A program made the translations under genes and the position numbers. From NCBI GenBank assembly GCA_017552615.1, contig JAFZPI010000008.1, positions 62,001 through 126,000 on the forward strand: DNA of 64,000 nt. The letters run 5' to 3'. Source of the DNA: Clostridia bacterium (GTDB taxonomy: Bacteria > Bacillota > Clostridia > Christensenellales > Aristaeellaceae). The notes under the pieces were generated by a model. It saw nothing but the letters and a program-made list of their open reading frames with translations, did not search any database and was not told where the DNA came from. Of the stretch, positions 1 to 64,000 are shown piece after piece (positions within the stretch are counted from its first letter, which is position 1; every line of letters begins with the position of its first letter).

Positions 1-430
1 GGACCCTGGCAGAAGCATCGTTTCCGTGTATGACGCGGCCGTACAGAACAGGGATCTCAAACTTTGCCATCACGAACTCCGTCATCGCGCGGACTAGTTC
101 GGTGGCATAGCCTTTTCCGCTGAACGCTTTGCAGATCACATAGCCGATCTCAATTTCACCGGGCTTGCCGTCGGATTCGTTGATTCCGGTATCCCCGATC
201 AGCTCGCCTGTTTCCTTCGATTCGACAGCCAGCACATAGGGAAGTCGGTCATGATCGACACAATCGTTGAAGAAGCGGATCGCATCCGCGGCTTCTTCAA
301 CGTCTGCATAGCTTTCGTTCGGGAACCACTTTTTGACGTTTTCGTCCAGATGAACCTCATACAGGCGCCGGGCCTCCTCGGGACGGAATAGTCGGATGAT
401 CAGGTGTTCGGTTTCAAAAATGCTGCCCAT
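1..430 (-). CDS. GNAT (RimJ/RimL-type) acetyltransferase, partial
   Basis: This minus-strand frame begins at an ATG at 430, preceded by GGAGGTGAAAGCC, and runs off the window start, so only about 143 N-terminal residues are visible. The opening (MGSIFETEHLIIRLF) and the later segments GELIGDTGI and EIEIGYVICKAFSGKGYA are the beta-strand and acetyl-CoA pyrophosphate-binding region of GNAT proteins of the RimJ/RimL type, which acetylate N-termini or small molecules. The substrate cannot be told. It follows another GNAT gene by 26 bp on the same strand and may share its transcript. The C-terminus lies outside the window. Confidence 0.85.
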   Translation of the reverse strand, partial: MGSIFETEHLIIRLFRPEEARRLYEVHLDENVKKWFPNESYADVEEAADAIRFFNDCVDHDRLPYVLAVESKETGELIGDTGINESDGKPGEIEIGYVICKAFSGKGYATELVRAMTEFVMAKFEIPVLYGRVIHGNDASARV

Positions 431-456
431 GGCTTTCACCTCCGTTGATTACGGGA

Positions 457-1008
457 TCATGTGTCGAGCTCCAGCCGCATGAGGACATTCTCCTGCCAGC
501 CGTTGATCCGGGAGCGGAACGCCTTGGGATTGCGGCCGTACTCGACAAAGCCAACGCTCTGATATAGTGTCACCGCGCGTGTGTTGTCTGCGACGACTTC
601 CAGCTCCATCTGGAGATAGTCCGCCGCTTTGGCGCACTCGATGCAAGCTTCAGTCAGCGCACGTCCGATCCCGAGCCCCCACCAGGCCTTTTCGATGCTG
701 ATGCCAAACTTCGCCCGGTGCCGGGTCTTTTCGGTGGACCGCATCAGGTCGACACCGGCTGTTCCCGCGATGACACCGTCCACCTCGGCGACCAGCTCCA
801 CTTCGCGGTCACTTTCCGTTCTCTTTGTCAGGTACGCTCGCTCCTGTTCGAGGGTGATGCTGGTTTCCTCCGGGTAGGTTGTCAGGAAATCCGTCTCCCC
901 GTGTGTTTTAATGAAATTGGAGAGGACTGCCTCCGCGTCCTGTTCGGTGCCGTTCCGGATGACGCAGGGCCGGCCGTCTTTCAACTTGACTGTTTTGTTA
1001 TATTTCAT
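457..1008 (-). CDS. GNAT family N-acetyltransferase
   Basis: A complete 183-residue single-domain acetyltransferase. The acetyl-CoA loop is visible as WWGLGIGRALTEACIECA near residues 110-127, followed by the usual helix and the motif NTRAVTLYQSVGFVEYG near residue 145, where the GNAT fold contacts CoA and closes. The start is the ATG at 1008, with AAAGGAG about a dozen bases upstream. It lies 48 bp after a methyltransferase gene and 26 bp before another GNAT on the same strand, so a small modification operon is plausible. The family is secure, but the acceptor substrate is unknown. Confidence 0.88.
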   Translation of the reverse strand: MKYNKTVKLKDGRPCVIRNGTEQDAEAVLSNFIKTHGETDFLTTYPEETSITLEQERAYLTKRTESDREVELVAEVDGVIAGTAGVDLMRSTEKTRHRAKFGISIEKAWWGLGIGRALTEACIECAKAADYLQMELEVVADNTRAVTLYQSVGFVEYGRNPKAFRSRINGWQENVLMRLELDT

Positions 1009-1056
1009 CGGACAGCGAAACTCCTTTGATTTGCAACAATTTGAGGTGCTTTGCGT

Positions 1057-1863
1057 TCAGGATTTGCGCACCTGCTTGCGGTACCGGTAGGTCGTCTCGC
1101 CGAAGGTGCCTGTGTAGGCGAGTTCTTCCCAACCGTCCGCAAGGAGCTGCTCGTTGCGGCGGGTCGTGCGTTGCTGGTCACCGGGGACGTCCAATAACCA
1201 GCCGCCATCTTTGGCGACACGGGTCAGTTCATCGACTTCTTCGCGAAAGCGATCCCCCACGACGTGGCCGCTCATGACCACATCGAAGCTGTTGTTGGGG
1301 AAGGGCAGGCAGTCGCACAGACCGTCGCAGACGCGCATGTTCTGAATCCCCTGCCGGGTGATTTCGTCCCGCATGAATTCCCGCAGGGAATCCACCGGTT
1401 CGCTGGCCACAACAAACGCAGCACGCTCCGCTGCGGCAAAAGCCAGCCGGCCGGTTCCGCTGCCCACGTCCAGTGCAGTCTTCCCCTCCAGGTCGCAGAG
1501 CTCAAACAGGCGCTCTTTATTCCACCCGTAGATGAAATCGCACTTCTCCGCCATGACTTCCGGCGTGGTGTAGATCACGAAGTCCTCAAACGCGCCGAGG
1601 ACCGTGGCCTCAGCTTTCCGGGCCTCTTCTGTTGACAGGGAATCGGGCGCTTCGGATACGAGAGAAGCAACCGCCTCCGCGTATTCAGGGCATTTATTCG
1701 CGAAAATCCATGCGACCTTGGGATTCGCTTTCAGGGCAATGCCCATGGCGGTGCGGGTTTCCGTGTCAAGGTATTCTATCATCAGCCGGATCTGGAAGCG
1801 CTCCATGCGCAGCATGCAGTCAAATGAATAAGTGTCGGTGTCAATCCATCCGAGAATTCCCAT
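1057..1863 (-). CDS. Class I SAM-dependent methyltransferase
   Basis: A 268-residue protein. SAM-binding motif I is ALDVGSGTGRLAFAAAE near residue 130, followed by an acidic motif II region (ASEPVDSLREF) and a motif IV-like NSFDVVMSGHVVGD, the arrangement of the Methyltransf_11 type. A roughly 120-residue N-terminal helical part precedes it. The frame can be extended to a TTG at 1875, but GGAGG sits 5 bases before the ATG at 1863, so that start is preferred. It is followed on the same strand by two GNAT genes. The methyl acceptor cannot be inferred, and a small-molecule or polyketide-like acceptor is as likely as a protein. Confidence 0.85.
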   Translation of the reverse strand: MGILGWIDTDTYSFDCMLRMERFQIRLMIEYLDTETRTAMGIALKANPKVAWIFANKCPEYAEAVASLVSEAPDSLSTEEARKAEATVLGAFEDFVIYTTPEVMAEKCDFIYGWNKERLFELCDLEGKTALDVGSGTGRLAFAAAERAAFVVASEPVDSLREFMRDEITRQGIQNMRVCDGLCDCLPFPNNSFDVVMSGHVVGDRFREEVDELTRVAKDGGWLLDVPGDQQRTTRRNEQLLADGWEELAYTGTFGETTYRYRKQVRKS

Positions 1864-1899
1864 AGATACCTCCAAAGTAATTTTTCAATTGGTTGTCAG

Positions 1900-2751
1900 T
1901 CAACGGTCTGATTTGGTCTGTAACGCTTTCCGGTACAACTCTGCGGCGGTGAATGACCTTTCACGCTCGCATTGTTCATAGAAGTCCGCATACGGTTGGG
2001 CCCCCTGGAAACAAAACTGTCCCGTGAGCTTCTTCAGGTAGTATTCTGCCAGCCCCTCGGTCATGGCCCAGGTCTCGAAACGGCGGAAGGCGTCTGTTTC
2101 CCGCAGGGCAAACTTCAGCAGATAGATGATGAATTCATGCCCGATGAAGAGGAAGCTGTCTTCCGGTCTCCGGCTGATCCCGAACACATCCTGGTCTTCC
2201 GAGATATCAATGGCCTCGGCACCGTGCTCAACGGAGGCAACCATGGTCGCCCGGAAACACTCTGCGGGGAGGGTACAGCCCACGAGCGCTTCTGCCCGGT
2301 CCGTGAAAGCACTGTTTTCAAACAGAGGCATGGCCGCGGAGATATGGGCTTCGATCGCTTGCCGATCCTCCGGCCAGATGTCCCGGACATAGCGGTCATA
2401 ATGCTTCGCCATCACGACGGCGATCTCCCGCGCCGCAGGGGCCAGAGACAGGTACTGCTCCGGGACCTCACCGTCGTCTGCCTGCCGGATGATTTCCAGG
2501 TAGAACGACTTGGCATCGCCTTGCCACATGGCAATCGGATAGCACAACATGAGTGTGTACAGCTCTCCCCAGTGCTCTCCGCCCGAGCATGTGATCAGGC
2601 GCTCGTGCCTTTTCAATACCGCCAGGTCTTCTGCCGGATATGCGCCGCGATACTTTGCCCCGTAATCATTGTCGTACCCGCACCGGGCCACGGACAACAT
2701 ATGATAGACATAATTCGCATCCTGATTGGCAATCATACGGATCTTGTTCAT
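1900..2751 (-). CDS. Unknown protein with a degenerate metallopeptidase-like motif
   Basis: A 283-residue soluble protein I do not recognise. The frame opens upstream, but GGAGGGTTCATC precedes the ATG at 2751, so this start is used. The C-terminal third contains GHEFIIYLLK (H205, E206), followed about 26 residues later by TEGLAEYYLKK (E232). This spacing resembles the HExxH...E(G)xAE zinc motif of gluzincin peptidases of the DUF2268 kind, but the second histidine is replaced by isoleucine, so a zinc peptidase activity is doubtful. No signal peptide or membrane segment is seen. It is the first gene of the leftmost minus-strand run. Confidence 0.6.
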   Translation of the reverse strand: MNKIRMIANQDANYVYHMLSVARCGYDNDYGAKYRGAYPAEDLAVLKRHERLITCSGGEHWGELYTLMLCYPIAMWQGDAKSFYLEIIRQADDGEVPEQYLSLAPAAREIAVVMAKHYDRYVRDIWPEDRQAIEAHISAAMPLFENSAFTDRAEALVGCTLPAECFRATMVASVEHGAEAIDISEDQDVFGISRRPEDSFLFIGHEFIIYLLKFALRETDAFRRFETWAMTEGLAEYYLKKLTGQFCFQGAQPYADFYEQCERERSFTAAELYRKALQTKSDR

Positions 2752-2916
2752 GATGAACCCTCCATTGCGCTGCGAACGGCGAGAAAACATCCCTGCAGTC
2801 ACTATACCGCAAAACGGGGCATTTTACAATCTCTGGATTAAGGCTGTTTCCGGAGAAAGCAAAAAACGATGAAACCGTACGAAAAGCAAAACTGTATAAA
2901 TATCGGCGTGACGACC

Positions 2917-2945
2917 TTGACATTATACAATCGTATACATAGAAT
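2917..2945 (+). promoter_or_regulatory. Sigma-A promoter for the two small exported proteins
   Basis: A TTGACA hexamer at 2917-2922 and TAGAAT at 2940-2945 are separated by exactly 17 bp. Transcription would start near 2952, 27 bases before the ATG at 2979. The spacer holds a GTATAC palindrome. Confidence 0.6.
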
Positions 2946-2978
2946 GACCGTAGATATATTGAATGGGAGGGTTAATCC

Positions 2979-3575
2979 ATGTTCCGAAAAATCGGCAAGA
3001 AGATCATAGCGCTTGTAGTTTTCTCATCAATACTGCTGGCTGCTGGTATGACAGATACTGTTTCCATTGCGGAAGAAATTGATTTCGATTCCTATTCGAT
3101 TGAAGAGCTCAACGCCATCATAGGCAAGGCGTATAACGCATTGGTAAAGCAGGCAGATGACCTTGAAGACAATCAAGTGCTTTACACATATGACTATGAT
3201 GCATGGTCGGTTGCAATCCATTCCGTTGAGTTTGATGACGGAAGACTGAGCATTTATCCTTTGATCATCAACAATAACGACGAAGATCTTAAGCTTTATG
3301 ATGTTTCCTGTGCAATCAACGGCTGGAAACTATCAGTCACTCTGATGGGGGACAATGTTTTAGGCGGTAACCAACGGACAAAATCCGCCTGTTATTTCTA
3401 TATAACGAATATGAATGATGCCGAAATCACTGAACTCGAACAGATCCAGACAATGGAATTGGTTTTCAAAGTTGAGCTGTCAGGGTACTATCAATGCCGG
3501 ATCACGGTTTCTCTGACATACCTGCCTGATGTTGGTCTCGCAGTTACATCAAGAGAGTGGATGTCAATTTTGTAA
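2979..3575 (+). CDS. Small exported protein of unknown function
   Basis: A 198-residue protein with a classical signal peptide: a basic start (MFRKIGKK), then a hydrophobic stretch IIALVVFSSILLAAG to about residue 24. The mature part is acidic, with an apparent beta-rich immunoglobulin-like region (residues 60-190) that lacks recognisable catalytic motifs. A late SEQ-type helix (residues 28-50) containing YSIEELNAIIGKAYN precedes it. GGGAGG precedes the ATG at a good distance. It is 12 bp upstream of the next gene and shares its promoter. Both genes are visibly AT-richer than the neighbourhood, which suggests recent acquisition or relaxed selection. Confidence 0.7.
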   Translation: MFRKIGKKIIALVVFSSILLAAGMTDTVSIAEEIDFDSYSIEELNAIIGKAYNALVKQADDLEDNQVLYTYDYDAWSVAIHSVEFDDGRLSIYPLIINNNDEDLKLYDVSCAINGWKLSVTLMGDNVLGGNQRTKSACYFYITNMNDAEITELEQIQTMELVFKVELSGYYQCRITVSLTYLPDVGLAVTSREWMSIL

Positions 3576-3587
3576 GGAGATCAAGGT

Positions 3588-4037
3588 ATGCAATCAGTTA
3601 TATCTATACTTATCGCTGCTATAACCTTTGTTGGTTCCTGGGGATTCAGCTATGGCTATACCTTTGATTCCAACTGTTTCAAGCATGACTATCTGATTCC
3701 CCGTGAGCTTGGAATCATGGAAGATTTTGTCCTGACACTGAACGAGGATGGCTCAGCTGAATTGATTCGGGATGGTATTACCCTGAACGGCTTCTGGACA
3801 AATGAAGACAATCTGCCGGAATACAGCGTGAAATTCCCGGATCAGGGACTGAGCTATACCATGAAGATTCAGCAAGAAGACAATGGGAACTTCGACGCTG
3901 GAATGCTTCTGTTGGAAGACTGGTCAGAAGGGTACAGGACCCTTTGCTTCACGCGACTTTGGCAGTGTGGGCAATGCGGTTCCCATAACGCGGAAGAAGA
4001 CTTGTTTTGTCCTCATTGCGGAACTCAGAGGGAATGA
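3588..4037 (+). CDS. Exported or membrane-anchored protein with C-terminal zinc ribbon
   Basis: A 149-residue protein with an N-terminal hydrophobic segment (residues 3-20), a beta-rich central part (residues 40-120, with GSAELIRDGITLNGFW like small lipocalin-type beta domains), and a C-terminal zinc ribbon with CGQC and CPHC pairs in the last 25 residues. The gene starts 12 bp after the previous stop, with AAGGAG upstream, so the two are probably co-expressed. A zinc ribbon after a signal-like segment is unusual for an exported protein. Either the N-terminus is a membrane anchor with the rest cytoplasmic, or the ribbon works outside. The function is unknown. Confidence 0.65.
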   Translation: MQSVISILIAAITFVGSWGFSYGYTFDSNCFKHDYLIPRELGIMEDFVLTLNEDGSAELIRDGITLNGFWTNEDNLPEYSVKFPDQGLSYTMKIQQEDNGNFDAGMLLLEDWSEGYRTLCFTRLWQCGQCGSHNAEEDLFCPHCGTQRE

Positions 4038-4084
4038 AACCTTATCCAATGGGTATGTTCCTCAACAGGGGGAACCCTTCTGGC

Positions 4085-4320
4085 TTGCGGGCCACCTCCC
4101 CACTGAGATGGGGAGGCTGGGGCTTTGTGCACCCTAACACGCACGAGTGTTTTCAAGAAACAAGATTCCTTACAGCGTGCCCAAGGCTCCCCATCGCAAT
4201 GGGTTCGAAGCGCCTGGGAAACTGTCTGGTAGACAGTTTCCAGCGGAGAACGGGCGGCAGCCCCGGGGAGCTCCCGCCGCAGCGGGTGAGGGGTCCTCAG
4301 CGCTGGCAGGCTTGAGCGAA
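4085..4320. repeat. Gene-free spacer made of several hairpins
   Basis: No credible gene lies between 4038 and 4378. Instead there are consecutive inverted repeats: CTCCCC...GGGGAG around 4097-4115, a perfect 11-bp stem GGAAACTGTCT/AGACAGTTTCC at 4217-4241, and a G/C-rich CCGCCGCAGCGGGTGAGG segment near 4268-4293. The last piece resembles part of the palindromic repeat at 27.2 kb (CCGCCGCAGCGGTGGAG). It may be a degraded copy of the same repeat family. The short open frames crossing it look like shadows. Confidence 0.45.
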
Positions 4321-4333
4321 TCAAATTGTATAC

Positions 4334-4370
4334 AAAAAGCGCTGTTGCAATATGCTGTAGCAGCGCTTTT
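4334..4370. terminator. Bidirectional intrinsic terminator
   Basis: A 10-bp stem AAAAGCGCTG/CAGCGCTTTT with flanking A and T runs. It lies just past the stop of the minus-strand gene ending at 4379 and can also close the plus-strand transcript ending at 4037. Confidence 0.7.
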
Positions 4371-4378
4371 GAAATCCC

Positions 4379-5173
4379 TTATTCTTTGGCTTTCCCCTTC
4401 CGATTCCTCACTCCCGCCGCAACCACAAACACAATTACGAATGCCACAAAGTAAACGCACAGCATCAGGACAGGCGTCAGGAAAGAAAGGCCATTCTTTT
4501 CTAAGCCGGAAGCGACGTTGTTCAGGATGGGGATATCCGACATTCTGTGGTAGAACATGAAGTCGAGGTCCCAGATGAAGTCAACGGCAATCACGATCAG
4601 CGAGAAAAGGAAATGGAACAGGAACCCGTCCGTGACCATGGAAAAGCGCAGTGGGGGACGTTCTGTTGCGATCAGCAAAAGGCCCATGAAGAGCATCAGG
4701 AAATGCCAGGACATTGAATAGAAAGCACCGAAGGACAGGAACGGATAGTACCGGAATGCAGTGAGGTAAACCATCGCGCCGAGGGCTCCGACAATGCTGC
4801 CTGTGCTGACCCAGGTGGCCGCGCAGCGCTGCACTCTGCCTTTTGCAAATCCGGCCAGGATCGCGGCCGGCATGATGATGGAGCAGGAATCCAGCGGCAG
4901 CAGGCCGATATTAAAGGAACCGCTCCTCTGAATGTCATAGGTGGACTCCCACGTTGTCTTCGCGATGTAGTACACGGTCATGAATACGCCGAGCCAGCCG
5001 ACGATCCGGAGGGCTTTCTCCCGCGGAGTCTTGCGCATCGCGATCAACAGCGCGACGATCAGGACGAACGAGACCGCCAGATACACGATCTGCGCGATGC
5101 CTCCGTAATCCTGCCCCGAATAGCCGGGGATGTTGTATTTGTATTCGAAGAAATGATAATTGCCCGTGAACAT
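4379..5173 (-). CDS. Polytopic membrane protein, YwaF/TIGR02206-like
   Basis: A 264-residue integral membrane protein with about seven hydrophobic segments, for example at residues 25-45, 58-76, 100-118, 122-140, 150-168, 180-200 and 228-252. The segment LLPLDSCSIIMPAAIL is in the place of the LPLHxC region of the YwaF (TIGR02206) family. The overall length and seven-helix pattern fit that family, whose function is unknown. The start is the ATG at 5173 with AGGAGAG upstream. It is the third gene of a minus-strand operon with a DUF2752 protein 20 bp upstream and a DUF4234 protein before that. Confidence 0.6.
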   Translation of the reverse strand: MFTGNYHFFEYKYNIPGYSGQDYGGIAQIVYLAVSFVLIVALLIAMRKTPREKALRIVGWLGVFMTVYYIAKTTWESTYDIQRSGSFNIGLLPLDSCSIIMPAAILAGFAKGRVQRCAATWVSTGSIVGALGAMVYLTAFRYYPFLSFGAFYSMSWHFLMLFMGLLLIATERPPLRFSMVTDGFLFHFLFSLIVIAVDFIWDLDFMFYHRMSDIPILNNVASGLEKNGLSFLTPVLMLCVYFVAFVIVFVVAAGVRNRKGKAKE

Positions 5174-5193
5174 GAACTCTCTCCTCTCTCACT

Positions 5194-5571
5194 TTACATT
5201 CCGATCAGATTCCGCACAACGCCCCAGGCCAGCAAAATCCCGATGAGGATCCGGACGCAGATCCGTTCGGTTTTGCCAGAATGCGGACTTTCATACCGGA
5301 CATAGCGGCAGATCCATAAAGCGAACAGCACAAGAAGAACAGGGGACAGGCACAGCAGCACTGCATTCGATGCAAAGGCCGCGGCGAAATCGAGCCGCAG
5401 CAGGCCCAGGAGCATGTGCGAGACACCGCAACCGGGGCATTTCAGGCCGGTGACAAGGCGAAAAACGCAGGGGATGCCGTACCCGGTCCGGGACAGCACA
5501 AGCGCATAAACGCAGCCGACCAAAAGGACGGCTGCGCCGATGATGGCTGCTTTTTTGCCCCGAGTACTCAT
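5194..5571 (-). CDS. DUF2752 membrane protein
   Basis: A 125-residue membrane protein with hydrophobic segments near residues 8-25, 50-85 and 105-122. The family signature is CPGCGVSHMLLGLL near residue 45, matching the CPxCGxTRA motif of DUF2752, a family of short membrane proteins of unknown function that often neighbours TM2 or DUF4234 proteins. The ATG directly abuts the TGA of the upstream gene (TGAATG), so the two are translationally coupled. The tyrosine/threonine-arginine part of the usual motif is SH here. Confidence 0.78.
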   Translation of the reverse strand: MSTRGKKAAIIGAAVLLVGCVYALVLSRTGYGIPCVFRLVTGLKCPGCGVSHMLLGLLRLDFAAAFASNAVLLCLSPVLLVLFALWICRYVRYESPHSGKTERICVRILIGILLAWGVVRNLIGM

Positions 5572-6162
5572 TCACTCGTAGAGGGCGATCTTGTTCAGCT
5601 CGGACTGGATGAGGCACTGGGTGACGATGCTCAGTCCGACAAAGGCGAGAACAAGATAGAGAACAGCGGAATTGGACGGGGGCTCCCCGTTCATCTGCTT
5701 GATCTGATCGATCTTCTCCCCGGCGTGATAGACCCAGATCAGGCCGTAGATTCCGCAAGTGACGATCATCAGCAGGATGACGGTTCCCGCGTCCTTGTCG
5801 TTCGGGCCGCGGAGGGAAGCGTTCAGGTCGTTGATGATGTTGTAGAGCCAGATAATGGCGTAGATGCCGCAGGTCACGATCGAGAGCACGATCGCTGTGG
5901 CGATATCGCGCTTTCTGATGCTTGCGCGGAGGCCTCCGCCGTAGGGGGCATTGGCGTTGCTGTGATAGGGGTCATTGCCATAGAACGATGCATTGCCGTC
6001 GCCACCGTATTGCGGATTCGGATTTTCCGCGTAGAAACTCTTTTCCTGGCCGTACGGCGCGCTGCCTGCATTCGGATCGGCGACCGTAACCGCCGCGCCG
6101 CAGTTGGGGCAGAATTTGGCTCCGTCCGGGATGCTGGCGCCGCACTGACTGCAATATGCCAA
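5572..6162 (-). CDS. Zinc-ribbon DUF4234 membrane protein
   Basis: A 196-residue protein that begins with a zinc ribbon (CSQC at residues 4-7 and CPNC at 18-21), then a Gly/Asn/Tyr-rich linker to about residue 75, then a DUF4234 region. The internal repeat VTCGIYAIIWLY / VTCGIYGLIWVY marks the paired membrane helices of that family, and a third helix follows near residue 170. The start is a TTG at 6162 with GGAGGAGATCCCT just upstream. No ATG serves. It is the first gene of the operon with the DUF2752 and YwaF-like proteins. The role is unknown, and the ribbon suggests a cytoplasmic scaffold. Confidence 0.8.
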   Translation of the reverse strand: MAYCSQCGASIPDGAKFCPNCGAAVTVADPNAGSAPYGQEKSFYAENPNPQYGGDGNASFYGNDPYHSNANAPYGGGLRASIRKRDIATAIVLSIVTCGIYAIIWLYNIINDLNASLRGPNDKDAGTVILLMIVTCGIYGLIWVYHAGEKIDQIKQMNGEPPSNSAVLYLVLAFVGLSIVTQCLIQSELNKIALYE

Positions 6163-6226
6163 AGGGATCTCCTCCTGTTTCTGGTTTCAGGGGGATTATA
6201 CGGCGCGGGAGAGAGCAAGTCAAGGG

Positions 6227-6400
6227 TCAGGATGCTTTATGGCACGATCCGGCCATGGGGCAGCAGCTGCAATTCGTCCCGCAGGAGCACTTTCCCTTTT
6301 GCTTTTCTTTCCGGAGGCGGACGATAATCAGGGCCACAAGGCCGGCCAGAACCAGGCAAACAAGGATCGTGCCCCAGTTTTCGGCAAACCATCCAAACAT
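6227..6400 (-). CDS. FeoB-associated Cys-rich membrane protein
   Basis: A 57-residue protein with one membrane helix (residues 11-28) followed by a short basic stretch and a cysteine cluster: CSC at 38-40, then CSCC at 44-47 and one further cysteine at 53. This is the organisation of the FeoB-associated Cys-rich membrane protein family (Pfam FeoB_associated), proposed to work beside FeoB in ferrous iron handling in Firmicutes. The ATG at 6400 follows the feoB stop by only 4 bp, and the gene ends the feo operon. Confidence 0.88.
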   Translation of the reverse strand: MFGWFAENWGTILVCLVLAGLVALIIVRLRKEKQKGKCSCGTNCSCCPMAGSCHKAS

Positions 6401-6404
6401 AGGC

Positions 6405-8888
6405 TCACACCTTTCGGGTCAGTTTGGTTTCTTCGTGATACTTCTTGAAGAACAGCATGTACGTCATGAGCCCGAGGACAGCCAGGGCAGCGATCATGCC
6501 GAACGCGTTCGCCTGGCCGTTGAACAGGGCGCCAAACTGGTAGATCATCAGGCTGACGGCATAGGCAAAACCGCATTGGTAGGCGATGGCGAACCAGGTC
6601 CAGCCTGCGTTGTTCATCTCGCGCATGATCGCGCCGATGGCCGCAAAGCACGGGGCGCACAGGAGGTTGAAGACCAGGAAGGAGTAACCGGAGACCGCGG
6701 TGAAGTTCAGCGCCAGGTTGGCATAAGTTTCCGAACCCCCGTAAAGGATGCCCATGGTCCCGACAATGTTCTCCTTGGCGATCAGGCCGGTGATGGAAGC
6801 AACCGCCGCTTCCCATTTGCCCCAGCCGAGCGGGGCGAAGATCCAGGCAATGGCGTTGCCCAGTCCGGCCAGGATGGAGGCGCTGAGCTCATCCTCCTCC
6901 AGCATCCGGAAGGTCCCGTCCATCGTGCCAAAGCGGCTCAGGAACCAGACCAGGATGGTCGAGAGCAGGATGATCGTGCCGGCCTTTTTGATGAAGGACC
7001 AGCCGCGCTCCCACATGGAGCGGAGCACGTTGCTGAGCGTTGGCCAGTGGTAGGCGGGCAGCTCCATGACGAACGGAGCGGGTTCACCCGCGAAGCGCTT
7101 GGTCTTTTTCAGCATGATGCCGCTCACGATGATTGCCGCCATGCCGATGAAATACGCGCTTGTGGCGACCCAGGGAGATCCGGCGAAGATGGCTCCGGCG
7201 ATCATGGCGATGAAGGGCACCTTTGCGCCGCAGGGGATGAAGGTCGTGGTCATGATGGTCATGCGGCGGTCGCGCTCGTTCTCAATGGTGCGGGAGGCCA
7301 TGATGCCCGGTACACCGCAGCCCACGCCGATGAGCATCGGGATGAAGGATTTGCCGGACAGTCCGAACTTGCGGAACACGCGGTCCAGCACGAAGGCAAT
7401 GCGTGCCATGTAGCCACAGGCTTCCAGGAAGGCCAGCAGGAAGAACAGCACCAGCATCTGGGGCACGAAGCCGAGCACCGCACCGACACCGGCCACGATG
7501 CCGTCGAGGATCAGTCCTTTCAGCCAGTCAGCCGCATGGATCGCGTCCAGGCCGCGTTCAACCAGCGCGGGGATGCCGGGGACCCAGGTGCCATAGTCGG
7601 CGGGGTCCGGTGCGTCAAAGCCTTTCTCTTCGACATAGGCCACAGCGTCCAGGAAGCTCATTCCGTTAGTCTCTTCTTCGTCCGCGTCTTCAGGGACTGT
7701 GGCAAAATAGACGGTCAGTTCAGAGAGCGCGAGTGTCTCTTCGTCCTGAACCTCTACCGTTTGCGTTTCTTCGTCGGAGGTGAAGGCCTTCACGTCGGCC
7801 AGCAGCGCATCCGCGTCGAAATCCTCGGCTTCGGGGTCAAACTCAAAGCCGTACGCAGCAAGGGCGTTTTGCGCCGAAGCGTATTCATCCGAGGCCTCTT
7901 CATACTCCTTGGCTCCGTTGCCGAACAGGTGCCAGCCGTCGCCGAACAGCCCATCGTTGGCCCAGTCTGTGGCAGGCGCACCGACGGCGACCATCGCGAT
8001 CCAGTAGACAAGGAACATCACGACCCCGAAGATCGGCAGGCCCAGCCAGCGGTTGGTGACGACCTTGTCGATCTTGTCCGAGACGCTCAGGCTGCCTGCG
8101 TTGTGCTTCCGGTAGCAGGATTTGATGACCTGGGCGATATACACATAGCGCTCGTTGGTGATGATGCTCTCCGCGTCATCGTCGAGTTCTTTTTCCGCGG
8201 CGGCGATATCGGCCTCGATGTGCTTCAGGGTCTCCGGCGGGATCTTGAGCTGCTCCATCACCTTGTCGTCCCGCTCAAACACCTTGATTGCGTACCACCG
8301 CTGCTGCTCCTCGGGCAGGCCGTGGACGATGGCCTCCTCGATGTGGGCGAGGGCGTGCTCCACCGGGCCGGAGAAAGTGTGCTGCGGTACGGTCTTCGTT
8401 CCCTGTGCCGCTTCGACAGCAGACTCTGCCGCTTCCATGACGCCGGTGCCCTTGAGGGCGGAGATTTCCACCACTTTGCACCCGAGCTGTTTGGCGAGGT
8501 CAGTGGTGTTCAGCTTGTCGCCGTTCTTTTTGACCACGTCCATCATGTTGATGGCAACGATCACCGGGATGCCCAGTTCGACCAGTTGGGTGGTCAGGTA
8601 CAGATTGCGCTCCAGGTTGGTGCCGTCGATGATGTTCAGGATCGCGTCCGGCCGCTCATTGATCAGGTAGTTCCGGGCGACCACTTCCTCCAGGGTGTAG
8701 GGGGACAGGCTGTAGATGCCCGGCAGGTCGGTGATCGTGACGCCGTCGTGCTTTTTCAGCTTGCCTTCCTTTTTCTCCACGGTGACGCCGGGCCAGTTGC
8801 CCACGAATTGGTTGGAACCGGTCAAAGCGTTGAACAGGGTTGTTTTTCCGCTGTTGGGATTGCCTGCCAAGGCGATTCGGATCTCCAT
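6405..8888 (-). CDS. feoB: Ferrous iron transport protein B
   Basis: An 827-residue GTP-dependent Fe(II) permease in the cytoplasmic membrane. The N-terminal G domain shows GNPNSGKT (residues 9-16), switch DLPG, NMMD for guanine and SALKG. A helical spacer follows to about residue 280. The membrane part has two gating Nucleoside_recog modules, with GVGCGVPGIMASR and the partner region IPCGAKVPF. An acidic insertion of about 110 residues (roughly 326-435) sits after the first membrane helix. The frame continues upstream, but AGGAGCG before the ATG at 8888 and the G-domain start fix the N-terminus. It lies downstream of two feoA genes and an operator-like palindrome. Confidence 0.95.
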   Translation of the reverse strand: MEIRIALAGNPNSGKTTLFNALTGSNQFVGNWPGVTVEKKEGKLKKHDGVTITDLPGIYSLSPYTLEEVVARNYLINERPDAILNIIDGTNLERNLYLTTQLVELGIPVIVAINMMDVVKKNGDKLNTTDLAKQLGCKVVEISALKGTGVMEAAESAVEAAQGTKTVPQHTFSGPVEHALAHIEEAIVHGLPEEQQRWYAIKVFERDDKVMEQLKIPPETLKHIEADIAAAEKELDDDAESIITNERYVYIAQVIKSCYRKHNAGSLSVSDKIDKVVTNRWLGLPIFGVVMFLVYWIAMVAVGAPATDWANDGLFGDGWHLFGNGAKEYEEASDEYASAQNALAAYGFEFDPEAEDFDADALLADVKAFTSDEETQTVEVQDEETLALSELTVYFATVPEDADEEETNGMSFLDAVAYVEEKGFDAPDPADYGTWVPGIPALVERGLDAIHAADWLKGLILDGIVAGVGAVLGFVPQMLVLFFLLAFLEACGYMARIAFVLDRVFRKFGLSGKSFIPMLIGVGCGVPGIMASRTIENERDRRMTIMTTTFIPCGAKVPFIAMIAGAIFAGSPWVATSAYFIGMAAIIVSGIMLKKTKRFAGEPAPFVMELPAYHWPTLSNVLRSMWERGWSFIKKAGTIILLSTILVWFLSRFGTMDGTFRMLEEDELSASILAGLGNAIAWIFAPLGWGKWEAAVASITGLIAKENIVGTMGILYGGSETYANLALNFTAVSGYSFLVFNLLCAPCFAAIGAIMREMNNAGWTWFAIAYQCGFAYAVSLMIYQFGALFNGQANAFGMIAALAVLGLMTYMLFFKKYHEETKLTRKV

Positions 8889-8919
8889 CGTTGATCGCTC
8901 CTTCTGCTTGCTTTCTGAC

Positions 8920-8933
8920 TTAGATGTGACTAA
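8920..8933. promoter_or_regulatory. Putative metal-repressor operator in front of feoB
   Basis: TTAGATGTGACTAA is an inverted repeat TTAG(N6)CTAA between feoA and feoB. It shares 12 of 14 bases with the site at 9475-9488 upstream of the operon. The TTAG/CTAA arms resemble DtxR/IdeR/MntR-type boxes. The regulator is inferred, not seen. Confidence 0.45.
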
Positions 8934-8952
8934 CCTATAAGCCGCAAAAAAC

Positions 8953-9174
8953 TCATTCCACTTCGATGTTCTCGGCATCCGCCTTGCGCAGGGAGAGTTC
9001 ATATCCGCGCACGGTGATCTCGATCGGGTCACCCAGCGGCGCGACCTTGCGCACATAGATTTCCACGCCTTTGGTGATCCCCATGTCCATGATCCTGCGC
9101 TTCACCGCGCCTTCGCCGTGGATCCGGACCACTTTCGCCTTGCCGCCGATCGGCACTTCCCTCAGATTGTTCAT
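8953..9174 (-). CDS. feoA: FeoA family protein (second copy)
   Basis: A 73-residue SH3-like FeoA domain. Visible family marks are the opening LREVPIGGKAKVVRI, the central RIMDMGITKGVEIYV and the closing IEITVRGYELSLRKADAE. FeoA is a small cytoplasmic partner needed for FeoB function. The ATG at 9174 follows a GGGGG-type Shine-Dalgarno. It lies 14 bp after the first feoA gene and 64 bp before feoB, and a palindromic operator candidate occupies that gap. Two consecutive feoA genes ahead of feoB are common in Clostridia. Confidence 0.93.
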   Translation of the reverse strand: MNNLREVPIGGKAKVVRIHGEGAVKRRIMDMGITKGVEIYVRKVAPLGDPIEITVRGYELSLRKADAENIEVE

Positions 9175-9188
9175 GTCGATACCCCCTG

Positions 9189-9401
9189 TCAGATCATGAT
9201 CTTGCGGGCCATCTCCTCATCGATGGCCACGCGGGATTCCTTGACTTTTACGATCACGTTTCCGTTCAGCGTTGTGATCACGGTCACATTGCTGCCCACC
9301 ACGAACCCCAGGTTTTCCAGGTGTTTTTTCACTTCCGGGCTGCCGCCGACCCTGCGGATGACAAGCTCTTCGCCCGGAGACGCATAGCTCAATGGGATCA
9401 T
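9189..9401 (-). CDS. feoA: FeoA family protein (first copy)
   Basis: A 70-residue FeoA domain protein: MIPLSYASPGEELVIRRVGG at the start, then HLENLGFVVGSNVTVI and VIVKVKESRVAIDEEMARKI at the end. An ATG at 9416 is also in frame, but GGGAGGGGGCTGG immediately before the ATG at 9401 makes the shorter form more likely. It is the first gene of the feoA-feoA-feoB-Cys-rich operon, whose promoter region with operator-like repeats lies at 9420-9530. It shares only the fold pattern with its neighbour, so this is an old duplication rather than a recent one. Confidence 0.92.
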   Translation of the reverse strand: MIPLSYASPGEELVIRRVGGSPEVKKHLENLGFVVGSNVTVITTLNGNVIVKVKESRVAIDEEMARKIMI

Positions 9402-9474
9402 CCAGCCCCCTCCCATCTTCTGAGATGAAAAATGCCGCAGCGGTTATACAAAGCTAACCACGGCAGCATTATAG

Positions 9475-9488
9475 TTAGATGATACTAA
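9475..9488. promoter_or_regulatory. Putative metal-repressor operator upstream of the feo operon
   Basis: TTAGATGATACTAA is an inverted repeat TTAG(N6)CTAA located about 75 bp upstream of the first feoA gene, in an AT-rich promoter region. Additional half-sites (GCTAAC at 9453-9458 and GTTAGAT at 9514-9520) flank it. It is nearly identical to the site in front of feoB, as expected for iron-dependent repression by a DtxR-type protein. Confidence 0.5.
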
Positions 9489-9643
9489 TATGTCAAGATG
9501 GTTTTGGATATTTGTTAGATATATTTAATTATGTTCTAGGGAGTAATGTTTATCTTCAAATTCATTCAGTGACTGCCGAAAACGGCAGTGTGGGTGCCTT
9601 GGTGTGACTGCTTTGGAAACTGGAATTTAAACCACGTATATCC

Positions 9644-9745
9644 TTAGGATTCCTCCACCCATACGCCATTGATGTCGGTACTTTCATCGGCGTCAACCTC
9701 AGCAAGAACGGCAGCGATTAGATTGCCGTCTTTGTCAACAAGTTT
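9644..9745 (-). pseudogene. Remnant of a second GNAT domain
   Basis: Directly after the TGA of the GNAT gene at 9746, the same frame continues for 33 codons (KLVDKDGNLIAAVLAEVD...INGVWVEES) to a TAA at 9644. This piece looks like the first strands of another GNAT domain. The two-domain layout is known from tandem GNAT proteins, so the gene appears to have lost its second half. The remaining 9420-9640 carries the feo promoter region and no other gene. Confidence 0.6.
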
Positions 9746-10330
9746 TCAGTTGAGCGGAATATCATCTTTTTCATTCGGAGCAATAAACTGATCGCAAAAT
9801 CGGTCAAGTCCGTCGTCAATGATTTTTGCGTCTTCCTTGCCGCCGACTTCTACCTTATAGCATTTTTCGGCGCTGTTATTCGCAGGTATATATTCGGCAA
9901 CACTAATATCGAGCCGTTTTGACATAGACCAGCCTACATGACCTCTGGGCAAATCGTTATTAGTGGTGAACACTTTATAACCATGCTTTTCGTAAAGAGG
10001 CCTTGCCATAAAATCAAGAGTTCCCAGACACAAATAATAGCAGCCATTCTCCCTTGCAGCGTTTTCTGCCGCATGTATCAACATGGAACCGAGACCATGA
10101 CAGCGATACTGTTCTTCCACCCACAGTTGGGCAAGCACCGCTCTGCCCCATTCATGGATGTTCAGAACGCAGCCGCCGATGACGATTCCATCTTCGTCCG
10201 AAACCTTGAAGACCAGTTGCGCTTCCTCGGTGTGAGGTTCAGATGGTGCCATGGAATCGGCATATTCATTGATCTTTTTTTCGATGAGGTCTTTCTCTTC
10301 CGTAGTCAAAGGTTTGATTTCGTAGTCCAT
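9746..10330 (-). CDS. GNAT acetyltransferase, probably truncated tandem-GNAT
   Basis: A 194-residue protein. The N-terminal GNAT domain is complete, with the acetyl-CoA loop EQYRCHGLGSMLIHAAENA near residues 83-101 and the closing YEKHGYKVF. After residue 150 comes a linker and the beginning of a second domain (IIDDGLDRFCDQF), cut by a TGA after DDIPLN. The frame then reads on for 33 codons. GAGGAAGCGAAT precedes the ATG at 10330, which is preferred to the upstream TTG/ATG options. The first domain may still be active. Substrate unknown. Confidence 0.75.
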   Translation of the reverse strand: MDYEIKPLTTEEKDLIEKKINEYADSMAPSEPHTEEAQLVFKVSDEDGIVIGGCVLNIHEWGRAVLAQLWVEEQYRCHGLGSMLIHAAENAARENGCYYLCLGTLDFMARPLYEKHGYKVFTTNNDLPRGHVGWSMSKRLDISVAEYIPANNSAEKCYKVEVGGKEDAKIIDDGLDRFCDQFIAPNEKDDIPLN

Positions 10331-10364
10331 ATTCGCTTCCTCTTCAAATCCAGATGTACTCAAT

Positions 10365-11771
10365 TCATTTTATCTTTTTCAGATAATCAGCATTCTTCGG
10401 CTCATACGGCACTGAAATGAAGTCTTTCTTTTGGTGGTAGAAGCAGCATACCGTCTCAATCCCTCCGCTCCACCCGAACATGTCAACCGGCTGCACCCGG
10501 TCAACATGCCAGCCCAGGTCCCGGAGAAGGGCGGCGTCCCGGGCGAGGGTGGCAATACCGCAGGAAATATAGACGATCCGGCGGGGGGAGGCCTCGGCCA
10601 TGGCTTGGATCACCGGGGGCTCGAGACCCTTGCGAGGGGGATCGACCAGGATCACGTCCGGGCGAAGTCCGCCCTGGACGAGTTCCGGCAGGACTGCCTC
10701 CGCCGCGCCGGTGCGGAATTCCACGTTGCGGATATGGTTCAGGGCTGCGTTGGCCTCGGCGTTGCGGATTGCCGCGGGGACGATCTCGATCCCGAGTGCC
10801 TGCCGGCAGTGCCGGGCCATCAGCAGGGTGATAGTGCCTGCACCGCAGTATACATCGCAGACAAGGTCTTCAGGACGCAGGTCCGCGAAGTCCAGTGCCG
10901 CGCCGTAGAGGACCTCCGCCTGTGCGGGATTCACCTGGTAAAAGGCGGCGGGGGAGAGATCGAACTGCAGGCCGCAGAGGGTGTCCCGCAGGACAGACGC
11001 TCCGGCGAGCGTGCGGAACCGCTGCCCGAAGATTACATTGGTTCGGGCGGTGTTCTCGTTCAAGACCATGCCGATCGCTCCGGCCTCGCGCATGGCGTCG
11101 ACCAGTGCGCTTTCTTCGGGGAGGGCCCTCCCGTTGGCGACCACGCAGACCAGCGCTTCGCCTTTGCGGTTCACCCGGATCACCAGATGGCGGATGAGGC
11201 CGGCGTGGGTCTCCTCGTGATAGGGTTCAATACGGAACGTTTTCATCCAGTCCGTCAACGCGCGGCACAGACGGGCAGAGGGCGGCATGGCGTTGGGGCA
11301 GTCCGTAGCGGGGATGACGCTGTGGCTCCGGGGAGCATAGAAGCCGATTACAGGATCGTCCGCCGTTCCGCCGACGGGCAGGGCGGTCTTGTTGCGGTAA
11401 TGGGCGGGCTCCGCCATGCCGAGCACCGGGGGCACGTCAACATCCATGTGGGCGATGCGGGCAAAACAGTCGGCCACCTGCTGCCGTTTGGCCTCGAGGG
11501 TCCGGGTATAGGTCATGTGGCGGCCTGTACAGCCGCCGCAGCGCGGATAGGCGGGGCAGTCGTTGGCCCGGCGGTCCGGGGAAGGTGTGGAGGTCAGGCG
11601 CAGCAACTTTCCAAACGCAAAGCGAGGCTGCACCTTTACGATGCACACCTCGCCAGTCTCGCCCGGCAGCATGCCCGGCACAAAGACGGCCTGGCCTTCG
11701 CTGCGGCATACGCCCTCCAGCTCAGCCCCGAGGGCGTCGCAGGTCAGGGTCAGGATTTCGTTTTTTCGCAT
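10365..11771 (-). CDS. rlmD: 23S rRNA (uracil-C5)-methyltransferase RlmD/RlmCD family
   Basis: A 468-residue TrmA/RumA-family RNA m5U methyltransferase. An N-terminal TRAM domain (residues 1-60) is followed by iron-sulfur cysteines in CPAYPRCGGC (near 72-81). The SAM domain shows CDVYCGAGTITLLMA, the catalytic motif VDPPRKGLEP and the C-terminal cysteine loop YISCGIATLARD. The enzyme methylates uridines in 23S rRNA using SAM. GGAGG lies just before the ATG at 11771. It stands 30 bp after the transglutaminase gene on the same strand. Whether it targets one or two positions, as Bacillus RlmCD does, cannot be read from sequence. Confidence 0.92.
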   Translation of the reverse strand: MRKNEILTLTCDALGAELEGVCRSEGQAVFVPGMLPGETGEVCIVKVQPRFAFGKLLRLTSTPSPDRRANDCPAYPRCGGCTGRHMTYTRTLEAKRQQVADCFARIAHMDVDVPPVLGMAEPAHYRNKTALPVGGTADDPVIGFYAPRSHSVIPATDCPNAMPPSARLCRALTDWMKTFRIEPYHEETHAGLIRHLVIRVNRKGEALVCVVANGRALPEESALVDAMREAGAIGMVLNENTARTNVIFGQRFRTLAGASVLRDTLCGLQFDLSPAAFYQVNPAQAEVLYGAALDFADLRPEDLVCDVYCGAGTITLLMARHCRQALGIEIVPAAIRNAEANAALNHIRNVEFRTGAAEAVLPELVQGGLRPDVILVDPPRKGLEPPVIQAMAEASPRRIVYISCGIATLARDAALLRDLGWHVDRVQPVDMFGWSGGIETVCCFYHQKKDFISVPYEPKNADYLKKIK

Positions 11772-11801
11772 GGAGGCCTCCAGGTTCGGTCAAATGGAAG
11801 G

Positions 11802-13295
11802 TCAGGGCCGCAGGCGCAGGATGCTGTTGGCTTCGGCGTACTCGGCGGCCGGACTGTTATCCGGCGCGATGATCATCAGCGGCGAGCAGCCGTCAAAGGC
11901 GCCTTCGCCGATTTCGGTCTGGGCGTTGGGGATCGTGACGCACGTCACGCTGCTTCCCGAAAACGCATAGTTGCCGATGGAAAGGCATCCGTCCGGCACG
12001 AGCACATTGGCGGCGTCGGTCCCCTCAAAGGCCCGTTCGCCGATCTCGGTCAAGTCGTCGGGAAGATCCAGTTCCCCGTCCCCGCCGTTCATCCAGCCGA
12101 GGACAGTGACATCCAGAACAAAGGTAGAACGATTAAAGTGGGCGGACAGATCCAATGCTGGTTGGTTATTGAAGGTCAGACCGTAAATATCGACGCCTGT
12201 GACATACATATATAGTTCCGTCGCTCCGCAGGTGCGATAAGAACCCTCCCCGATCGGATACCAGATGGTACCGTTCTTCAGGTCGGAATAGTCGATACTG
12301 AAGGAAGCGCTGCCGCCCTGAATGCGGTCTTTCATATCCTGATCGAAATCATACTCCGTCCAGTCATCATCACAGCAAAGGCTCCAGTTCTGCCATCTGC
12401 CGGTCCGTATCCAATGATGATTGCGAAGGGAAGGACAGGTCACCGAACCGCCCACATAGTTGCGCGGTGAGTGGTCTTCGCTCATCAGTTCGTCTGAAAG
12501 ACCGCAATAGTAGTAATCGTATCCACCGTCATCCCAGGTTGCATCATATAAGGCCCAGGTTCCGTCAAGACGCGCCGCGTTCCACGCATGGCCGCCCCCA
12601 TTCCCATTGCCTACAACACGGCGGGAGGGAATCCCAGCTTCTGTCAGCAGCAGATCGAGCGCCCGGGAATAGCTGTTGCACACGCCGGTGCCAAGCAGGA
12701 ATGCAGATTCGGCACTATAATATGTATAGTTGTAGTCATACTCGCAGTTATTCATCAGCCAGGTGTAGAGATTGACCAGAGTCTCAAAATCGTTCTGGCC
12801 CCTGTTTTGGGATACGATCTGTTGGACCATCGAGGAGATCTGATTGGTTCCGCTACATTCGGTTACATAGAACTCACAATAACCGTTGCCATCGACTCTA
12901 TTTCCGTCAGCGTCAAAGAAATTAACAAATACCCAGTATTCACCTGGGGTCCAGATCATATCATAGGTGAACTGTGCGGAAGTCATTTCACCGGGATCCC
13001 AGAGGGTATCGCCGATATAGGAATCAACGCCGTGAGTTTCATCATAGATACATAGGGAAAATAGATAACTGCCGTTTTCGGGAAAATTGACGGTGAAGGT
13101 GACGGTTTCGCCTGCTTCATAGGTGTCTTTGTCCGTTGTAACGCAATAGACGGAACGCCTAGGCGCATATGCATCCCGCGAAATCGGCTTGACACCGCCG
13201 GTGGGACGGTCTGCCAGGGCAATTGACGAGACAAGGATCATTATCAAGCATACTGCAAGGGAGATCCAGATATGTTTATTGGCCAGCTTCATCAT
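11802..13295 (-). CDS. Exported transglutaminase-like protein with leucine-rich repeats
   Basis: A 497-residue exported protein. A signal peptide (residues 1-27, ending SSIALADRP) is followed by a beta domain (residues 50-135), a transglutaminase core with the cysteine in GVCNSYSRALDLL, histidine in GGGHAWNAARL and aspartate in YDATWDDGG, and a C-terminal BspA-type leucine-rich segment (LPDDLTEIGERAFEG and LSIGNYAFSG repeats). Such proteins act on the cell surface as cross-linking enzymes or cysteine proteases. AGGAG lies before the ATG pair at 13295/13292, and a consensus promoter is upstream. Confidence 0.85.
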   Translation of the reverse strand: MMKLANKHIWISLAVCLIMILVSSIALADRPTGGVKPISRDAYAPRRSVYCVTTDKDTYEAGETVTFTVNFPENGSYLFSLCIYDETHGVDSYIGDTLWDPGEMTSAQFTYDMIWTPGEYWVFVNFFDADGNRVDGNGYCEFYVTECSGTNQISSMVQQIVSQNRGQNDFETLVNLYTWLMNNCEYDYNYTYYSAESAFLLGTGVCNSYSRALDLLLTEAGIPSRRVVGNGNGGGHAWNAARLDGTWALYDATWDDGGYDYYYCGLSDELMSEDHSPRNYVGGSVTCPSLRNHHWIRTGRWQNWSLCCDDDWTEYDFDQDMKDRIQGGSASFSIDYSDLKNGTIWYPIGEGSYRTCGATELYMYVTGVDIYGLTFNNQPALDLSAHFNRSTFVLDVTVLGWMNGGDGELDLPDDLTEIGERAFEGTDAANVLVPDGCLSIGNYAFSGSSVTCVTIPNAQTEIGEGAFDGCSPLMIIAPDNSPAAEYAEANSILRLRP

Positions 13296-13358
13296 GGGAC
13301 CAGCGCTCCTTTCAGACTCGCGTGACAGCCGCAAAAACCCGTGGTTGAATGTGTCGTT

Positions 13359-13387
13359 ATCATACCATCATCAATTTGAAGTGTCAA
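13359..13387 (-). promoter_or_regulatory. Sigma-A promoter of the transglutaminase gene
   Basis: On the minus strand TTGACA (13387-13382) and TATGAT (13364-13359) are spaced by 17 bp. The predicted start is about 55 bases before the ATG at 13295. Confidence 0.65.
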
Positions 13388-13428
13388 CCGTTCGCTCTTT
13401 CCATGCGTCCGAAAACACAATTTCCTCC

Positions 13429-13457
13429 TTGCGCAACCCCGACATTCGTGGCATAAT
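13429..13457 (+). promoter_or_regulatory. Candidate promoter of the 13494 operon
   Basis: TTGCGC at 13429-13434 and CATAAT at 13452-13457 with a 17-bp spacer lie about 36 bases before the ATG at 13494. It is divergent from the transglutaminase promoter. Confidence 0.5.
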
Positions 13458-13493
13458 AGCAGCAGATATGAACGGGAAAGGGGGGAGTCTCCC

Positions 13494-13784
13494 ATGGCGA
13501 CGGCTCTTTGGGTGCGCGTGATCCGGCATCACCGCACGGCGGAACAGCTCACCCGGCCCTGCACGCGGGAGGACCCGGAAGACGCCCTTGCGGAGGCCTG
13601 CCATGCCTTGGACCTGTCCCGGCCGCTGTGGCTGGAGAAGAACGAGCGCGAGTGGCGCGAATTCGGCCAGACGCGCTTCCTGCCGGATGCTTTTATGGAA
13701 CGGGTGGACTTCGACCGGCTGGAGATCGAATTTATCGACCCGGATGCCAAGAAGCGCCGCTCTCCCGACCCCCGCAATGCATAA
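13494..13784 (+). CDS. Small conserved-looking protein of unknown function
   Basis: A 96-residue soluble, charged protein. The middle (residues 28-80) is rich in Trp, Glu and Arg (LWLEKNEREWREFGQTRF) and the end is basic with Pro and Arg. No signal peptide, membrane helix or known motif is visible. Initiation at the ATG of 13494 is supported by the purine-rich AAAGGGGGGAG eight or so bases upstream. It is the promoter-proximal gene of a run that continues with a dipeptidase 33 bp downstream, so co-expression with that peptidase is likely. The high G+C and codon use match the neighbours, which supports a real gene. Confidence 0.65.
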   Translation: MATALWVRVIRHHRTAEQLTRPCTREDPEDALAEACHALDLSRPLWLEKNEREWREFGQTRFLPDAFMERVDFDRLEIEFIDPDAKKRRSPDPRNA

Positions 13785-13817
13785 TCCGAAGTTACAGAAC
13801 AGAGAGGAGTCTTTGCT

Positions 13818-15188
13818 TTGCAGAACCAAGAAGTCGAACGCCTGATCGACAGTTATGCCGACGAATACGCGGCCATGCTGGCCCGGTGGGTCAGCGTGCC
13901 TTCCATCAAAGGCGAACCCGAGGACGGCGCGCCGTTTGGACGGGATGTCCGCCGGATGCTGGACATGGCTATGGTGGACTGCGAGACCTTCGGCCTGCTG
14001 ACCCACGTCTATGACGGCTATGCCTGTGACGCGACGCTCGGGGATGAATCCCTCGAGACCGTGGCCGTACTGGCCCATCTGGATGTCGTGCCGGTCGGCG
14101 ACGGCTGGCATTATCCGCCGTTCGGCGCACAGCGGATGGGCGACCGTGTCTACGGCCGCGGAACCGGTGACGACAAGGGCCCGGCGATCGCGGCGCTCTT
14201 CGCCATGCGGGCGATCCGGGAGGCCGGCGTTCCGCTGAAGCGGGCGATCCGCCTGATCCTCGGCTGTGACGAGGAGAGCGGCTGGGCGGACATGGACTGG
14301 TACTGCGATCATGCGAAGATGCCGGACATCGGCTTCTCTCCGGATGCATCGTTCCCGCTGATCAACACGGAGAAGGGCATGATCCACGCCATGATCCGGG
14401 CAAAGCTCTCACCGGAAGGCCTGCAGGTCAAGCGCCTGGCTGTGGGTGAGCGGCTGAACGTGATCCCCGGTGAAGCCGAAGCGCTGGTGGAAGGCGGTCA
14501 CGAAATCGCGGAGCGCGCCATGGCCTATGCGGTCAAGACAGCCCTGCCCTACGAGGCCGAAGTCACGCCGGAGGGTGTCCTGCTGAAGGCTCACGGCATT
14601 CCCGGCCATTCCGCCTATCCCTTTGAGTGCCGGAACGCCAACGGCATGCTGCTGCTTCTCCTGCGGGAACTCGGCGCGCAGGGCGCGCTGAAGATCCTGG
14701 CCGACGCCTATCCGATGCAGCACGACGGCACGGCGCTGGGCATCGCCTGCAGGGATGAACTCTCCGGCCCGCTGACCTGCAACATGGGCATCCTGAGAGT
14801 GGTGGACGGGGAACTGATGGCGACCCTCGACTGCCGCTGCCCCGTCTCGGCGGACCTGGACGCGCTGATCGGCCAGATCAAGGCACATCTCCCGGGGTTC
14901 CTGTTCGACCGCATCTCCACGACGGCTCCGCATCACGTACCCGCCGACAGCGAGCTTGTCACCGCGCTGCTTGATGCCTGGCACGAGGAGACCGGCCTGC
15001 CCGCGATCCCGCAGTCCACCGGCGGCGGCACCTACGCAAAGGTACTCAAGCAGGGCGTGGCCTTTGGCGCGGGATTCCCGGGCGACGAAGACCTGGCGCA
15101 CCAGGCGGACGAGTACGTCGAGCTCCCCAAAATGATCAAGGCTGCAAAGATCTATGCCAACGCGCTCCTGCGCCTCTGCGCGGAGTGA
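13818..15188 (+). CDS. pepV: M20 family dipeptidase, PepV/Sapep type
   Basis: A 456-residue cytoplasmic zinc peptidase. The metal-site segments are in order: VLAHLDVVPVGDGW (first His and Asp, near residue 85), YGRGTGDDKGP (bridging Asp, near 116), GCDEESGWADM (catalytic Glu pair, near 150) and FSPDASFPLINTEKG. The late SGGGTYAKVL/HQADEY region completes the site. Length and motifs fit the PepV/Sapep branch, which cleaves dipeptides with an unblocked N-terminus. The start is a TTG at 13818, preceded by GAGAGGAG. It is followed by malQ with a 42-bp gap. Confidence 0.9.
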   Translation: MQNQEVERLIDSYADEYAAMLARWVSVPSIKGEPEDGAPFGRDVRRMLDMAMVDCETFGLLTHVYDGYACDATLGDESLETVAVLAHLDVVPVGDGWHYPPFGAQRMGDRVYGRGTGDDKGPAIAALFAMRAIREAGVPLKRAIRLILGCDEESGWADMDWYCDHAKMPDIGFSPDASFPLINTEKGMIHAMIRAKLSPEGLQVKRLAVGERLNVIPGEAEALVEGGHEIAERAMAYAVKTALPYEAEVTPEGVLLKAHGIPGHSAYPFECRNANGMLLLLLRELGAQGALKILADAYPMQHDGTALGIACRDELSGPLTCNMGILRVVDGELMATLDCRCPVSADLDALIGQIKAHLPGFLFDRISTTAPHHVPADSELVTALLDAWHEETGLPAIPQSTGGGTYAKVLKQGVAFGAGFPGDEDLAHQADEYVELPKMIKAAKIYANALLRLCAE

Positions 15189-15230
15189 GATGAACCCGAA
15201 AACAAACCGATGACGAAAGAGGCTGATCCC

Positions 15231-16715
15231 ATGCGCGATTGCGGAATCCTGATGCACATCACCTCCCTGCCTGGGCCGGACGGCATCGGCGATCTTGGCA
15301 AAGAAGCCTTTGCCTTTGCCGATTTTCTGCACCGGAGCGGCATGACCCTCTGGCAGGTGCTGCCGATGGGCCCCACGGGTTACGGCGAATCCCCCTACCA
15401 GGCCACCAGCGTTTTTGCCGGAAACCCGCTGCTCATCTCCCTGGACCGCCTGGCGGAAGAGGGCCTGCTGGTGCTCCGCGACGAAGACCGCTTTGTCCCC
15501 GAAAACCCGGAAGAGGTGGACTATGAACAGGTGCGGCGGCACAAGATGAAGCTGCTGCACGACGCTTTCTACCGTTCCGAGGCGACGCTGAAGAAAGAGA
15601 TGCACGCCTTTGAGGAGAAGAATCCGTGGGCGCGGGACTTTGCCATGTTCACCGCCATCAAGGCGCATTACAACGGGCAGATGTGGACACAATGGCCTGA
15701 CCGCGGCCTTCGTTTCCGGCACAAGGAAGCGCTCAAGAAGGCCGGCATTGAGCTGAACGAAGAGATCCACTTCCACCTCTGGTGCCAGACGGTTTTTGCC
15801 AGACAGTGGAAGGCACTGAAAGACTACTGCAACAGCCTCGGCATCTCCCTTTTCGGAGATATGCCGATCTATGTCGCTGAGGACAGCGCGGACACCTGGA
15901 CGCATCCCGAGGTCTTCCAGCTCGACCGCAATCGCGAGCCGAAACGGGTGGCGGGCGTCCCGCCGGACTATTTCTCCGCGGACGGCCAGCTCTGGGGCAA
16001 TCCCCTTTACCGCTGGGACCGCCTGCGCCAGCACGGGTATGACTGGTGGGTGGACCGCATGGCACACATGGGCGAGATGTACGACATTATCCGGGTCGAC
16101 CACTTTATCGGCTTTGCGAACTACTGGTCGGTAGAACGCGGCGCGGAGAACGCCCGCGGCGGCAAATGGGTCAAAGGTCCGGGCAAGGAGCTGTTCGAGA
16201 CCTTCCAGAAAGAACTGCCGGGTCTGAACATCGTGGCGGAGGACCTCGGTGAGGTCAACAAGCGCGTGCAGGACCTGCTCGCTTTCACCGGTTATCCGGG
16301 GATGAAGGTGCTGACTTTCGCGTTCGGCGGGAAGGACGAAAACATCCATCTCCCCGAAAATATTCCCGAGAACACCGCATACTATACAGGCACCCATGAC
16401 AACAACACTGCCGCCGGGTGGGCGGAAGCCGCTTCCGACGAGGAAATCGCTTATGCCGCCAAGAAGATCGGCTTCAAGACGCGCAAGGAAGCGCCCAAGG
16501 CACTGATCAAAGCGGTCTTCGCCAGCTGTGCAAAGATCGCGGTGGTGCCGATGCAGGACATCCTGGAACTCCCGTCCTGGGCGACGATGAACCATCCCGG
16601 CCAGACCGGCGGCAACTGGCTCTGGCGCATGAAACCCGGTGCTGCGACGGATGAGATGGCCGACCGTCTCCACAAGCTGATGAAAGAGACCAACAGGGGG
16701 AAGACTACATCATGA
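15231..16715 (+). CDS. malQ: 4-alpha-glucanotransferase (amylomaltase, GH77)
   Basis: A 494-residue enzyme of glycoside hydrolase family 77 that transfers glucan chains between maltodextrins. Landmarks are ILMHITSLPGPDGIGDLG at the start, IIRVDHFIGF carrying the nucleophilic aspartate, VAEDLGEV carrying the acid/base glutamate and THDNNTAAGW with the transition-state aspartate. The length is typical of bacterial amylomaltase. The frame also allows an ATG at 15210, but AAAGAGG before the ATG at 15231 fits better. Its end overlaps the start of glgP by 4 bp, indicating translational coupling. Confidence 0.95.
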   Translation: MRDCGILMHITSLPGPDGIGDLGKEAFAFADFLHRSGMTLWQVLPMGPTGYGESPYQATSVFAGNPLLISLDRLAEEGLLVLRDEDRFVPENPEEVDYEQVRRHKMKLLHDAFYRSEATLKKEMHAFEEKNPWARDFAMFTAIKAHYNGQMWTQWPDRGLRFRHKEALKKAGIELNEEIHFHLWCQTVFARQWKALKDYCNSLGISLFGDMPIYVAEDSADTWTHPEVFQLDRNREPKRVAGVPPDYFSADGQLWGNPLYRWDRLRQHGYDWWVDRMAHMGEMYDIIRVDHFIGFANYWSVERGAENARGGKWVKGPGKELFETFQKELPGLNIVAEDLGEVNKRVQDLLAFTGYPGMKVLTFAFGGKDENIHLPENIPENTAYYTGTHDNNTAAGWAEAASDEEIAYAAKKIGFKTRKEAPKALIKAVFASCAKIAVVPMQDILELPSWATMNHPGQTGGNWLWRMKPGAATDEMADRLHKLMKETNRGKTTS

Positions 16716-19054
16716 TGAATGCCGCCCGGTTGCTGGACCGCACTGAGACCCTTTTGCTGACTCGCGACCACACGACCCTGGCGAACGCCAGCGCCGTCCA
16801 GCTTCACAACGCGCTGTCCGGCGCGGTGATGGAGGCCCTGACGCCGCTGTGGATCAGGCGCGAACAGGCCCGAGAGGGCAAGCGTCAGGCCTACTATTTC
16901 TCTGCCGAATATCTCACCGGGCGCATGGTGTACAACAACCTGTACTGCCTGGGGCTGCTGGAGGAGACGAAGCGGCTGATGGCGGAACGCGGCGTGGATT
17001 TGGCCATGCTTGAGGACATCCAGGACGATGCCTTCGGCAACGGAGGCCTGGGCCGCCTGGCGGCCTGCTTCCTCGACAGCGCCGTGACCCATGATATCCC
17101 CCTGACCGGCTACGGCCTGCGCTATCAATATGGCCTGTTCCGGCAGACCTGGGTAAATGGGCGCCAGCATGAGGAGCCCGACGATTGGGCGCGCTTTGGC
17201 GATCCGTGGTCGATTCGTTGCCCCGAGGAAGCGGTCACCGTCCCGATGAAAACTGGTGACGTGCTGGCGGTTCCCTACGACATGCCGGTGATCGGCTGGG
17301 GCGCGAAGAACATCGGGACCTTGCGCCTGTGGCAGTGCGAGAGTCTGTGCGAGATCGACTTCCAGGCCTTCCGCGACCAGAACTACGACAAAGCGGTGGC
17401 CGAGAAGAACCGCGCCGAGGACATCACCCGCTTCCTCTATCCCAACGACACCCGCCGCGCCGGGCGGCAGTTGCGTGTCAAGCAGCAGTACGTGCTCGTC
17501 AGCGCATCCGTACAGGATTTACTGCGCAAGTACCGAAAACGGCACGGCAGTGATTACAGCTTCTTTGCGCAGGAACACGCAATTCAGCTGAATGATACGC
17601 ATCCCGTCATGGCCATCCCCGAACTGATCCGCCTGTTGGAGAAGGATGGCCTGTCCTTTGACGATGCTTTTGCCATTGCACAGCAAACGTTTGCATACAC
17701 GAATCACACAGTCATGCAGGAAGCCCTTGAAAAATGGGACCTGGATCTGCTGCGCTCCGTTTGCCCGGAGATCGTGAAGGTGATCCGCCGGATCGATGCC
17801 AGATTCCGAAAGGATATGGCAGCGCGAAACCTCCCGGTGCTGCCCACCCGGTGCATCATCGAAAACGGCCGTGTTCACATGGCGCAGTTGGCCGTCTATG
17901 CCGGTTTTGCCACCAACGGTGTGGCGGAACTGCATTCGCAGATCCTGAAGGACAGCCTGTTTGCCGATTGGTATGCCGTCTGGCCGGAGCGTTTCCAGAA
18001 TAAGACCAATGGTATTACGCAGCGGCGTTGGCTGGGCTTGTGCAACCCGGAGCTTACTGCGTTGATTTCCAAGAAGATTGGCGACAGCTTTATCACCAAT
18101 CTGGATGAGCTACAGCAACTGAAGCCTTTGATTGATGATGAACTTATCCGTGATTTCCGCAAAGTGAAACAAACAAAGAAGGAACAGCTTTGCGCGGTAA
18201 TTCTTCGAAAAGAGAAGATTGCCCTTAGTCCGGAGATGGTCTTTGATGTGCAGATCAAGCGCCTGCATGAGTACAAGCGGCAGTTCATGAACGCCCTGGG
18301 CATCCTGGATCTCTATAATGAGATAAAGGAAAGGCGGCTTCCGGATTTCCCGCCGACGGCGTTCATCTTTGGGGCGAAAGCCGCGCCGGGGTATGACCGG
18401 GCGAAAGCGATCATTTATTTGATCAACCTGATTGCGCAGAAAGTCAACCATGATCCCGATGTGAATGACCGGATGAAAGTGGTCTTTGTCCAGAATTACA
18501 ATGTTTCCTGGGCCGAGAAGATCATCCCGGCTGCGGACATCAGCGAGCAGATTTCCCCGGCGGGGACCGAGGCCAGCGGCACCGGGAACATGAAGTTCAT
18601 GCTCAACGGCGCGGTGACGCTCGGTACCTATGACGGGGCGAATGTGGAGATCGTGGCGGAAGCCGGGCGGGAGAACAACTTTATCTTCGGCGCGACGGTC
18701 GAAGAACTGAACGCGATCCGGGACAATTACAATCCGCGGGCGATCTATGAGAATGACAAACGCATTGCCCGGGTGCTGGATACGCTGACGGACGGGACCT
18801 TCCCGGATCCGGATGGCGGCCTGCGGGAACTATTTACAGCGATTCTGGACGGCGCTTCCTGGCACAAACCGGATCACTACTTTGTGCTGAAGGACTTCCC
18901 GTCCTATCAGGAGGCGCGGCTCCGGGCCATCCGGGAGTGCGCCGGCGATCCGGAAGGTTTTGCCCGGAAATGCCTGGTGAATGTGGCTTCGGCGGGGAAG
19001 TTCTCCTCCGACCGCACCGTGGCCCAGTATGCAAAGGAAATCTGGCGGGTGTGA
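16712..19054 (+). CDS. glgP: Glycogen/maltodextrin phosphorylase
   Basis: A 780-residue GT35 phosphorylase that releases glucose-1-phosphate from alpha-1,4-glucans using pyridoxal phosphate. The substrate-site segments GNGGLGRLAACFLDS (near 108) and QLNDTHPVMAIPEL (near 293) are present, and the PLP lysine lies in ASGTGNMKFMLNGAV near 630. The start overlaps malQ (ATGA). The length is slightly short of the 800-840 usual in enterobacterial enzymes, consistent with clostridial forms without a long regulatory N-terminus. Together with MalQ it forms a complete maltodextrin-shortening pair. Confidence 0.96.
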   Translation: MMNAARLLDRTETLLLTRDHTTLANASAVQLHNALSGAVMEALTPLWIRREQAREGKRQAYYFSAEYLTGRMVYNNLYCLGLLEETKRLMAERGVDLAMLEDIQDDAFGNGGLGRLAACFLDSAVTHDIPLTGYGLRYQYGLFRQTWVNGRQHEEPDDWARFGDPWSIRCPEEAVTVPMKTGDVLAVPYDMPVIGWGAKNIGTLRLWQCESLCEIDFQAFRDQNYDKAVAEKNRAEDITRFLYPNDTRRAGRQLRVKQQYVLVSASVQDLLRKYRKRHGSDYSFFAQEHAIQLNDTHPVMAIPELIRLLEKDGLSFDDAFAIAQQTFAYTNHTVMQEALEKWDLDLLRSVCPEIVKVIRRIDARFRKDMAARNLPVLPTRCIIENGRVHMAQLAVYAGFATNGVAELHSQILKDSLFADWYAVWPERFQNKTNGITQRRWLGLCNPELTALISKKIGDSFITNLDELQQLKPLIDDELIRDFRKVKQTKKEQLCAVILRKEKIALSPEMVFDVQIKRLHEYKRQFMNALGILDLYNEIKERRLPDFPPTAFIFGAKAAPGYDRAKAIIYLINLIAQKVNHDPDVNDRMKVVFVQNYNVSWAEKIIPAADISEQISPAGTEASGTGNMKFMLNGAVTLGTYDGANVEIVAEAGRENNFIFGATVEELNAIRDNYNPRAIYENDKRIARVLDTLTDGTFPDPDGGLRELFTAILDGASWHKPDHYFVLKDFPSYQEARLRAIRECAGDPEGFARKCLVNVASAGKFSSDRTVAQYAKEIWRV

Positions 19055-19096
19055 CGCTTTATACTTGAAACATGACGCGATTGTTACAAATAATAG

Positions 19097-19125
19097 TGGA
19101 CAATTGCGTCTTTTTCATGTACAAT
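19097..19125 (+). promoter_or_regulatory. Sigma-A promoter of the ZorAB-like operon
   Basis: TGGACA at 19097-19102 and TACAAT at 19120-19125 are separated by exactly 17 bp. A transcript starting near 19132 excludes the ATG at 19072 as initiator and supports the GTG at 19165. It makes the motor operon independent of the glycogen genes. Confidence 0.65.
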
Positions 19126-19164
19126 GTGAGCAATCCATGCTTAAAGCGAGGGAGGTCCTGTGCT

Positions 19165-20937
19165 GTGCGGGAGAGACGGAAACACACGCACCACCGGCGG
19201 ATGAGACGCGGGTGGGCTTTGATAGCGCTTATCTTTTTGATGGTTTTGCCGCTTTTCGCGCTGGCGGAGGCAACGATCAGCACGCCTTCGACGACCCGTT
19301 TCCCGGTCGCCGGGGAGACGGCCATGCCTGCCCCGGAAACTCTGGCGGAGACCGTCACGCCGACACCGTCGCCTGCAACAGACGCGGGCAGACCGGCGGA
19401 GTTTAAGGAGAAGTCCTTCTGGGAGAACATCGTGGACGCCCTGCCCTCGATCGCGAACTGGCTGGTTTATGCGGCCATCGCCGGGGTGACGCTGATCGGC
19501 GTGTTCAAGTGCCTGGTGCCCCTATATGCGACGACCCATGCCATGAAGCGGGCGATCCGCTCGCTCGAAGAACACGCGGGCGTCAGTGAGCGCCAGCCGA
19601 TCTGGCAGGAGAGCAGTTTCATGGGCAAGCGCCTTCGGGGCTCCTGGCTGCGTTTCCTGCAGAATGCCGAGCAGCTGGACCACCGCGGACTGCCCTGCAA
19701 CGTTGAAGACTATATCAATGACGACACGGTCACCCACGGCCCGGGCAATGCCCAGCTGGCCGAACTGATCCCGACCCTGCTGACATCCCTCGGTATCCTG
19801 GGCACTTTCATGGGCATGGTGCAGGGCCTATCCGGTCTGGACATCAGCAATTCCACCAACATGATGGAAGGCATCCGCCAGCTGCTGGAAGGCATGGGTT
19901 ACGCCTTCGGCACCTCTGTGGCAGGCGTCAGCTGTTCCCTGATCTTCAATATGCTGAACCGCATCGCGCAGGGCGCAAGCTACCGCGCGGTGGACGAGTT
20001 TACGGAATCCTTTACCCAGCTGGCCATGCAGCGTCCGCTGGACAACGACGTCCAGCTGATCTGCCAGAACCAGGACCGCAACAAGCTTCTGGGCGAGGTC
20101 ACCGAGAATGTCTCCGGGCGCATGGCATCCTCCATTGAGCTCGCGGTGGGCCGCGCGCTCTCACCGGTGGCGGTTTCGATGGACCGCTTCCTGATGAACG
20201 CCACGCAGTCCCAGATCGACGCGGTGGCCCGGATTTCCGATACCTTTGTGCAGCGGATGAACGCAGCGCTCAACGAGAGCTACCTGCAGCTGGGCCGTAC
20301 GCTGGCGGAAGTCAACCGCCAGGAGGAAATCTCGCTGCAGCGCCTGAGCATGACGCTCGACGCCGCGCAGAGCATCACCGAGGATGTGGGCCGTCTCCAC
20401 GGGGTTTCCGAAGAAGTGATCTCCGGCTTTGAGCGCTATATTGCCGAGCTCGCCTCGGCCCGCAGCCGGGACGAGCGCTTCGAGCAGAACGCTGTGAGCC
20501 TGCTCGGCAGCATGCAGGCCGCGGCCCAGGATCAGACCAACCTGATCGCGGCCCTCCGCCGTGAGCAGGGGAGCCTGCGCGAGGCTGTGACACAGTTTGG
20601 CCGGGACGCTGCCGAGAGCATGGAAGCGATCCGTGCCGCCGGAGCACAGGACAACGAAGAGCTCCGTGCGATCGGCGGAGATATGCGCCATGCAGGAGAG
20701 GCCATTTCCGAAAGCTGCAGTGCGTTTGCGCAGCAGGTGGAGGCGGTCTCCCGCAGCCTGACCGGCTTTGAGGAGAGCATTCAGGCGCTCTCCAAGCTCA
20801 TGGCAGACCAGGCCGCATCCCTGCCTGCGGACGGCACCAGCGGCGAGACGGCGGAGAAACTCAGCGCCATCCAAACGGCGCTGGCCGGAATTCAGCAGAG
20901 CCTTGAGAAGGCCTCGGCCGGGGACGGGGAGGACTGA
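19165..20937 (+). CDS. MotA/TolQ/ExbB-type channel with long tail, ZorA-like
   Basis: A 590-residue membrane protein. A basic N-terminus (residues 1-16) and hydrophobic stretch ending ALAEA (about 36) look like a signal peptide, followed by a Pro/Thr-rich linker. The channel part has three helices near 97-118, 200-222 and 246-267. The TolQ/ExbB signatures are LGILGTFMGM in the second and AFGTSVAGVSCSLIFNML in the third. After residue 270 about 320 residues of predicted cytoplasmic, helix-forming tail follow, which is the ZorA hallmark rather than TolQ or MotA. GGAGG lies 9 bases before the GTG at 19165. No ZorC, ZorD or ZorE is adjacent. Confidence 0.82.
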   Translation: MRERRKHTHHRRMRRGWALIALIFLMVLPLFALAEATISTPSTTRFPVAGETAMPAPETLAETVTPTPSPATDAGRPAEFKEKSFWENIVDALPSIANWLVYAAIAGVTLIGVFKCLVPLYATTHAMKRAIRSLEEHAGVSERQPIWQESSFMGKRLRGSWLRFLQNAEQLDHRGLPCNVEDYINDDTVTHGPGNAQLAELIPTLLTSLGILGTFMGMVQGLSGLDISNSTNMMEGIRQLLEGMGYAFGTSVAGVSCSLIFNMLNRIAQGASYRAVDEFTESFTQLAMQRPLDNDVQLICQNQDRNKLLGEVTENVSGRMASSIELAVGRALSPVAVSMDRFLMNATQSQIDAVARISDTFVQRMNAALNESYLQLGRTLAEVNRQEEISLQRLSMTLDAAQSITEDVGRLHGVSEEVISGFERYIAELASARSRDERFEQNAVSLLGSMQAAAQDQTNLIAALRREQGSLREAVTQFGRDAAESMEAIRAAGAQDNEELRAIGGDMRHAGEAISESCSAFAQQVEAVSRSLTGFEESIQALSKLMADQAASLPADGTSGETAEKLSAIQTALAGIQQSLEKASAGDGED

Positions 20938-20939
20938 CC

Positions 20940-22016
20940 ATGGCACGGCAGCATGTACACAACCGCAGAGCGGGCCGCGGAAGCGGCGGCTCGAGCTGGA
21001 TCAGCTACTCGGACATCATGGCCGCCCTGGTGATGGTGTTTGTGCTGTTCCTGGTGTATTCGCTGTACCATTATGGCGAGGCTATCCGCATCCAAACCAA
21101 CCAGCTGGAGGAGCAGCAGAAGACGCTGGCGGAGCAGCAGCAGATCGTGATCATCCAGCAGGGCAAGCTCGACAGCCAGAGTGCCGAGAACGACGCCCTC
21201 CGCCTGGCCCTCAACGACCGCGAGGAAGCCCTCAGTGCCCAAACGATCATCCTGATCGGCAAACAGGAAGAACTCGACGACGCCAAGGTTACCCTGGCCC
21301 AACGCGAGACCGACATCATCGCCCTCCAGCAGCAGCTTCTGCCCCTTCAGGAAGAACTCACAGCTTTACAACTGCAGCTGACAGCGCAGCAGGCGCAGCT
21401 GGATGAGAAAGAAGCCTTGATCAATGCGCAGGCCGCAGCGATGGCGAGACAGGCGGATGAGATCAACACGATGGTGGGCGTGCGTTCCGAGATCGTGAAA
21501 GAACTCTCCGGGGCTATGCGTTCAAGCAACCTGAACGTTTCGGTGGACGGGAGCGGCAACATTATCCTTGAGACCTCTGTTCTCTTTGAGACCAACAGGT
21601 CCAGCATTGCCGCCGAGGGCGAAGCCATGCTCCGGCAGTTCCTCCCGGTGTACCTCGACGTGCTGATGCAGCCACAGTATGCGAATTACCTTGGCGAGAT
21701 CATTATCGAGGGCCATACTGATTCCGACGGCACCTACGAACACAACATGGGCCTGAGTCTTGACCGCGCCGAAGCCGTTGCCAGCTACTGCCTGAGCATT
21801 GTCAACAGCCGGTATCGGAGCCAGTTGGAAAAACTGCTGACCGTCCAGGGACGATCCGAATCCGACCTGATCAAGGTCAACGGGGTGGAAGACAAGGAAG
21901 CTTCCCGCCGCGTGGTGTTCAAGTTCAGCATGCGGGATGAGGAGATGGTCAACCAGCTGAACCAGATTCTCCAGCAAACCTACGGTGACGGAGCATACCA
22001 GATCAACATTCAGTGA
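20940..22016 (+). CDS. MotB/OmpA-type stator partner, ZorB-like
   Basis: A 358-residue protein. A basic 19-residue tail precedes one membrane helix (about 20-44), which carries the ion-site aspartate D25 in WISYSDIMAAL, equivalent by position to the proton-carrying Asp of MotB and ZorB. Residues 46-180 form a Gln/Glu/Leu-rich coiled coil. The C-terminal OmpA-like peptidoglycan-binding domain (about 205-345) shows FETNRSSI, EGHTDSDGTY and LSLDRAEAVASYCL, including the Asp and Arg that bind diaminopimelate. It starts 2 bp after the ZorA-like stop with GGGGAGG upstream. Together they should make an ion-driven, wall-anchored motor. Confidence 0.88.
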   Translation: MARQHVHNRRAGRGSGGSSWISYSDIMAALVMVFVLFLVYSLYHYGEAIRIQTNQLEEQQKTLAEQQQIVIIQQGKLDSQSAENDALRLALNDREEALSAQTIILIGKQEELDDAKVTLAQRETDIIALQQQLLPLQEELTALQLQLTAQQAQLDEKEALINAQAAAMARQADEINTMVGVRSEIVKELSGAMRSSNLNVSVDGSGNIILETSVLFETNRSSIAAEGEAMLRQFLPVYLDVLMQPQYANYLGEIIIEGHTDSDGTYEHNMGLSLDRAEAVASYCLSIVNSRYRSQLEKLLTVQGRSESDLIKVNGVEDKEASRRVVFKFSMRDEEMVNQLNQILQQTYGDGAYQINIQ

Positions 22017-22052
22017 GCATTCCTAACATATAGCCGGAGTTGAATTCGATCC

Positions 22053-22511
22053 ATGAAGACGGTGACGATCATCCTTGGACTGCTGTTCGCGGCGTGTGTG
22101 ACGGTCGCGGCAGTGGTCCTGCTGACCAGCGGCGTGACGGTGACGATGACGGGAATCACCGCCCGTTCCGCGTCCGAAGATCCGGAGCTTTTTGCCCAAG
22201 TGCTTGCGGGCATGGGGGAGAACGCGGATCTCTCGCAGGAAGATATCACGGACTGTACTTTCTATACCTGGCATGTGGAGGTCAACAACAATACCTTTGT
22301 ACGCCTGGAAATGGTGGAGACTGCCATTGAGACCGTGGTCCAGGACATCAGCTTTATCGGCGAGCGGAAGGAGATCAACATCGACCCGCACAGCAAGGCC
22401 GAGCTGACCATCACAATTCTGACTCGAGCCGTGGACCACCCGAAACGGAATCTGACCGTCAGCTGGTACCTGTGGGGAAAGGCGGACCGCCGCGTGATCC
22501 CTGTGCAGTAA
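22053..22511 (+). CDS. Small membrane-anchored protein of the ZorAB-like operon
   Basis: A 152-residue protein with an N-terminal membrane helix (residues 4-27) and an outside domain of about 120 residues. The domain has an acidic helix (SEDPELFAQVLAGMGENADL) followed by a beta-rich part (residues 68-150) with alternating hydrophobic strands, reminiscent of an immunoglobulin-like fold. No known family is recognised. It starts 36 bp after the ZorB-like gene with a weak GGAG site and is closed by a terminator at 22526. So it is the third gene of the operon and might be an extracellular accessory subunit. Confidence 0.7.
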   Translation: MKTVTIILGLLFAACVTVAAVVLLTSGVTVTMTGITARSASEDPELFAQVLAGMGENADLSQEDITDCTFYTWHVEVNNNTFVRLEMVETAIETVVQDISFIGERKEINIDPHSKAELTITILTRAVDHPKRNLTVSWYLWGKADRRVIPVQ

Positions 22512-22525
22512 GTGAACAGAATGAG

Positions 22526-22548
22526 AGCGTCCTTCGCGGGGGCTTTTT
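22526..22548 (+). terminator. Terminator of the ZorAB-like operon
   Basis: AGCGTCC, a TTCG-containing loop and GGGGGCT form an imperfect stem followed by five T residues, 14 bp after the stop at 22511. It separates the motor operon from the flavoprotein operon. Confidence 0.55.
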
Positions 22549-22572
22549 CGTGCTGCAAACCCCGAAAGACCC

Positions 22573-22601
22573 TTGACGCGGCAGGAACCAAAGGGTACAA
22601 T
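22573..22601 (+). promoter_or_regulatory. Sigma-A promoter of the flavoprotein operon
   Basis: TTGACG at 22573-22578, 17-bp spacer, TACAAT at 22596-22601. The predicted transcript starts about 28 bases before the ATG at 22636, leaving room for its Shine-Dalgarno TGGAGG. Confidence 0.7.
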
Positions 22602-22635
22602 GCAAGCGAACCAAAACCAATGGAGGCATTTGTCT

Positions 22636-24066
22636 ATGCAGACTTATACCGATATCCTGATCATCGGCGCGGGCGTGGTGGGATGCGCCCTGGCCCGGGA
22701 GCTTTCCCTGCGCTGCGCTGCGGATGTGCTGGTGGCCGAGCGCGCCTGTGACGTGGCAGAAGGGGCGTCAAAGGCGAACAGTGGCATCGTGCACGCGGGC
22801 TTTGACGCCAAACCCGGCACCGAGAAGGCCCGGTTGAACGTGATGGGTGCGCGGATGTATCCGGCCGTGTGCGCGGAACTGGGCGTGCCGTACAAGCAGA
22901 TCGGTGCGCTGGTCGTGGCTTTTGACGAGGCGGACCGGTCGACCATTGAAAAGCTGCTGGAGCAGGGCGAGGCCAACGGCGTACCCGGCCTGCGGATTGT
23001 CGAGCACGACGAGCTCATGAAGATGGAGCCGAACCTGAACCCGGCGGCGGTGTGTGCGCTCGAAGCCCCGACCTCCGGAATTGTCAGCCCTTATGAACTC
23101 GTGTACGCGCTGGCGGACCACGCGGCGCTGAACGGCGCGGAGTTCCTGTTTGATACCGAAGTACAGGGTTTGATCCCGACAGCGGAGGGCTGGCGCGCGG
23201 TGACGGCGGACGGGGACATCCTCTGCCGCTGCGTGGTGAACTGCGCGGGTATCGGCAGTGCGGTGCTGCACAACCAGGTTAGCGACCGGAAAGTGGAACT
23301 GGTGGCCCGCCGCGGCCAGTACGACGTGCTGGACCACCCGGAGCAGCCGCCCTTTACCCGCACGATGTTCCAATGCCCGACGAAGATGGGTAAGGGCGTA
23401 CTCGTATCGCCTACGGTGCACGGAAACGTCCTGCTGGGTCCGACGGCCGAGGACATCCCCGACGGCCGCGATGTATCGACCACAGCGGAAGGCCTGGCCA
23501 ATGTGGCGGAAAAGGTGAAACTCACCTGGCCGGGCATGAGTCTGCGCACGGCGGTGACGAATTTCTCCGGCATTCGCGCCCACGAGGTCAACGGTGATTT
23601 CATTGTCGGCAAGGCCGCGCCGCACTGCTGGGAAGCCGTAGGCTTCGAGAGCCCGGGTCTGACAAGCTCCCCGGCTCTTGCGGCGGAGATGGCGCAGGAG
23701 ATCATCGCCTCGGAGGGCTTCGGGCCGAAGGAAAAGATCGTGCCGCCGCAGCCCAAGGGAAAGCCTTTCAATGAGATGACTCCGGAAGAGCAAGCGGAGG
23801 CTGTGGCAAGGGACCCGATGAACGGACAGCTGATCTGCCGTTGCGAGGTTGTGACCGAAGCGGAGATCCGCGCCGCGATCCGCCGGCCGGTTGGTGCACG
23901 CACCGTAGACGGCGTCAAGCGCCGCTGCCGCGCGGGCATGGGTCGCTGCCAGGGAGGATTCTGCGCACCCCGTGTGGTGGAGATCCTGGCCGAGGAACTG
24001 GGCCTGCCCATGACCGCCATCACAAAGGGCGGCGGAGAGAGCCGGATGCTGGTGGGGGAGATCTGA
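22636..24066 (+). CDS. GlpA-like FAD-dependent oxidoreductase with BFD-like iron-sulfur domain
   Basis: A 476-residue flavoprotein. The FAD site GAGVVGCALARELS is at residues 12-25, and the DAO-type fold continues with AKANSGIVHAGFD-like contacts and the late FSGIRAHEVNGDF. The C-terminus is a BFD-like [2Fe-2S] domain with CRC, CRAGMGRC and GGFC cysteines. This matches the subunit A-like proteins of anaerobic glycerol-3-phosphate dehydrogenases of Firmicutes and Thermotogae, encoded beside a GlpB-like reductase and a DUF1667 protein, as here. TGGAGG precedes the ATG at 22636. The electron acceptor is not evident, and glycerol-3-phosphate as substrate is inference from gene context. Confidence 0.88.
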   Translation: MQTYTDILIIGAGVVGCALARELSLRCAADVLVAERACDVAEGASKANSGIVHAGFDAKPGTEKARLNVMGARMYPAVCAELGVPYKQIGALVVAFDEADRSTIEKLLEQGEANGVPGLRIVEHDELMKMEPNLNPAAVCALEAPTSGIVSPYELVYALADHAALNGAEFLFDTEVQGLIPTAEGWRAVTADGDILCRCVVNCAGIGSAVLHNQVSDRKVELVARRGQYDVLDHPEQPPFTRTMFQCPTKMGKGVLVSPTVHGNVLLGPTAEDIPDGRDVSTTAEGLANVAEKVKLTWPGMSLRTAVTNFSGIRAHEVNGDFIVGKAAPHCWEAVGFESPGLTSSPALAAEMAQEIIASEGFGPKEKIVPPQPKGKPFNEMTPEEQAEAVARDPMNGQLICRCEVVTEAEIRAAIRRPVGARTVDGVKRRCRAGMGRCQGGFCAPRVVEILAEELGLPMTAITKGGGESRMLVGEI

Positions 24067-24068
24067 GC

Positions 24069-25319
24069 ATGAATACGATTCGCAAAGAATTAGTGATTAT
24101 CGGCGGCGGTCCCGCGGGGCTGGCGGCCGGCATCGCCGCCCGTGAGGCGGGTGTGGAGGATCTCGTGATCCTCGAGCGCGAGCACGAGGCCGGGGGTATC
24201 CTCCGCCAGTGCATCCACAACGGTTTCGGCCTGCACCGCTACGGCGAGGAACTCACCGGCCCGGAGTATGCGGCGCGGGACATCGCCAAGGCTGAAGAAC
24301 TGGGTCTGGACATCCGCTGCGACACCACGGTTCTCTCTGTGGACGGGGATCGCCGCGTGACTTGTGTTTCTCGTACGGACGGCCTGCAGATCTATGAGGC
24401 CGGAGCCATCATTCTGGCCATGGGCTGCAGGGAACGGCCGCGCGGGGCGTTGGGCACACCGGGCACCCGCTGTGCCGGCGTTTACACGGCCGGCGCGGCC
24501 CAGAAGTTCGTCAATCTCGAAGGCCTGATGCCCGGAAAACGCGTGGTCATCCTCGGCAGCGGCGACATCGGCCTGATCATGGCGCGCCGCATGACGCTTC
24601 AGGGTGCGAAAGTACTGGCCTGTGTCGAGCTGATGCCCTATTCCTCCGGCCTGAACCGGAACATTGTCCAATGCCTGCAGGATTATGATATCCCGCTTTA
24701 TCTCAGCCATACCGTAACCGATATCCGCGGACGCGAGCGCCTTGAGGCTGTAACCGTGATGGAGGTCGATGCGAAACGCCGCCCGATCCCCGGGACGGAG
24801 CAGGTCTTTGAATGCGATACGCTGCTGCTCTCGGTGGGCCTGATCCCCGAGAACGAGCTGAGCCAGCGGGCGGGCGTGGAGCTGTCGCCCCTGACCAGCG
24901 GCGCGGTGGTCGATGATACGCTGCAGACCAGTGTGCCCGGTGTCTTTGCCTGCGGGAATGTCCTTCATGTGCATGATTTGGTTGACTTCGTGTCTGACGA
25001 GAGCTTCCGGGCCGGGCGCGCGGCAGCGGATTATCTGAAGGGCCAGGCTCCGAAAGGGGGCACCCTGGCAGTCCGCGACGGCGAAGGTGTCCGCGGCGTG
25101 GTACCGCAAAAGCTTCACCCGGACCAGGACGTGACCCTGATGTTCCGGCCCGCGGGCGTTTACAAGAACGCGTCCGTGGTGGTGGAGGCCGACGGGAAAG
25201 AGATGGCCCGCAAGCGCGCCATGATCTTCACCCCCGGCGAGATGGTGGCCCTGCCCCTGAAGGCCGAGAAGCTGGCCGGCGTCACCGGGGACATCACCGT
25301 GCGAATGGAGGTGCGCTGA
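24069..25319 (+). CDS. Pyridine nucleotide-disulfide type FAD reductase, GlpB-like partner
   Basis: A 416-residue flavoprotein with the FAD motif IIGGGPAGLAAGIAA (residues 10-24) and a second dinucleotide site VVILGSGDIGLIMARRM near residue 160. The C-terminal VFACGNVLHVHDLVDFVSDE closes the FAD fold. It lacks the CxxxC redox pair of thioredoxin reductase. This family is found with the GlpA-like and DUF1667 proteins and is thought to pass electrons to or from NAD(P). The ATG at 24069 is 2 bp after the upstream stop, with GGGGGAG before it. The frame is open further upstream, but that part overlaps the previous gene. Confidence 0.88.
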   Translation: MNTIRKELVIIGGGPAGLAAGIAAREAGVEDLVILEREHEAGGILRQCIHNGFGLHRYGEELTGPEYAARDIAKAEELGLDIRCDTTVLSVDGDRRVTCVSRTDGLQIYEAGAIILAMGCRERPRGALGTPGTRCAGVYTAGAAQKFVNLEGLMPGKRVVILGSGDIGLIMARRMTLQGAKVLACVELMPYSSGLNRNIVQCLQDYDIPLYLSHTVTDIRGRERLEAVTVMEVDAKRRPIPGTEQVFECDTLLLSVGLIPENELSQRAGVELSPLTSGAVVDDTLQTSVPGVFACGNVLHVHDLVDFVSDESFRAGRAAADYLKGQAPKGGTLAVRDGEGVRGVVPQKLHPDQDVTLMFRPAGVYKNASVVVEADGKEMARKRAMIFTPGEMVALPLKAEKLAGVTGDITVRMEVR

Positions 25320-25320
25320 C

Positions 25321-25674
25321 ATGGAAGAGCGCGTCATCACCTGTATCAATTGCCCGATGGGCTGCCGCATGACCGTGTGCCTCGAGAACGGGGAAGTCGT
25401 CTCGGTCAGCGGGAATACCTGCAAGCGTGGTGATACCTATGCCCGTCAGGAAGTCACCGCTCCGGTGCGCATGGTGACGGCGGTGGTCCCCGTACAGGGG
25501 AGCCTCATGCCTGTTTCCGTCAAGACCCGTGAACCCATTCCGAAAAAGGACATCCCCGCCTGCATGGCAGCCCTGCACGGCTTGCACCTTCAAGCTCCCA
25601 TCAAAGCAGGGGACACCGTTTTACCGGATGCCTGCGGCAGCGGCGTGGATGTCATTGCCACCAAATCCGTCTGA
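25321..25674 (+). CDS. DUF1667 protein
   Basis: A 117-residue protein of the DUF1667 family. The conserved cysteines are in CINCPMGCRM (residues 8-17) and GNTCKRGDTYA (near residue 38), a cluster able to bind an iron-sulfur centre or zinc. A late pair of cysteine residues (about 80 and 103) is also present. It starts 1 bp after the flavoprotein stop and is the third member of the conserved trio linked to glycerol-3-phosphate oxidation. Its exact part in the complex is not established, and electron transfer is the usual guess. Confidence 0.88.
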   Translation: MEERVITCINCPMGCRMTVCLENGEVVSVSGNTCKRGDTYARQEVTAPVRMVTAVVPVQGSLMPVSVKTREPIPKKDIPACMAALHGLHLQAPIKAGDTVLPDACGSGVDVIATKSV

Positions 25675-25686
25675 TTCGAGGGCTTT

Positions 25687-27108
25687 ATGTCGTTATCCCG
25701 CCTCAAACAGAAATATCTTGGCGACCGACAGTTCTACAGGATGGTGCTGGCGGTCGCCATTCCCATGATGGTCCAGAACGGCATCACAACATTCGTAGGC
25801 CTGCTGGATAACATCATGGTCGGACAGACCACGCCGGAACAGATGAACGGCGTGGCCATTGTCAACCAACTGATGTTCGTTTTCAATCTGTGCATTTTCG
25901 GCGGCCTCAGCGGAGCCGGGATTTTTACCGCGCAGTACTTTGGAAACGGGGACGATGAAGGGATCCGGCATACCTTTCGCTTTAAAATCTGGCTGGCGCT
26001 CTGCATCACAGGCACGGCGGTCACGCTCTTCCTTCTTGCCGGGGAACCTCTGATACGCCTGTACCTCACGAACGAGTCGGACGATCCTGCCCGGATCGCG
26101 GATACCCTATACTTTGGGCAGGAATATCTCCGGGTCATGCTGCTTGGGCTTCCCGCTTTCGCGACGGTCCAGATCTATACGTCGACCCTGCGTGAGTGCT
26201 CCGAGACCCTCCTTCCGATGAAAGCCGGCATTGCGGCCGTGCTGATCAACCTGACTTTCAACTGGCTGCTGATCTTCGGCAACCTTGGCTTCCCAAAGCT
26301 GGGCGTGATCGGCGCCGCGGTCGCGACGGTGATCTCCCGCTTCACGGAAGCCGCGATCGTGATCGTGTGGACACACACGCACAAAAAGCGCTGCCCATGG
26401 ATCGAAAAGATGTACCGGACCCTGCGCGTCCCCGCGGAAAAGGTCCGGATGATCTTCGCCAAGGGCTTTCCTCTGTTGGTGAACGAGGCACTGTGGTCCG
26501 TCGGGCAAGCGCTGCTGGTCCAGTGCTATTCCGTTCGCGGCCTGGATGTCGTGAACGGCCTGAACATCTCTACGACGATCAGCAACCTGTTCATGATCAT
26601 TTTCACAACGCTGGGAAGCTCTGTGGCCATCATCGTGGGACAGCTCCTGGGCGCCGGGAAGCTGAAGGAAGCCAAGGACACCGACACGAAGATGATCGTC
26701 TTCTCGATCCTGTGTTCCATGGGGACTGGGTTACTGATGTTCCTGGTATGCCCGCTGTTCCCGCAGATGTACAACACGACGGACACGGCACGCCAGACAG
26801 CCGTCAGCCTGATGCGCGTCAGTGCCTGCTGCATGCCGTTCCACGCCTTCATGAATGCGGCCTACTTTACGCTCCGCTCCGGCGGGAAGACATGGATCAC
26901 CTTCCTGTTTGACTGCGGCTTTGTGTGGACGGTCTCGATTCCCATTGCCCTGATCCTCAGCCGCTGCACAGATCTGAGCGCGCCCTGGATGATGGCCATG
27001 GTGGGCGTGGGCGACCTGCTCAAGTGCACCGCGGGGTACATCATGGTCAAGCGCAACACCTGGATCAACAACATGGTGGCGCAGGATAGCCTTGCAGAGG
27101 AAAGATGA
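25687..27108 (+). CDS. MATE family multidrug/metabolite exporter
   Basis: A 473-residue polytopic protein with twelve hydrophobic segments. The N-terminal MATE signature is FYRMVLAVAIPMMVQNGITT and GLLDNIMVGQ (residues 15-50). The second half repeats the pattern starting around residue 255 (FAKGFPLLVNEALWSVGQ). MATE proteins export drugs or metabolites using sodium or proton gradients. The gene follows the DUF1667 gene by 12 bp with a GAGGG site before the ATG, so it is likely to be read from the flavoprotein promoter. A functional link between the two is not evident. Confidence 0.93.
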   Translation: MSLSRLKQKYLGDRQFYRMVLAVAIPMMVQNGITTFVGLLDNIMVGQTTPEQMNGVAIVNQLMFVFNLCIFGGLSGAGIFTAQYFGNGDDEGIRHTFRFKIWLALCITGTAVTLFLLAGEPLIRLYLTNESDDPARIADTLYFGQEYLRVMLLGLPAFATVQIYTSTLRECSETLLPMKAGIAAVLINLTFNWLLIFGNLGFPKLGVIGAAVATVISRFTEAAIVIVWTHTHKKRCPWIEKMYRTLRVPAEKVRMIFAKGFPLLVNEALWSVGQALLVQCYSVRGLDVVNGLNISTTISNLFMIIFTTLGSSVAIIVGQLLGAGKLKEAKDTDTKMIVFSILCSMGTGLLMFLVCPLFPQMYNTTDTARQTAVSLMRVSACCMPFHAFMNAAYFTLRSGGKTWITFLFDCGFVWTVSIPIALILSRCTDLSAPWMMAMVGVGDLLKCTAGYIMVKRNTWINNMVAQDSLAEER

Positions 27109-27115
27109 CATTGAA

Positions 27116-27291
27116 AAACGCCGCGGATTTGCGGCGTGGTGAACCTCTCTGTCGCCTGCGGGCGACATCTCCCATTAACCTCTCTGTCGCTGCGGCGACA
27201 TCTCCCCTTTCAGGGGAGATTAGGGCAAAAAGTTACACAAAACCTCCTCTGAAAGGGGAGGGGGACCGCCGCAGCGGTGGAGAGGTTACGC
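27116..27291. repeat. Palindromic MITE-like repeat
   Basis: After a short hairpin (ACGCCGC...GCGGCGT, 27118-27138), two direct copies of AACCTCTCTGTCGC(c)TGCGG are at about 27141 and 27177. The second starts an inverted element whose right end reads CCGCCGCAGCGGTGGAGAGG (27268-27287), the reverse complement of the left end with changes. The centre has CTCCCCTTTCAGGGGAG and CTCTGAAAGGGGAGG. The core resembles the repeat at 31.84 kb. It ends inside the stop region of the minus-strand gene at 27286 and separates convergent genes. Confidence 0.7.
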
Positions 27292-27822
27292 TTCTTCCGG
27301 TGTCAGGCTCACGACCTGCTTGCCGTGATATACGATCTTGACCCTCGTCCCCTGCTCCACGTCGGGCAGGGGTTTTTCTGTGTCCCAGTAGAAGAGGCGC
27401 TCGTAGTCGCGGCCTTTGTCGTCCGGCACCGTGAGGCCGACGGCACGGCAGGAAACGCCGTCGATGTCTGAGACATCCCCGGAAACACCCGCCCACGCGC
27501 CGATGATCTCGTGGCGCGGTCCGTGGAGCACACCCTCGAGGTGCTTTTCGTATTTCTGCAGCGGCGAGAAGAACAGTCCGTGCGCAAAAATCAGCCACAT
27601 CAGCGCCAGAGCGAAACAAACCGTGGCGATGATCTCGCAGGTGCGCATCTGGCTCATGGTCTGGGCGTCGTGCAGGGCGGCCACGGCATCTGTTCGCAGC
27701 CCCATGCGGATCACGATCATCGCAATTGCCGCTCCCACTAGCAGTGCTGCTGGCAGGAGGATCAAAAGCCGACGCTTTGAAATCTGCGCGCGCAGGGAGG
27801 TCAGTTCTTCCTCGGTATACAT
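27286..27822 (-). CDS. Two-helix membrane protein of unknown function
   Basis: A 178-residue protein. Two membrane helices (about residues 17-40 and 62-84) are joined by a short outside loop. The C-terminal half (85-178) is a small soluble domain with alternating strands and a YERLFYWDTEKPLPDVEQG segment, reminiscent of a membrane-anchored beta domain such as an OB or NfeD-like fold. I do not recognise the family. The ATG at 27822 has GAGGTGAT upstream, a strong Shine-Dalgarno. Its 3' end touches the palindromic repeat, which supplies its terminator. Confidence 0.68.
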   Translation of the reverse strand: MYTEEELTSLRAQISKRRLLILLPAALLVGAAIAMIVIRMGLRTDAVAALHDAQTMSQMRTCEIIATVCFALALMWLIFAHGLFFSPLQKYEKHLEGVLHGPRHEIIGAWAGVSGDVSDIDGVSCRAVGLTVPDDKGRDYERLFYWDTEKPLPDVEQGTRVKIVYHGKQVVSLTPEEA

Positions 27823-27876
27823 GGGTTCATCACCTCGGGGTTATCTTACGACGAGGGGAGGGGGGATGTCAAGCGC

Positions 27877-27905
27877 TTGCGCCAAAGCAGTTTTTTCGCT
27901 ATAAT
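27877..27905 (+). promoter_or_regulatory. Sigma-A promoter of the histidine kinase operon
   Basis: TTGCGC at 27877-27882 and TATAAT at 27900-27905 with a 17-bp spacer, about 28 bases before the TTG start at 27940. It drives kinase, glycosyltransferase and hydrolase as one unit. Confidence 0.7.
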
Positions 27906-27939
27906 ACTCCCCGATTGAACCGAAAAGAGGCGAGCAGAC

Positions 27940-29442
27940 TTGTTTCCGAGAATCATGGCGGTGGTGCTGGCGGTCATCCTGCTGGTCACGCTGGCCTTTG
28001 GGGCGGTGGGGGTTTATGCGCTGCGCAGCCAGCGCATTGAAGCCCGCCTGGAAGCCCTGAAAACAGACGCGCTGGAACTGGCCCGCCTCTCGGTGGAGAG
28101 CCGGGGCGCTTCCGTCGCGATCGGAAACCGGTCAATCAGTACGTACCCTGGTTGGCGCACCAGCCAGTCGGCCGCGGACGTGGCTTACCGCTACCTGAAC
28201 CGGAAAGCCGCCGAAGTCTACGCGGAATACGGTGCGTATATTGCCGTGGCGAACCGAATGGGCGACGGCTGGGCGAGCGTCTCGACCAACATCAGCGTGG
28301 CGGCGGACGAGAACCCGGACTTCGTGGCATCCCTTGATTCGGAGGAACTCTCGGCGGCCCTGGACCGGGTGCTGGAGGGCGAGGAGATCGCCCTGCGGAC
28401 CATGGTCCAGGGAGACCCCGTCTTCACGGTGGGCGTGCCCTGGACACAGGACGGGCAGGTGCGCGGCGCGGCACTAATCCAGACCCCGGCCCAGCGCATC
28501 GAGGGCGACATCTGGGAGATTGCCCTGCCCCTGGGCCTGATCGCGCTGGGAGCCACGGCCCTTGCTGGGATCGTACTCTTCTTCATCCTGCGCCGCCAGC
28601 TCCGGCCGCTGAAGGTCCTGCGGGATGCCGCGGACGCCATGGCGGAGGGAAACTTCGGCGTGCGCGTGGAAACCCGACAATCGGTGCCGGAAATGGCTGT
28701 TCTCGCGGGCGCGTTCAACACGATGGCGGACAAGCTCGGGGCCGTGGAACAGAGCCGCCGAGAGTTCGTGGCCAATGTCTCGCACGAGCTCCGCAGCCCG
28801 ATCACATCGATCTCCGGCTTTGTGCAGGGGATGGAGGATGGGACGATTCCGCCGGAGGAACACCCGAAATATCTGGCCCTCGTCGGTGGGGAATCAAGGC
28901 GGCTCTCGAAACTGGTCGGGGACCTGCTGACGCTCTCTCGTCTGGAGCAGGACGACGCGGCGCTGAAACTGTCGGTCTTTGACCTGTGTGAGATGGCCCG
29001 CCGCGCGGTGATTCGCCGGATGAAGGATTTAGAAGAGAAACACATTGAGGTGGCCACCGAATTCGACCCGGATCCCTGCCCGGTACGGGCGGACCCGGAC
29101 CGGATCGAGGAGGTCCTGATCAACCTGGTGGACAACGCGATCAAATTTACTCCGGAGGATGGGCATATCACCCTGCGGCTGGAGCGGGACGGAGGCAAAG
29201 TCCTCGCCACGGTGGCCGATTCGGGTCCCGGTGTGCCGCCGGAGGACCGCTCCCGCATCTTTGAACGCTTTTTCACCTCCGACCGCGCGCATACCGCCGG
29301 GAAAGGGACCGGCCTGGGTCTGCCCATCTGCCACCGCATCCTCGCCATGCACGGTGAGCGCATCTGGCTGAAAGATACCGACGAAGGCGCCGCCTTCTGC
29401 TTCACCCTCCCGATGGAACCGACAGAAAAGAAGGTGCAGTGA
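27940..29442 (+). CDS. Membrane sensor histidine kinase (orphan)
   Basis: A 500-residue kinase. Membrane helices near 5-28 and 197-218 frame an outside sensor of about 165 residues. A HAMP linker follows (220-275), then HisKA with the phospho-acceptor H282 in NVSHELRSPITS, and HATPase_c with NLVDNAIKFTP, DSGPGVPPEDRSRIFERF and GTGLGLPI. This is the classical ResE/PhoR-like architecture, which signals by phosphotransfer to a response regulator. None is encoded next to it. The start is TTG at 27940 with GAGG 9 bases upstream, or else the ATG at 27955. Its stop overlaps the next start by one base. Confidence 0.92.
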   Translation: MFPRIMAVVLAVILLVTLAFGAVGVYALRSQRIEARLEALKTDALELARLSVESRGASVAIGNRSISTYPGWRTSQSAADVAYRYLNRKAAEVYAEYGAYIAVANRMGDGWASVSTNISVAADENPDFVASLDSEELSAALDRVLEGEEIALRTMVQGDPVFTVGVPWTQDGQVRGAALIQTPAQRIEGDIWEIALPLGLIALGATALAGIVLFFILRRQLRPLKVLRDAADAMAEGNFGVRVETRQSVPEMAVLAGAFNTMADKLGAVEQSRREFVANVSHELRSPITSISGFVQGMEDGTIPPEEHPKYLALVGGESRRLSKLVGDLLTLSRLEQDDAALKLSVFDLCEMARRAVIRRMKDLEEKHIEVATEFDPDPCPVRADPDRIEEVLINLVDNAIKFTPEDGHITLRLERDGGKVLATVADSGPGVPPEDRSRIFERFFTSDRAHTAGKGTGLGLPICHRILAMHGERIWLKDTDEGAAFCFTLPMEPTEKKVQ

Positions 29443-31079
29443 TGTCTCTGATCGATCGTGCGCAGCGCTATCTCGCCGCCAACGGCGTCCGCGGGACTGT
29501 TCGCCGCGCCGGGGAAAAGACAGTCCAGCGCGTGGGCCGGACCTGGGACCGGGCCTGGAAACGGCTGGCTCCGAATGAAGAGACCCTCGCGAAGCAGCGG
29601 GAGGAGCAGCCCTCTGCCGGGCTGATCTCGGTGGTGGTACCGGTCTGGCAGACGGAACCCAAGCTGCTGCAGGCGCTGATCAACTCCCTGGTCGCGCAGA
29701 CCTACCTCAACTGGGAGGCCTGCCTGTATGTGACCGGGGATCGGCCCGAGACGGACGAAGTCCTGCGGCGCGCAGTCGAAACCGACCGGCGGATCCGCGT
29801 GCTCCACGGGGAGAACGGCGGGATCGCGGCCAACACCAACCAGGCGATCGACATGAGCCGCGGGGACTGGATCGCGTTCTGTGACCACGACGACCTGCTC
29901 CCGCCGGACGCGCTCTGGGTGCTGGCCGAGGCGATCGCGCAGGACGACTGCGACATGATTTACACCGACGAGGACAAGGTCGGCACGCACGGCCGCACAC
30001 ACATGGAGCCGCACCTGAAGCCGGATTTCTGCCCGGACACCTTGCGCTCCATGAATTATGTCTGCCACCTGATGGCAGCCCGGCGGACGCTGATCGAAGA
30101 GGTCGGCGGACTGCGGCCGGCGTATGACGGCTCCCAGGATCACGATCTGGCGCTGCGCCTGAGCGAGAAGACGGACCGGATTCGCCATATTGCCCATGTT
30201 TGTTACCATTGGCGCACGGTGAAGACCTCGATGTCGAAGCAGCATGAAGAGCAGTGCTCTGACGCGGCTGCTCGGGCGGTTGCGGATCACATGGAGCGTA
30301 CCGGCTGGGCCGGAACGGTAACGGTGGAGGACGGGGTGCTGCGCCTGCGCTATCTCCTGCGCGACCTCAGCGGTGCGGCCTTTGTGGTGGCGGAGAACAG
30401 CCGGGAGGCGGCTCCTTGCATCAAAGCACTGCGCTCGGTGCTGCCGGCAGCCGTGACGGTCCAGGCGGCTCTCGACGGGAACCGCTTTGAGGCCATGAAC
30501 CGTGCCGCGGCTTTTGCCGACAAGGCCCTGCTCCTGTTCGTGGACGCCTCGGTGCGGGGTTTTACGCCACACTTTTTCCGGGAACTGGCCATGTATGCCC
30601 AGCGCCCGGATGTCGGTATGGTCACGCCTATGCTGACGGATCCATATGGCCATGTGACCCATGCGGGTTTTGCCGTGGGCGTAATGGGCGCCATCCGCTG
30701 CCGGAATCAGGGCCTGCCGCGCACGGCAGGGGGCCATTTCCAGCTGAACCGTGTCAGCCACAATGTCGGGGCGGTCGGCCCCGCCTGCTTCATGATCCGG
30801 CGCTCAGCCTGGCAGCCGATCGACACCGCTTACCGCACCGCTTTTGCCACGGCGGACGCCTGCATGGCGATGAACGGGCGCGGCCTGCACCACGTCTTCA
30901 CCCCGCACGCACGAGCGGTCTGCACGGAGCCCGAGAGCCTGCTCCTTCTGACGGAAGACCGGGATGAAAAGGACCTGGAACGCTTCAACGAACGCTGGGG
31001 CGAGGTTAAGGATCCCTGCTGGAATCCGGGTCTGCGGAGTGACCGCGGAAATCTGAGCGTCAGGAGGACAGGCAAATGA
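29442..31079 (+). CDS. Family 2 glycosyltransferase
   Basis: A 545-residue protein. Residues 65-300 are a GT-A domain: ISVVVPVWQTEP at the start, GENGGIAANTNQA for the nucleotide sugar, FCDHDDLLPPDALWVL with the DxD metal site, YTDEDKV and a catalytic DHDLALRLSEK. The last 240 residues form a second GT2-like segment (from FVVAENSREAAP), as in rhamnosyl or mannosyl transferases of cell-surface polysaccharides. No membrane helix is evident. The ATG at 29442 overlaps the kinase TGA, and the end overlaps the next gene by 4 bp. The sugar and acceptor are unknown. Confidence 0.88.
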   Translation: MSLIDRAQRYLAANGVRGTVRRAGEKTVQRVGRTWDRAWKRLAPNEETLAKQREEQPSAGLISVVVPVWQTEPKLLQALINSLVAQTYLNWEACLYVTGDRPETDEVLRRAVETDRRIRVLHGENGGIAANTNQAIDMSRGDWIAFCDHDDLLPPDALWVLAEAIAQDDCDMIYTDEDKVGTHGRTHMEPHLKPDFCPDTLRSMNYVCHLMAARRTLIEEVGGLRPAYDGSQDHDLALRLSEKTDRIRHIAHVCYHWRTVKTSMSKQHEEQCSDAAARAVADHMERTGWAGTVTVEDGVLRLRYLLRDLSGAAFVVAENSREAAPCIKALRSVLPAAVTVQAALDGNRFEAMNRAAAFADKALLLFVDASVRGFTPHFFRELAMYAQRPDVGMVTPMLTDPYGHVTHAGFAVGVMGAIRCRNQGLPRTAGGHFQLNRVSHNVGAVGPACFMIRRSAWQPIDTAYRTAFATADACMAMNGRGLHHVFTPHARAVCTEPESLLLLTEDRDEKDLERFNERWGEVKDPCWNPGLRSDRGNLSVRRTGK

Positions 31080-31840
31080 ATACAGAAGCCATGCAAGTGC
31101 GCCTCGAAAGCCTTCGGGGACATATCGGGTTTTATGTCCATGACACCGTAACCGGTGAAAAATTGGCTTATCAGGCTGACGAGCCCATTGTCGCCGCAAG
31201 CGTCATCAAGCTCTGTGTTCTGACGGAAGCCTTCCGGCAAAAGGAAGCAGGCCTGTTGGATTTCAATGAAACCGTTCAGATCAAAGCATCAGACAAAAAG
31301 CCGTCCTGCGGTGCCCTGACCTATATGCACGACGGTCTGGAAGTCACGATCGGAGATTTGGCTACGCTGATGATTATCCTCTCGGACAATACCGCGACGA
31401 ACCTGTTGATCGATCGACTGGGAACAGATTCAATCAATCGTTCTATGGACGAACTTGGTTTGTCCGGGAGAACCAGGTGCCGCAGGAAGCTCTTTGAACC
31501 GCAATTATCTGCCCAGGGAATCCAGAACCATGTGACTGCGGCGGATATTGGACTGCTGCTTGAGAAAATGCTATACGGCGAAGCCGTCTCCCCGGAAGCT
31601 TCCGCGGAGATGCTGAAGATTCTGAAGGATCAGCGCCTGAACGGTAAGATGCCCTTCCATCTCAAACCAAGGGGTATTGTCTGCGCTCACAAGACCGGCG
31701 AGGATTACGACGACGGCATTACCCACGACGTGGGGATCATCTACGCGGAGCACCCCGTCATCTTCTGCTTCCTGGCGGAAGGCACCGATGTTCCGGATGC
31801 GGAACGCGCCATGCAGGATTTAGCGTTGATGGTTTCTTAA
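31076..31840 (+). CDS. Class A beta-lactamase-fold serine hydrolase
   Basis: A 254-residue protein with the penicillin-recognising motifs: SVIK at residues 42-45 (nucleophilic serine), SDN at 103-105 and KTG at 206-208. The omega-loop ExxLN glutamate of true class A beta-lactamases is not obvious, so beta-lactamase activity is doubtful, and a peptidase or esterase role is possible. Unlike exported beta-lactamases it has no signal peptide. The start overlaps the glycosyltransferase stop (ATGA). The neighbours suggest a role in surface or wall polymers, but a cytoplasmic location would contradict this. Confidence 0.85.
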   Translation: MNTEAMQVRLESLRGHIGFYVHDTVTGEKLAYQADEPIVAASVIKLCVLTEAFRQKEAGLLDFNETVQIKASDKKPSCGALTYMHDGLEVTIGDLATLMIILSDNTATNLLIDRLGTDSINRSMDELGLSGRTRCRRKLFEPQLSAQGIQNHVTAADIGLLLEKMLYGEAVSPEASAEMLKILKDQRLNGKMPFHLKPRGIVCAHKTGEDYDDGITHDVGIIYAEHPVIFCFLAEGTDVPDAERAMQDLALMVS

Positions 31841-31841
31841 C

Positions 31842-31936
31842 CTCATCCCCCAACCCCTTCCCCTTTCAGGGGAAGGGGAGTTTTGCGTAAAAAGTTCCCC
31901 CTCTCCTGAAAGGAGAGGGGGTTAGGGGGTGAGGTT
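31842..31936. repeat. Near-perfect palindromic repeat, also a bidirectional terminator
   Basis: CCTCATCCCCCAACCCC at the left pairs with GGGGGTTAGGGGGTGAGG at the right. Inside, CCCCTTTCAGGGG and CTCCTGAAAGGAG form further stems, separated by TTTTGCGTAAAAAGTT. It fills the whole gap between two convergent genes (stops at 31840 and 31937). The core CCTTTCAGG...AAAAAGTT...CCTGAAAGG matches the repeat at 27.2 kb, so both belong to one family. Confidence 0.78.
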
Positions 31937-33151
31937 TTACTTTGCCGGGAAATATTCTCCGTAAATGAAGTAGTGCACCGATTGCACGTTGCGGTTCCAA
32001 CTGCCGCTGTTGATGACGGTGACGGATGCGCCGTCCACGTCCTCGTAGCTGTAGGTGTTGTCCAGGGGAATGCGGTGCTGTTCGATCAAGGATTCACCGG
32101 AAGAGAGCTTCCCGAGGACGCCGCCCTGCAGGACGCCGAGGGCGATGCTCAGCATCGTACCGGCGCTGATGTTGGTTTTTACATAAGGATAACAGACTTC
32201 GATCAGTTCTGCCAGGTTGTTCATGTTGATGTTTTTCAGCACCTTGGCCAGCAGCTGTTCCAGGAGGTAACGCTGGCGGGCGGTGCGGGCCAGGTCACCC
32301 GTGGGAGCGCTGCGCATGTTCGAGCGAAGGCGCGCGTACATGACCGCTTGGATGCCGTCGAGGTGCTGGACGCTCTCATGCTCTTTCTCGCTGACCACGA
32401 CGAGGGGTTCGCGGTTGGCGTTGCCCTTCTCATCGTAGGTCATCTGTTTGGCGTGTTCCTTGAGGTACGCGTTGATCGCGTAGGCTTCGCCGCGGATGAT
32501 GTTCAGGTCGATGCCGCCGATATAGTCGATGATGGAGGCCAAGCCGTAGAAGTTGATGACCACGTACTGCGTGATGTTCATTTCAAAGAGGTGATTCACC
32601 GTGCGCATGGTCAGCTCTGCGCCGTGGTTGATGCCGTCGTCGCTGCGTTTGGTGCCGATGGCATAGGCGGTATTGATGCGGCCCTTATCCTTGTAACCGG
32701 GGATGCTCACATAGAGGTCGCGGGCAATGCTGGTCAGTTTGATCGAGCCGTCGTCAGTGTTGATGGACAGGATCATGGTGACATCGTTGTGCAGGAGGCT
32801 GCTGTTGCTGTTGATGTCCTTGTCGCGCATGTCCACGCCGATCAGCAGGATGTTGATGACATTGGACGGCAGATTGGGATTCAGCTCCAGATCATCCGGG
32901 TTGACGTCCGCGTCGCGCTCCAGGGCGTCGAGGTTTTCTTCGAGCTCCTGTGCGCCGTCGCCGATGATGAACTCGGTGAGTGAATTGTCGCCGTCTTCAT
33001 CCTCGTCCTCATCGTCCCAGAAGCTGTCGTCGAGGATGACTTCCTCGGTGATGCCCAGGTCCGAGAGGTCGAAGTCCTCCGCCAGAGCAAGGCACGGGAC
33101 CAGCAGGCACAAGGTCAGGATGAGGGAAAGGATCTGCTTCAGCGTTTTCAA
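31937..33151 (-). CDS. LytR-CpsA-Psr (LCP) family protein
   Basis: A 404-residue exported LCP protein. A signal peptide (1-24) precedes a strongly acidic stretch (residues 25-90), then the LCP domain (about 98-285), with ILLIGVDMRD, the arginines in SIARDLYVSIPG and the motif KGRINTAYAIG. The later IGGIDLNI and ARLRSNM complete the site. LCP enzymes transfer undecaprenyl-linked glycopolymers to peptidoglycan or proteins outside the membrane. The acidic N-terminal insert is longer than usual. The ATG at 33151 has GGAGG upstream and a promoter at 33200-33227. It is convergent with the hydrolase operon. Confidence 0.92.
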   Translation of the reverse strand: MKTLKQILSLILTLCLLVPCLALAEDFDLSDLGITEEVILDDSFWDDEDEDEDGDNSLTEFIIGDGAQELEENLDALERDADVNPDDLELNPNLPSNVINILLIGVDMRDKDINSNSSLLHNDVTMILSINTDDGSIKLTSIARDLYVSIPGYKDKGRINTAYAIGTKRSDDGINHGAELTMRTVNHLFEMNITQYVVINFYGLASIIDYIGGIDLNIIRGEAYAINAYLKEHAKQMTYDEKGNANREPLVVVSEKEHESVQHLDGIQAVMYARLRSNMRSAPTGDLARTARQRYLLEQLLAKVLKNINMNNLAELIEVCYPYVKTNISAGTMLSIALGVLQGGVLGKLSSGESLIEQHRIPLDNTYSYEDVDGASVTVINSGSWNRNVQSVHYFIYGEYFPAK

Positions 33152-33199
33152 AGCGGTAACCTCCTTACAACGCTCCTCCGGAGCGCAGGATTCGATATG

Positions 33200-33227
33200 A
33201 TTATACCGGTTTTACCCGAAAATGCAA
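33200..33227 (-). promoter_or_regulatory. Sigma-A promoter of the LCP gene
   Basis: Minus-strand TTGCAT (33227-33222) and TATAAT (33205-33200) are spaced 16 bp apart. A transcript would start near 33193, about 40 bases before the ATG. Confidence 0.65.
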
Positions 33228-33275
33228 CTGTCCGCAAGGCGGTTCAGGCGATAACTCGTATCGCAAAAGCGTTTT

Positions 33276-35510
33276 TTACAGTTGTGAATCGTCTTCCGTC
33301 CAGAGTGCCATCCGCCGCATCTGGATGGCGACACAGCGTCCGTCGTCGCTGCTCTCGATGACCCGGTTGACCTCGATGGCTTCCGGCAGACGGATGGTAA
33401 AAGAGAGGACTGTGCTGTTCGGGTGAAGATCGAACAGGAATGTATCAGGCTCCACCACTTCGGATTCGTATACCAATTGTCCGTCGCACCAGACCTCGAA
33501 GGGCTGGATACCGTTAAACGGATCACCAACTTCTAACTCTACAGTTACTGTATCAAAGACCCGGGAAGCCTGGATTGTAAAGTCTACTTCATGCCCCTGT
33601 GTCCATGTGAAACCATCCTCCGGGCTGTAGAGACCGGCGGTCACAAAGAGGCTTGCATTTTCGTTTTCTCCATAGAACCAGATTTCCAGCGGGTCCTCCC
33701 AATCAGCCGCGTCTGTGAGGATCGAATCGCGGTTTAGCGCGAGAGTTATGATCCCAGGCGTCCGGCACCGGTAAAGACGCAGGCGGCTGTCAGTCCCAAT
33801 TTCGATCGGATCACAGTCCAGGAAGGAATAGCGTTCTGTCAGGCTCTGCCCGCCTACCAGCAGATACTCTGCATTCCCGGTCTCTATCGCTGTTCCGTCC
33901 ACAGCCCAAGTGCGTGCCTGCTCCACATAGAGCGGTGCTTCCACCGGGCAGTTGACTTCCAGGAAGGTGTCGATGCAGTGCCGGACAGAGGGATCAGCCT
34001 CGTTGTCCGCAAGCACGAGGAGAGTCGCGTCAGCCGGGACGTCAGTCAAAGCGTCGTTGACGGCATAGACTTCATCACGGAGGGCGGTGTCCACGGCGTA
34101 ATCCCCCCGCAGGCGCGGGATCAGCACGAACCAATCCCAGGTCATGACGGCAAGGAAGACGCAGGCATAAGCGGCGAATGTGACCTTCGGTTTCTTTCGC
34201 CACAGCAGCAGCACCGATAATAAAACAAGAACTGTGACAATCCCGATAAACAGCGGTGTCCCCCAATCACGCTTTCCCACCCGGTCCAGCCCCCAGTAGA
34301 TCTCATCATACCAGGCCAGGGAGAACTGATCCACCACGCTGCCGTAACGGTTCCCGCGGAAGCACAGGATGATCAGTGCGACCGAACCAAGGGAGAGGAG
34401 ACCGCATTTCAGAAGGTTCCCTTTAGAAAGGGCTTTCGCGGGTGCCTGCTGGATCCCAAGTGCCATGGCTGTCAGCAGCAGGATCAGTCCCGGTGCGTAG
34501 TAGCGGAGATGAAAGCGAGGTATCTCGCCGCCATAGTCATAGGGCAGGCAGACGGCATAGGCGATAAAGACGATCGTGATGCCAAGATAGAGCAGAACCA
34601 TATCGGTGAAACGCCTGGCGTTTGCGTCCATTTCCCGGCGAAGGGTCAGGGTCAGCGTGAAAGGCAAAACCATCACCGTGCAAAGGGTGGCTGCGATATA
34701 GTAGAGAATGGTCGTTGCCAGGTAACCCGCGCGTCCCCAGTCGGAAACGGCTGATGCCGCGATCTGGTCGCCATAGGAGTAATCGACGGAAGAGAAAACG
34801 ATCCAGCGCAGAACGGCAATCAGGCTAAACAGGGTGATGATATAGAGAAGCAGACAGTACAGCTGCTTTCGGTCGAAACGACGGTTTGCTTTTCGATCCC
34901 TGATGATACGAACAACCTGCAGGATGATGAAGACCGCAGCTACTGCCAGGAAAGCCTCTTTGACGAGATAAGTGAAACAGCCCAGTGTGCCGCCCAGGAT
35001 CGCCAACTGCCACTTGCCTTTTCGCTCGTTTAACAGCCACAGCCATACACACCAGAATACGAGCGGCCAATACAGGTTTTCCGCCATAAAGGTGGCGGTG
35101 ATCAGGGTTTCGGGCAGGAGACAGGCCGCCACTGTGATGACCCAGCGCCAGCCTTTGCGGAGGCCGAGCTCCTTCCCGATCAGCCAGACTGGGAACACGG
35201 CGGACATGGCCAGCGCGCTGTTCAGCCAGCCGATCAGGCGAAGACGGAGCTCCGGGTCACGGATGCCGAAAAACGGCGCAAGGAAAAGGGAATAGCCAAC
35301 TTTCTGGAAGGCGATGGAAGCACCCTGTACCGTGATTCCGCGACCGGCCTGGAGGCTGTCCGCCATGGAGGCATAGAGCCACTCGTCCCGGTAAATGGTC
35401 AGCTGTTTGGCGAAATCGCCCACGATGCCGTGCAGCGCCGTGGCCGCAAGGAATAGGGCCAGGAGGAGAAACCCGTCCCGCCGCGTGGTGCGAAGCCTGT
35501 CTTCCGTCAT
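33276..35510 (-). CDS. Polytopic glycosyltransferase-like protein, GT39/ArnT type
   Basis: A 744-residue protein. The first 490 residues hold about 11-12 membrane helices. Following the first helix comes an outside loop with YRDEWLYASMADSLQAGRG, matching the catalytic DE of GT39/PMT-like (ArnT) transferases, which use lipid-linked sugars. The C-terminal 250 residues are soluble and beta-rich, presumably outside. The open frame starts at 35594, but that lies inside the promoter, so the ATG at 35510 is preferred. The substrate is unknown, and it could add sugars to wall polymers or proteins. Confidence 0.75.
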   Translation of the reverse strand: MTEDRLRTTRRDGFLLLALFLAATALHGIVGDFAKQLTIYRDEWLYASMADSLQAGRGITVQGASIAFQKVGYSLFLAPFFGIRDPELRLRLIGWLNSALAMSAVFPVWLIGKELGLRKGWRWVITVAACLLPETLITATFMAENLYWPLVFWCVWLWLLNERKGKWQLAILGGTLGCFTYLVKEAFLAVAAVFIILQVVRIIRDRKANRRFDRKQLYCLLLYIITLFSLIAVLRWIVFSSVDYSYGDQIAASAVSDWGRAGYLATTILYYIAATLCTVMVLPFTLTLTLRREMDANARRFTDMVLLYLGITIVFIAYAVCLPYDYGGEIPRFHLRYYAPGLILLLTAMALGIQQAPAKALSKGNLLKCGLLSLGSVALIILCFRGNRYGSVVDQFSLAWYDEIYWGLDRVGKRDWGTPLFIGIVTVLVLLSVLLLWRKKPKVTFAAYACVFLAVMTWDWFVLIPRLRGDYAVDTALRDEVYAVNDALTDVPADATLLVLADNEADPSVRHCIDTFLEVNCPVEAPLYVEQARTWAVDGTAIETGNAEYLLVGGQSLTERYSFLDCDPIEIGTDSRLRLYRCRTPGIITLALNRDSILTDAADWEDPLEIWFYGENENASLFVTAGLYSPEDGFTWTQGHEVDFTIQASRVFDTVTVELEVGDPFNGIQPFEVWCDGQLVYESEVVEPDTFLFDLHPNSTVLSFTIRLPEAIEVNRVIESSDDGRCVAIQMRRMALWTEDDSQL

Positions 35511-35565
35511 CTTCCGATTCACCGCCCTCTGCCGAATGAGATGCATGCCGTGTGGAAACGAACGA

Positions 35566-35594
35566 ATTGTAGCATAGTTTATTGCCTTTTTCAA
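35566..35594 (-). promoter_or_regulatory. Sigma-A promoter of the GT39-like gene
   Basis: Minus-strand TTGAAA (35594-35589) and TACAAT (35571-35566), 17-bp spacer. It overlaps the upstream ATG of the frame and so rules that start out. It is divergent from the purC promoter 37 bp away. Confidence 0.65.
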
Positions 35595-35630
35595 TCGCCC
35601 TGAAAGTTTGATCCCGTTTGCAAAAACACC

Positions 35631-35659
35631 TTGTCATCCCGCACAAAATCTGCTACAAT
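35631..35659 (+). promoter_or_regulatory. Sigma-A promoter of purC
   Basis: TTGTCA at 35631-35636 and TACAAT at 35654-35659 with a 17-bp spacer. The resulting leader to the purC ATG is about 100 nt and contains a strong hairpin. Confidence 0.65.
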
Positions 35660-35676
35660 GGGCCTGCAAAAATCTC

Positions 35677-35710
35677 AAGAGCGCGGACGGTGGGATCCCG
35701 GGGCGCTCTT
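35677..35710 (+). promoter_or_regulatory. Leader hairpin upstream of purC
   Basis: AAGAGCGC (35677-35684) and GCGCTCTT (35703-35710) form a perfect 8-bp stem around an 18-nt loop that contains the self-complementary GGGATCCC. Only three T residues follow. It may be a weak attenuator or a stabilising 5' structure. It does not match the purine or PRPP riboswitch cores I know. Confidence 0.45.
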
Positions 35711-35766
35711 TGCGTATACGGCAGGATTCGACAGTACGCGGAAAGCCGCGGAAGAGGAGACAGAGC

Positions 35767-36483
35767 ATGGTTCAGCCCGGTGAACTGATACGGGAAGGCA
35801 AAAGCAAGCGAATTTATGCGACAGAGGATCCGGATACGGCCATCGAGTATTTCAAGGATGACGCGATGGCGTATCACGGTCTCAAACGCGGCCGCATCTG
35901 GGGAAAAGGCGAAATCAACAACGCCATTTCCCGGACGTTTTTCGGCCTTTTGACGGAAAACGGGGTTCCCAATCACTATCTGGAGCCCCTGGACAGCTGC
36001 CAGAGCCTGGTCCGGCGGTGTGAGATGGTTCCCGTGGCGGTGAAGGTGCGCAACCGCGCCGCCGGAAGCATGGCGGAGCGCCTCGGCCTGACGGAGGGCC
36101 GTCCGCTGGTGCCGCCGGTCGTGGAGTATATTCTGCGCGGCGGAGACACAGAAAACCCTCTGGTCAACATCACCCATGTCCTGGCCCTGCGCCTGGCCAC
36201 GCGCGAGGAGATGGAGCAGGCCACGGCGATGGCCTTGCGGATCAACGATATCCTGAGCGCGTATATGCGCGAGATCGGCATTGAGCTGATCGACTTCAAG
36301 GTGGAGTTCGGGCGCTTCCACGGGGAGATCCTCGTGGCGGACGAGATCTCGCCGGACGTGGCCCGCTTCTGGGATGCCCGTACGCATGAACCGCTGGACA
36401 TGGACCGCTTCCGCCGGGATCTGGGCAACACAGAGCAGGCGTATCAGGAACTGCTCAACCGCATGATGGGAATGGGGGCATGA
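35767..36483 (+). CDS. purC: Phosphoribosylaminoimidazole-succinocarboxamide synthase
   Basis: A 238-residue SAICAR synthetase that joins CAIR with aspartate using ATP in purine biosynthesis. Visible marks are the start LIREGKSKRIYA, the signature VPVAVKVRNRAAGSMAERLG, and LIDFKVEFGRF plus ILVADEISPDVARFWD, the two PROSITE SAICAR regions. The frame is open upstream, but GAAGAGGAG and family length place the start at 35767. It is the only purine gene in the window, so purC stands apart from any pur operon. It overlaps the following exported-protein gene by 4 bp. Confidence 0.97.
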   Translation: MVQPGELIREGKSKRIYATEDPDTAIEYFKDDAMAYHGLKRGRIWGKGEINNAISRTFFGLLTENGVPNHYLEPLDSCQSLVRRCEMVPVAVKVRNRAAGSMAERLGLTEGRPLVPPVVEYILRGGDTENPLVNITHVLALRLATREEMEQATAMALRINDILSAYMREIGIELIDFKVEFGRFHGEILVADEISPDVARFWDARTHEPLDMDRFRRDLGNTEQAYQELLNRMMGMGA

Positions 36484-37496
36484 CGCGAATGAAACGATTC
36501 CTGATCGTTCTGTTATTGCTCTGTCTTTGCATTCCCATGGCTCTGGCGGAAGAGATCGAAGTCGTCGAACTGGATGACACAGATGAAACAACCGAAACAA
36601 CTGAAACAACCGTAACAACCGCCACAGGCGAGTTCCCTCCGCTGAACGCAAACGGTTTCCTGGACGAGGGCGAGTTCGTCTTTGAGGATGAGGAGAACGG
36701 GATCTGGCGGTTTTGCTCCCAGACCCTGCGGATCGAGATCTACCGCAGGACACAGAAGAGCAAGCCGAAACTGGTCTGGTACGAGGCGGAGATCTTCGCC
36801 GCGGAGGGAGAGGCTTTCGATATGCTCTCCTGGTCCGAAACCAACCGCTGGAAGAACCTGAATTATCCCTACCAGATTGCCCGGGAGCATAAGACGGTTT
36901 TTGCAGTGAACAGCGACTTTGCCCACCTGCGCATCAGCAAGAAGATGGTCGTGGGGATCGTGATCCGCGACGGGGAAATCGTTTCTTCCCGGACAAACAA
37001 GAAAAACAAAGCATTTCCGAACTATGACACATTAGTCCTCATGCCAGACGGCGACATGAAGGTCTACTGGTCCAATGAGCTCAAGGCTCAGGATTATCTG
37101 GACATGGGTGCCGATGATGTGCTGGCCTTCGGGCCGTACATGATCCGGGACGGGGAACTGAACAAGACCGCTCTCAAGAAGTTTGCCACCGGGAGCGCAC
37201 CGCGCACGGCCATTGGCATGGCTGAAAAAGGACACTATTTCGCGATCGTGACCGAAGGCCGCAACAAGCGCAGCAACGGCTGCTCCGTTCAGTTCTGCGC
37301 CGAGCGCCTGCTTGAACTGGGCTGCACCCTGGCCTTCAACCTCGACGGCGGTCAGTCTTCGGCGATGATCTTCATGGGCCGCCAGCTCAACCTGATTACC
37401 AACGACTACGGCAACAAGGCGAGTGCACGCAAGGCAGCGGAGATCCTCGGGATCGGGATTTCCGATCAGGTGGCGGCGGAGGACGATCCGTTCTGA
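36480..37496 (+). CDS. Exported phosphodiester glycosidase (NAGPA) family protein
   Basis: A 338-residue protein with a signal peptide (residues 4-24, ending PMALAEE) and a Thr/Glu-rich linker to about residue 50. The NAGPA/DUF2233 domain (about 90-325) has FAVNSDFAH, GPYMIRDGEL, RTAIGMAEKGHYFAIVTEG and FNLDGGQSSAM, the conserved metal and phosphate-site segments. The family cleaves sugar-phosphodiester bonds, probably on cell-surface or extracellular polymers. The start overlaps the purC stop (ATGA). An alternative ATG lies 9 bases on. A paralogue with another anchor is at 58.3 kb. Confidence 0.85.
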   Translation: MTRMKRFLIVLLLLCLCIPMALAEEIEVVELDDTDETTETTETTVTTATGEFPPLNANGFLDEGEFVFEDEENGIWRFCSQTLRIEIYRRTQKSKPKLVWYEAEIFAAEGEAFDMLSWSETNRWKNLNYPYQIAREHKTVFAVNSDFAHLRISKKMVVGIVIRDGEIVSSRTNKKNKAFPNYDTLVLMPDGDMKVYWSNELKAQDYLDMGADDVLAFGPYMIRDGELNKTALKKFATGSAPRTAIGMAEKGHYFAIVTEGRNKRSNGCSVQFCAERLLELGCTLAFNLDGGQSSAMIFMGRQLNLITNDYGNKASARKAAEILGIGISDQVAAEDDPF

Positions 37497-37555
37497 TTAC
37501 CGTTGGAAAGAGCAGAATTGCTATACCAATCAAACAAGAAGGAGAAGGCTGAGAA

Positions 37556-38164
37556 ATGGAGATTCTGCATAAACTCTTTGAAAACTCCGGTAAGAAGATC
37601 CAGAAATGGGCGCTCATCTTCTTTGTGGCAGCAAGCGTTCTGGATCTCGCAGGTACAGTTACAGCAGGCATCATCCTCCTGGGTGCCGGATGGGGAATTC
37701 TGGCCGGAATTGCCTCGGGCGCAGTCCTTGTGTTCTTCAATTTCTTGACAACGCTGTTTATTGTAGGCTTTGGGAAGTGCGTTGAAGATCACGAGCGGAA
37801 CTTGTCAAAGGACCGGGAGCAGGCGATGCTGAATCCCTCAAAGACTGTCCATCAAACAGGGGCACCGGCTTCTGGAGTCAATGCTGGAAACTCGACAAAT
37901 CCCAATCGCAATATGGAACCAAAGCTACCCGATAAATCGACACAGACGATTTGGATGGCTCCGGCTCCGAAGATATCAGAGACAAAGCCTGTCGCAAAGT
38001 ATCCAGTTACCGACATGTGGGTCTGTCAGAAATGCGGACAGACGACCAAGATTCAGCAGTCCTTCTTTACGACAACAGCAAGCAACTGGATCTGCTCACA
38101 CTGCGGGACATCCAATCCCTTTCATACCTCTTCTGGATCCAAATCGGAAGAAGAACTGAGCTGA
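37556..38164 (+). CDS. Membrane protein with C-terminal zinc ribbon
   Basis: A 202-residue protein. A pair of membrane helices (about residues 18-38 and 42-74) is followed by a polar, Pro/Thr-rich linker and a C-terminal zinc ribbon with CQKCGQ near 158 and CSHCGT near 185. The architecture recalls the membrane proteins at 5.6 and 3.6 kb of this window, with the ribbon at the other end. AAGGAG lies before the ATG at 37556. It is less G+C-rich than its neighbours. The role is unknown. No terminator is visible before the tig promoter. Confidence 0.68.
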   Translation: MEILHKLFENSGKKIQKWALIFFVAASVLDLAGTVTAGIILLGAGWGILAGIASGAVLVFFNFLTTLFIVGFGKCVEDHERNLSKDREQAMLNPSKTVHQTGAPASGVNAGNSTNPNRNMEPKLPDKSTQTIWMAPAPKISETKPVAKYPVTDMWVCQKCGQTTKIQQSFFTTTASNWICSHCGTSNPFHTSSGSKSEEELS

Positions 38165-38179
38165 TTCAAAAACTTTTCC

Positions 38180-38208
38180 TTGCAAGCTTAACTGAATCGT
38201 GTTACAAT
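38180..38208 (+). promoter_or_regulatory. Sigma-A promoter of tig
   Basis: TTGCAA at 38180-38185, 17-bp spacer, TACAAT at 38203-38208. The tig start is 72 bases further on, so the frame upstream of 38281 is not translated as part of tig. Confidence 0.65.
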
Positions 38209-38280
38209 AACCCTTGCGCCTGCAGGAACTGCGGAGCATCAGCCTTCGGGTTTCCGAGGAGCGACACAGGAGGAGAATCC

Positions 38281-39615
38281 ATGAGTTATACCGTTGAAAA
38301 GATTGCAAGCAACAAGGCCAAGCTGACCTTTACCGTTCCCGCGGAAGAGTTCGCGGCTGCGACCCAGAAGGCGTACCTGAAGATGCGCGGCCGGGTGAAC
38401 GTGCCCGGGTTCCGCAAGGGCCACGCCCCCCGTTCCCTGATCGAGCGGATGTACGGCCCGGACATCTTCTATGAAGAAGCGATCAATATCTGGCTGCCCG
38501 AGAAGTATGACGAAGCCATTGAGAAGGAAGACCTCCGCGCTGTGGATCAGCCCGAGGTGGACGTGGACTGGGCGGCTATCGCACCGGACACCGACGTAAC
38601 CATCACCTGCGAGGTGTTCGTTTATCCCGAAGTTACCCTGGGCGAGTACAAGGGTCTGGCGGTGGAGATCGAGAAAGAGACTGTCACCGACGCAGATATC
38701 GTCGCGAGGATCAACCAGGACCGCAGCAAGGCCTCCCGCACGGTGGAAGTGCTGGATCGTCCCGTGGCCGACGGCGATACCGTGAACCTTGACTACAAGG
38801 GCACGGTGGACGGCGTGGCCTTTGACGGCGGCACGGCCGAGGGACAGACCCTGACCATCGGCAGCCACCAGTTCATTCCGGGCTTCGAAGAGCAGATGAT
38901 CGGCATGTGCCAGGCCGAGGAGAAGGACCTGCAGGTCACTTTCCCCGAAAACTACCATGCCGAGAACCTGGCCGGGAAAGACGCTGTCTTCCATGTGAAG
39001 GTCAACAGCATTTCCGTGACCGAGATGCCGGAGTTGGACGACGAGTTTGCCGCCGATGTCAGCGACTTCACCACCTTTGCGGAGTACCGCGAGAGCATCG
39101 TAAAGGAACTGCAGGACAAGGCCGACCAGAACAACAAGACTTCCGTTGAGAACGCCGTGGTCGAGAAGGCCGCCGACAACGCCACCGTGGACATTCCCGC
39201 CGCGATGGTGAACCGCGAGGTCAACAGCATGCTGCGCGACATGCAGCTGCAGATGGCCTATCAGGGCTTTAAACTCGAAGACTATCTAAAGTGGACCGGC
39301 CAGACCGTAGAGCAGCTCGCGGAGCAGAACAAGGGCGAGGCCGAGCGCCGTCTGAAGATCCGCCTGGCGCTGGAAGCCATCGAGAAGGCGGAGGCGATCG
39401 AGGCCACCGACGAGGACATCGAGAAGGAGACCGAGAAGCAGGCCAAGCGCATGGGCCGTGATCTTGAGGACTTCAAGAAGAGCCTGACGGACGACCAGAA
39501 AGAAGCTCTTCGCGACGCCGCCAAGGTCACCCGCACTGTCGCCCTGATGACCGCGGACGCTGTCGTCACCGAAAAGGCGAAGGAAGAGGAGAAAAAGGAA
39601 GAGGAAGAAGCGTAA
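38281..39615 (+). CDS. tig: Trigger factor
   Basis: A 444-residue ribosome-bound chaperone with peptidyl-prolyl isomerase activity. The ribosome-binding domain (1-130) has the signature VPGFRKGHAPRSLIERMYG, where the usual GFRxGKxP lysine is His. The FKBP domain (about 155-245) shows VADGDTVNLDYKGTVDG and IPGFEEQMIGM. The helical C-terminal domain ends in an acidic Lys/Glu tail. CAGGAGGAG precedes the ATG at 38281. The gene heads the protein-quality-control block with clpP, clpX and lon, a common order in Clostridia. Confidence 0.96.
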   Translation: MSYTVEKIASNKAKLTFTVPAEEFAAATQKAYLKMRGRVNVPGFRKGHAPRSLIERMYGPDIFYEEAINIWLPEKYDEAIEKEDLRAVDQPEVDVDWAAIAPDTDVTITCEVFVYPEVTLGEYKGLAVEIEKETVTDADIVARINQDRSKASRTVEVLDRPVADGDTVNLDYKGTVDGVAFDGGTAEGQTLTIGSHQFIPGFEEQMIGMCQAEEKDLQVTFPENYHAENLAGKDAVFHVKVNSISVTEMPELDDEFAADVSDFTTFAEYRESIVKELQDKADQNNKTSVENAVVEKAADNATVDIPAAMVNREVNSMLRDMQLQMAYQGFKLEDYLKWTGQTVEQLAEQNKGEAERRLKIRLALEAIEKAEAIEATDEDIEKETEKQAKRMGRDLEDFKKSLTDDQKEALRDAAKVTRTVALMTADAVVTEKAKEEEKKEEEEA

Positions 39616-39652
39616 ACTTCCTTGATCCCAATATCCCAATATCAAAACACTA

Positions 39653-39688
39653 CGGGGAGCCGCGGGCGCTTGCCCGGCTTCCCGTTTT
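39653..39688 (+). terminator. Intrinsic terminator between tig and clpP
   Basis: A strong stem CGGGgAGCCGcGGGC paired with GCCCGGCTTCCCG, followed by TTTT. It should limit read-through from tig into clpP. Confidence 0.75.
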
Positions 39689-39708
39689 CAGACAGACAGA
39701 GAGGTGAT

Positions 39709-40314
39709 ATGCCGATGACACTCGTGCCTTATGTAGTCGAACAGACCAGCCGCGGTGAGCGGTCCTATGACATTTATTCCCGTTTGCTCAAAGACCGCAT
39801 TGTGTTCCTCGGCGGGGAGATCAATGATGCCGTGGCCAACACGGTCGTGGCGCAGCTGCTCTTCCTCGAAATGGAGGACCCGGACGCTGAGATCAACCTC
39901 TACATCAACAGCCCCGGCGGCTCGGTGACGGCGGGCATGGCGATCTATGACACGATGCAGTACATCAAGTGTCCCGTGCGGACTGTGTGCATCGGCATGG
40001 CGGCCTCGATGGGTGCGTTTCTGCTGATGAGCGGCGAAAAGGGCCGCCGCCTGGCGCTGCCCAACGCGGAAGTCATGATCCATCAGCCCCTCGGCGGGGC
40101 CCAGGGGCAGGCGACCGATGTGCAGATCCGCGCGGAGTGGCTCATCCGCACCAAAGAGAAGATGCTGAAGATGATGGCGGAGATGACCGGCCAGCCGCTC
40201 GACAAGCTGGCGGCGGACTGCGAGCGCGATTACTTCATGACCGCGCAGGAAGCCCTTGACTATCACATCATCGACGAAATCTATCAGCCGCGCACGGCGC
40301 AGAAAGCGGAGTAA
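39709..40314 (+). CDS. clpP: ATP-dependent Clp protease proteolytic subunit
   Basis: A 201-residue serine peptidase of the ClpP family, which forms the tetradecameric chamber used by ClpX. The catalytic triad is S100 in [10 protein letters not shown]125 in [10 protein letters not shown] and D174 in CERDYFM. The N-terminal [20 protein letters not shown] is typical. GAGGTGAT directly precedes the ATG at 39709, and a second ATG at 39715 has a better distance and would give 199 residues, so the start is uncertain by two codons. It is 3 bp upstream of clpX. Confidence 0.97.
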
Positions 40315-40317
40315 ACC

Positions 40318-41655
40318 ATGCCCAAGAATCAGCACCCCACCGCACATCGCTGCAGCTTCTGCGGGCGGTCCGGGAACCAGGTCCGCCTGATCGCTGGACC
40401 GAACGTCTTTATCTGCGAGGAATGCATTGAACTCTGCAACTACATGATCGACAGCGGCCGACAGGGCGAGATGGAAGACTGGCTGGCCGAGAACGACCTG
40501 GAAGATGCGCCGGAGACCTTCAGCAAGCCTGTAAAGACGGCAACATCTCCATCATCGTTTGAACTGGTGACGCCCAGCGCGATGAAAGCGGTGCTGGACG
40601 AGTATGTCATCGGACAGGACGATGCCAAGCGTGCCCTGTGCGTGGCGGTCTACAACCACTATAAGCGCATCGGCCAGCCCGCGCGGCCGGACGCGGTGGA
40701 ACTCCCCAAGAGCAACATCCTGCTGCTGGGTCCCACGGGCTCCGGCAAAACCTACCTGGCGCAGAATCTCGCCCGGGTGCTGAAGGTGCCCTTCGCGATC
40801 GCTGATGCGACGACGCTGACCGAAGCCGGCTATGTGGGCGAGGACGTCGAGAACATCCTCCTGCGGCTGATCCAGGCGGCGGGCGGTGACATTGCACTAG
40901 CGCAGCGCGGTATCATCTACCTCGATGAGGTCGACAAGATCGCGCGCAAGAGCGAGAACATGTCCATCACCCGCGATGTCAGCGGCGAGGGCGTTCAGCA
41001 GGCCCTGCTCAAGATCCTTGAGGGTACGGTAGCTTCCGTGCCACCCCAGGGCGGGCGCAAGCACCCCCAACAGGAACTGATCCAAATTGATACGGCAAGC
41101 ATCCTCTTTATCTGCGGCGGCGCATTCGACGGCCTGGCGCCGATCATTGAGAACCGCATCGGCAAGAAGTCCATGGGCTTCGGCGCGGAGGTCAAGAGCG
41201 CGCGCAGCGTGGAGATCACCCGGACACTGAAGGAGGTCCAGCCCGAGGACCTGACCCGTTACGGGCTGATCCCGGAGTTTGTGGGCCGCCTGCCCATCGT
41301 GACGGTCCTGGACGAACTGGACGAGGACGCCCTTAAGCGCATCCTGACTGAACCAAAGAACGCCCTGTGCAAGCAGTACGCCGAGCTGCTCGGGATGGAC
41401 GGCGTGGACCTGACCTTTACCGACGAGGCGGTCACAGCGATTGCCCGGGAAGCCATCAAACGCAAGACGGGTGCCCGCGGCCTGCGCGCCATCATTGAGC
41501 GGGTTATGCAGGACACGATGTTCACGCTTCCGGACCGGCCCGATGTCAGCGCCTGCAAGGTGGACGCCGACGCCGTGGACGGCACGGGCAAGCCGCAGCT
41601 GACCCTGGCCCAGCGGAGCCATGGGAAGCGTCGCGCGGCTGAGAATGCGAGCTGA
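40318..41655 (+). CDS. clpX: ATP-dependent Clp protease ATP-binding subunit ClpX
   Basis: A 445-residue AAA+ unfoldase. The N-terminal zinc-binding domain has CSFCGRSGN and [10 protein letters not shown] (residues 11-42). The AAA+ module has Walker A GPTGSGKT (near 140), Walker [11 protein letters not shown] (near 200) and the sensor and arginine-finger segment [11 protein letters not shown]-terminal small domain follows. ClpX recognises tagged proteins and feeds them to ClpP, whose gene ends 3 bp upstream. The distance to lon is 67 bp with a terminator between. Confidence 0.97.
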
Positions 41656-41670
41656 GAAAACAGGCTTCAC

Positions 41671-41698
41671 GGCCGGCTTCCGCTGGGAGCCGGCCTTT
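41671..41698 (+). terminator. Intrinsic terminator after clpX
   Basis: GGCCGGCT and AGCCGGCC form a perfect 8-bp stem around a 9-nt loop, followed by TTT. The T tract is short, so some read-through into lon is possible. Confidence 0.65.
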
Positions 41699-41722
41699 CC
41701 CGCAAAAGGGGGAGAATGATCA

Positions 41723-44035
41723 ATGCAGACATATAAGACATCGCTGATGCCGGTCCTGGCCTTGCGGGGCCTGCTGGTGTATCCCCACATGGTGCTGACC
41801 TTTGACGTTGGGCGGGCCAAGTCCGTGGCCAGCCTTGAGCAGGCCATGCTCTCCAACCAGCGCGTCTTCCTCGTGAGCCAGAAGAACCTGGACCAGGAAG
41901 ACCCGGACCTGGAAGGTCTGCAGCGTGTAGGCACCGTGGCAGTGATCCGCCAGGTGATGAACCTGCCCGGCGATACGGTCCGTGTGCTCGCGGAAGGCGA
42001 GTGCCGCGGCGAACTGAAGGCCATCACCCAGACCACGCCTTACCTCCGCGGACGCGTGCGCCGCGTCGAGGACAGCTATGAGGACGGGATCGCCATGCAG
42101 GCCCTGGTCCGCACAGCGCACGACCTTTTCGGCGAACTGGCCAACGCCAGCCAGCGCATCAGCGAGGAACTGGCGGATGCGGTGCGCGACTTGGACCATC
42201 CCGGGGAACTGGCGGACGTGATCGCGGCGAATGTCCTGACACACCTGGAGGACCGCCAGCAGATCCTCGATGAGCTGGACACGGCAACGCGCCTGGAGAA
42301 ACTCTGCACGATGCTGGCGCGGGAGACCGAGCTTGCGGATGTGGAGAAGCAGGTGCAGGCCCGTATCAAGAAGCAGATCGAGAAAAACCAGAAGGACTAT
42401 TATCTCCGGGAGCAGATCCGGGCCATCCAGACCGAGCTCGGCGACGATGAGACCAGCGAAGCGGACGACCTGCGCAAGCGCATGGAGGAGACACCCCTGA
42501 ATGAGGAAGCCCGCAAGAAGTGCGAGAAGGAAATCGAACGCCTTTCGCATATGTCGCCGGGCAGCCCCGAGGTGGGCATGAACCATACATACATCGAATG
42601 GATTCTGGATTTGCCTTGGGGCAAAGAGACCGAAGACAACCTGAATCTCGCAAGGGCAAGGAAAGTCCTTGATGAAGACCACTACGGCCTGGAAAAGGTC
42701 AAGGAACGCATCGTCGAATACCTCGCCGTCCTGCAGATGAAGAAGGACCTGCGCGGCCCGATCCTCTGCTTTGTGGGCCCGCCCGGCGTGGGCAAGACTA
42801 GCATCGTCAAGGGCATCGCGAAGACGCTTGAACGCAAGTTCGTCCAGATGTCCCTGGGCGGCGTGCGGGACGAAGCCGAGATCCGCGGCCACCGCCGGAC
42901 CTACATCGGCTCGATTCCGGGCCGCATCATCAGCGGAATGAAACTGGCCGGTACGATGAACCCGGTCTTCCTCTTCGACGAGATCGACAAGATGGGTGCG
43001 GACGTCCGCGGCGATCCGGCGTCTGCCATGCTGGAGGTCCTGGACGCGGAACAAAATCACGCGTTCCGTGACCACTATCTGGAGATTCCCTTTGACCTGA
43101 GCCGCGTGATGTTTATCACGACGGCCAACTCGGTGGACACCATTCCCCCGCCCCTGCTGGACCGGATGGAGGTCATCGAAGTTCCCTCCTACACCGAGGA
43201 GGAGAAACTGCAGATCGCAAAGCGCCACCTGCTTCCGAAGCAGCTTGACGCCCACGGCTTGAAACCCAAGAGTGTGAAAATCTCTGACAAGGTCATGCGC
43301 GCTTTGATCGAGGGTTATACCCGTGAAGCGGGTGTGCGTACACTTGAAAGGACTATTGCCCGTGTCGTGCGCAAGGCTGCCGTGACGATGCTCGACCAGG
43401 GAGTGGAGAAAGTGACCGTCACCGAGTCGGTTCTCCATGAATACCTTGGCGCGGTGCGGTTCCTGCGCGAACAGCCGGAGAAGAAGCCGCGCGTCGGTGT
43501 CGTCAACGGCCTGGCCTGGACAAGTGTCGGCGGTGAACTCCTTGAGGTAGAGTGTGCGCTGATGCCCGGCAAGGGCACACTGCAGCTGACCGGACAGCTT
43601 GGCGACGTAATGAAGGAAAGCGCGGAAGCTGCCTTCACCTGGGTGCGTGCACACTCCGACGAGCTCGGGCTGCAGCCGGATTTCTATAAAGACAAGGACA
43701 TCCACATTCACGCGCCGGAAGGTGCGGTGCCGAAGGACGGCCCCTCGGCGGGTGTCACCATGACCACAGCATTGGTCTCTGCCCTGACAGGAAAGCCAGT
43801 CCGGCAGGATGTGGCGATGACCGGCGAGGTCACCCTCCGCGGTCGCGTGCTGCCCATCGGCGGGCTGAAAGAGAAAGCTTTAGCAGCTTATCGTGCCGGG
43901 ATCCGTGTTCTCGTGATTCCGACGGAGAACACAAAGGACCTGGAGGAGATTCCAACCTATGTCCTCGACCGCTTCGAAATTGTGAAAGCCGATGATGTCC
44001 GCCAGGTTCTCGACGTGGCGCTGACGGAGGGGTGA
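41723..44035 (+). CDS. lon: ATP-dependent protease Lon (LonA type)
   Basis: A 770-residue protease. The N-terminal LON substrate domain (1-190), with [14 protein letters not shown], is followed by a coiled region, the AAA+ domain with Walker [10 protein letters not shown] (near 352) and Walker [11 protein letters not shown], and the C-terminal protease domain with the catalytic Ser in [11 protein letters not shown] and Lys in [16 protein letters not shown]. This is the soluble LonA architecture without membrane helices. GGGGGAG lies before the ATG at 41723. The engB gene follows after 4 bp, as in many Firmicutes. Confidence 0.97.
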
Positions 44036-44039
44036 TCGG

Positions 44040-44624
44040 ATGGAGATCAAGAAAGCCGACTTTATCACATCGATGGCCAGCTATGGGGACTTCACGGGCC
44101 GCGGGCTGCCGCAGATCGCGGTCGTGGGCAAGAGCAACGTGGGTAAGAGCAGCCTGATCAATCGGCTCTGTAATCGGCGCGGCCTGGCACGCACCAGTTC
44201 CACACCCGGCAAGACCCGCCTGATCAACGTTTTTCTCCTGAATGAAGCATTTCATCTGATCGACCTGCCCGGTTACGGCTATGCGAAAGTCGACAAGCAG
44301 GAGAAAGCCCGCTGGGGCGCTATGATGCAAAAGTACTTCGAACAGGCGGAAGAACTCCGGCATGTGCTGACGCTGGTGGACATTAGGCATGAGCCGACAC
44401 AGGACGACATCCAGATGAACACCTTCCTGCGGCAGATGGGGATCCCTTTTACCGTCATTGCCACGAAAGCCGACAAGATCAGCCGCGGTGCGCGGCAGAA
44501 GCAGTTGGCACCGATCTGCCGGGCCTTGCTGGTACAACCCTGGGAGGTCATCTGTTTCTCCTCGGAGGACGGTACCGGTCGGGACCAGGTGCTGGAACTC
44601 ATGGAAAAGGCACTGACAGAATGA
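44040..44624 (+). CDS. ysxC: Ribosome biogenesis GTP-binding protein YsxC/EngB
   Basis: A 194-residue GTPase of the EngB (YihA/YsxC) family needed for large-subunit assembly. The G motifs are GKSNVGKSSLINRL (G1, near 32), the T of SSTPGKT (G2), IDLPGYGYAKV (G3), ATKADKI (G4) and CFSSEDGTG (G5). The length is typical. The start at 44040 follows the lon stop by 4 bp with GGAGGGGTGAT upstream, so lon and engB are co-transcribed. An intrinsic terminator is located right after the stop. Confidence 0.96.
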   Translation: MEIKKADFITSMASYGDFTGRGLPQIAVVGKSNVGKSSLINRLCNRRGLARTSSTPGKTRLINVFLLNEAFHLIDLPGYGYAKVDKQEKARWGAMMQKYFEQAEELRHVLTLVDIRHEPTQDDIQMNTFLRQMGIPFTVIATKADKISRGARQKQLAPICRALLVQPWEVICFSSEDGTGRDQVLELMEKALTE

Positions 44625-44631
44625 TGCTTCA

Positions 44632-44668
44632 AAGATCTCTCTTGGAATGCTCTCAGAGAGGTCTTTTC
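44632..44668 (+). terminator. Intrinsic terminator after lon-engB
   Basis: AAGATCTCTCT and AGAGAGGTCTT form an 11-bp stem (one G-T pair) followed by TTTT-like sequence. Confidence 0.75.
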
Positions 44669-44710
44669 ATTATGAATAATGTTAAACTTCTGATTCTTCA
44701 GCCTCATCCC

Positions 44711-44739
44711 TTGACAGGCTGCACAATGGTGTTTACAAT
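44711..44739 (+). promoter_or_regulatory. Sigma-A promoter of the TlpA-like gene
   Basis: TTGACA at 44711-44716 and TACAAT at 44734-44739, spacer 17 bp. The leader to the ATG at 44864 is about 118 nt and begins with the inverted repeat ACAGAT...ATCTGT. Confidence 0.7.
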
Positions 44740-44863
44740 AATGCCAACAGATTGAATCACCATCTGTCGTGGCAACGGGAAATGGGTGGTTTTGGCGTAA
44801 GGGAAAAACAGTCTTATCAAATGTGATCAATTTCGACACAGTTTTGCGACAGGAGGACATCAC

Positions 44864-45643
44864 ATGAAAAAACTCATTCTGTTCCTGGTTCTGATTCTTG
44901 CAGTAACTCTCTGCCTTGTCCACGCACTTGCTGACCCAGAGGATTACATGGGCCAGACTTTACCGGACTTCTCGGTGACAACCCTCGACGGCAGCACCTT
45001 TACTCTCTCGGAATGCCTGAAAACCCATGACCTGGTGTTGATTAACCTCTGGGCCACCTGGTGTGGCCCGTGCCGCATGGAGTTCCCCTATCTTGAGCAA
45101 GCTTGGGAGCAGTACGGCGGCCGTGTATACGTTATCGCTCTCAGCATCGAGGAGGAAGATACTCTCAGCGTCCTAGAGAGCTTTGCGGTCAGTAACGACC
45201 TGACCTTCGCCATTGGACGTGATGATGCGCATCTCTTTGATATGTTGAACGGCAGCGCTATCCCGACGACGCTAATTGTGAACAAAGACAGGACTGTGGT
45301 CTCGGTGGAGATCGGGGCAAAGCTCTCCGCGGAAGAGTTTACGACCGAGTTTGACGTCCTGCTCAGCCAATACGGGGTGGAAGAAGCGGAAGAGTGGCCG
45401 CGCTGCATACTCCATTTTTGCGATAACAGTGGCAATCCAATCCCTGGCGTGATGGTAGGTTTCTGCAATGGCGAGTACGATCCGGTGGAGTCCGACGCGA
45501 TGGGCAGCGTCTATTTCTACGGCGACCCGAACGAGTACCATGTGCATCTTCTCAATGTACCAAACGGTTATGCTTTGCCGTGGACAGAACTTTATATCTA
45601 CGGACAAGAGTATGAGCTGACCGTGACCCTATACCCGGACTGA
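44864..45643 (+). CDS. Exported TlpA/ResA-like thioredoxin with extra C-terminal domain
   Basis: A 259-residue protein. A signal peptide (1-23, ending HALA) is followed by a TlpA/ResA-type thioredoxin fold (about 28-165). The redox pair is C67 and C70 in WATWCGPCR, and the cis-Pro region is GSAIPTTLIVN. The C-terminal 75 residues form a separate beta domain with NPIPGVMVGFCNG like carboxypeptidase-regulatory or CNA-B domains. It probably reduces or exchanges disulfides outside the membrane. No CcdA or cytochrome gene is near. CAGGAGG lies before the ATG. Confidence 0.88.
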   Translation: MKKLILFLVLILAVTLCLVHALADPEDYMGQTLPDFSVTTLDGSTFTLSECLKTHDLVLINLWATWCGPCRMEFPYLEQAWEQYGGRVYVIALSIEEEDTLSVLESFAVSNDLTFAIGRDDAHLFDMLNGSAIPTTLIVNKDRTVVSVEIGAKLSAEEFTTEFDVLLSQYGVEEAEEWPRCILHFCDNSGNPIPGVMVGFCNGEYDPVESDAMGSVYFYGDPNEYHVHLLNVPNGYALPWTELYIYGQEYELTVTLYPD

Positions 45644-45661
45644 AAACAGTATCACAGAGAT

Positions 45662-45703
45662 AAAAGCCAGCTGTGATAATCAAAAGAGGACGGCTGGCTT
45701 TTT
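45662..45703 (+). terminator. Intrinsic terminator after the TlpA-like gene
   Basis: AAAAGCCAGC and GCTGGCTTTT form a 10-bp stem with a 21-nt loop and a run of five T residues. The short frame that crosses it is spurious. Confidence 0.75.
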
Positions 45704-45745
45704 GCTTGCTGGCGCACAATACTCGATTTCTACTCAAAATAACGC

Positions 45746-45774
45746 TTGACATCCGAATATGGGCTCGCTATAAT
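45746..45774 (+). promoter_or_regulatory. Consensus sigma-A promoter with long leader
   Basis: TTGACA at 45746-45751 and TATAAT at 45769-45774 are both perfect consensus hexamers with a 17-bp spacer. The next gene begins 197 bases later at 45971. That 190-nt stretch holds no convincing gene and no clear riboswitch. It is AT-rich from 45840 on and could be an untranslated leader or a small RNA. Confidence 0.75.
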
Positions 45775-45970
45775 GCAACACGCACGAGGGCGCGGCGAGA
45801 ACAGAATGGAATAGAAAAAGAGGGACTTATTGCGCGCTTGTGGCGTAGAAAACACGAGAAGTGGTATATGATCCCATTTTCATAGCAATATACATACACA
45901 TGTGGAGTTAAAACGCCATATACAAGACAATATTGTCATAAAAGTGGGAACAAAAGACTGGAGGAATAGG

Positions 45971-46384
45971 ATGAAACTGGTTCTGTGCCCGCGCTGTGAA
46001 CTGAATTACATCACCGGTGCAGAGGAATACTGCAAGGTCTGCATGCAGGAGATGCGCGGTGTGCGCCGCGTGGAGGACGTGGAGCTTTGCTCCATCTGCA
46101 ACGAGAATCCGGTGCTGCCCGGGCGCGATGTCTGTGCCGCGTGCCTGCGGGAAATGGATGTCGGGAGCGGCAACGCCGAACCCGGCGACCACGAGGAGCG
46201 CGCCGAGGCGGAAGAGATCGTGGAGATGGACTCCGTGGCCCAGATGGATGAAATCCTGCCGGAAGTCAAGGATGACGAGATGAATCCCGAATACGGAAGC
46301 ATCCAGAATGCCCTGAGCCTCGAGCGGGTGCGGGAAGACGAGGAGAAAGAGCAGGAAGAAGCGGAAGCCGAGGAAGAGACATGA
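45971..46384 (+). CDS. Double zinc-ribbon protein with acidic tail
   Basis: A 137-residue cytoplasmic protein with four CxxC pairs: C6/C9, C21/C24, C40/C43 and C55/C58. They form two zinc ribbons in the first 60 residues. The rest is strongly acidic (long Glu runs) and probably disordered. GGAGG lies before the ATG at 45971. It overlaps the metallophosphoesterase gene by 4 bp, which suggests coupled synthesis and perhaps a shared pathway. The family is unnamed to me. A nucleic-acid or protein-binding adaptor is possible. Confidence 0.75.
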   Translation: MKLVLCPRCELNYITGAEEYCKVCMQEMRGVRRVEDVELCSICNENPVLPGRDVCAACLREMDVGSGNAEPGDHEERAEAEEIVEMDSVAQMDEILPEVKDDEMNPEYGSIQNALSLERVREDEEKEQEEAEAEEET

Positions 46385-47085
46385 GGCTCTTTGCCATTGG
46401 CGACCTGCACCTCTCCGGCGGCGACGAAAAGCCCATGAACGTGTTCGGAGAACACTGGGAAGGGCACTTCGAACGGATCTGTGCCGACTGGCGGATCCGG
46501 GTCGCGGACGAAGACGCGGTGCTGATCCCCGGGGATTTTTCCTGGGCCATGCAGCTGAAGGACGCGGTACCGGACCTGCAACAAATCGCGGCGCTGCCGG
46601 GGCGTAAGGTGTTCATCAAGGGAAATCATGACTACTGGTGGTCCTCGCTGACACAGGTCAAAGAAGCCATGGGGGAGGGCATGACAGCCCTCCAGCATAC
46701 CGCCGTGGACCTGGGACCCTGGGTGGTTTGCGGGACGCGCGGCTGGCTCTTTCCCACACCGGCGGCACCGCTGGACGAGGAGAACGAGAAAGTCTACCGC
46801 CGGGAGCTGGCGCGGCTGAAACTGGCGCTGGACGATGCAAAACGGAAGGCCGGGGACCGGCCGATCGTAGTAATGCTCCACTATCCTCCACTGTTTGACA
46901 CGTTCCGGGATACGGAGTTTACCGCGCTGCTGGAAGCATATCACGTACACACAGCGGTTTATGGACACTTACACGGGGCAGGTATCCGGGCAGGGTTTAC
47001 CGGGGAACACCGCGGTGTCCGCTACGCGCTGACATCTTGCGACAGTCTGGATTTCAAGCTGTACGAGTTGAATATGAACGCCTGA
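46381..47085 (+). CDS. Metallophosphoesterase
   Basis: A 234-residue calcineurin-like phosphoesterase. All metal motifs are present: GDLHLSGG (D8, H10), GDFSWAM, KGNHDYWW, MLHYPPLFD and YGHLHGAG. Such enzymes hydrolyse phosphomonoesters or diesters of nucleotides or proteins with two metal ions. Clostridial relatives of this length are of uncharacterised substrate. The ATG overlaps the upstream zinc-ribbon stop, and an intrinsic terminator overlaps its 3' end. No signal peptide, so it acts in the cytoplasm. Confidence 0.92.
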   Translation: MRLFAIGDLHLSGGDEKPMNVFGEHWEGHFERICADWRIRVADEDAVLIPGDFSWAMQLKDAVPDLQQIAALPGRKVFIKGNHDYWWSSLTQVKEAMGEGMTALQHTAVDLGPWVVCGTRGWLFPTPAAPLDEENEKVYRRELARLKLALDDAKRKAGDRPIVVMLHYPPLFDTFRDTEFTALLEAYHVHTAVYGHLHGAGIRAGFTGEHRGVRYALTSCDSLDFKLYELNMNA

Positions 47086-47111
47086 CGATACGATTCGCCG
47101 GGCGTTTTTTT
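47077..47111 (+). terminator. Intrinsic terminator after the phosphoesterase
   Basis: AACGCC pairs with GGCGTT, with further pairing inside, followed by seven T residues. The stem begins within the last codons of the gene. From here to mraZ (47408) there is an AT-rich spacer with the mraZ promoter and no gene. Confidence 0.75.
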
Positions 47112-47328
47112 GTGAAATATTTGTAAACGCAAAGTTTTTTTTGACAAATTTGTAATGGAAGTGTTCGCATTGTATAGAAGAAGCTTTTTTGCGCAATACA
47201 AAATGTTGAACAGTCATGCGGAATTATGTACAAGGGCTTGTGCAAATAGAGAACATAACATTACAGAAGCGTTTCAAAAATGCGAACAGACACTCGAAAA
47301 GCCATTGCAAACCCATCGAAATTAGCCC

Positions 47329-47356
47329 TTGACATCCGGAAAAGGTGTAGTATTAT
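47329..47356 (+). promoter_or_regulatory. Sigma-A promoter of mraZ and the division cluster
   Basis: TTGACA at 47329-47334, 16-bp spacer, TATTAT at 47351-47356. It is followed directly by TGGGG-type boxes recognised by MraZ. Confidence 0.7.
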
Positions 47357-47401
47357 GGGGATGAAGCCCAAATAAGGGAGAATAAGTGGTGAAAGGTGGG
47401 G
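47356..47401 (+). promoter_or_regulatory. Putative MraZ-binding boxes
   Basis: TGGGG at 47356, GGGAG at 47376, TGGTG at 47387 and TGGGG at 47397 lie in steps of about 10-11 or 20 bp, the phased array of TGGGN boxes that MraZ binds in front of its own gene in other bacteria. They overlap the -10 element and run to the start codon, which suggests self-repression. Confidence 0.6.
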
Positions 47402-47407
47402 AATAAG

Positions 47408-47962
47408 TTGAAGGATGACGACCTGCTTCTTCTGCAAGGCCTGCCCCTTGACGAAGACCTCACCGAAGAGGACCGCGACCTGCTGAGGCGTTACAGCCGC
47501 AGTTTCACCGGTTCCTACAGCCACAGCCTGGACGGGAAGGGCCGCCTCGTGGTGCCCCAGCCTTTCCGGGAGCGGCTTGGTACGAGCTTTTGTGTCGCAC
47601 CGTCGAAAGACTTTGAGAGTATCGCGCTTTATACGAACATCGCCTGGGCCCGCCTGCGTGACCGCTACGCGAAACTGGCGCCCCTGCGCCGTGAACTGGT
47701 GGAGTTTGAGGAACAGTTTGACGCATTCTCCTTCTTCGGTCAGGAATGCGACGCCCAGGGGCGTATCCTCCTGCCGGCCAAGATCCGCAACCATTTCCTC
47801 GGCGACGAGCGGGACGTGGAGATCACCGGCGCGCGTGACCATGTACGCATTGTGGCGGCCAGCCGCGGCGCAGCGCAGTTCCAGCACTTCCGTGAGAACC
47901 TGGATGATATCCTCAACGTCATCGGCCAGCTGGACACGGAGAGTGCCAAAACCGGAGAATAA
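47408..47962 (+). CDS. mraZ: Transcriptional regulator MraZ with N-terminal extension
   Basis: A 184-residue protein. The two MraZ/SpoVT-AbrB modules begin at FTGSYSHSLDGKGRLVVPQPFRE (residues from about 34, DGKGR signature) and FFGQECDAQGRILLPAKIR (second module). A 33-residue acidic, Leu/Asp/Glu-rich extension comes before the first module, where the family normally begins with its first beta strand. TTG at 47408 with AAAGGTGG upstream is the likely start, and GTG at 47396 is the alternative. MraZ controls the division cluster and its promoter has matching boxes. Confidence 0.92.
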   Translation: MKDDDLLLLQGLPLDEDLTEEDRDLLRRYSRSFTGSYSHSLDGKGRLVVPQPFRERLGTSFCVAPSKDFESIALYTNIAWARLRDRYAKLAPLRRELVEFEEQFDAFSFFGQECDAQGRILLPAKIRNHFLGDERDVEITGARDHVRIVAASRGAAQFQHFRENLDDILNVIGQLDTESAKTGE

Positions 47963-48053
47963 ACAGCGAATCGTTCAATAGTACAAGAACATATCCAAGC
48001 ATAATTCGAGATCGTTCAATTAGATGAAATTACCGGGATCAGGAGTGATGGAC

Positions 48054-48650
48054 ATGCAGGAGACCGTGCGCAGGTATCGGAGCCGCTCCCGCTATGTGGG
48101 AAGCCCCTCTGCCGATCTGAGCTGGCAGGAACGCATCCGCGGGGTGCGCAACCCCCGCGAATACGTGGCGGATACTGCCCTCAGGCGCAGCCGGATGACC
48201 TTCGGCATCTCCCTCCCGGAGATGGGCGCGGACATGCGCCCCATCTATGACGGAACGGCCCGCTGCACGACCCGCCGCAGTGCACTGGCAGCCCAGCGAC
48301 AGGCCCAGGCGGAGCGCGCTATCCCCGCCGTGAGCAAAGCCGGTGTGCGCGGGACCTTTGCGGCAGCCAGTCTGCTGGCCCTGCTCCTCGTCCTGCTTCT
48401 GATCTGGGGCAGCGGACAGGCGGAACTGGCCCGGGAGCGCGGCCGCATCCGCGAGACCGAGGCGCGCATCACCAGCATCAGCGCCCAGTGTGAGTCCTTG
48501 GAGCGCCAATATGAGGTTCGCACCTCCGAGATCGACGTGGTTTACTCGGCCGTGGGCCGCGGGATGATTTCGTCCCAGGGTACCCGTTCCATCAACATTG
48601 AGGTTCCCGATTCTGCTGTTGTCAGGCCGACGGATACCATCGGGAAATAA
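48054..48650 (+). CDS. FtsL-like septum protein
   Basis: A 198-residue bitopic protein: a long basic N-terminal cytoplasmic part (1-99), one membrane helix (about 101-118) and a short extracytoplasmic coiled coil (120-165) with a heptad pattern, ending in a polar tail. The topology and its position between mraZ and murE fit the FtsL/DivIC type, although FtsL is usually 90-120 residues. AGGAG lies 8 bases before the ATG at 48054. ATGs at 48024 and 48048 are less well placed. The 91-bp gap to mraZ has two copies of ATCGTTCAAT. Sequence identity to known FtsL is too weak to be sure. Confidence 0.6.
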   Translation: MQETVRRYRSRSRYVGSPSADLSWQERIRGVRNPREYVADTALRRSRMTFGISLPEMGADMRPIYDGTARCTTRRSALAAQRQAQAERAIPAVSKAGVRGTFAAASLLALLLVLLLIWGSGQAELARERGRIRETEARITSISAQCESLERQYEVRTSEIDVVYSAVGRGMISSQGTRSINIEVPDSAVVRPTDTIGK

Positions 48651-48675
48651 ACACCCTTCCGCGAGGAGGAATACC

Positions 48676-50133
48676 ATGAAACTGCGGGAGTTGATCGGTG
48701 GCCTGCCTTATCTGGAAGATACCAGGGGCAATATGGACACCGAAATCGCCGCCATCACGGCGAGCAGCAAAGAGAAGACAGGGGACGCCCTGTTTTTCTG
48801 CATTCACGGGGCCAGGTTCGATGCCCACGATTACGCAGCGCAGGCGATCCAGAACGGATGCACAGCGCTCGTCGTGGAGCGCTGGCTGCCCTATGATGTG
48901 CCGCAGGTGCTCGTCAGCAATGGCCGGGGTGCCATGGCGAGAATCGCCGCGGCTTTTTACGGCTGGCCGTCACGACAGATGAAGTTGGTCGGCATCACCG
49001 GCACCAAGGGCAAGACCACGACCTCCTACATGGTCCGGAGCATTGTGGAGAATGCGGGGCTGAAATGCGGTCTGATCGGCACGACTGGTAGCATGATCGG
49101 TGATCAGCGCCTCGAGGGGAGCCTCACGACCCCCGATCCGATCGAACTGCAGCGCACCCTTCGGACCATGGCGGACGAAGGCGTGAAAGTGGTCAGCATG
49201 GAGGTTTCCGCCCATGCGATTGACATGCTCCGGCTGGACGGCATGGAGTTCGAGGTCGGCTGTTACACGAACCTCAGCCAGGATCACCTGGACTATTTCG
49301 TAACCATGGAGCACTACTTCGAGACCAAGAAGCAGTTTTTCACAACCGGTATGGTGCGCAATGGTGCCTTCAATGCCGATGAGGAGACCAGCGGTGAGAT
49401 CCTGGAAGATATTGAGATTCCGCACATCACCTATGGCATTTGCGTCGATGCGGATCTGTTTGCCAGGGACATCGAGATCTCGGAGAACGGCGTTTCTTTC
49501 GAAATCCGGCTCAAGGGCATGCGCGAACGCCACATCACCCTGCAAATGACGGGTATGTTCAACGTCTACAATGCTCTTGCGGCGGCATCCTGCGCCATGA
49601 TCCTCGGCATTTCCGCGGACGATATCCAGAAAGGTCTGGAGAGCATTGCCTCGGTTCCGGGGCGCGTTGAAATGCTGCCCACCGGTACACCCTACAAGGT
49701 GATTCTCGACTACAGCCATTCCCCGGACGCCCTCATGAACATCCTCGAGACCGTGCGGGTCTTCACCCGCAAGCGCATCATCGCGGTCTTCGGATGCGGC
49801 GGTGACCGTGACCAGGGCAAGCGCCCGATCATGGGCGAGATCGGCGGACGGCTGGCAGACTTCTGCGTCCTTACCAGCGACAACCCGCGTTCTGAGGACC
49901 CCTATGCGATCCTCGAGGCCATTGAAGAAGGCATCAAACCCACGGGCAAACCTTACAAGGTCATCGAGAACCGTACCGAGGCCATTCGCTATGCCCTGCG
50001 CATGGCGGAGGACGGCGACGTGATCGTCCTCGCGGGTAAGGGTCACGAAACTTATCAGGAGATTAAAGGAATCAAGTATCCCTTTGACGAAAAGGTTGTG
50101 GTGGCGGAGCTCCTGCACGAGATGGAGGGCTGA
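48676..50133 (+). CDS. murE: UDP-MurNAc-tripeptide synthetase
   Basis: A 485-residue Mur ligase that adds the third residue to UDP-MurNAc-L-Ala-D-Glu in the cytoplasm. The ATP site GITGTKGKTTTSYM is near residue 107, and the central domain has LSQDHLDYF. The third domain contains TSDNPRSEDP, where DNPR is the signature of meso-diaminopimelate (rather than lysine) addition. CGAGGAGG lies before the ATG at 48676, although the frame opens 78 bp earlier inside the FtsL-like gene. It is followed after 24 bp by mraY. murF is not present next to it. Confidence 0.96.
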   Translation: MKLRELIGGLPYLEDTRGNMDTEIAAITASSKEKTGDALFFCIHGARFDAHDYAAQAIQNGCTALVVERWLPYDVPQVLVSNGRGAMARIAAAFYGWPSRQMKLVGITGTKGKTTTSYMVRSIVENAGLKCGLIGTTGSMIGDQRLEGSLTTPDPIELQRTLRTMADEGVKVVSMEVSAHAIDMLRLDGMEFEVGCYTNLSQDHLDYFVTMEHYFETKKQFFTTGMVRNGAFNADEETSGEILEDIEIPHITYGICVDADLFARDIEISENGVSFEIRLKGMRERHITLQMTGMFNVYNALAAASCAMILGISADDIQKGLESIASVPGRVEMLPTGTPYKVILDYSHSPDALMNILETVRVFTRKRIIAVFGCGGDRDQGKRPIMGEIGGRLADFCVLTSDNPRSEDPYAILEAIEEGIKPTGKPYKVIENRTEAIRYALRMAEDGDVIVLAGKGHETYQEIKGIKYPFDEKVVVAELLHEMEG

Positions 50134-50157
50134 CGCTGTCCCAAAGGAGTGACGCAG

Positions 50158-51243
50158 ATGGTTGGCTATGCAATGCTTTCGGCTGTGATCGCGTGCGGCA
50201 TCGTGTTGGCGGTCATGCCCTTCTTCCTGCCGTATCTGAAGAAGCTGAAATTCGGGCAGACGATCTATGATCTGGGCCCGCAGGCGCACAAGGCCAAGCA
50301 GGGCACACCGAACATGGGCGGCATTGTCACGGCGGGTGCGACCGTACTCACGACGGTGGTCCTGTCTGTGATCCGCTGTGTGACGAAGGGTGCTTCCTTT
50401 GGTTTGGACAACGCGCTGTGGCCTTTGCTTTTCATCACGCTTGGCTGCATGCTCTTCTTTGGCTTTCCGGATGACTACATCAAGGATGTCAAGAAAGACC
50501 ACGAAGGCCTGAAACCCAAACAGAAATTGATCGGGCAGATGATTGTCGGCCTGGTCTTTTCGCTGTTTTGCTACTTTTATGTCGGGCACGACGTCTGGCT
50601 GCCCTTTACGCAGAAAACCTGGGATCTGGGCATCTTCTACATTCCCGTGATGACCGTTCTCGTGATGTTTATCACCAACAGCGCCAACCTGCAGGATGGT
50701 GTGGACGGGATCCTTTCCTCGGTGACGGTGGTGGGAATGACAGCGTTCGGGATTATCGCCTGCGTTTTTGCGAAGGCAGCTGCCGGCGGTGAACCGGCGG
50801 GCTTGCTGGGCTTGATCTTTCCGGCAAAGGAGAGGGATCCTTGGTTTGCGGTGATTGCTATCCTTTGCTTCGCCCTGGCCGGAGCCAGCATCGGCTTCCT
50901 GTTCTTCAACCATCATCCGGCAAAGATCTTTATGGGCGATACGGGGTCGATGTTTATCGGCGGGGCGTTTGTGGGCGTGGCGATGCTGATGAAATGCCAG
51001 TTTTTGCTTCTGCCGATTTGCTTTACCTGCATCATGAGCTCTGTGTCCGTGATGATGCAGACCACATACTTCAAATACACACGCAAAAAGACCGGCACCG
51101 GGAAGCGGATCTTCCGGATGGCGCCGATCCATCACCATTTTGAACTCGGTGGGATGAAAGAGAATCAGATCGTGCTGATGTACGCGCTGGTCACGCTGGC
51201 ACTCTGCGCGCTGGCGGTGTGGTCCGTGCTGGCGGTTTTCTGA
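50158..51243 (+). CDS. mraY: Phospho-MurNAc-pentapeptide translocase
   Basis: A 361-residue membrane enzyme with about ten helices that transfers phospho-MurNAc-pentapeptide to undecaprenyl phosphate (lipid I). The signatures are KAKQGTPNMGGI (near 44), the aspartates in FPDDYIKD, ITNSANLQDGVDG (active site) and FMGDTGSMFIGG, plus APIHHHFEL near 325, the HHH motif. AAAGGAG is placed for the ATG at 50158, and a GTG at 50149 is less likely. It sits between murE and murD with gaps of 24 and 18 bp. Confidence 0.97.
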   Translation: MVGYAMLSAVIACGIVLAVMPFFLPYLKKLKFGQTIYDLGPQAHKAKQGTPNMGGIVTAGATVLTTVVLSVIRCVTKGASFGLDNALWPLLFITLGCMLFFGFPDDYIKDVKKDHEGLKPKQKLIGQMIVGLVFSLFCYFYVGHDVWLPFTQKTWDLGIFYIPVMTVLVMFITNSANLQDGVDGILSSVTVVGMTAFGIIACVFAKAAAGGEPAGLLGLIFPAKERDPWFAVIAILCFALAGASIGFLFFNHHPAKIFMGDTGSMFIGGAFVGVAMLMKCQFLLLPICFTCIMSSVSVMMQTTYFKYTRKKTGTGKRIFRMAPIHHHFELGGMKENQIVLMYALVTLALCALAVWSVLAVF

Positions 51244-51261
51244 TAGAGAAGAGGCGTCGCT

Positions 51262-52635
51262 ATGCAAGTCAATGATCTTTGGAAGGGAAAACATGTCCTG
51301 GTGGTGGGCCTGGCCCGCTCCGGGATTGCGGCAGCGCAGCTGCTGGTTAAACACGGGGCCGCTGTCACGGTCAATGACAGCAAGACCCGCGAGGCGCTGG
51401 GGGACGCCCTGATTCCCCTCGAGAACCTGCCGGTGCAGTGGCGCCTGGGATGCGGGGCCCAGGAGCTGCTGCCCGGTCAGGACACCCTTGTTATCAGTCC
51501 CGGGATCCCGGACACCGCTCCTTTTGTCGTGAAGGCCAAAAAAAAGGGACTGCATGTGATCGGCGAGCTGGAGCTCGCGGCGTCGCTCTGCCCGGGAACC
51601 ATGGTTGCAGTCACCGGCACCAACGGAAAGACCACGACGGTGACCCTGCTGGGCGAAATCTTCAAAAACGCCGGCAAGCATGCCTGGACCGTGGGCAACA
51701 TCGGCTTCCCCTATTCCCAGGCAGCCCTCGAAGCCACGGATGACGACGTGCTGGTCTGCGAGTGTTCCTCCTTCCAGATGGAGACGATCGAGACCTTCCA
51801 CCCGAAGGCGGCAGCGCTCCTGAACATCACCGAGGACCACCTGAACCGCCACGGGACGATGGAGGAATACATCCGGCTGAAGATGCGGATGTTCGAGAAC
51901 ATGACGCAGGAAGACACGGCGGTCTTCAACCTTGACGACCCGTTGGTCGCGCCGCTTGCGGCGACCGTCCGCGCGCACAGCATCTTCTTCTCCCGGAAGA
52001 AAGAACCTGTCGAAGGTGCGTTTGTACGGGACGGAATGATGGTTCTGCGGATGAATGGTTTGGAAGAAATCGTATTGCCGCTGAATGAAATCTATATCCC
52101 CGGTCCTCACAATGTCGAGAACGCCCTGGCTGCCGCTGCTGTTGCAGCCGCGCAACACGTTCCGACCTCAGTTATTGCAGATACCCTGCGTACATTCAAG
52201 GGCGTTGAACATCGCATTGAATTGACGAGGGAACTCGACGGCGTTCGCTGGTACAACGATTCCAAGGGAACCAATGTGGACTCGACGATCCGGGCGGTCC
52301 AGACGATGGACCGGCCGACGGTCATCATTCTCGGGGGATCGGACAAACATTGCGACTTTACGCCGCTGGCCAAGGAGATGCTGGCCTCGCCCGCGATGCG
52401 GGAGGCGGTGCTGATTGGCGTGACGGCGAACCAGATCGAGGACACGTTGCGGCGCTGCGGCTGGGAACGGATCCACCGCGCCCATTCCATGGAGGAAGCG
52501 GTGCAGATGTGCCGGGAGATCGCAAAGCCGGGTTGGAACGCGCTGCTGTCCCCGGCCTGCGCGTCCTTTGATATGTTCCGGGATTACGAAGAGCGCGGCC
52601 GGGTGTTCAAGCAGCTGGTTGCGGATCTGGCCTGA
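51262..52635 (+). CDS. murD: UDP-MurNAc-L-alanine-D-glutamate ligase
   Basis: A 457-residue Mur ligase that adds D-glutamate to UDP-MurNAc-L-Ala. The N-terminal Rossmann part has VLVVGLARSGIAAAQLL (residues 13-29). The ATP loop is AVTGTNGKTTTVTLLG near 116, and the central domain has NITEDHLNRHGTMEEY. The third domain has YNDSKGTNVDSTIRA and LSPACASFDMF. All catalytic segments are intact. It is followed after 20 bp by the FtsQ gene. The next Mur ligase, murC, is not in this cluster. Confidence 0.97.
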   Translation: MQVNDLWKGKHVLVVGLARSGIAAAQLLVKHGAAVTVNDSKTREALGDALIPLENLPVQWRLGCGAQELLPGQDTLVISPGIPDTAPFVVKAKKKGLHVIGELELAASLCPGTMVAVTGTNGKTTTVTLLGEIFKNAGKHAWTVGNIGFPYSQAALEATDDDVLVCECSSFQMETIETFHPKAAALLNITEDHLNRHGTMEEYIRLKMRMFENMTQEDTAVFNLDDPLVAPLAATVRAHSIFFSRKKEPVEGAFVRDGMMVLRMNGLEEIVLPLNEIYIPGPHNVENALAAAAVAAAQHVPTSVIADTLRTFKGVEHRIELTRELDGVRWYNDSKGTNVDSTIRAVQTMDRPTVIILGGSDKHCDFTPLAKEMLASPAMREAVLIGVTANQIEDTLRRCGWERIHRAHSMEEAVQMCREIAKPGWNALLSPACASFDMFRDYEERGRVFKQLVADLA

Positions 52636-52655
52636 GAGCGGACAGGAGGAGTTCA

Positions 52656-53759
52656 ATGGCGAGAAACAGCCGCAGGCCGGATCAGGGCGAACAGGGATGG
52701 CAGAAGACCGGTTATCGCATGGAGGATGCGCCCTGCAATCACGCCATGCCGGTCAATGACCAGAATGACACCGGGTTTGTCCAGTCGGAGCGCGGAGGCG
52801 ACTGGCAGATGGATCCCTTTGCCGACAATGCGGTCGATGAGGGCCTGCGCAGCGAGCGCTCCCAGAATCTGGACGTGCGGGATTCCGATTTCTGGTCCGG
52901 CCCGGACCGGGACAATATCGAGCGCGGGGGAAAACATAAAGATATCTCACTGGAAAAGGTCAAAAAGAAACGTACGGTCAACCAGCGAGTGCTGATCGGA
53001 TTAGTGGCGACCATCCTGATACTGCTGGCTGTCGCGGCCGCGCTGGTGATGCTCATTCCGCGGATCAAAACGATTGCGGTGGAAGGCAACACGGGCTACA
53101 CGGCCGAGGAGATCTGCCGGATCGCGGGTGTCCGCACGGGGGACAACCTGCTCTTCCTCAACGAAAAGGACATTGAGACACGCATTAATTCGGACCGTTA
53201 TTTGATCTTTGTGCGGGTAGAGAAGCAGCTGCCCGACAGGCTGACCCTTGTCGTGAAGGAACGCACCCAGTTTGCATGGCTCCGCTGGAACGGCATCACC
53301 TATGTGATGGACGCCCGGGGTATGGTACTGGAGGAATCCGGTGACATGGAAGCGATCCCGGCGATGATGAAGATGAGCGGCGTGAGCGTTACCCGCTGCA
53401 CCGTGGGGAAACAGCTTGAGGTGAGCCGTTCCGGGGAACTGGAGTTCTATCGTTCCCTGTGCACGGAACTCAAGGCCATGAAGCTGATCGACTTGGTACA
53501 GGAATGTGACGTCATCGACATGGACGCGATTCGCCTCCGGGTACAGGGCGCGGACAACCGGGACTATTTCTGGGTACGCCTGGGCGATACCGGGAGTCTG
53601 CACGCGAGGCTGCGGGCGATGACCATGGTCCGCGACGTGCTCCTGGAAGGCGGCGTGGATGGCTGCCCCGTCGCGGTTACGGACGGCGAAGGCCGGCGGA
53701 ACATGGGGACGATCGATGTGTCGGATCAGAAGAATCCCACGTATACCCCGCCGCAGTGA
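52656..53759 (+). CDS. ftsQ: Cell division protein FtsQ/DivIB
   Basis: A 367-residue bitopic protein with a long, charged cytoplasmic N-terminus (1-111), one membrane helix (112-134), a POTRA domain (137-205) starting RIKTIAVEGNTGYTAEEI and a FtsQ/DivIB beta domain with VKERTQFAWLRWNGITYVMDA split by short loops. FtsQ connects FtsL/DivIC to the septal synthesis machinery outside the membrane. The N-terminus is longer than in Bacillus DivIB. ACAGGAGG lies before the ATG at 52656. The next gene has its own promoter. Confidence 0.9.
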   Translation: MARNSRRPDQGEQGWQKTGYRMEDAPCNHAMPVNDQNDTGFVQSERGGDWQMDPFADNAVDEGLRSERSQNLDVRDSDFWSGPDRDNIERGGKHKDISLEKVKKKRTVNQRVLIGLVATILILLAVAAALVMLIPRIKTIAVEGNTGYTAEEICRIAGVRTGDNLLFLNEKDIETRINSDRYLIFVRVEKQLPDRLTLVVKERTQFAWLRWNGITYVMDARGMVLEESGDMEAIPAMMKMSGVSVTRCTVGKQLEVSRSGELEFYRSLCTELKAMKLIDLVQECDVIDMDAIRLRVQGADNRDYFWVRLGDTGSLHARLRAMTMVRDVLLEGGVDGCPVAVTDGEGRRNMGTIDVSDQKNPTYTPPQ

Positions 53760-53810
53760 CGGTGTGTTCCTGAAACATTCGTAAATTCGGAAGCCGGAGA
53801 GGTTCGGGAC

Positions 53811-53839
53811 TTGCAATCCGGTAGAAAAGCGTCTATAAT
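53811..53839 (+). promoter_or_regulatory. Sigma-A promoter for ftsA-ftsZ
   Basis: TTGCAA at 53811-53816 and TATAAT at 53834-53839 with a 17-bp spacer. It allows ftsA and ftsZ to be expressed apart from the upstream mur genes. Confidence 0.7.
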
Positions 53840-53918
53840 AGAGAATGGTGAATTGGAAGAACGCCCCGCAGGGGAGGATTCCATCTCACCCTTTGCGGAT
53901 ACAGGAGGCTGAGCACGC

Positions 53919-55112
53919 ATGAAAACCCAGGTTGTGGCGATCGATTTCGGCACGAGCAAGATTGTGACGCTGGTGGCGGATAATTCCGGCAACCTGCGCT
54001 GCGACATCGTCGGCGCCGGGATCGCGGCCTATGACGGCTACATGGACGACGGCTGGAACAATCCCGCGGAGGTCAACGACCGCATCCGCGACAGCATTGA
54101 AGACGCGGAGCGGCAGTGCAAGCGCAAGTTCCGGGACGTGAACATCGGAGTGCCGGCGGCTTTTACGCGCGCGTATTCGACGGAGGTTACCGTGGAACTG
54201 CGGGGGACGGATCCCCGGGTCACAAGCGCGGACATCAAGCAGGCTTTCAAACTGGCGGAGGAGAAGCTCGGACAGGTGAATGGCATCAAAGTGCACGCCA
54301 CACCCGCCTGGTTCACGATCGATAACGGCAAGAAGACGCTTGAGCCCGCCGGGAAGTCCGGTCGGGAGCTGAAGGCCATGATCTCCTTCGTCTTTGCGGA
54401 CCGTTTCTTTGTGGAGGACGTCACGCTGCGCCTGGGAGACCTGGGCTTCAACGTTGTGGGCGTGTATGCCACGGCCCCGGGCGAAATGATGCTGTTCCTG
54501 CCCGAGGAAGAACGCGACCACACGGCGGTTCTCATCGATATCGGCTACCTGACCACGGACGTGATGATCGCCGAGGGCGACGCGCTGGTTTATCTCGAGA
54601 CCATCGACATCGGCGGCGGCCATATTGCCGCGGATTTAGCCTACGGGCTGGAGTGCACACTCGAACAGGCAGAGGAGCGGGTCAAGCGCGTCTATGTCTA
54701 TGGCGTGGACTCTGCGGGGGAGACCTACGACATCCCGCCGGTGGACGGCCAGCCTGGACGAAGCTTCAGCCGCGCTGAGGTGACTCGCATCATCGAACCG
54801 CGCGTGGAAGAGATCGCTTCCGAGATCAACGCGGCCATCAAGCGCTCCGGCGTGAAGCTGGGCAACTGGTCCAGCTACTATATGACCGGCGGCGGCATGG
54901 CGTTCAACCGCGGAGGCTTCAAATACCTGGGCCAGAAGTTGGGCCAAACCGTCAAGGAGACCCCCAAGCGCACCGCAAAGCTCAACAGCCACTCCTATTC
55001 CAGCGCGCTGGGCCTGATGGACCTGATCATCGATACCATCGAGATCAAGAGCCGCCAGCCCATGGGCGAAGGCAAGTTTAAGGGCTTCTTCCGGAGCCTG
55101 ATGGGCGGTTGA
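53919..55112 (+). CDS. ftsA: Cell division protein FtsA homologue
   Basis: A 397-residue actin-fold protein that links FtsZ to the membrane. The phosphate-1 loop is AIDFGTSKIVTLV (residues 8-20), and phosphate-2 is LIDIGYLTTDVMI near 205. The adenosine motif is YMTGGGMAF near 325. Subdomain 1C lies between residues 85 and 170. The end KFKGFFRSLMGG is a short amphipathic helix, the membrane-targeting sequence of FtsA. The protein is at the short end of the family range (about 400-440). AGGAGGCTGAGC lies before the ATG. ftsZ follows after 32 bp. Confidence 0.88.
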   Translation: MKTQVVAIDFGTSKIVTLVADNSGNLRCDIVGAGIAAYDGYMDDGWNNPAEVNDRIRDSIEDAERQCKRKFRDVNIGVPAAFTRAYSTEVTVELRGTDPRVTSADIKQAFKLAEEKLGQVNGIKVHATPAWFTIDNGKKTLEPAGKSGRELKAMISFVFADRFFVEDVTLRLGDLGFNVVGVYATAPGEMMLFLPEEERDHTAVLIDIGYLTTDVMIAEGDALVYLETIDIGGGHIAADLAYGLECTLEQAEERVKRVYVYGVDSAGETYDIPPVDGQPGRSFSRAEVTRIIEPRVEEIASEINAAIKRSGVKLGNWSSYYMTGGGMAFNRGGFKYLGQKLGQTVKETPKRTAKLNSHSYSSALGLMDLIIDTIEIKSRQPMGEGKFKGFFRSLMGG

Positions 55113-55144
55113 TCCGCCGGAACAACAGTTAGGAGGAACCGAAC

Positions 55145-56614
55145 GTGATTGAATTTCAGAACGATGAGCAGGTCAATTTCGCGTCCATCAAGGTCGTCGG
55201 CTGCGGCGGCGGCGGCAACAATGCCGTGAACCGCATGGTGGAGGCCGGGCTGCGCGGCGTGGAGTTCATCGCCGTGAATACCGACCGCCAGGCCCTGAGC
55301 ATGAGCAACGCGCAGACCCGCATCCAGATCGGCGAGAAGATGACCAAAGGCCTCGGCGCGGGCGCGGTTCCCGAAGTGGGACGCCGCGCGGCGGAGGAGA
55401 GCAAGGAAGAGATCGCGCAGGCGCTGGCCGGTGCGGACTTGGTCTTCGTCACGGCTGGCATGGGCGGCGGCACCGGCACCGGCGCGGCGCCGATCGTGGC
55501 CGAAGTGGCCCGTGACGTGGGCGCCCTGACCATCGCCGTGGTCACCAAACCCTTTACCTTTGAGGGCAAACAGCGCATGAAGAACGCCGAGGCCGGCATT
55601 GCCGAGCTGAAGCAGCGCGTCGACACTCTTGTGGTGATCCCCAACGACAGCCTGCTGAAGGTGGCCAGCAAGGCCACGACCATGCTCGAGGCCTTCCGCA
55701 CCGCGGACGATGTGCTGCGCCAGGGCATCCAGGGCATCAGCGACCTGATCGCGGTACCATCCCTCATCAATCTGGACTTTGCTGACGTGCGCACGGTCAT
55801 GGAATCCGGCGGTATGGCCCACATGGGCATCGGCGTGGGCACCGGCGAGGGCCGGATGGTCCAGGCAGCGAAAGAAGCGATCGCGTCGCCGCTGCTGGAG
55901 ACCACGATCGACGGCGCGAAGGCTGTGCTCATCAACATCACCGGCGGTCCCGACATCTCGATCATGGATATCAACGAGGCGGCCGATATGGTCATGCAGG
56001 CCGCGGATCCCGAGGCCAACATCATCTTCGGCGCGGGGATCGACGAAACCATGGGCGACCAGGTGCGCGTGACCGTCATCGCAACGGGCTTTGAGAAGAC
56101 GCCCTTCCCGCCCCGTGATCCCATCAAGAAGCCCCGCGACCTTGAACGCGAACGCCTGCGCGGTACGGTTTCTCCCTATACCAGCCCCGCACCCCAGGCT
56201 CCCGCGACGCCGGCCTACAGCTACAGTTCTTATACGACCCAGCCCGTGCGTCCCGTGTCGGCTCCTGCCTACGAACCTGTACAGGAACCTCAGGCGGATG
56301 CGGATCCTTTCCTCTCCAGCGGACGGCCTGCCATGGGTGTGCCCACCACCGGGACTTACGCGCAGCCTGTGAATAACGGCTTTGCGCAGACCACCCCTGC
56401 GAGTTACACCCAACCCGGGATCGGTACGTACAGCCAGACCCCCGGATACGGCCAGAGCACGTACTATCAGCCCCAGCAGCCCTTCCAGGCTTCCTTCGGT
56501 GCCAATACCCAGCCCCTTGCGCCCGTGACTCCGGTCCAGCAGACGACCGGCCCCATGGGCAATATGGAACGCGATGACCGCGGTGTCCCGGCTTTCCTGC
56601 GCCGCAACCGCTGA
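55145..56614 (+). CDS. ftsZ: Cell division protein FtsZ
   Basis: A 489-residue tubulin-like GTPase that forms the division ring. The GTP site is made of [15 protein letters not shown] (near 17), the tubulin signature [10 protein letters not shown] near 112, and [11 protein letters not shown] with the catalytic T7 acidic residues. The globular part ends near residue 320. A linker rich in Pro, Gln, Tyr and Thr of about 145 residues leads to the conserved tail [11 protein letters not shown]. The linker is much longer than in Bacillus FtsZ. The start is a GTG at 55145 with AGGAGG upstream. Confidence 0.98.
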
Positions 56615-56636
56615 GCCCGAACCTGACATGAATCCT

Positions 56637-56664
56637 GCCCGGCAAGCGATGCCGGGCGGTTTTT
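56637..56664 (+). terminator. Intrinsic terminator after ftsZ
   Basis: TGCCCGGCA-like arm (56636-56644) and TGCCGGGC (56650-56657) form an 8-bp stem followed by GG and five T residues. It closes the division cluster. Confidence 0.8.
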
Positions 56665-56767
56665 GATAGCCGCCAGACTGTTCACAAGATGTTCAGATAA
56701 TGGCCCGGCAGCCGTCAGAATGCTGTGGGATAATAAGATCGGAGAGAATTCCAGGGAGGCGATGGTT

Positions 56768-58279
56768 GTGACGAAACGTATGAAGATGATCGCACTGCTG
56801 TTGGCTTTGCTGATGGCTTTGCTGATGGCTTTGTTACTGCCTCTGGCTGCCTTCGCAGAGGGAACCTCTGCCAGTCCGACGGACCTGCCGCCGGGAGCCG
56901 AAGAACCGGGCGAAGAACCTGGCATCCCCGGGGATGAAGATGATCCCGAGAATCCGAAAGATCCTGACAATCCCGAGGATCCAGATAACCCCGAGAACCC
57001 TGACAATCCCGAAAACCCGGATAATCCTGAGGATCCTGACAATCCCGAGGATCCTGATAATCCCGGCGAAGACCCGAAACCTCTCCCCAGTGAGAGCGGC
57101 CCTTTCCACATCATCCTGGACGGACAGCGCTACGACGGCAGCTTCGAGGAACTGCTTTCCTACGGATTGACCATCTGGATGCACGTGAGCCACACTACAG
57201 TCACGGGAATCCCGGTATCGTCTCTCTCCGGTGTCAAGCTGGATACATCACTCTATCCTTCCGACAAATGGGAACTCAAGATCGAGGAAACCGGGACGGA
57301 AGAGCAGCCGGTGGTTGAGCTGACGGCTGTGGAGATTGATGAAGACCCCACAACAGGCACGGATCTGACCGATCCTGATGACCCTGAGAACCCCGAAAAT
57401 CCGGATAATCCAGAGAATCCGGAAAACCCGGACGCCACACCAACTGACCTCGAAGAGCCCGAGGATCCTGCAACCACGCCGACGGACCTGGAACCCAATG
57501 ATCCCACCACGACGCCGACTGATCTGGACGATCCCGGGAATCCGGACACCCCGGACAATCCGGGAAACTCTGATAACCCGGATAATCCCGGCGAAACAGG
57601 AGGATCCGAAACAACCGGCGAAGAAACAGAGCAGGGCGGGTCTTCGGGCAAACCTACCGCGAATAACAAGCCGTCCTCCAACAAACCCAGCGGCGGCGGG
57701 AAGCCGAGCGGCGGGTCAAAGCCCTCCGGCGGGAGCAGCGGTGCCCGCTCTGGAAAGGGCGGAAGCCAGGAGCTCGAAGGCATGGAAACCCTGACCCTGG
57801 AGGAGAAAGAGATTTCGCTGAAGATTTCAGCGGATCAGAAGGATGACAGCGCGCGCTTTACCGTGTCTGCTGAGATCTGGCCCGATGAAGTAGAGAAGAC
57901 CCTGACCCTGACGCGGTGCGTGGGGGAGGGGCCTGTCACCTGGACGGTCACCGTGGAAGCCATCGATACTCTCAGAAACATAGGATACAAGCGCCTGGTG
58001 CTGGCCTGCGGCAAAAACACGACCGTGCTGGAGATGGAAGACCCGCTCGAAGGCAGTGATTGGGAAACCCTGTGCAGCCTGGGATTCTCTCCCGAAAACC
58101 TCACCCTCACCATCAGCATGGCGACCAAGCCCGAGGAAACCAAAGCCCTTCTGACCGTTGCGGGACGGTCCTGGGCTCTGGATGACCCCGAGAGCGGCTG
58201 CCGCTGGCGGGAATGTGCCGCGATGACCGCGGAGGAGCTGACCAAGCTTCGGGAGGGTGCCGGCACTGAAGGAGTGTGA
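56768..58279 (+). CDS. Exported proline/asparagine/aspartate-repeat protein
   Basis: A 503-residue exported protein. The signal peptide (1-29) has a LLMALLMALLL core made of a duplicated LLMA unit. Then come two low-complexity tracts of Asn-Pro-Glu/Asp-Asp-Pro repeats (about 52-102 and 197-275), with a globular segment of about 90 residues between. A basic Ser/Gly/Pro/Lys tract follows (about 305-335) and a beta-rich C-terminal domain (about 345-503). Such tracts are typical spacers that cross the wall. The GTG at 56768 with AGGGAGG 8 bases before is preferred to the ATG at 56762. It lies between ftsZ and a second glycosidase. Confidence 0.75.
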   Translation: MTKRMKMIALLLALLMALLMALLLPLAAFAEGTSASPTDLPPGAEEPGEEPGIPGDEDDPENPKDPDNPEDPDNPENPDNPENPDNPEDPDNPEDPDNPGEDPKPLPSESGPFHIILDGQRYDGSFEELLSYGLTIWMHVSHTTVTGIPVSSLSGVKLDTSLYPSDKWELKIEETGTEEQPVVELTAVEIDEDPTTGTDLTDPDDPENPENPDNPENPENPDATPTDLEEPEDPATTPTDLEPNDPTTTPTDLDDPGNPDTPDNPGNSDNPDNPGETGGSETTGEETEQGGSSGKPTANNKPSSNKPSGGGKPSGGSKPSGGSSGARSGKGGSQELEGMETLTLEEKEISLKISADQKDDSARFTVSAEIWPDEVEKTLTLTRCVGEGPVTWTVTVEAIDTLRNIGYKRLVLACGKNTTVLEMEDPLEGSDWETLCSLGFSPENLTLTISMATKPEETKALLTVAGRSWALDDPESGCRWRECAAMTAEELTKLREGAGTEGV

Positions 58280-58283
58280 CACC

Positions 58284-59474
58284 ATGCAAAAGAATTGGAA
58301 ACGGATCCTGTGGAATATTACACTGGATCTCGTACTGACCGGAATCGCGTTATGTGTCTTCGCCCTGTTTCACCATGTCCTGCCGCGCGAGCAGGAGAGC
58401 GTGGGGATCGTGATCGCCAGGCCCACAGCCACCGCGACCGAAAGCGCGGTGAAAGCGGAAACGGAAGAGACCAAGAACTCAGTACCCGCGACGACCGATC
58501 GCGCGAAACCCGCTGAGACCACGAAACCCGAACCCACCGAATCGACCCGGAAAACCATTGACGCCCGGCCGGAAAGCGAAAAGAACAGTTACAACGGCAG
58601 CGGCCGGGGCAGGGCCAGGACCCGCCAGACAACAGGCAACAGTGAAAAAGGCGGCAGTGCGCTTTCCGATGTGTCAGGTGACGCTGAAACCGCCGCCGAC
58701 AGCTTGCCCATGAGCGAGAAGTTCGCGGACAAGTACACGGAAACAGTCACAGAGACCGCCAACAGCTATACAAGCCCGAATGTGTCGGTGACGGTGACGC
58801 AAAAGACAACTTCTGACGGACGGTGTACCTATTACCTGGCGGACATCTACCTGAAGGATATCACAAGCCTGCGCGCCGCGCTGGCCAATGACACCTACGG
58901 GTCCGGCTACAGGGCGGAGATCACAGACATGGCCGCGCTGAACAACGCGCTGTTGGCTGTGAACGGCGACTATTACGGAAACACCACCGAGGGCGTTGTC
59001 ATCCGCAACGGCGTGATTTATCGGGCGAACGAAACGGACTGTGACGTATGCGTGATCTACTATGACGGGACCATGCGGGTGATCCCCGGGAGTGATTTCA
59101 GCGTGGAGGACGCCATTGAGGACGGGGCATGGCAGGCCTGGACCTTCGGTCCGGCGCTCCTCGACAGCGACGGAAATGCCATCGCGAGGTTTGACTCGAC
59201 GCGCCGCCTGGTCTCGGCCAATCCGCGTACGGCCATTGGGTACTATGAGCCCGGACACTACTGCCTGGTCGTCGTGGACGGCCGCGGCGAGTCCGAGGGT
59301 ATGACCATGCAGGAACTTTCTCAGCTATTCGCATCCCTGGGCTGCACCGCGGCTTACAACCTGGATGGCGGGAACTCGTCCGTCATGGTGTGGAACGGAA
59401 TGGTGGTCAACGAACCTTCCGGCGGCGGACGGGCTTCGAGCGACGCGATCCTTATCACGGAGGTGACGGAATGA
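58284..59474 (+). CDS. Membrane-anchored phosphodiester glycosidase (NAGPA) family protein
   Basis: A 396-residue protein. One N-terminal membrane helix (about 9-30) acts as an anchor, then a Thr/Glu/Lys/Ser-rich linker (40-150). The NAGPA/DUF2233 domain (about 165-396) has LLAVNGDYYGN, GVVIRNGVIY, WTFGPALLDSDG, NPRTAIGYYEPGHYCLVVVDG and YNLDGGNSSVMVWNG. It is a paralogue of the 36.5-kb protein but is anchored instead of secreted. AAGGAG lies before the ATG at 58284. It is 4 bp after the repeat protein and overlaps the next small gene, so the three form an operon next to ftsZ. Confidence 0.85.
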   Translation: MQKNWKRILWNITLDLVLTGIALCVFALFHHVLPREQESVGIVIARPTATATESAVKAETEETKNSVPATTDRAKPAETTKPEPTESTRKTIDARPESEKNSYNGSGRGRARTRQTTGNSEKGGSALSDVSGDAETAADSLPMSEKFADKYTETVTETANSYTSPNVSVTVTQKTTSDGRCTYYLADIYLKDITSLRAALANDTYGSGYRAEITDMAALNNALLAVNGDYYGNTTEGVVIRNGVIYRANETDCDVCVIYYDGTMRVIPGSDFSVEDAIEDGAWQAWTFGPALLDSDGNAIARFDSTRRLVSANPRTAIGYYEPGHYCLVVVDGRGESEGMTMQELSQLFASLGCTAAYNLDGGNSSVMVWNGMVVNEPSGGGRASSDAILITEVTE

Positions 59475-59668
59475 TGCGCATCGTGAAAATGATCGCCAGC
59501 CACATGACAGTGATCCTGAGCCTGATGTTTGCGGTCTTCCTGGTACTGGACCAGTTCAACCCGATGATGAATTTTGTGGACAACACGATCTCCCGCTGGT
59601 TGCTCGTGATCCTCTGCCTCAGTGGCGTTACCCTCGCGGTGAGCACTTGGGCGGATCGCCGGTCATAA
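59471..59668 (+). CDS. Small two-helix membrane protein
   Basis: A 65-residue protein with two hydrophobic helices (about 10-27 and 42-60) joined by a polar loop with Asn and Asp. There are no recognised motifs. It starts at an ATG at 59471 (or 59474), which overlaps the glycosidase stop, with GGAGGTGACGGA upstream. So it is the last gene of the repeat-protein operon. Its position suggests a membrane helper or anchor for one of the two exported neighbours. Confidence 0.65.
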   Translation: MMRIVKMIASHMTVILSLMFAVFLVLDQFNPMMNFVDNTISRWLLVILCLSGVTLAVSTWADRRS

Positions 59669-59673
59669 AAGAC

Positions 59674-59702
59674 TTGCAGGGCTCCTCTCCCCGTGATATG
59701 AT
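59674..59702 (+). promoter_or_regulatory. Sigma-A promoter of the two GNAT genes
   Basis: TTGCAG at 59674-59679, 17-bp spacer, TATGAT at 59697-59702. The predicted transcript starts near 59709, just before the Shine-Dalgarno of the TTG start at 59723. Confidence 0.55.
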
Positions 59703-59722
59703 GCGCGTGGGAGGGGAGCTCT

Positions 59723-60241
59723 TTGGAGATATTCGAAATCTGCCGTGCCTGCGAGGCAGATTTGCCTGTGATGATGCAGATTTATGCCCGGGCCCGGGCC
59801 TTTATGGCCGAACAAGGCAATCCGAGACAGTGGGGCGCGACGGGATGGCCGCCGGAGGATGTGATCCGCCGGGACATTGCCGAGGTCCACAGCTATGTTT
59901 GTACGCTGAAGGGCCGCGTATGCGGCGCGTTCTTCTTTCTCTCGGGAGAGGATCCCGAGCCTTGTTATCGGCAAATTGAGGATGGCACCTGGATGGATCC
60001 CTCGCCCTACGGCGTGGTGCACCGCCTGGCGTCCGACGGCTCGGTGAAGGGCATTGGCCAGGCCTGCCTGGACTGGGCTTACGCACAGTGCGGCCACCTC
60101 CGAATCGATACGCATCCCGACAACATCCCCATGCAAAACCTGCTGGTGAAGTGCGGTTTCCGCCACTGCGGGATCATTCACGTAGCCCAGGATAACGACC
60201 CAAGGCTCGCGTTTGAAAAGACGGCGGGTTGGAAAGGTTGA
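59723..60241 (+). CDS. GNAT family N-acetyltransferase
   Basis: A 172-residue single-domain acetyltransferase. The start MEIFEICRACEADLPVMMQI is a typical GNAT beginning, with acetyl-CoA contacts at SVKGIGQACLDWAYAQ near residue 112 and HPDNIPMQNLLVKCGFRHCG near residue 130. A Cys-rich tendency (seven cysteines) is unusual. The start is a TTG at 59723 with GGAGGGG upstream. It is 12 bp ahead of a second GNAT gene. The substrate is unknown. Confidence 0.85.
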   Translation: MEIFEICRACEADLPVMMQIYARARAFMAEQGNPRQWGATGWPPEDVIRRDIAEVHSYVCTLKGRVCGAFFFLSGEDPEPCYRQIEDGTWMDPSPYGVVHRLASDGSVKGIGQACLDWAYAQCGHLRIDTHPDNIPMQNLLVKCGFRHCGIIHVAQDNDPRLAFEKTAGWKG

Positions 60242-60253
60242 GGTGGAGGCATA

Positions 60254-60664
60254 ATGGATCAGAATTTCAAAATCATTGAAGGCACAGACAAAATCAACCC
60301 CGATGAGGTTGTGAGGCTTCTCAGGATGACCTATTGGGCGAAAAACCGCTCCAAAGAGCTGATCGAGGAGGCCATGCGTCATTCTTCGTGCTACGGTGTC
60401 TATCTTGGAAACGAACAGAAACTCGTCGGATTTGCCAGGGTCATCAGCGACTATGCCACGACCTATTACCTGTGTGATGTGGTCATTGATCCGGCGTATC
60501 AGCGTCACGGTCTGGGGACGGCTTTGGTATCCTATATCGTTCAGTGGCCTACATTCAAAGGACTGAGGGGATTCCTGATCACAAGGGATGCTCATGCCCT
60601 TTATCGGAAGTTTGGGTTTGAGGTTGTCAATGACCGGGTCATGGTGAAACCCCCGACAAGATGA
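60254..60664 (+). CDS. GNAT family N-acetyltransferase
   Basis: A 136-residue compact GNAT with the acetyl-CoA loop DPAYQRHGLGTALVSYI near residues 80-96 and the closing ALYRKFGFEVVNDRVMV. This short form resembles the clostridial and Bacillus YjdJ/ElaA-like small acetyltransferases. GGTGGAGGC precedes the ATG at 60254. It forms a pair with the GNAT gene upstream. No terminator is recognisable. The substrate is unknown. Confidence 0.88.
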   Translation: MDQNFKIIEGTDKINPDEVVRLLRMTYWAKNRSKELIEEAMRHSSCYGVYLGNEQKLVGFARVISDYATTYYLCDVVIDPAYQRHGLGTALVSYIVQWPTFKGLRGFLITRDAHALYRKFGFEVVNDRVMVKPPTR

Positions 60665-60932
60665 TGCGGGAATGCCATCACAAAAACATCATACACAGAA
60701 ACCATCAATTGCCGTAGGGCGACATTCACAGTCGCCCCGGTCCCATTCTCCCCGACCTTCCACATCGGCAACTGATTGGAAATATCCACATGGAATTCAT
60801 CGGCAATGGCATGCAGTATCTCACGGTTTTTATGGATACCACATAGCCGTGATGGGCCAGCGGACCATGTAGCATGAACACGTTTCGGGTGATATTGTGA
60901 TGGTTGAACATGAAGATCCTGTTCCTTCGCCG
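60665..60932. other. Gene-free spacer with a small hairpin
   Basis: About 270 bp between the convergent GNAT and deformylase genes. It has a 7-bp hairpin GGGCGAC/GTCGCCC at 60717-60737 without a T tract. Open frames here lack Shine-Dalgarno sites and family resemblance. I see no gene or clear terminator. Confidence 0.5.
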
Positions 60933-61343
60933 CTAAATCAAAATACCGTTGCAATGATCAATTTCGTGCTGGATAATCTGTGCGGTAACCCCCTCAAAGG
61001 ACGCTGTTTTGTTTCTGAACGTCTGATCCTGATAAGCAACGATAATTTTCCGATACCGTTTTGTCTTTCGTATCCCCGCCAAGGACAGGCATCCCTCTTC
61101 AGTTTCGTATTCCCCTGATTTGGCGGTAATATGCGGGTTGACCATGACGATCTGCATAGGGCCGTTGCAGAACACAATGATACGCTTCCTTTCGCCGATC
61201 ATGTTAGCAGCCATACCCACGCAGCGATCCAGATTGGCCCGCAGGGTGTCCGTCAGGTCGGCGACGACCTGTAGGTCGGCTTCCGTGGCAGGCTCAGACT
61301 TTTGAGCAAGAAAGAACGGATCATGCACAATGGGACGAATCAT
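60933..61343 (-). CDS. def: Peptide deformylase
   Basis: A 136-residue metalloenzyme that removes the formyl group from nascent proteins. The three motifs are present: GVGMAANMIG-like (residues 42-50; the usual GxGLAAxQ glutamine is Asn), EGCLS (83-87, metal cysteine C85) and QHEIDHCNG (125-133, H126, E127, H130). It is short, with a clipped N-terminal half compared with the usual 150-190, like the small clostridial deformylases. AGGAGG lies before the ATG at 61343. A frameshifted Nudix gene is 55 bp upstream on the same strand. Confidence 0.93.
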   Translation of the reverse strand: MIRPIVHDPFFLAQKSEPATEADLQVVADLTDTLRANLDRCVGMAANMIGERKRIIVFCNGPMQIVMVNPHITAKSGEYETEEGCLSLAGIRKTKRYRKIIVAYQDQTFRNKTASFEGVTAQIIQHEIDHCNGILI

Positions 61344-61398
61344 AAAGCGCCTCCTGGATCAATCGTTCAAAGCTCTCCGCAAATCGTTTGCCGGCCCC

Positions 61399-61958
61399 TT
61401 AACGGTTTGCCCACGCATAGCAATAGGCTTGGGTTCGGGCTGCAAATGGTTCCGTCCGTAGCAGTTCTTTGATTTCTTCCTTCGTGTACCAGCCAGGGGT
61501 GATCTCCTCCGCATCCGAGGTGCTCTTGCGGAATTCCCCCTCAGCCACGCCAAAGACGCAGACGTTCCGTTCATTGGAAAAACCGACGGCGCTGTAGCTG
61601 TTGTCCAGGATATCGTCAATCCGCACGATTCGCAGTCCGGTTTTCTCCCACAGCTCACGTCTTGCTCTTTTTCCGGGCTCTCACCCGGATCGATCAGTCC
61701 GGCCGGGAAATTGTAGATCCACTGCGCCATGGCCATGCGGTATTCCCGGTTGACCAGGATGCGTTCCCCGCTTTCATCCGTCATAACCATGACCACGGCA
61801 TTCGGTTTCCTGTTCTGCAAATCATCAAGTGTTTGGATATTCCGATTCCGGCTGATCATCTCATAGGTCTTAGGATTACCTTCCGCAGTGATATAATCCA
61901 CATCATACCGGGTAATGAATTTGCCCTCGTGTGTCTTACGAATACCCTTAAACTCCAT
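61399..61958 (-). pseudogene. Nudix hydrolase broken by a frameshift in the Nudix box
   Basis: The ATG at 61958 (GAGGAATAAG upstream) opens a Nudix frame that reads AQWIYNFPAGLIDPGESPEK and then loses the family pattern. A one-base change of frame at AAAAAG (61667-61672) restores the box as ARRELWEKTGL and leads through IDDILDNSYSAVGFSNE and EITPGWYTKEEIKELL to a stop at 61399. With a -1 step the spacing of the Nudix consensus (E, seven residues, REL) is exact. The whole protein would be about 186 residues. It is either a real inactivation, a base missing in the assembly, or a frameshifted gene. Confidence 0.8.
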
Positions 61959-62181
61959 TTCTTATTCCTCCGAGCTGCATGCTGAATTATATGACACGTG
62001 CATAAAACAAACCCGTACTGGCTCGATGATTTCCTCCGGATTACAACGCTATTATACCATAAGACTTGCTGCTTTTCCATTCTGTCGTGGGCAAGAAAGC
62101 CATTCACACATCGCACAGGATATAGAGGGCGTTTTGTTCGGCAAATTGAAAACGTCGTATGGTTGCCGTGTTTGGACTTAA

Positions 62182-62221
62182 AAGAACCGTTCCCGATTCA
62201 TTCAGACTCGGAACGGTTCTT
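62182..62221 (-). terminator. Intrinsic terminator of the RsbU-like gene
   Basis: AAGAACCGTTCC and GGAACGGTTCTT form a perfect 12-bp stem with a 16-nt loop, followed on the minus strand by a short T run, about 30 bp after the stop at 62251. The remaining gap to 61958 contains the presumed Nudix promoter and no gene. Confidence 0.75.
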
Positions 62222-62250
62222 ATCGTTCAGCTCGTTGATTTGCTCTGTGA

Positions 62251-63915
62251 TTAAGAGTCTGCCTCTCCTGTCCCGTTGTATTTCAGCGCCAGCATGGTAA
62301 TGTCGTCAAACTGCGGGGCACTGCCCACAAAGTCGTCGACCTCGTGGCGGATGGTACGGAGCAGGGTCGTCGGCGAGGCGTCCGGATGTTGGTTCAGAGC
62401 CTGCAGCATACGTTCATTGCCGAAGAGCTCATTGTTCGCGTTGGTCGCTTCAGGGACGCCGTCCGTGTATACAAACAGGCTGTCACCGGGGTACAGCTGG
62501 AACTCATGCTCTTTGAAGCGGATGCCTTCGATCGTGGCCAGCGCGGGGGAATGACGGTAGACGACCAATTCAAATGTCTGGCCACAGCGGCACAGGGCGG
62601 GGTGCTCATGCCCGGCGTTGGCCGCGACGCCTTTCCCGGTGGACAGTTCGAGGATCGCAACCCATACCGTGACGAACAATTGCGCTTCATTGCCATCGCA
62701 GAGCTGTGCGTTCACGTTCTTCAGGATTTCCGCAGGGCTGTCCCCGCGCTGGGCGCGGTTCTTGATCAGGGTCTTGGAAATGACCATGAACAGGGCAGCA
62801 GGAACACCCTTGCCCGAAACATCCGCCATTACCATGCACAGGTGATCGTCATCCACCATGAAGAAATCGAAGAAATCGCCGCCCACTTCCTTGGCCGGAC
62901 TCATGCTGGCATAGAGTTCAAACTCTTTTCGGTCAGAGAAGTTGGGGAAAATCCTGGGCAGCATGTCCGCCTGGATGCGGGTCGCGATGGAGAGCTCGGA
63001 GCTGATCCGCTGCTTTTCCGCAGTCACAGTCTGCAGGTTGGACATATAGCCCTTCAGGCTGTCTGCAAGTTCGCTGATGTCGTTCGCGAGCGTGCGTGTC
63101 TCGTCGTGGGAACGGATATTGACCTGTTTGTAGTTCAGCTCGGCCGGATCGACATTTTCCTTCAGTTGCTGTACAAACTCGTCCGTCTGTCGGCTGATCC
63201 TGGTGATGGGACCCGTCACGCGCTTGTGGATGAAAACGATAAAGAGCAGAACCAGCAACGCCATCATACTCGCCGAGATGATCGCGGTGCGGCGCAGATA
63301 CTGATTCATGTTTTCGCGGATCTCGTTGATATCCAGATCTGTGCTGACGATGGCGACCGCTTTCCCGTCCTTGCTGAAGAGTACCCGGAAACAGGTCAAC
63401 ATATCGCCGTATTCTTCGGTGGAATTCTCGTAGAACTGGATCGCAGTACTCTTCTTCGTCAATGCCTTGATGAAGACCTGGCGCATTTCAAGGTCAAAAT
63501 CGCCTTCGCCGCAGGCTTCTCCCAGGTAACTGTAGACCTCTTCCTCGGCTTTCCCCTTGAGCTCAGCTTTCGTCGCGCCGTTGATGACATAGCACATGCT
63601 GTCGGGGTTTTTCAGGTCTTCAAAATACACGGCGTAGACATACGCAATCGAAGACTTCTCCTTGATCATGTTCAGGCCGTCACGGGTCCTTTGGTAGCCT
63701 TCGCCCATTTCGCCTGTCTGAATCGCCTCGGCGATATCATACTTGTCAAAGTATGATTCGGCGAGGCCCAGGATCGTTTCTGCGTACGCATAGTACCGTT
63801 CCGTGATTGTCTTCCTGAACTGCCTGTAACTGGTAAAGCCAAGCGCAAAGGTCAGCAGCAGCGTAAAAAGGATACAATAAACCGCGACCCTGTACTTCAG
63901 TCCAAACTTCTTCAT
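62251..63915 (-). CDS. Membrane-bound PP2C/RsbU-type phosphatase with HAMP domain
   Basis: A 554-residue sensor phosphatase. Two membrane helices (about 10-30 and 192-215) frame an outside sensor of about 160 residues. A HAMP linker follows (about 215-270), then a coiled region and a SpoIIE/RsbU phosphatase domain (about 330-545) with QADMLPRIFP, SPAKEVGGDFFDFF and MVMADVSGKGVPAALFM plus a late DDITMLALKY, the metal sites. Such proteins dephosphorylate anti-sigma antagonists in response to outside signals. The start ATG at 63915 overlaps the stop of an upstream frame. No partner kinase or antagonist is in the window. Confidence 0.93.
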   Translation of the reverse strand: MKKFGLKYRVAVYCILFTLLLTFALGFTSYRQFRKTITERYYAYAETILGLAESYFDKYDIAEAIQTGEMGEGYQRTRDGLNMIKEKSSIAYVYAVYFEDLKNPDSMCYVINGATKAELKGKAEEEVYSYLGEACGEGDFDLEMRQVFIKALTKKSTAIQFYENSTEEYGDMLTCFRVLFSKDGKAVAIVSTDLDINEIRENMNQYLRRTAIISASMMALLVLLFIVFIHKRVTGPITRISRQTDEFVQQLKENVDPAELNYKQVNIRSHDETRTLANDISELADSLKGYMSNLQTVTAEKQRISSELSIATRIQADMLPRIFPNFSDRKEFELYASMSPAKEVGGDFFDFFMVDDDHLCMVMADVSGKGVPAALFMVISKTLIKNRAQRGDSPAEILKNVNAQLCDGNEAQLFVTVWVAILELSTGKGVAANAGHEHPALCRCGQTFELVVYRHSPALATIEGIRFKEHEFQLYPGDSLFVYTDGVPEATNANNELFGNERMLQALNQHPDASPTTLLRTIRHEVDDFVGSAPQFDDITMLALKYNGTGEADS

Positions 63916-64000
63916 TCTTCACCATATCTCCCATATATTTCGCTGACAGACAGCAACACATCCAGGGGAAGCTTGATCCCGGACTTCTGCAGTGTGTCGA
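63912..64000 (-). CDS. C-terminal end of an unidentified gene upstream of the phosphatase
   Basis: From the window edge a minus-strand frame reads DTLQKSGIKLPLDVLLSVSE and ends with a TGA at 63914-63912 that overlaps the ATG of the phosphatase gene. The TGA/ATG overlap is the usual sign of translational coupling, so this is likely to be the tail of a real gene of the same operon. Only 28 residues are visible and the family cannot be told. An anti-sigma factor or antagonist would be expected by context. Confidence 0.5.
   Translation of the reverse strand, partial: DTLQKSGIKLPLDVLLSVSEIYGRYGEE

Follow-up and report, generated by a model that had tools for sequence, protein, structure and literature searches.

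A ZorAB-like ion motor pair and a small membrane protein retained across one family of Clostridia: a candidate machine of the cell wall with kinship to Zorya defence

The zorA-zorB-gene 3 locus

Three open reading frames, all confirmed in the window (the whole 64,000-nucleotide stretch of DNA analysed here), form a tight plus-strand unit that consists of a zorA-like gene, a zorB-like gene and a short gene denoted gene 3 (Table 1). The longest zorA frame begins at 19072, and a start at the GTG that follows the ribosome-binding-site-like motif yields the 590-residue protein. The promoter claimed in a preliminary description of this DNA was recovered as one of five promoter-like sites, against a mean of 0.7 in shuffled sequences. 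The terminator claimed downstream fares less well: the hairpin is present, but there are three terminator-like sites where 2.8 are expected by chance, so that it does not stand above the chance level. The metabolic flanks are borne out by profile matches for a DAO/BFD flavoprotein at 22573 and a DUF1667 protein at 25321, whereas two further genes, which we take to be glgP and the middle flavoprotein, were assigned by eye only.

Table 1. Features of the locus, in window coordinates
Feature	Position	Strand	Basis
Second promoter-like site	19065-19094		consensus match only
Promoter-like site TGGACA-17-TACAAT	19097..19125	+	consensus match only
Ribosome-binding-site-like AGGGAGG ahead of GTG at 19165	19149..19155	+	sequence
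zorA-like channel subunit, 590 aa	19165..20937	+	profile matches, alignment, helix prediction
zorB-like subunit, 358 aa	20940..22016	+	profile matches, alignment, helix prediction
Codon of ZorB ion-site aspartate D25	21012..21014	+	invariant in 22/22 aligned rows
OmpA-like domain of ZorB	21582..21905	+	profile match, alignment
Gene 3, 152-aa membrane protein, one N-terminal helix, predicted outside domain	22053..22511	+	
Terminator-like hairpin, then five T	22529..22543	+	not above chance expectation

The three proteins have the architecture previously ascribed to them, namely a channel protein with a long tail, a partner with an ion-site aspartate and an OmpA-like domain, and a small membrane protein. 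ZorA scores 24.6 bits against the MotA_ExbB profile (cut-off 22.9); a secretion-signal-like start at residues 16-34 and a helix near 96-118 are followed by two core helices at about 201-219 and 246-264, with T214, T250 and S251 invariant among the aligned relatives, and by a predicted cytoplasmic tail of about 325 residues past the last core helix (about 320 in the preliminary description), the third core helix and the topology being placed by eye. ZorB, which matches OmpA at 43 bits, consists of a single membrane helix (21-39) that carries D25, a long linker and the wall-binding domain at 215-322. H259, T260, L272, R276 and R323 are invariant in all 22 aligned proteins; the wall-binding residues were equated by spacing with those tested in PMC11890865.

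At each of 76 distinct loci zorB is preceded by a zorA match, so that this layout is not due to chance. In three of the loci (L081, L096, L118) zorA is broken into two reading frames, and in one 722-residue frame of the host family zorA and zorB are run together.

Relationships with Zorya systems and other ion-driven motors

So how close is this unit to a Zorya system? What it has in common with Zorya type I comprises the ZorA and ZorB sequences, the ZorA tail, the ion-site aspartate and the OmpA-like domain, and the ZorA and ZorB core is common to type II (with ZorE) and type III (with ZorF and ZorG) as well. As in Zorya, the two genes are adjacent, and the ZorB of the window carries both the ion-site aspartate and the wall-binding residues. 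The best profile matches are to ZorA and ZorB and to no other motor family (PADLOC ZorA1, 86.5 bits; ZorB1, PDLC00609, 212.4 bits), which upholds the kinship proposed earlier and is the opposite of the match to a non-defence motor that the preliminary description had named as refuting it, and the scores against the curated NCBIfam models are below the cut-offs (88.9 against 100 for ZorA; 78 against 400 for ZorB1). In contrast to Zorya type I, the unit is devoid of ZorC and ZorD and has a longer ZorB, with frames of 311-443 residues in the host family against 244-274 residues in loci L199-L202 and L217, together with gene 3. Among the three window proteins there is no PADLOC match to ZorC, ZorD, ZorE, ZorF or ZorG, in agreement with the earlier claim that the first three of these are missing, and thus the unit itself contains none of the effector sets (ZorC with ZorD, ZorE, or ZorF with ZorG). 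The ZorC profile PF15611 found nothing in 150 family genomes and was likewise silent in 14 control genomes, although it scores the clostridial ZorC of locus L201 at 41.2 bits; with this scope, the complete Zorya operon that the preliminary description had named as evidence against its own reading was not seen in the family.

In the ZorB tree, the host family is grouped with true Zorya type I and II loci (23 rows, 100/100), and the type I loci that encode both ZorC and ZorD (L201, L202) lie on the same side as the window. The ZorA tree departs from the ZorB tree twice, with L199 and L200 nested in the family and L204 on the other side, all on long branches. No published account of a standalone ZorAB was found in searches of open-licence papers. 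The standalone ZorAB units of other Clostridia (L205-L211, L213-L215) also have no ZorC, ZorD or ZorE alongside, and their ZorB frames are 316-412 residues long; however, they form a clade separate from the host family (100/100 for ZorB), and their third gene, with a product of 300-370 residues, is not gene 3 and is of the TPR type in three of the four scanned.

The MotAB stator of flagella likewise pairs a channel protein with a B subunit that binds the wall, but the ZorA of the window has a tail, its pair has ZorA and ZorB as best profile matches, and FliG (FliG_C) was detected in none of the 150 family genomes, compared with 4 of 14 controls. The A subunits of TolQR and ExbBD belong to the same MotA_ExbB family as the window ZorA, whereas the B subunit of the window matches OmpA and ZorB rather than TolR or ExbD, and Omp85 is missing from all 100 family genomes searched, with 7 of 14 controls positive. 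The host family, a group of gut bacteria with neither flagellar nor outer-membrane signs, is best read as non-flagellated and monoderm. To our knowledge, the 5:2 motors that have been characterised outside the flagellum (Tol, Ton, gliding) serve two-membrane bacteria. The occasional Ton systems of monoderms are called likely non-functional in PMC12204202.

Distribution and inheritance

Of the 150 host-family genomes sampled, 141 have a ZorB match, including 82 of the 85 good ones and covering 47 of the 50 genera, and nine have none; for gene 3, the respective numbers are 133 genomes, 80 good genomes and 46 genera, with no match in 17 of the 150. In a sample of 200 genomes of the order, the ZorB type of the window and gene 3 both occur in the same 13 family genomes, and outside the family there is a single weak partial match to gene 3; within this sample, therefore, gene 3 and this type of ZorB are confined to the host family. 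The tree of ZorA and ZorB has 16 of 20 splits in common with the RpoB tree, against at most 3 in 1000 label shuffles (23 genomes), and distances correlate with those of RpoB at 0.80 for zorA and 0.69 for zorB, values attained in none of 5000 permutations over the same number of genomes; the RpoB frames for these comparisons were picked by a short RpoB motif. Given this breadth of presence and the agreement with RpoB, the inheritance of ZorAB in the family is old and mostly vertical, which is a further difference from Zorya type I. In mobile elements, the only matches are one partial match in a plasmid and one in a phage. When the window is compared with its nearest relative, dN/dS is 0.21 for zorA, 0.21 for zorB and 0.39 for gene 3, at dS of about 0.9-1.2, and in all three of the pairs analysed gene 3 evolves faster than zorB.

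Gene 3 and the wall peptidase

By its sequence, gene 3 represents a new family: it has no Pfam match, nothing convincing emerged from NCBIfam or PDB sequence searches, and profile searches returned no nuclease-like match. A PADLOC match to AbiEii, which covers 62 residues at 18.5 bits, was considered weak and discarded. Is it, then, a fixed part of the unit, as it would be in the conserved three-gene unit that the preliminary description named as support for a new type? This holds for zorA and zorB but only in part for gene 3, which follows zorB at 46 of the 76 loci; at 16 the position is occupied by an unrelated small protein, at 13 by neither, and at one the contig ends. In other family members gene 3 sits elsewhere in the genome, away from zorB. 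No fixed partner was found for it there, no neighbour being common to most of the 32 such loci; at 12, a gene named polA by eye adjoins on the opposite strand, and at three the neighbour is an M15 gene. The alternative third protein (g3b) was rejected as a relative of gene 3 at a profile comparison probability of 2.4%. Ten of 12 g3b members show weak SnoaL_4 matches, the best at 8e-4.

A link to a wall enzyme does exist in some lineages. In 18 genomes the gene for an M15 D-Ala-D-Ala dipeptidase lies no more than 1 kb from gene 3, and in two of these it is fused to gene 3; in one further genome it lies within 1 kb of zorB, and the 19 close cases span seven genera. A neighbourhood survey revealed no further conserved neighbour of the unit.

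A wall motor or a defence system?

The near-universal, mostly vertical inheritance, combined with the tie between gene 3 and a wall peptidase in some lineages, suggests that the task of ZorAB and gene 3 is probably a routine one at the wall and not defence. On balance, we favour a ZorAB-branch motor of old and mostly vertical descent that is now, or has always been, a core part of the envelope in one non-flagellated family of Clostridia. Under this hypothesis, five ZorA and two ZorB subunits, as in the solved ZorAB, would make up a channel-motor, the motor action being deduced from homology; D25 of ZorB would carry the ions, the long linker and the OmpA-like domain of ZorB would grip the peptidoglycan, and ion flow would turn or strain ZorA and its long tail against the wall. 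Gene 3, with its one-helix anchor and a domain outside, would be a co-inherited partner that probably acts at the wall, in some lineages together with a D-Ala-D-Ala peptidase that is either secreted or fused to it.

A more specific version, which we advance tentatively, is a new housekeeping machine in which a 5:2 ion motor performs mechanical or enzymatic work on peptidoglycan without flagella or an outer membrane, the previously undescribed gene 3 recruits or carries the peptidase, and one of the wall and defence motors was recruited from the other after a common origin. Several observations weigh against the wall motor: its ZorB clusters with true Zorya ZorB, gene 3 does not always adjoin zorB, two genera, with 5 of the 19 close cases, carry the M15 gene on the opposite strand, 93 of the 112 M15 matches in the family lie outside a 1-kb range of both gene 3 and zorB, and there is no M15 match in 55 of the 150 family genomes or in the window's own genome (73% complete), while neither ZorB nor gene 3 is matched in every genome. 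If the hypothesis is correct, ion gradients could do work on the wall itself, ZorAB being core in a family with no outer-membrane signs; this would bear on the origin of Zorya, and ZorAB matches alone would not suffice to count defence systems.

The main rival is a vertically kept defence system. As a new type of Zorya fixed early in the family, it would sense phage damage to the wall through ZorAB, with gene 3 or an unlinked protein in place of ZorC, ZorD or ZorE, perhaps depolarising the cell or attacking its own wall. The ZorB1 match and the ZorB tree speak for this scenario, as does the faster evolution of gene 3; furthermore, the ZorA tail and the ZorB wall-binding residues, which are required for Zorya defence according to PMC11890865, are retained. 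Yet gene 3 resembles no nuclease and adjoins a wall peptidase in seven genera, and traces in plasmids and phages are scant. Near-universal presence and mostly vertical inheritance are unusual for defence genes. Of the two alternatives in the preliminary description, the housekeeping wall motor thus fits the inheritance and the peptidase link better, and a Zorya-like system of a new type, in which the 152-residue protein would act as effector, is less probable.

Still less probable is a sensor that is not a motor, in which ZorAB would gauge the tension of the wall or damage to it, the tail would signal to enzymes and gene 3 would be a regulator. The long tail and the wall-binding domain are compatible with such a role, and ZorAB is proposed to sense wall damage in PMC11890865. 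However, no conserved signalling partner is linked to the unit, and all ion-path residues are retained, which suggests that ion flow matters. Finally, a motor pair left over from Zorya without effectors or a selected function would explain why the unit contains no ZorC, ZorD or ZorE and why the ZorC profile is silent in the family, as it also is in the controls, but is very improbable given that dN/dS is near 0.2, that the ion-path and wall-binding residues are invariant and that ZorB is retained in nearly all good genomes.

Gene content of the zorAB unit

We take the ZorAB pair of this family (Aristaeellaceae, the host family of the window) to be a wall-anchored, ion-driven motor that would play a constitutive role in the cell envelope. 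The motor mechanism is suggested by homology with the solved ZorAB, and the role at the wall by the combination of the OmpA domain, the apparent absence of an outer membrane and a link to M15 peptidases. The window comes from a 2.03-Mb draft genome (completeness 72.8%), and the named relatives are uncultured Clostridia or Clostridiales draft genomes, several of them ruminant-derived according to the record titles.

Genes of the zorAB unit in the window
Gene	Position	Strand	Remarks
zorA	19165-20937	+	GTG start preceded by AGGGAGG; earliest possible start 19072
zorB	20940-22016	+	
gene 3 (152-residue membrane protein, new family)	22053-22511	+	

The window ZorA gives a MotA_ExbB match of 24.6 bits (cut-off 22.9), the sole such match in its draft genome, and ZorB an OmpA match of 43 bits. 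The top PADLOC models are ZorA1 (86.5 bits) for ZorA and ZorB1 (212.4 bits) for ZorB; neither protein attains the Zorya cut-offs of NCBIfam. In the PDB, ZorA is matched best by 8vvn_C (1e-12), a chain labelled as a MotA/TolQ/ExbB protein, and by ZorA-named chains (best 1.3e-9); for ZorB the top match is 8qyd_F (3.3e-15), labelled 'membrane protein' in an entry that also has a ZorA chain. The aspartate D25 of ZorB is invariant among 22 aligned proteins, as are H259, T260, D261, L272, R276, R323 and R324, and the invariant C-terminal residues are, when matched by spacing, the counterparts of wall-binding residues tested in Zorya (PMC11890865). In ZorA, T214, T250 and S251 are invariant (21 proteins). 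Comparison of the window with the nearest relative gives dN/dS of 0.21 for zorA, 0.21 for zorB and 0.39 for gene 3 (dS about 0.9-1.2). In the window, a secretion-signal-like helix opens ZorA, and about 60 residues rich in Pro and Thr come after it (19165-19400); L047 zorA (6259-7998) likewise starts with such a helix, which is not evident in the remaining rows of the ZorA alignment.

Distribution and inheritance

A single-sequence ZorB query finds matches in 141 of the 150 family genomes sampled (82 of the 85 'good' ones; 47 of 50 genera), and the gene 3 profile in 133 (80 of 85; 46 of 50), the single-sequence gene 3 query reaching only 79 of 150. Of 200 genomes sampled from the order, 16 match the ZorB profile at 1e-20, namely 13 of the family and three others, two of them carrying a different type of ZorAB and the third lacking an adjacent ZorA match; gene 3 is matched in the same 13 and in one more, the latter match covering 53 residues within a long ORF. 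In the class sample, the profile at 1e-15 matches 55 of 341 genomes, two of them from the family. Outside the family, 23 regions were examined (20 of the 53 class matches and the three from the order); L196, L203, L216 and L218 yielded no ZorA match and were excluded from the trees. The plasmid and phage searches gave one partial match each. An unannotated 6.5-kb phage record, MT837639.1, which may be bacterial DNA, contains at 1856-2212 a ZorB-like OmpA stretch, 43.7% identical to query residues 211-328.

For comparison with RpoB, 30 genomes were queried, 28 gave an RpoB match, 24 were used and 23 kept, the dropped one having zorA and zorB called as one ORF. The ZorA+ZorB tree shares 16 of 20 splits with the RpoB tree (label-shuffle maximum, 3 in 1000 shuffles), ZorA alone 14 of 20 and ZorB alone 10 of 20; distances correlate with those of RpoB at 0.80 (zorA) and 0.69 (zorB), values matched by none of 5000 permutations. 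Given this agreement of trees and distances, the zorAB pair was probably present in the family ancestor and passed on mostly vertically. We consider a defence role less likely because the inheritance of the pair is near-universal and mostly vertical and the zorAB-gene 3 unit contains none of the known effectors; a defence system fixed vertically in the family is the main, less probable alternative.

Relationship to Zorya

In the ZorB tree (36 rows), the 17 family rows, drawn from 76 loci, form one clade (98/95) within a family side of 23 rows (100/100) that includes L201 and L202, with ZorC and ZorD, L217, with ZorE, as well as L199/L200 and L204; a second standalone ZorAB type of 13 rows splits off at 100/100. 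The ZorA tree has a similar main split (94/87), the exceptions being two long branches: L204, on the opposite side, and L199/L200, which nest within the family so that it is not a clean clade. Both trees were rooted at midpoints only. On balance, the family ZorAB appears to be a branch of the Zorya motor rather than of MotAB or of TolQR. The ZorB ORF spans 311-443 aa in the family versus 244-274 aa in L199-L202 and L217; as a guess, the greater length may relate to the reach required by a thick wall.

The second standalone unit, a clade of its own apart from the window's ZorAB, occurs in five other clostridial families (L205-L211, L213-L215). Its zorA and zorB are followed by a third gene encoding 300-370 aa; of four of these that were scanned, three gave TPR matches. 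At L199:2744-10320 and L200:5400-13134, a zorAB pair and its third gene lie, without ZorD, inside a type IV pilus cluster, between aroE and pilB, pilT, pilC (pilT, pilC and aroE named by eye). The third gene encodes 391/402 aa and has no PADLOC match, but its product is weakly ZorC-like in L199.

Cell envelope and the M15 peptidase

Omp85 was matched in none of 100 family genomes searched (controls positive, 7 of 14) and FliG_C in none of 150 (4 of 14), which makes flagella and a canonical outer membrane unlikely in the family. In two genomes of one genus (L076, L120), gene 3 and an M15 D-Ala-D-Ala dipeptidase domain (PF01427, 164 and 182 bits) form a fusion, and at L068, L121 and L083 gene 3 is followed by an M15 protein whose start, judged by eye, resembles a secretion signal. 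The 112 M15 matches, in 95 of 150 family genomes, include 19 cases from seven genera that are no more than 1 kb from gene 3 (18) or zorB (1), where a rough estimate of chance expectation is well under one. Counting against a link of gene 3 and M15 at the wall are the lack of an M15 match in the window's own incomplete genome and in 55 of 150 family genomes, and the opposite strand of the M15 gene in five of the 19 close cases (two genera).

Locus layout and third genes

Sixty regions (mostly one or two per genus), 18 loci and the window, less three duplicates, make 76 distinct loci, and in all 76 a zorA match lies 5' of zorB (in two ORFs at L081, L096 and L118). After zorB comes gene 3 in 46 loci and the alternative third protein g3b in 16; 13 loci have neither there, and in one the contig ends; the survey, in which seven loci were lost in gene choice, revealed no further conserved neighbours. 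The g3b protein is a membrane protein of about 175-198 aa, and 10 of the 12 that were scanned match SnoaL_4 weakly (loci L078-L081, L090, L091, L093, L097-L100, L104, L108, L115, L118, L124). In regions from 32 genomes whose gene 3 match does not adjoin a ZorB match (three have no ZorB match), gene 3 is mostly solitary; in 12 of the 32 its neighbour is polA, recognised by eye and encoded on the other strand (L141-L143, L148-L150, L153, L154, L162, L169-L171).
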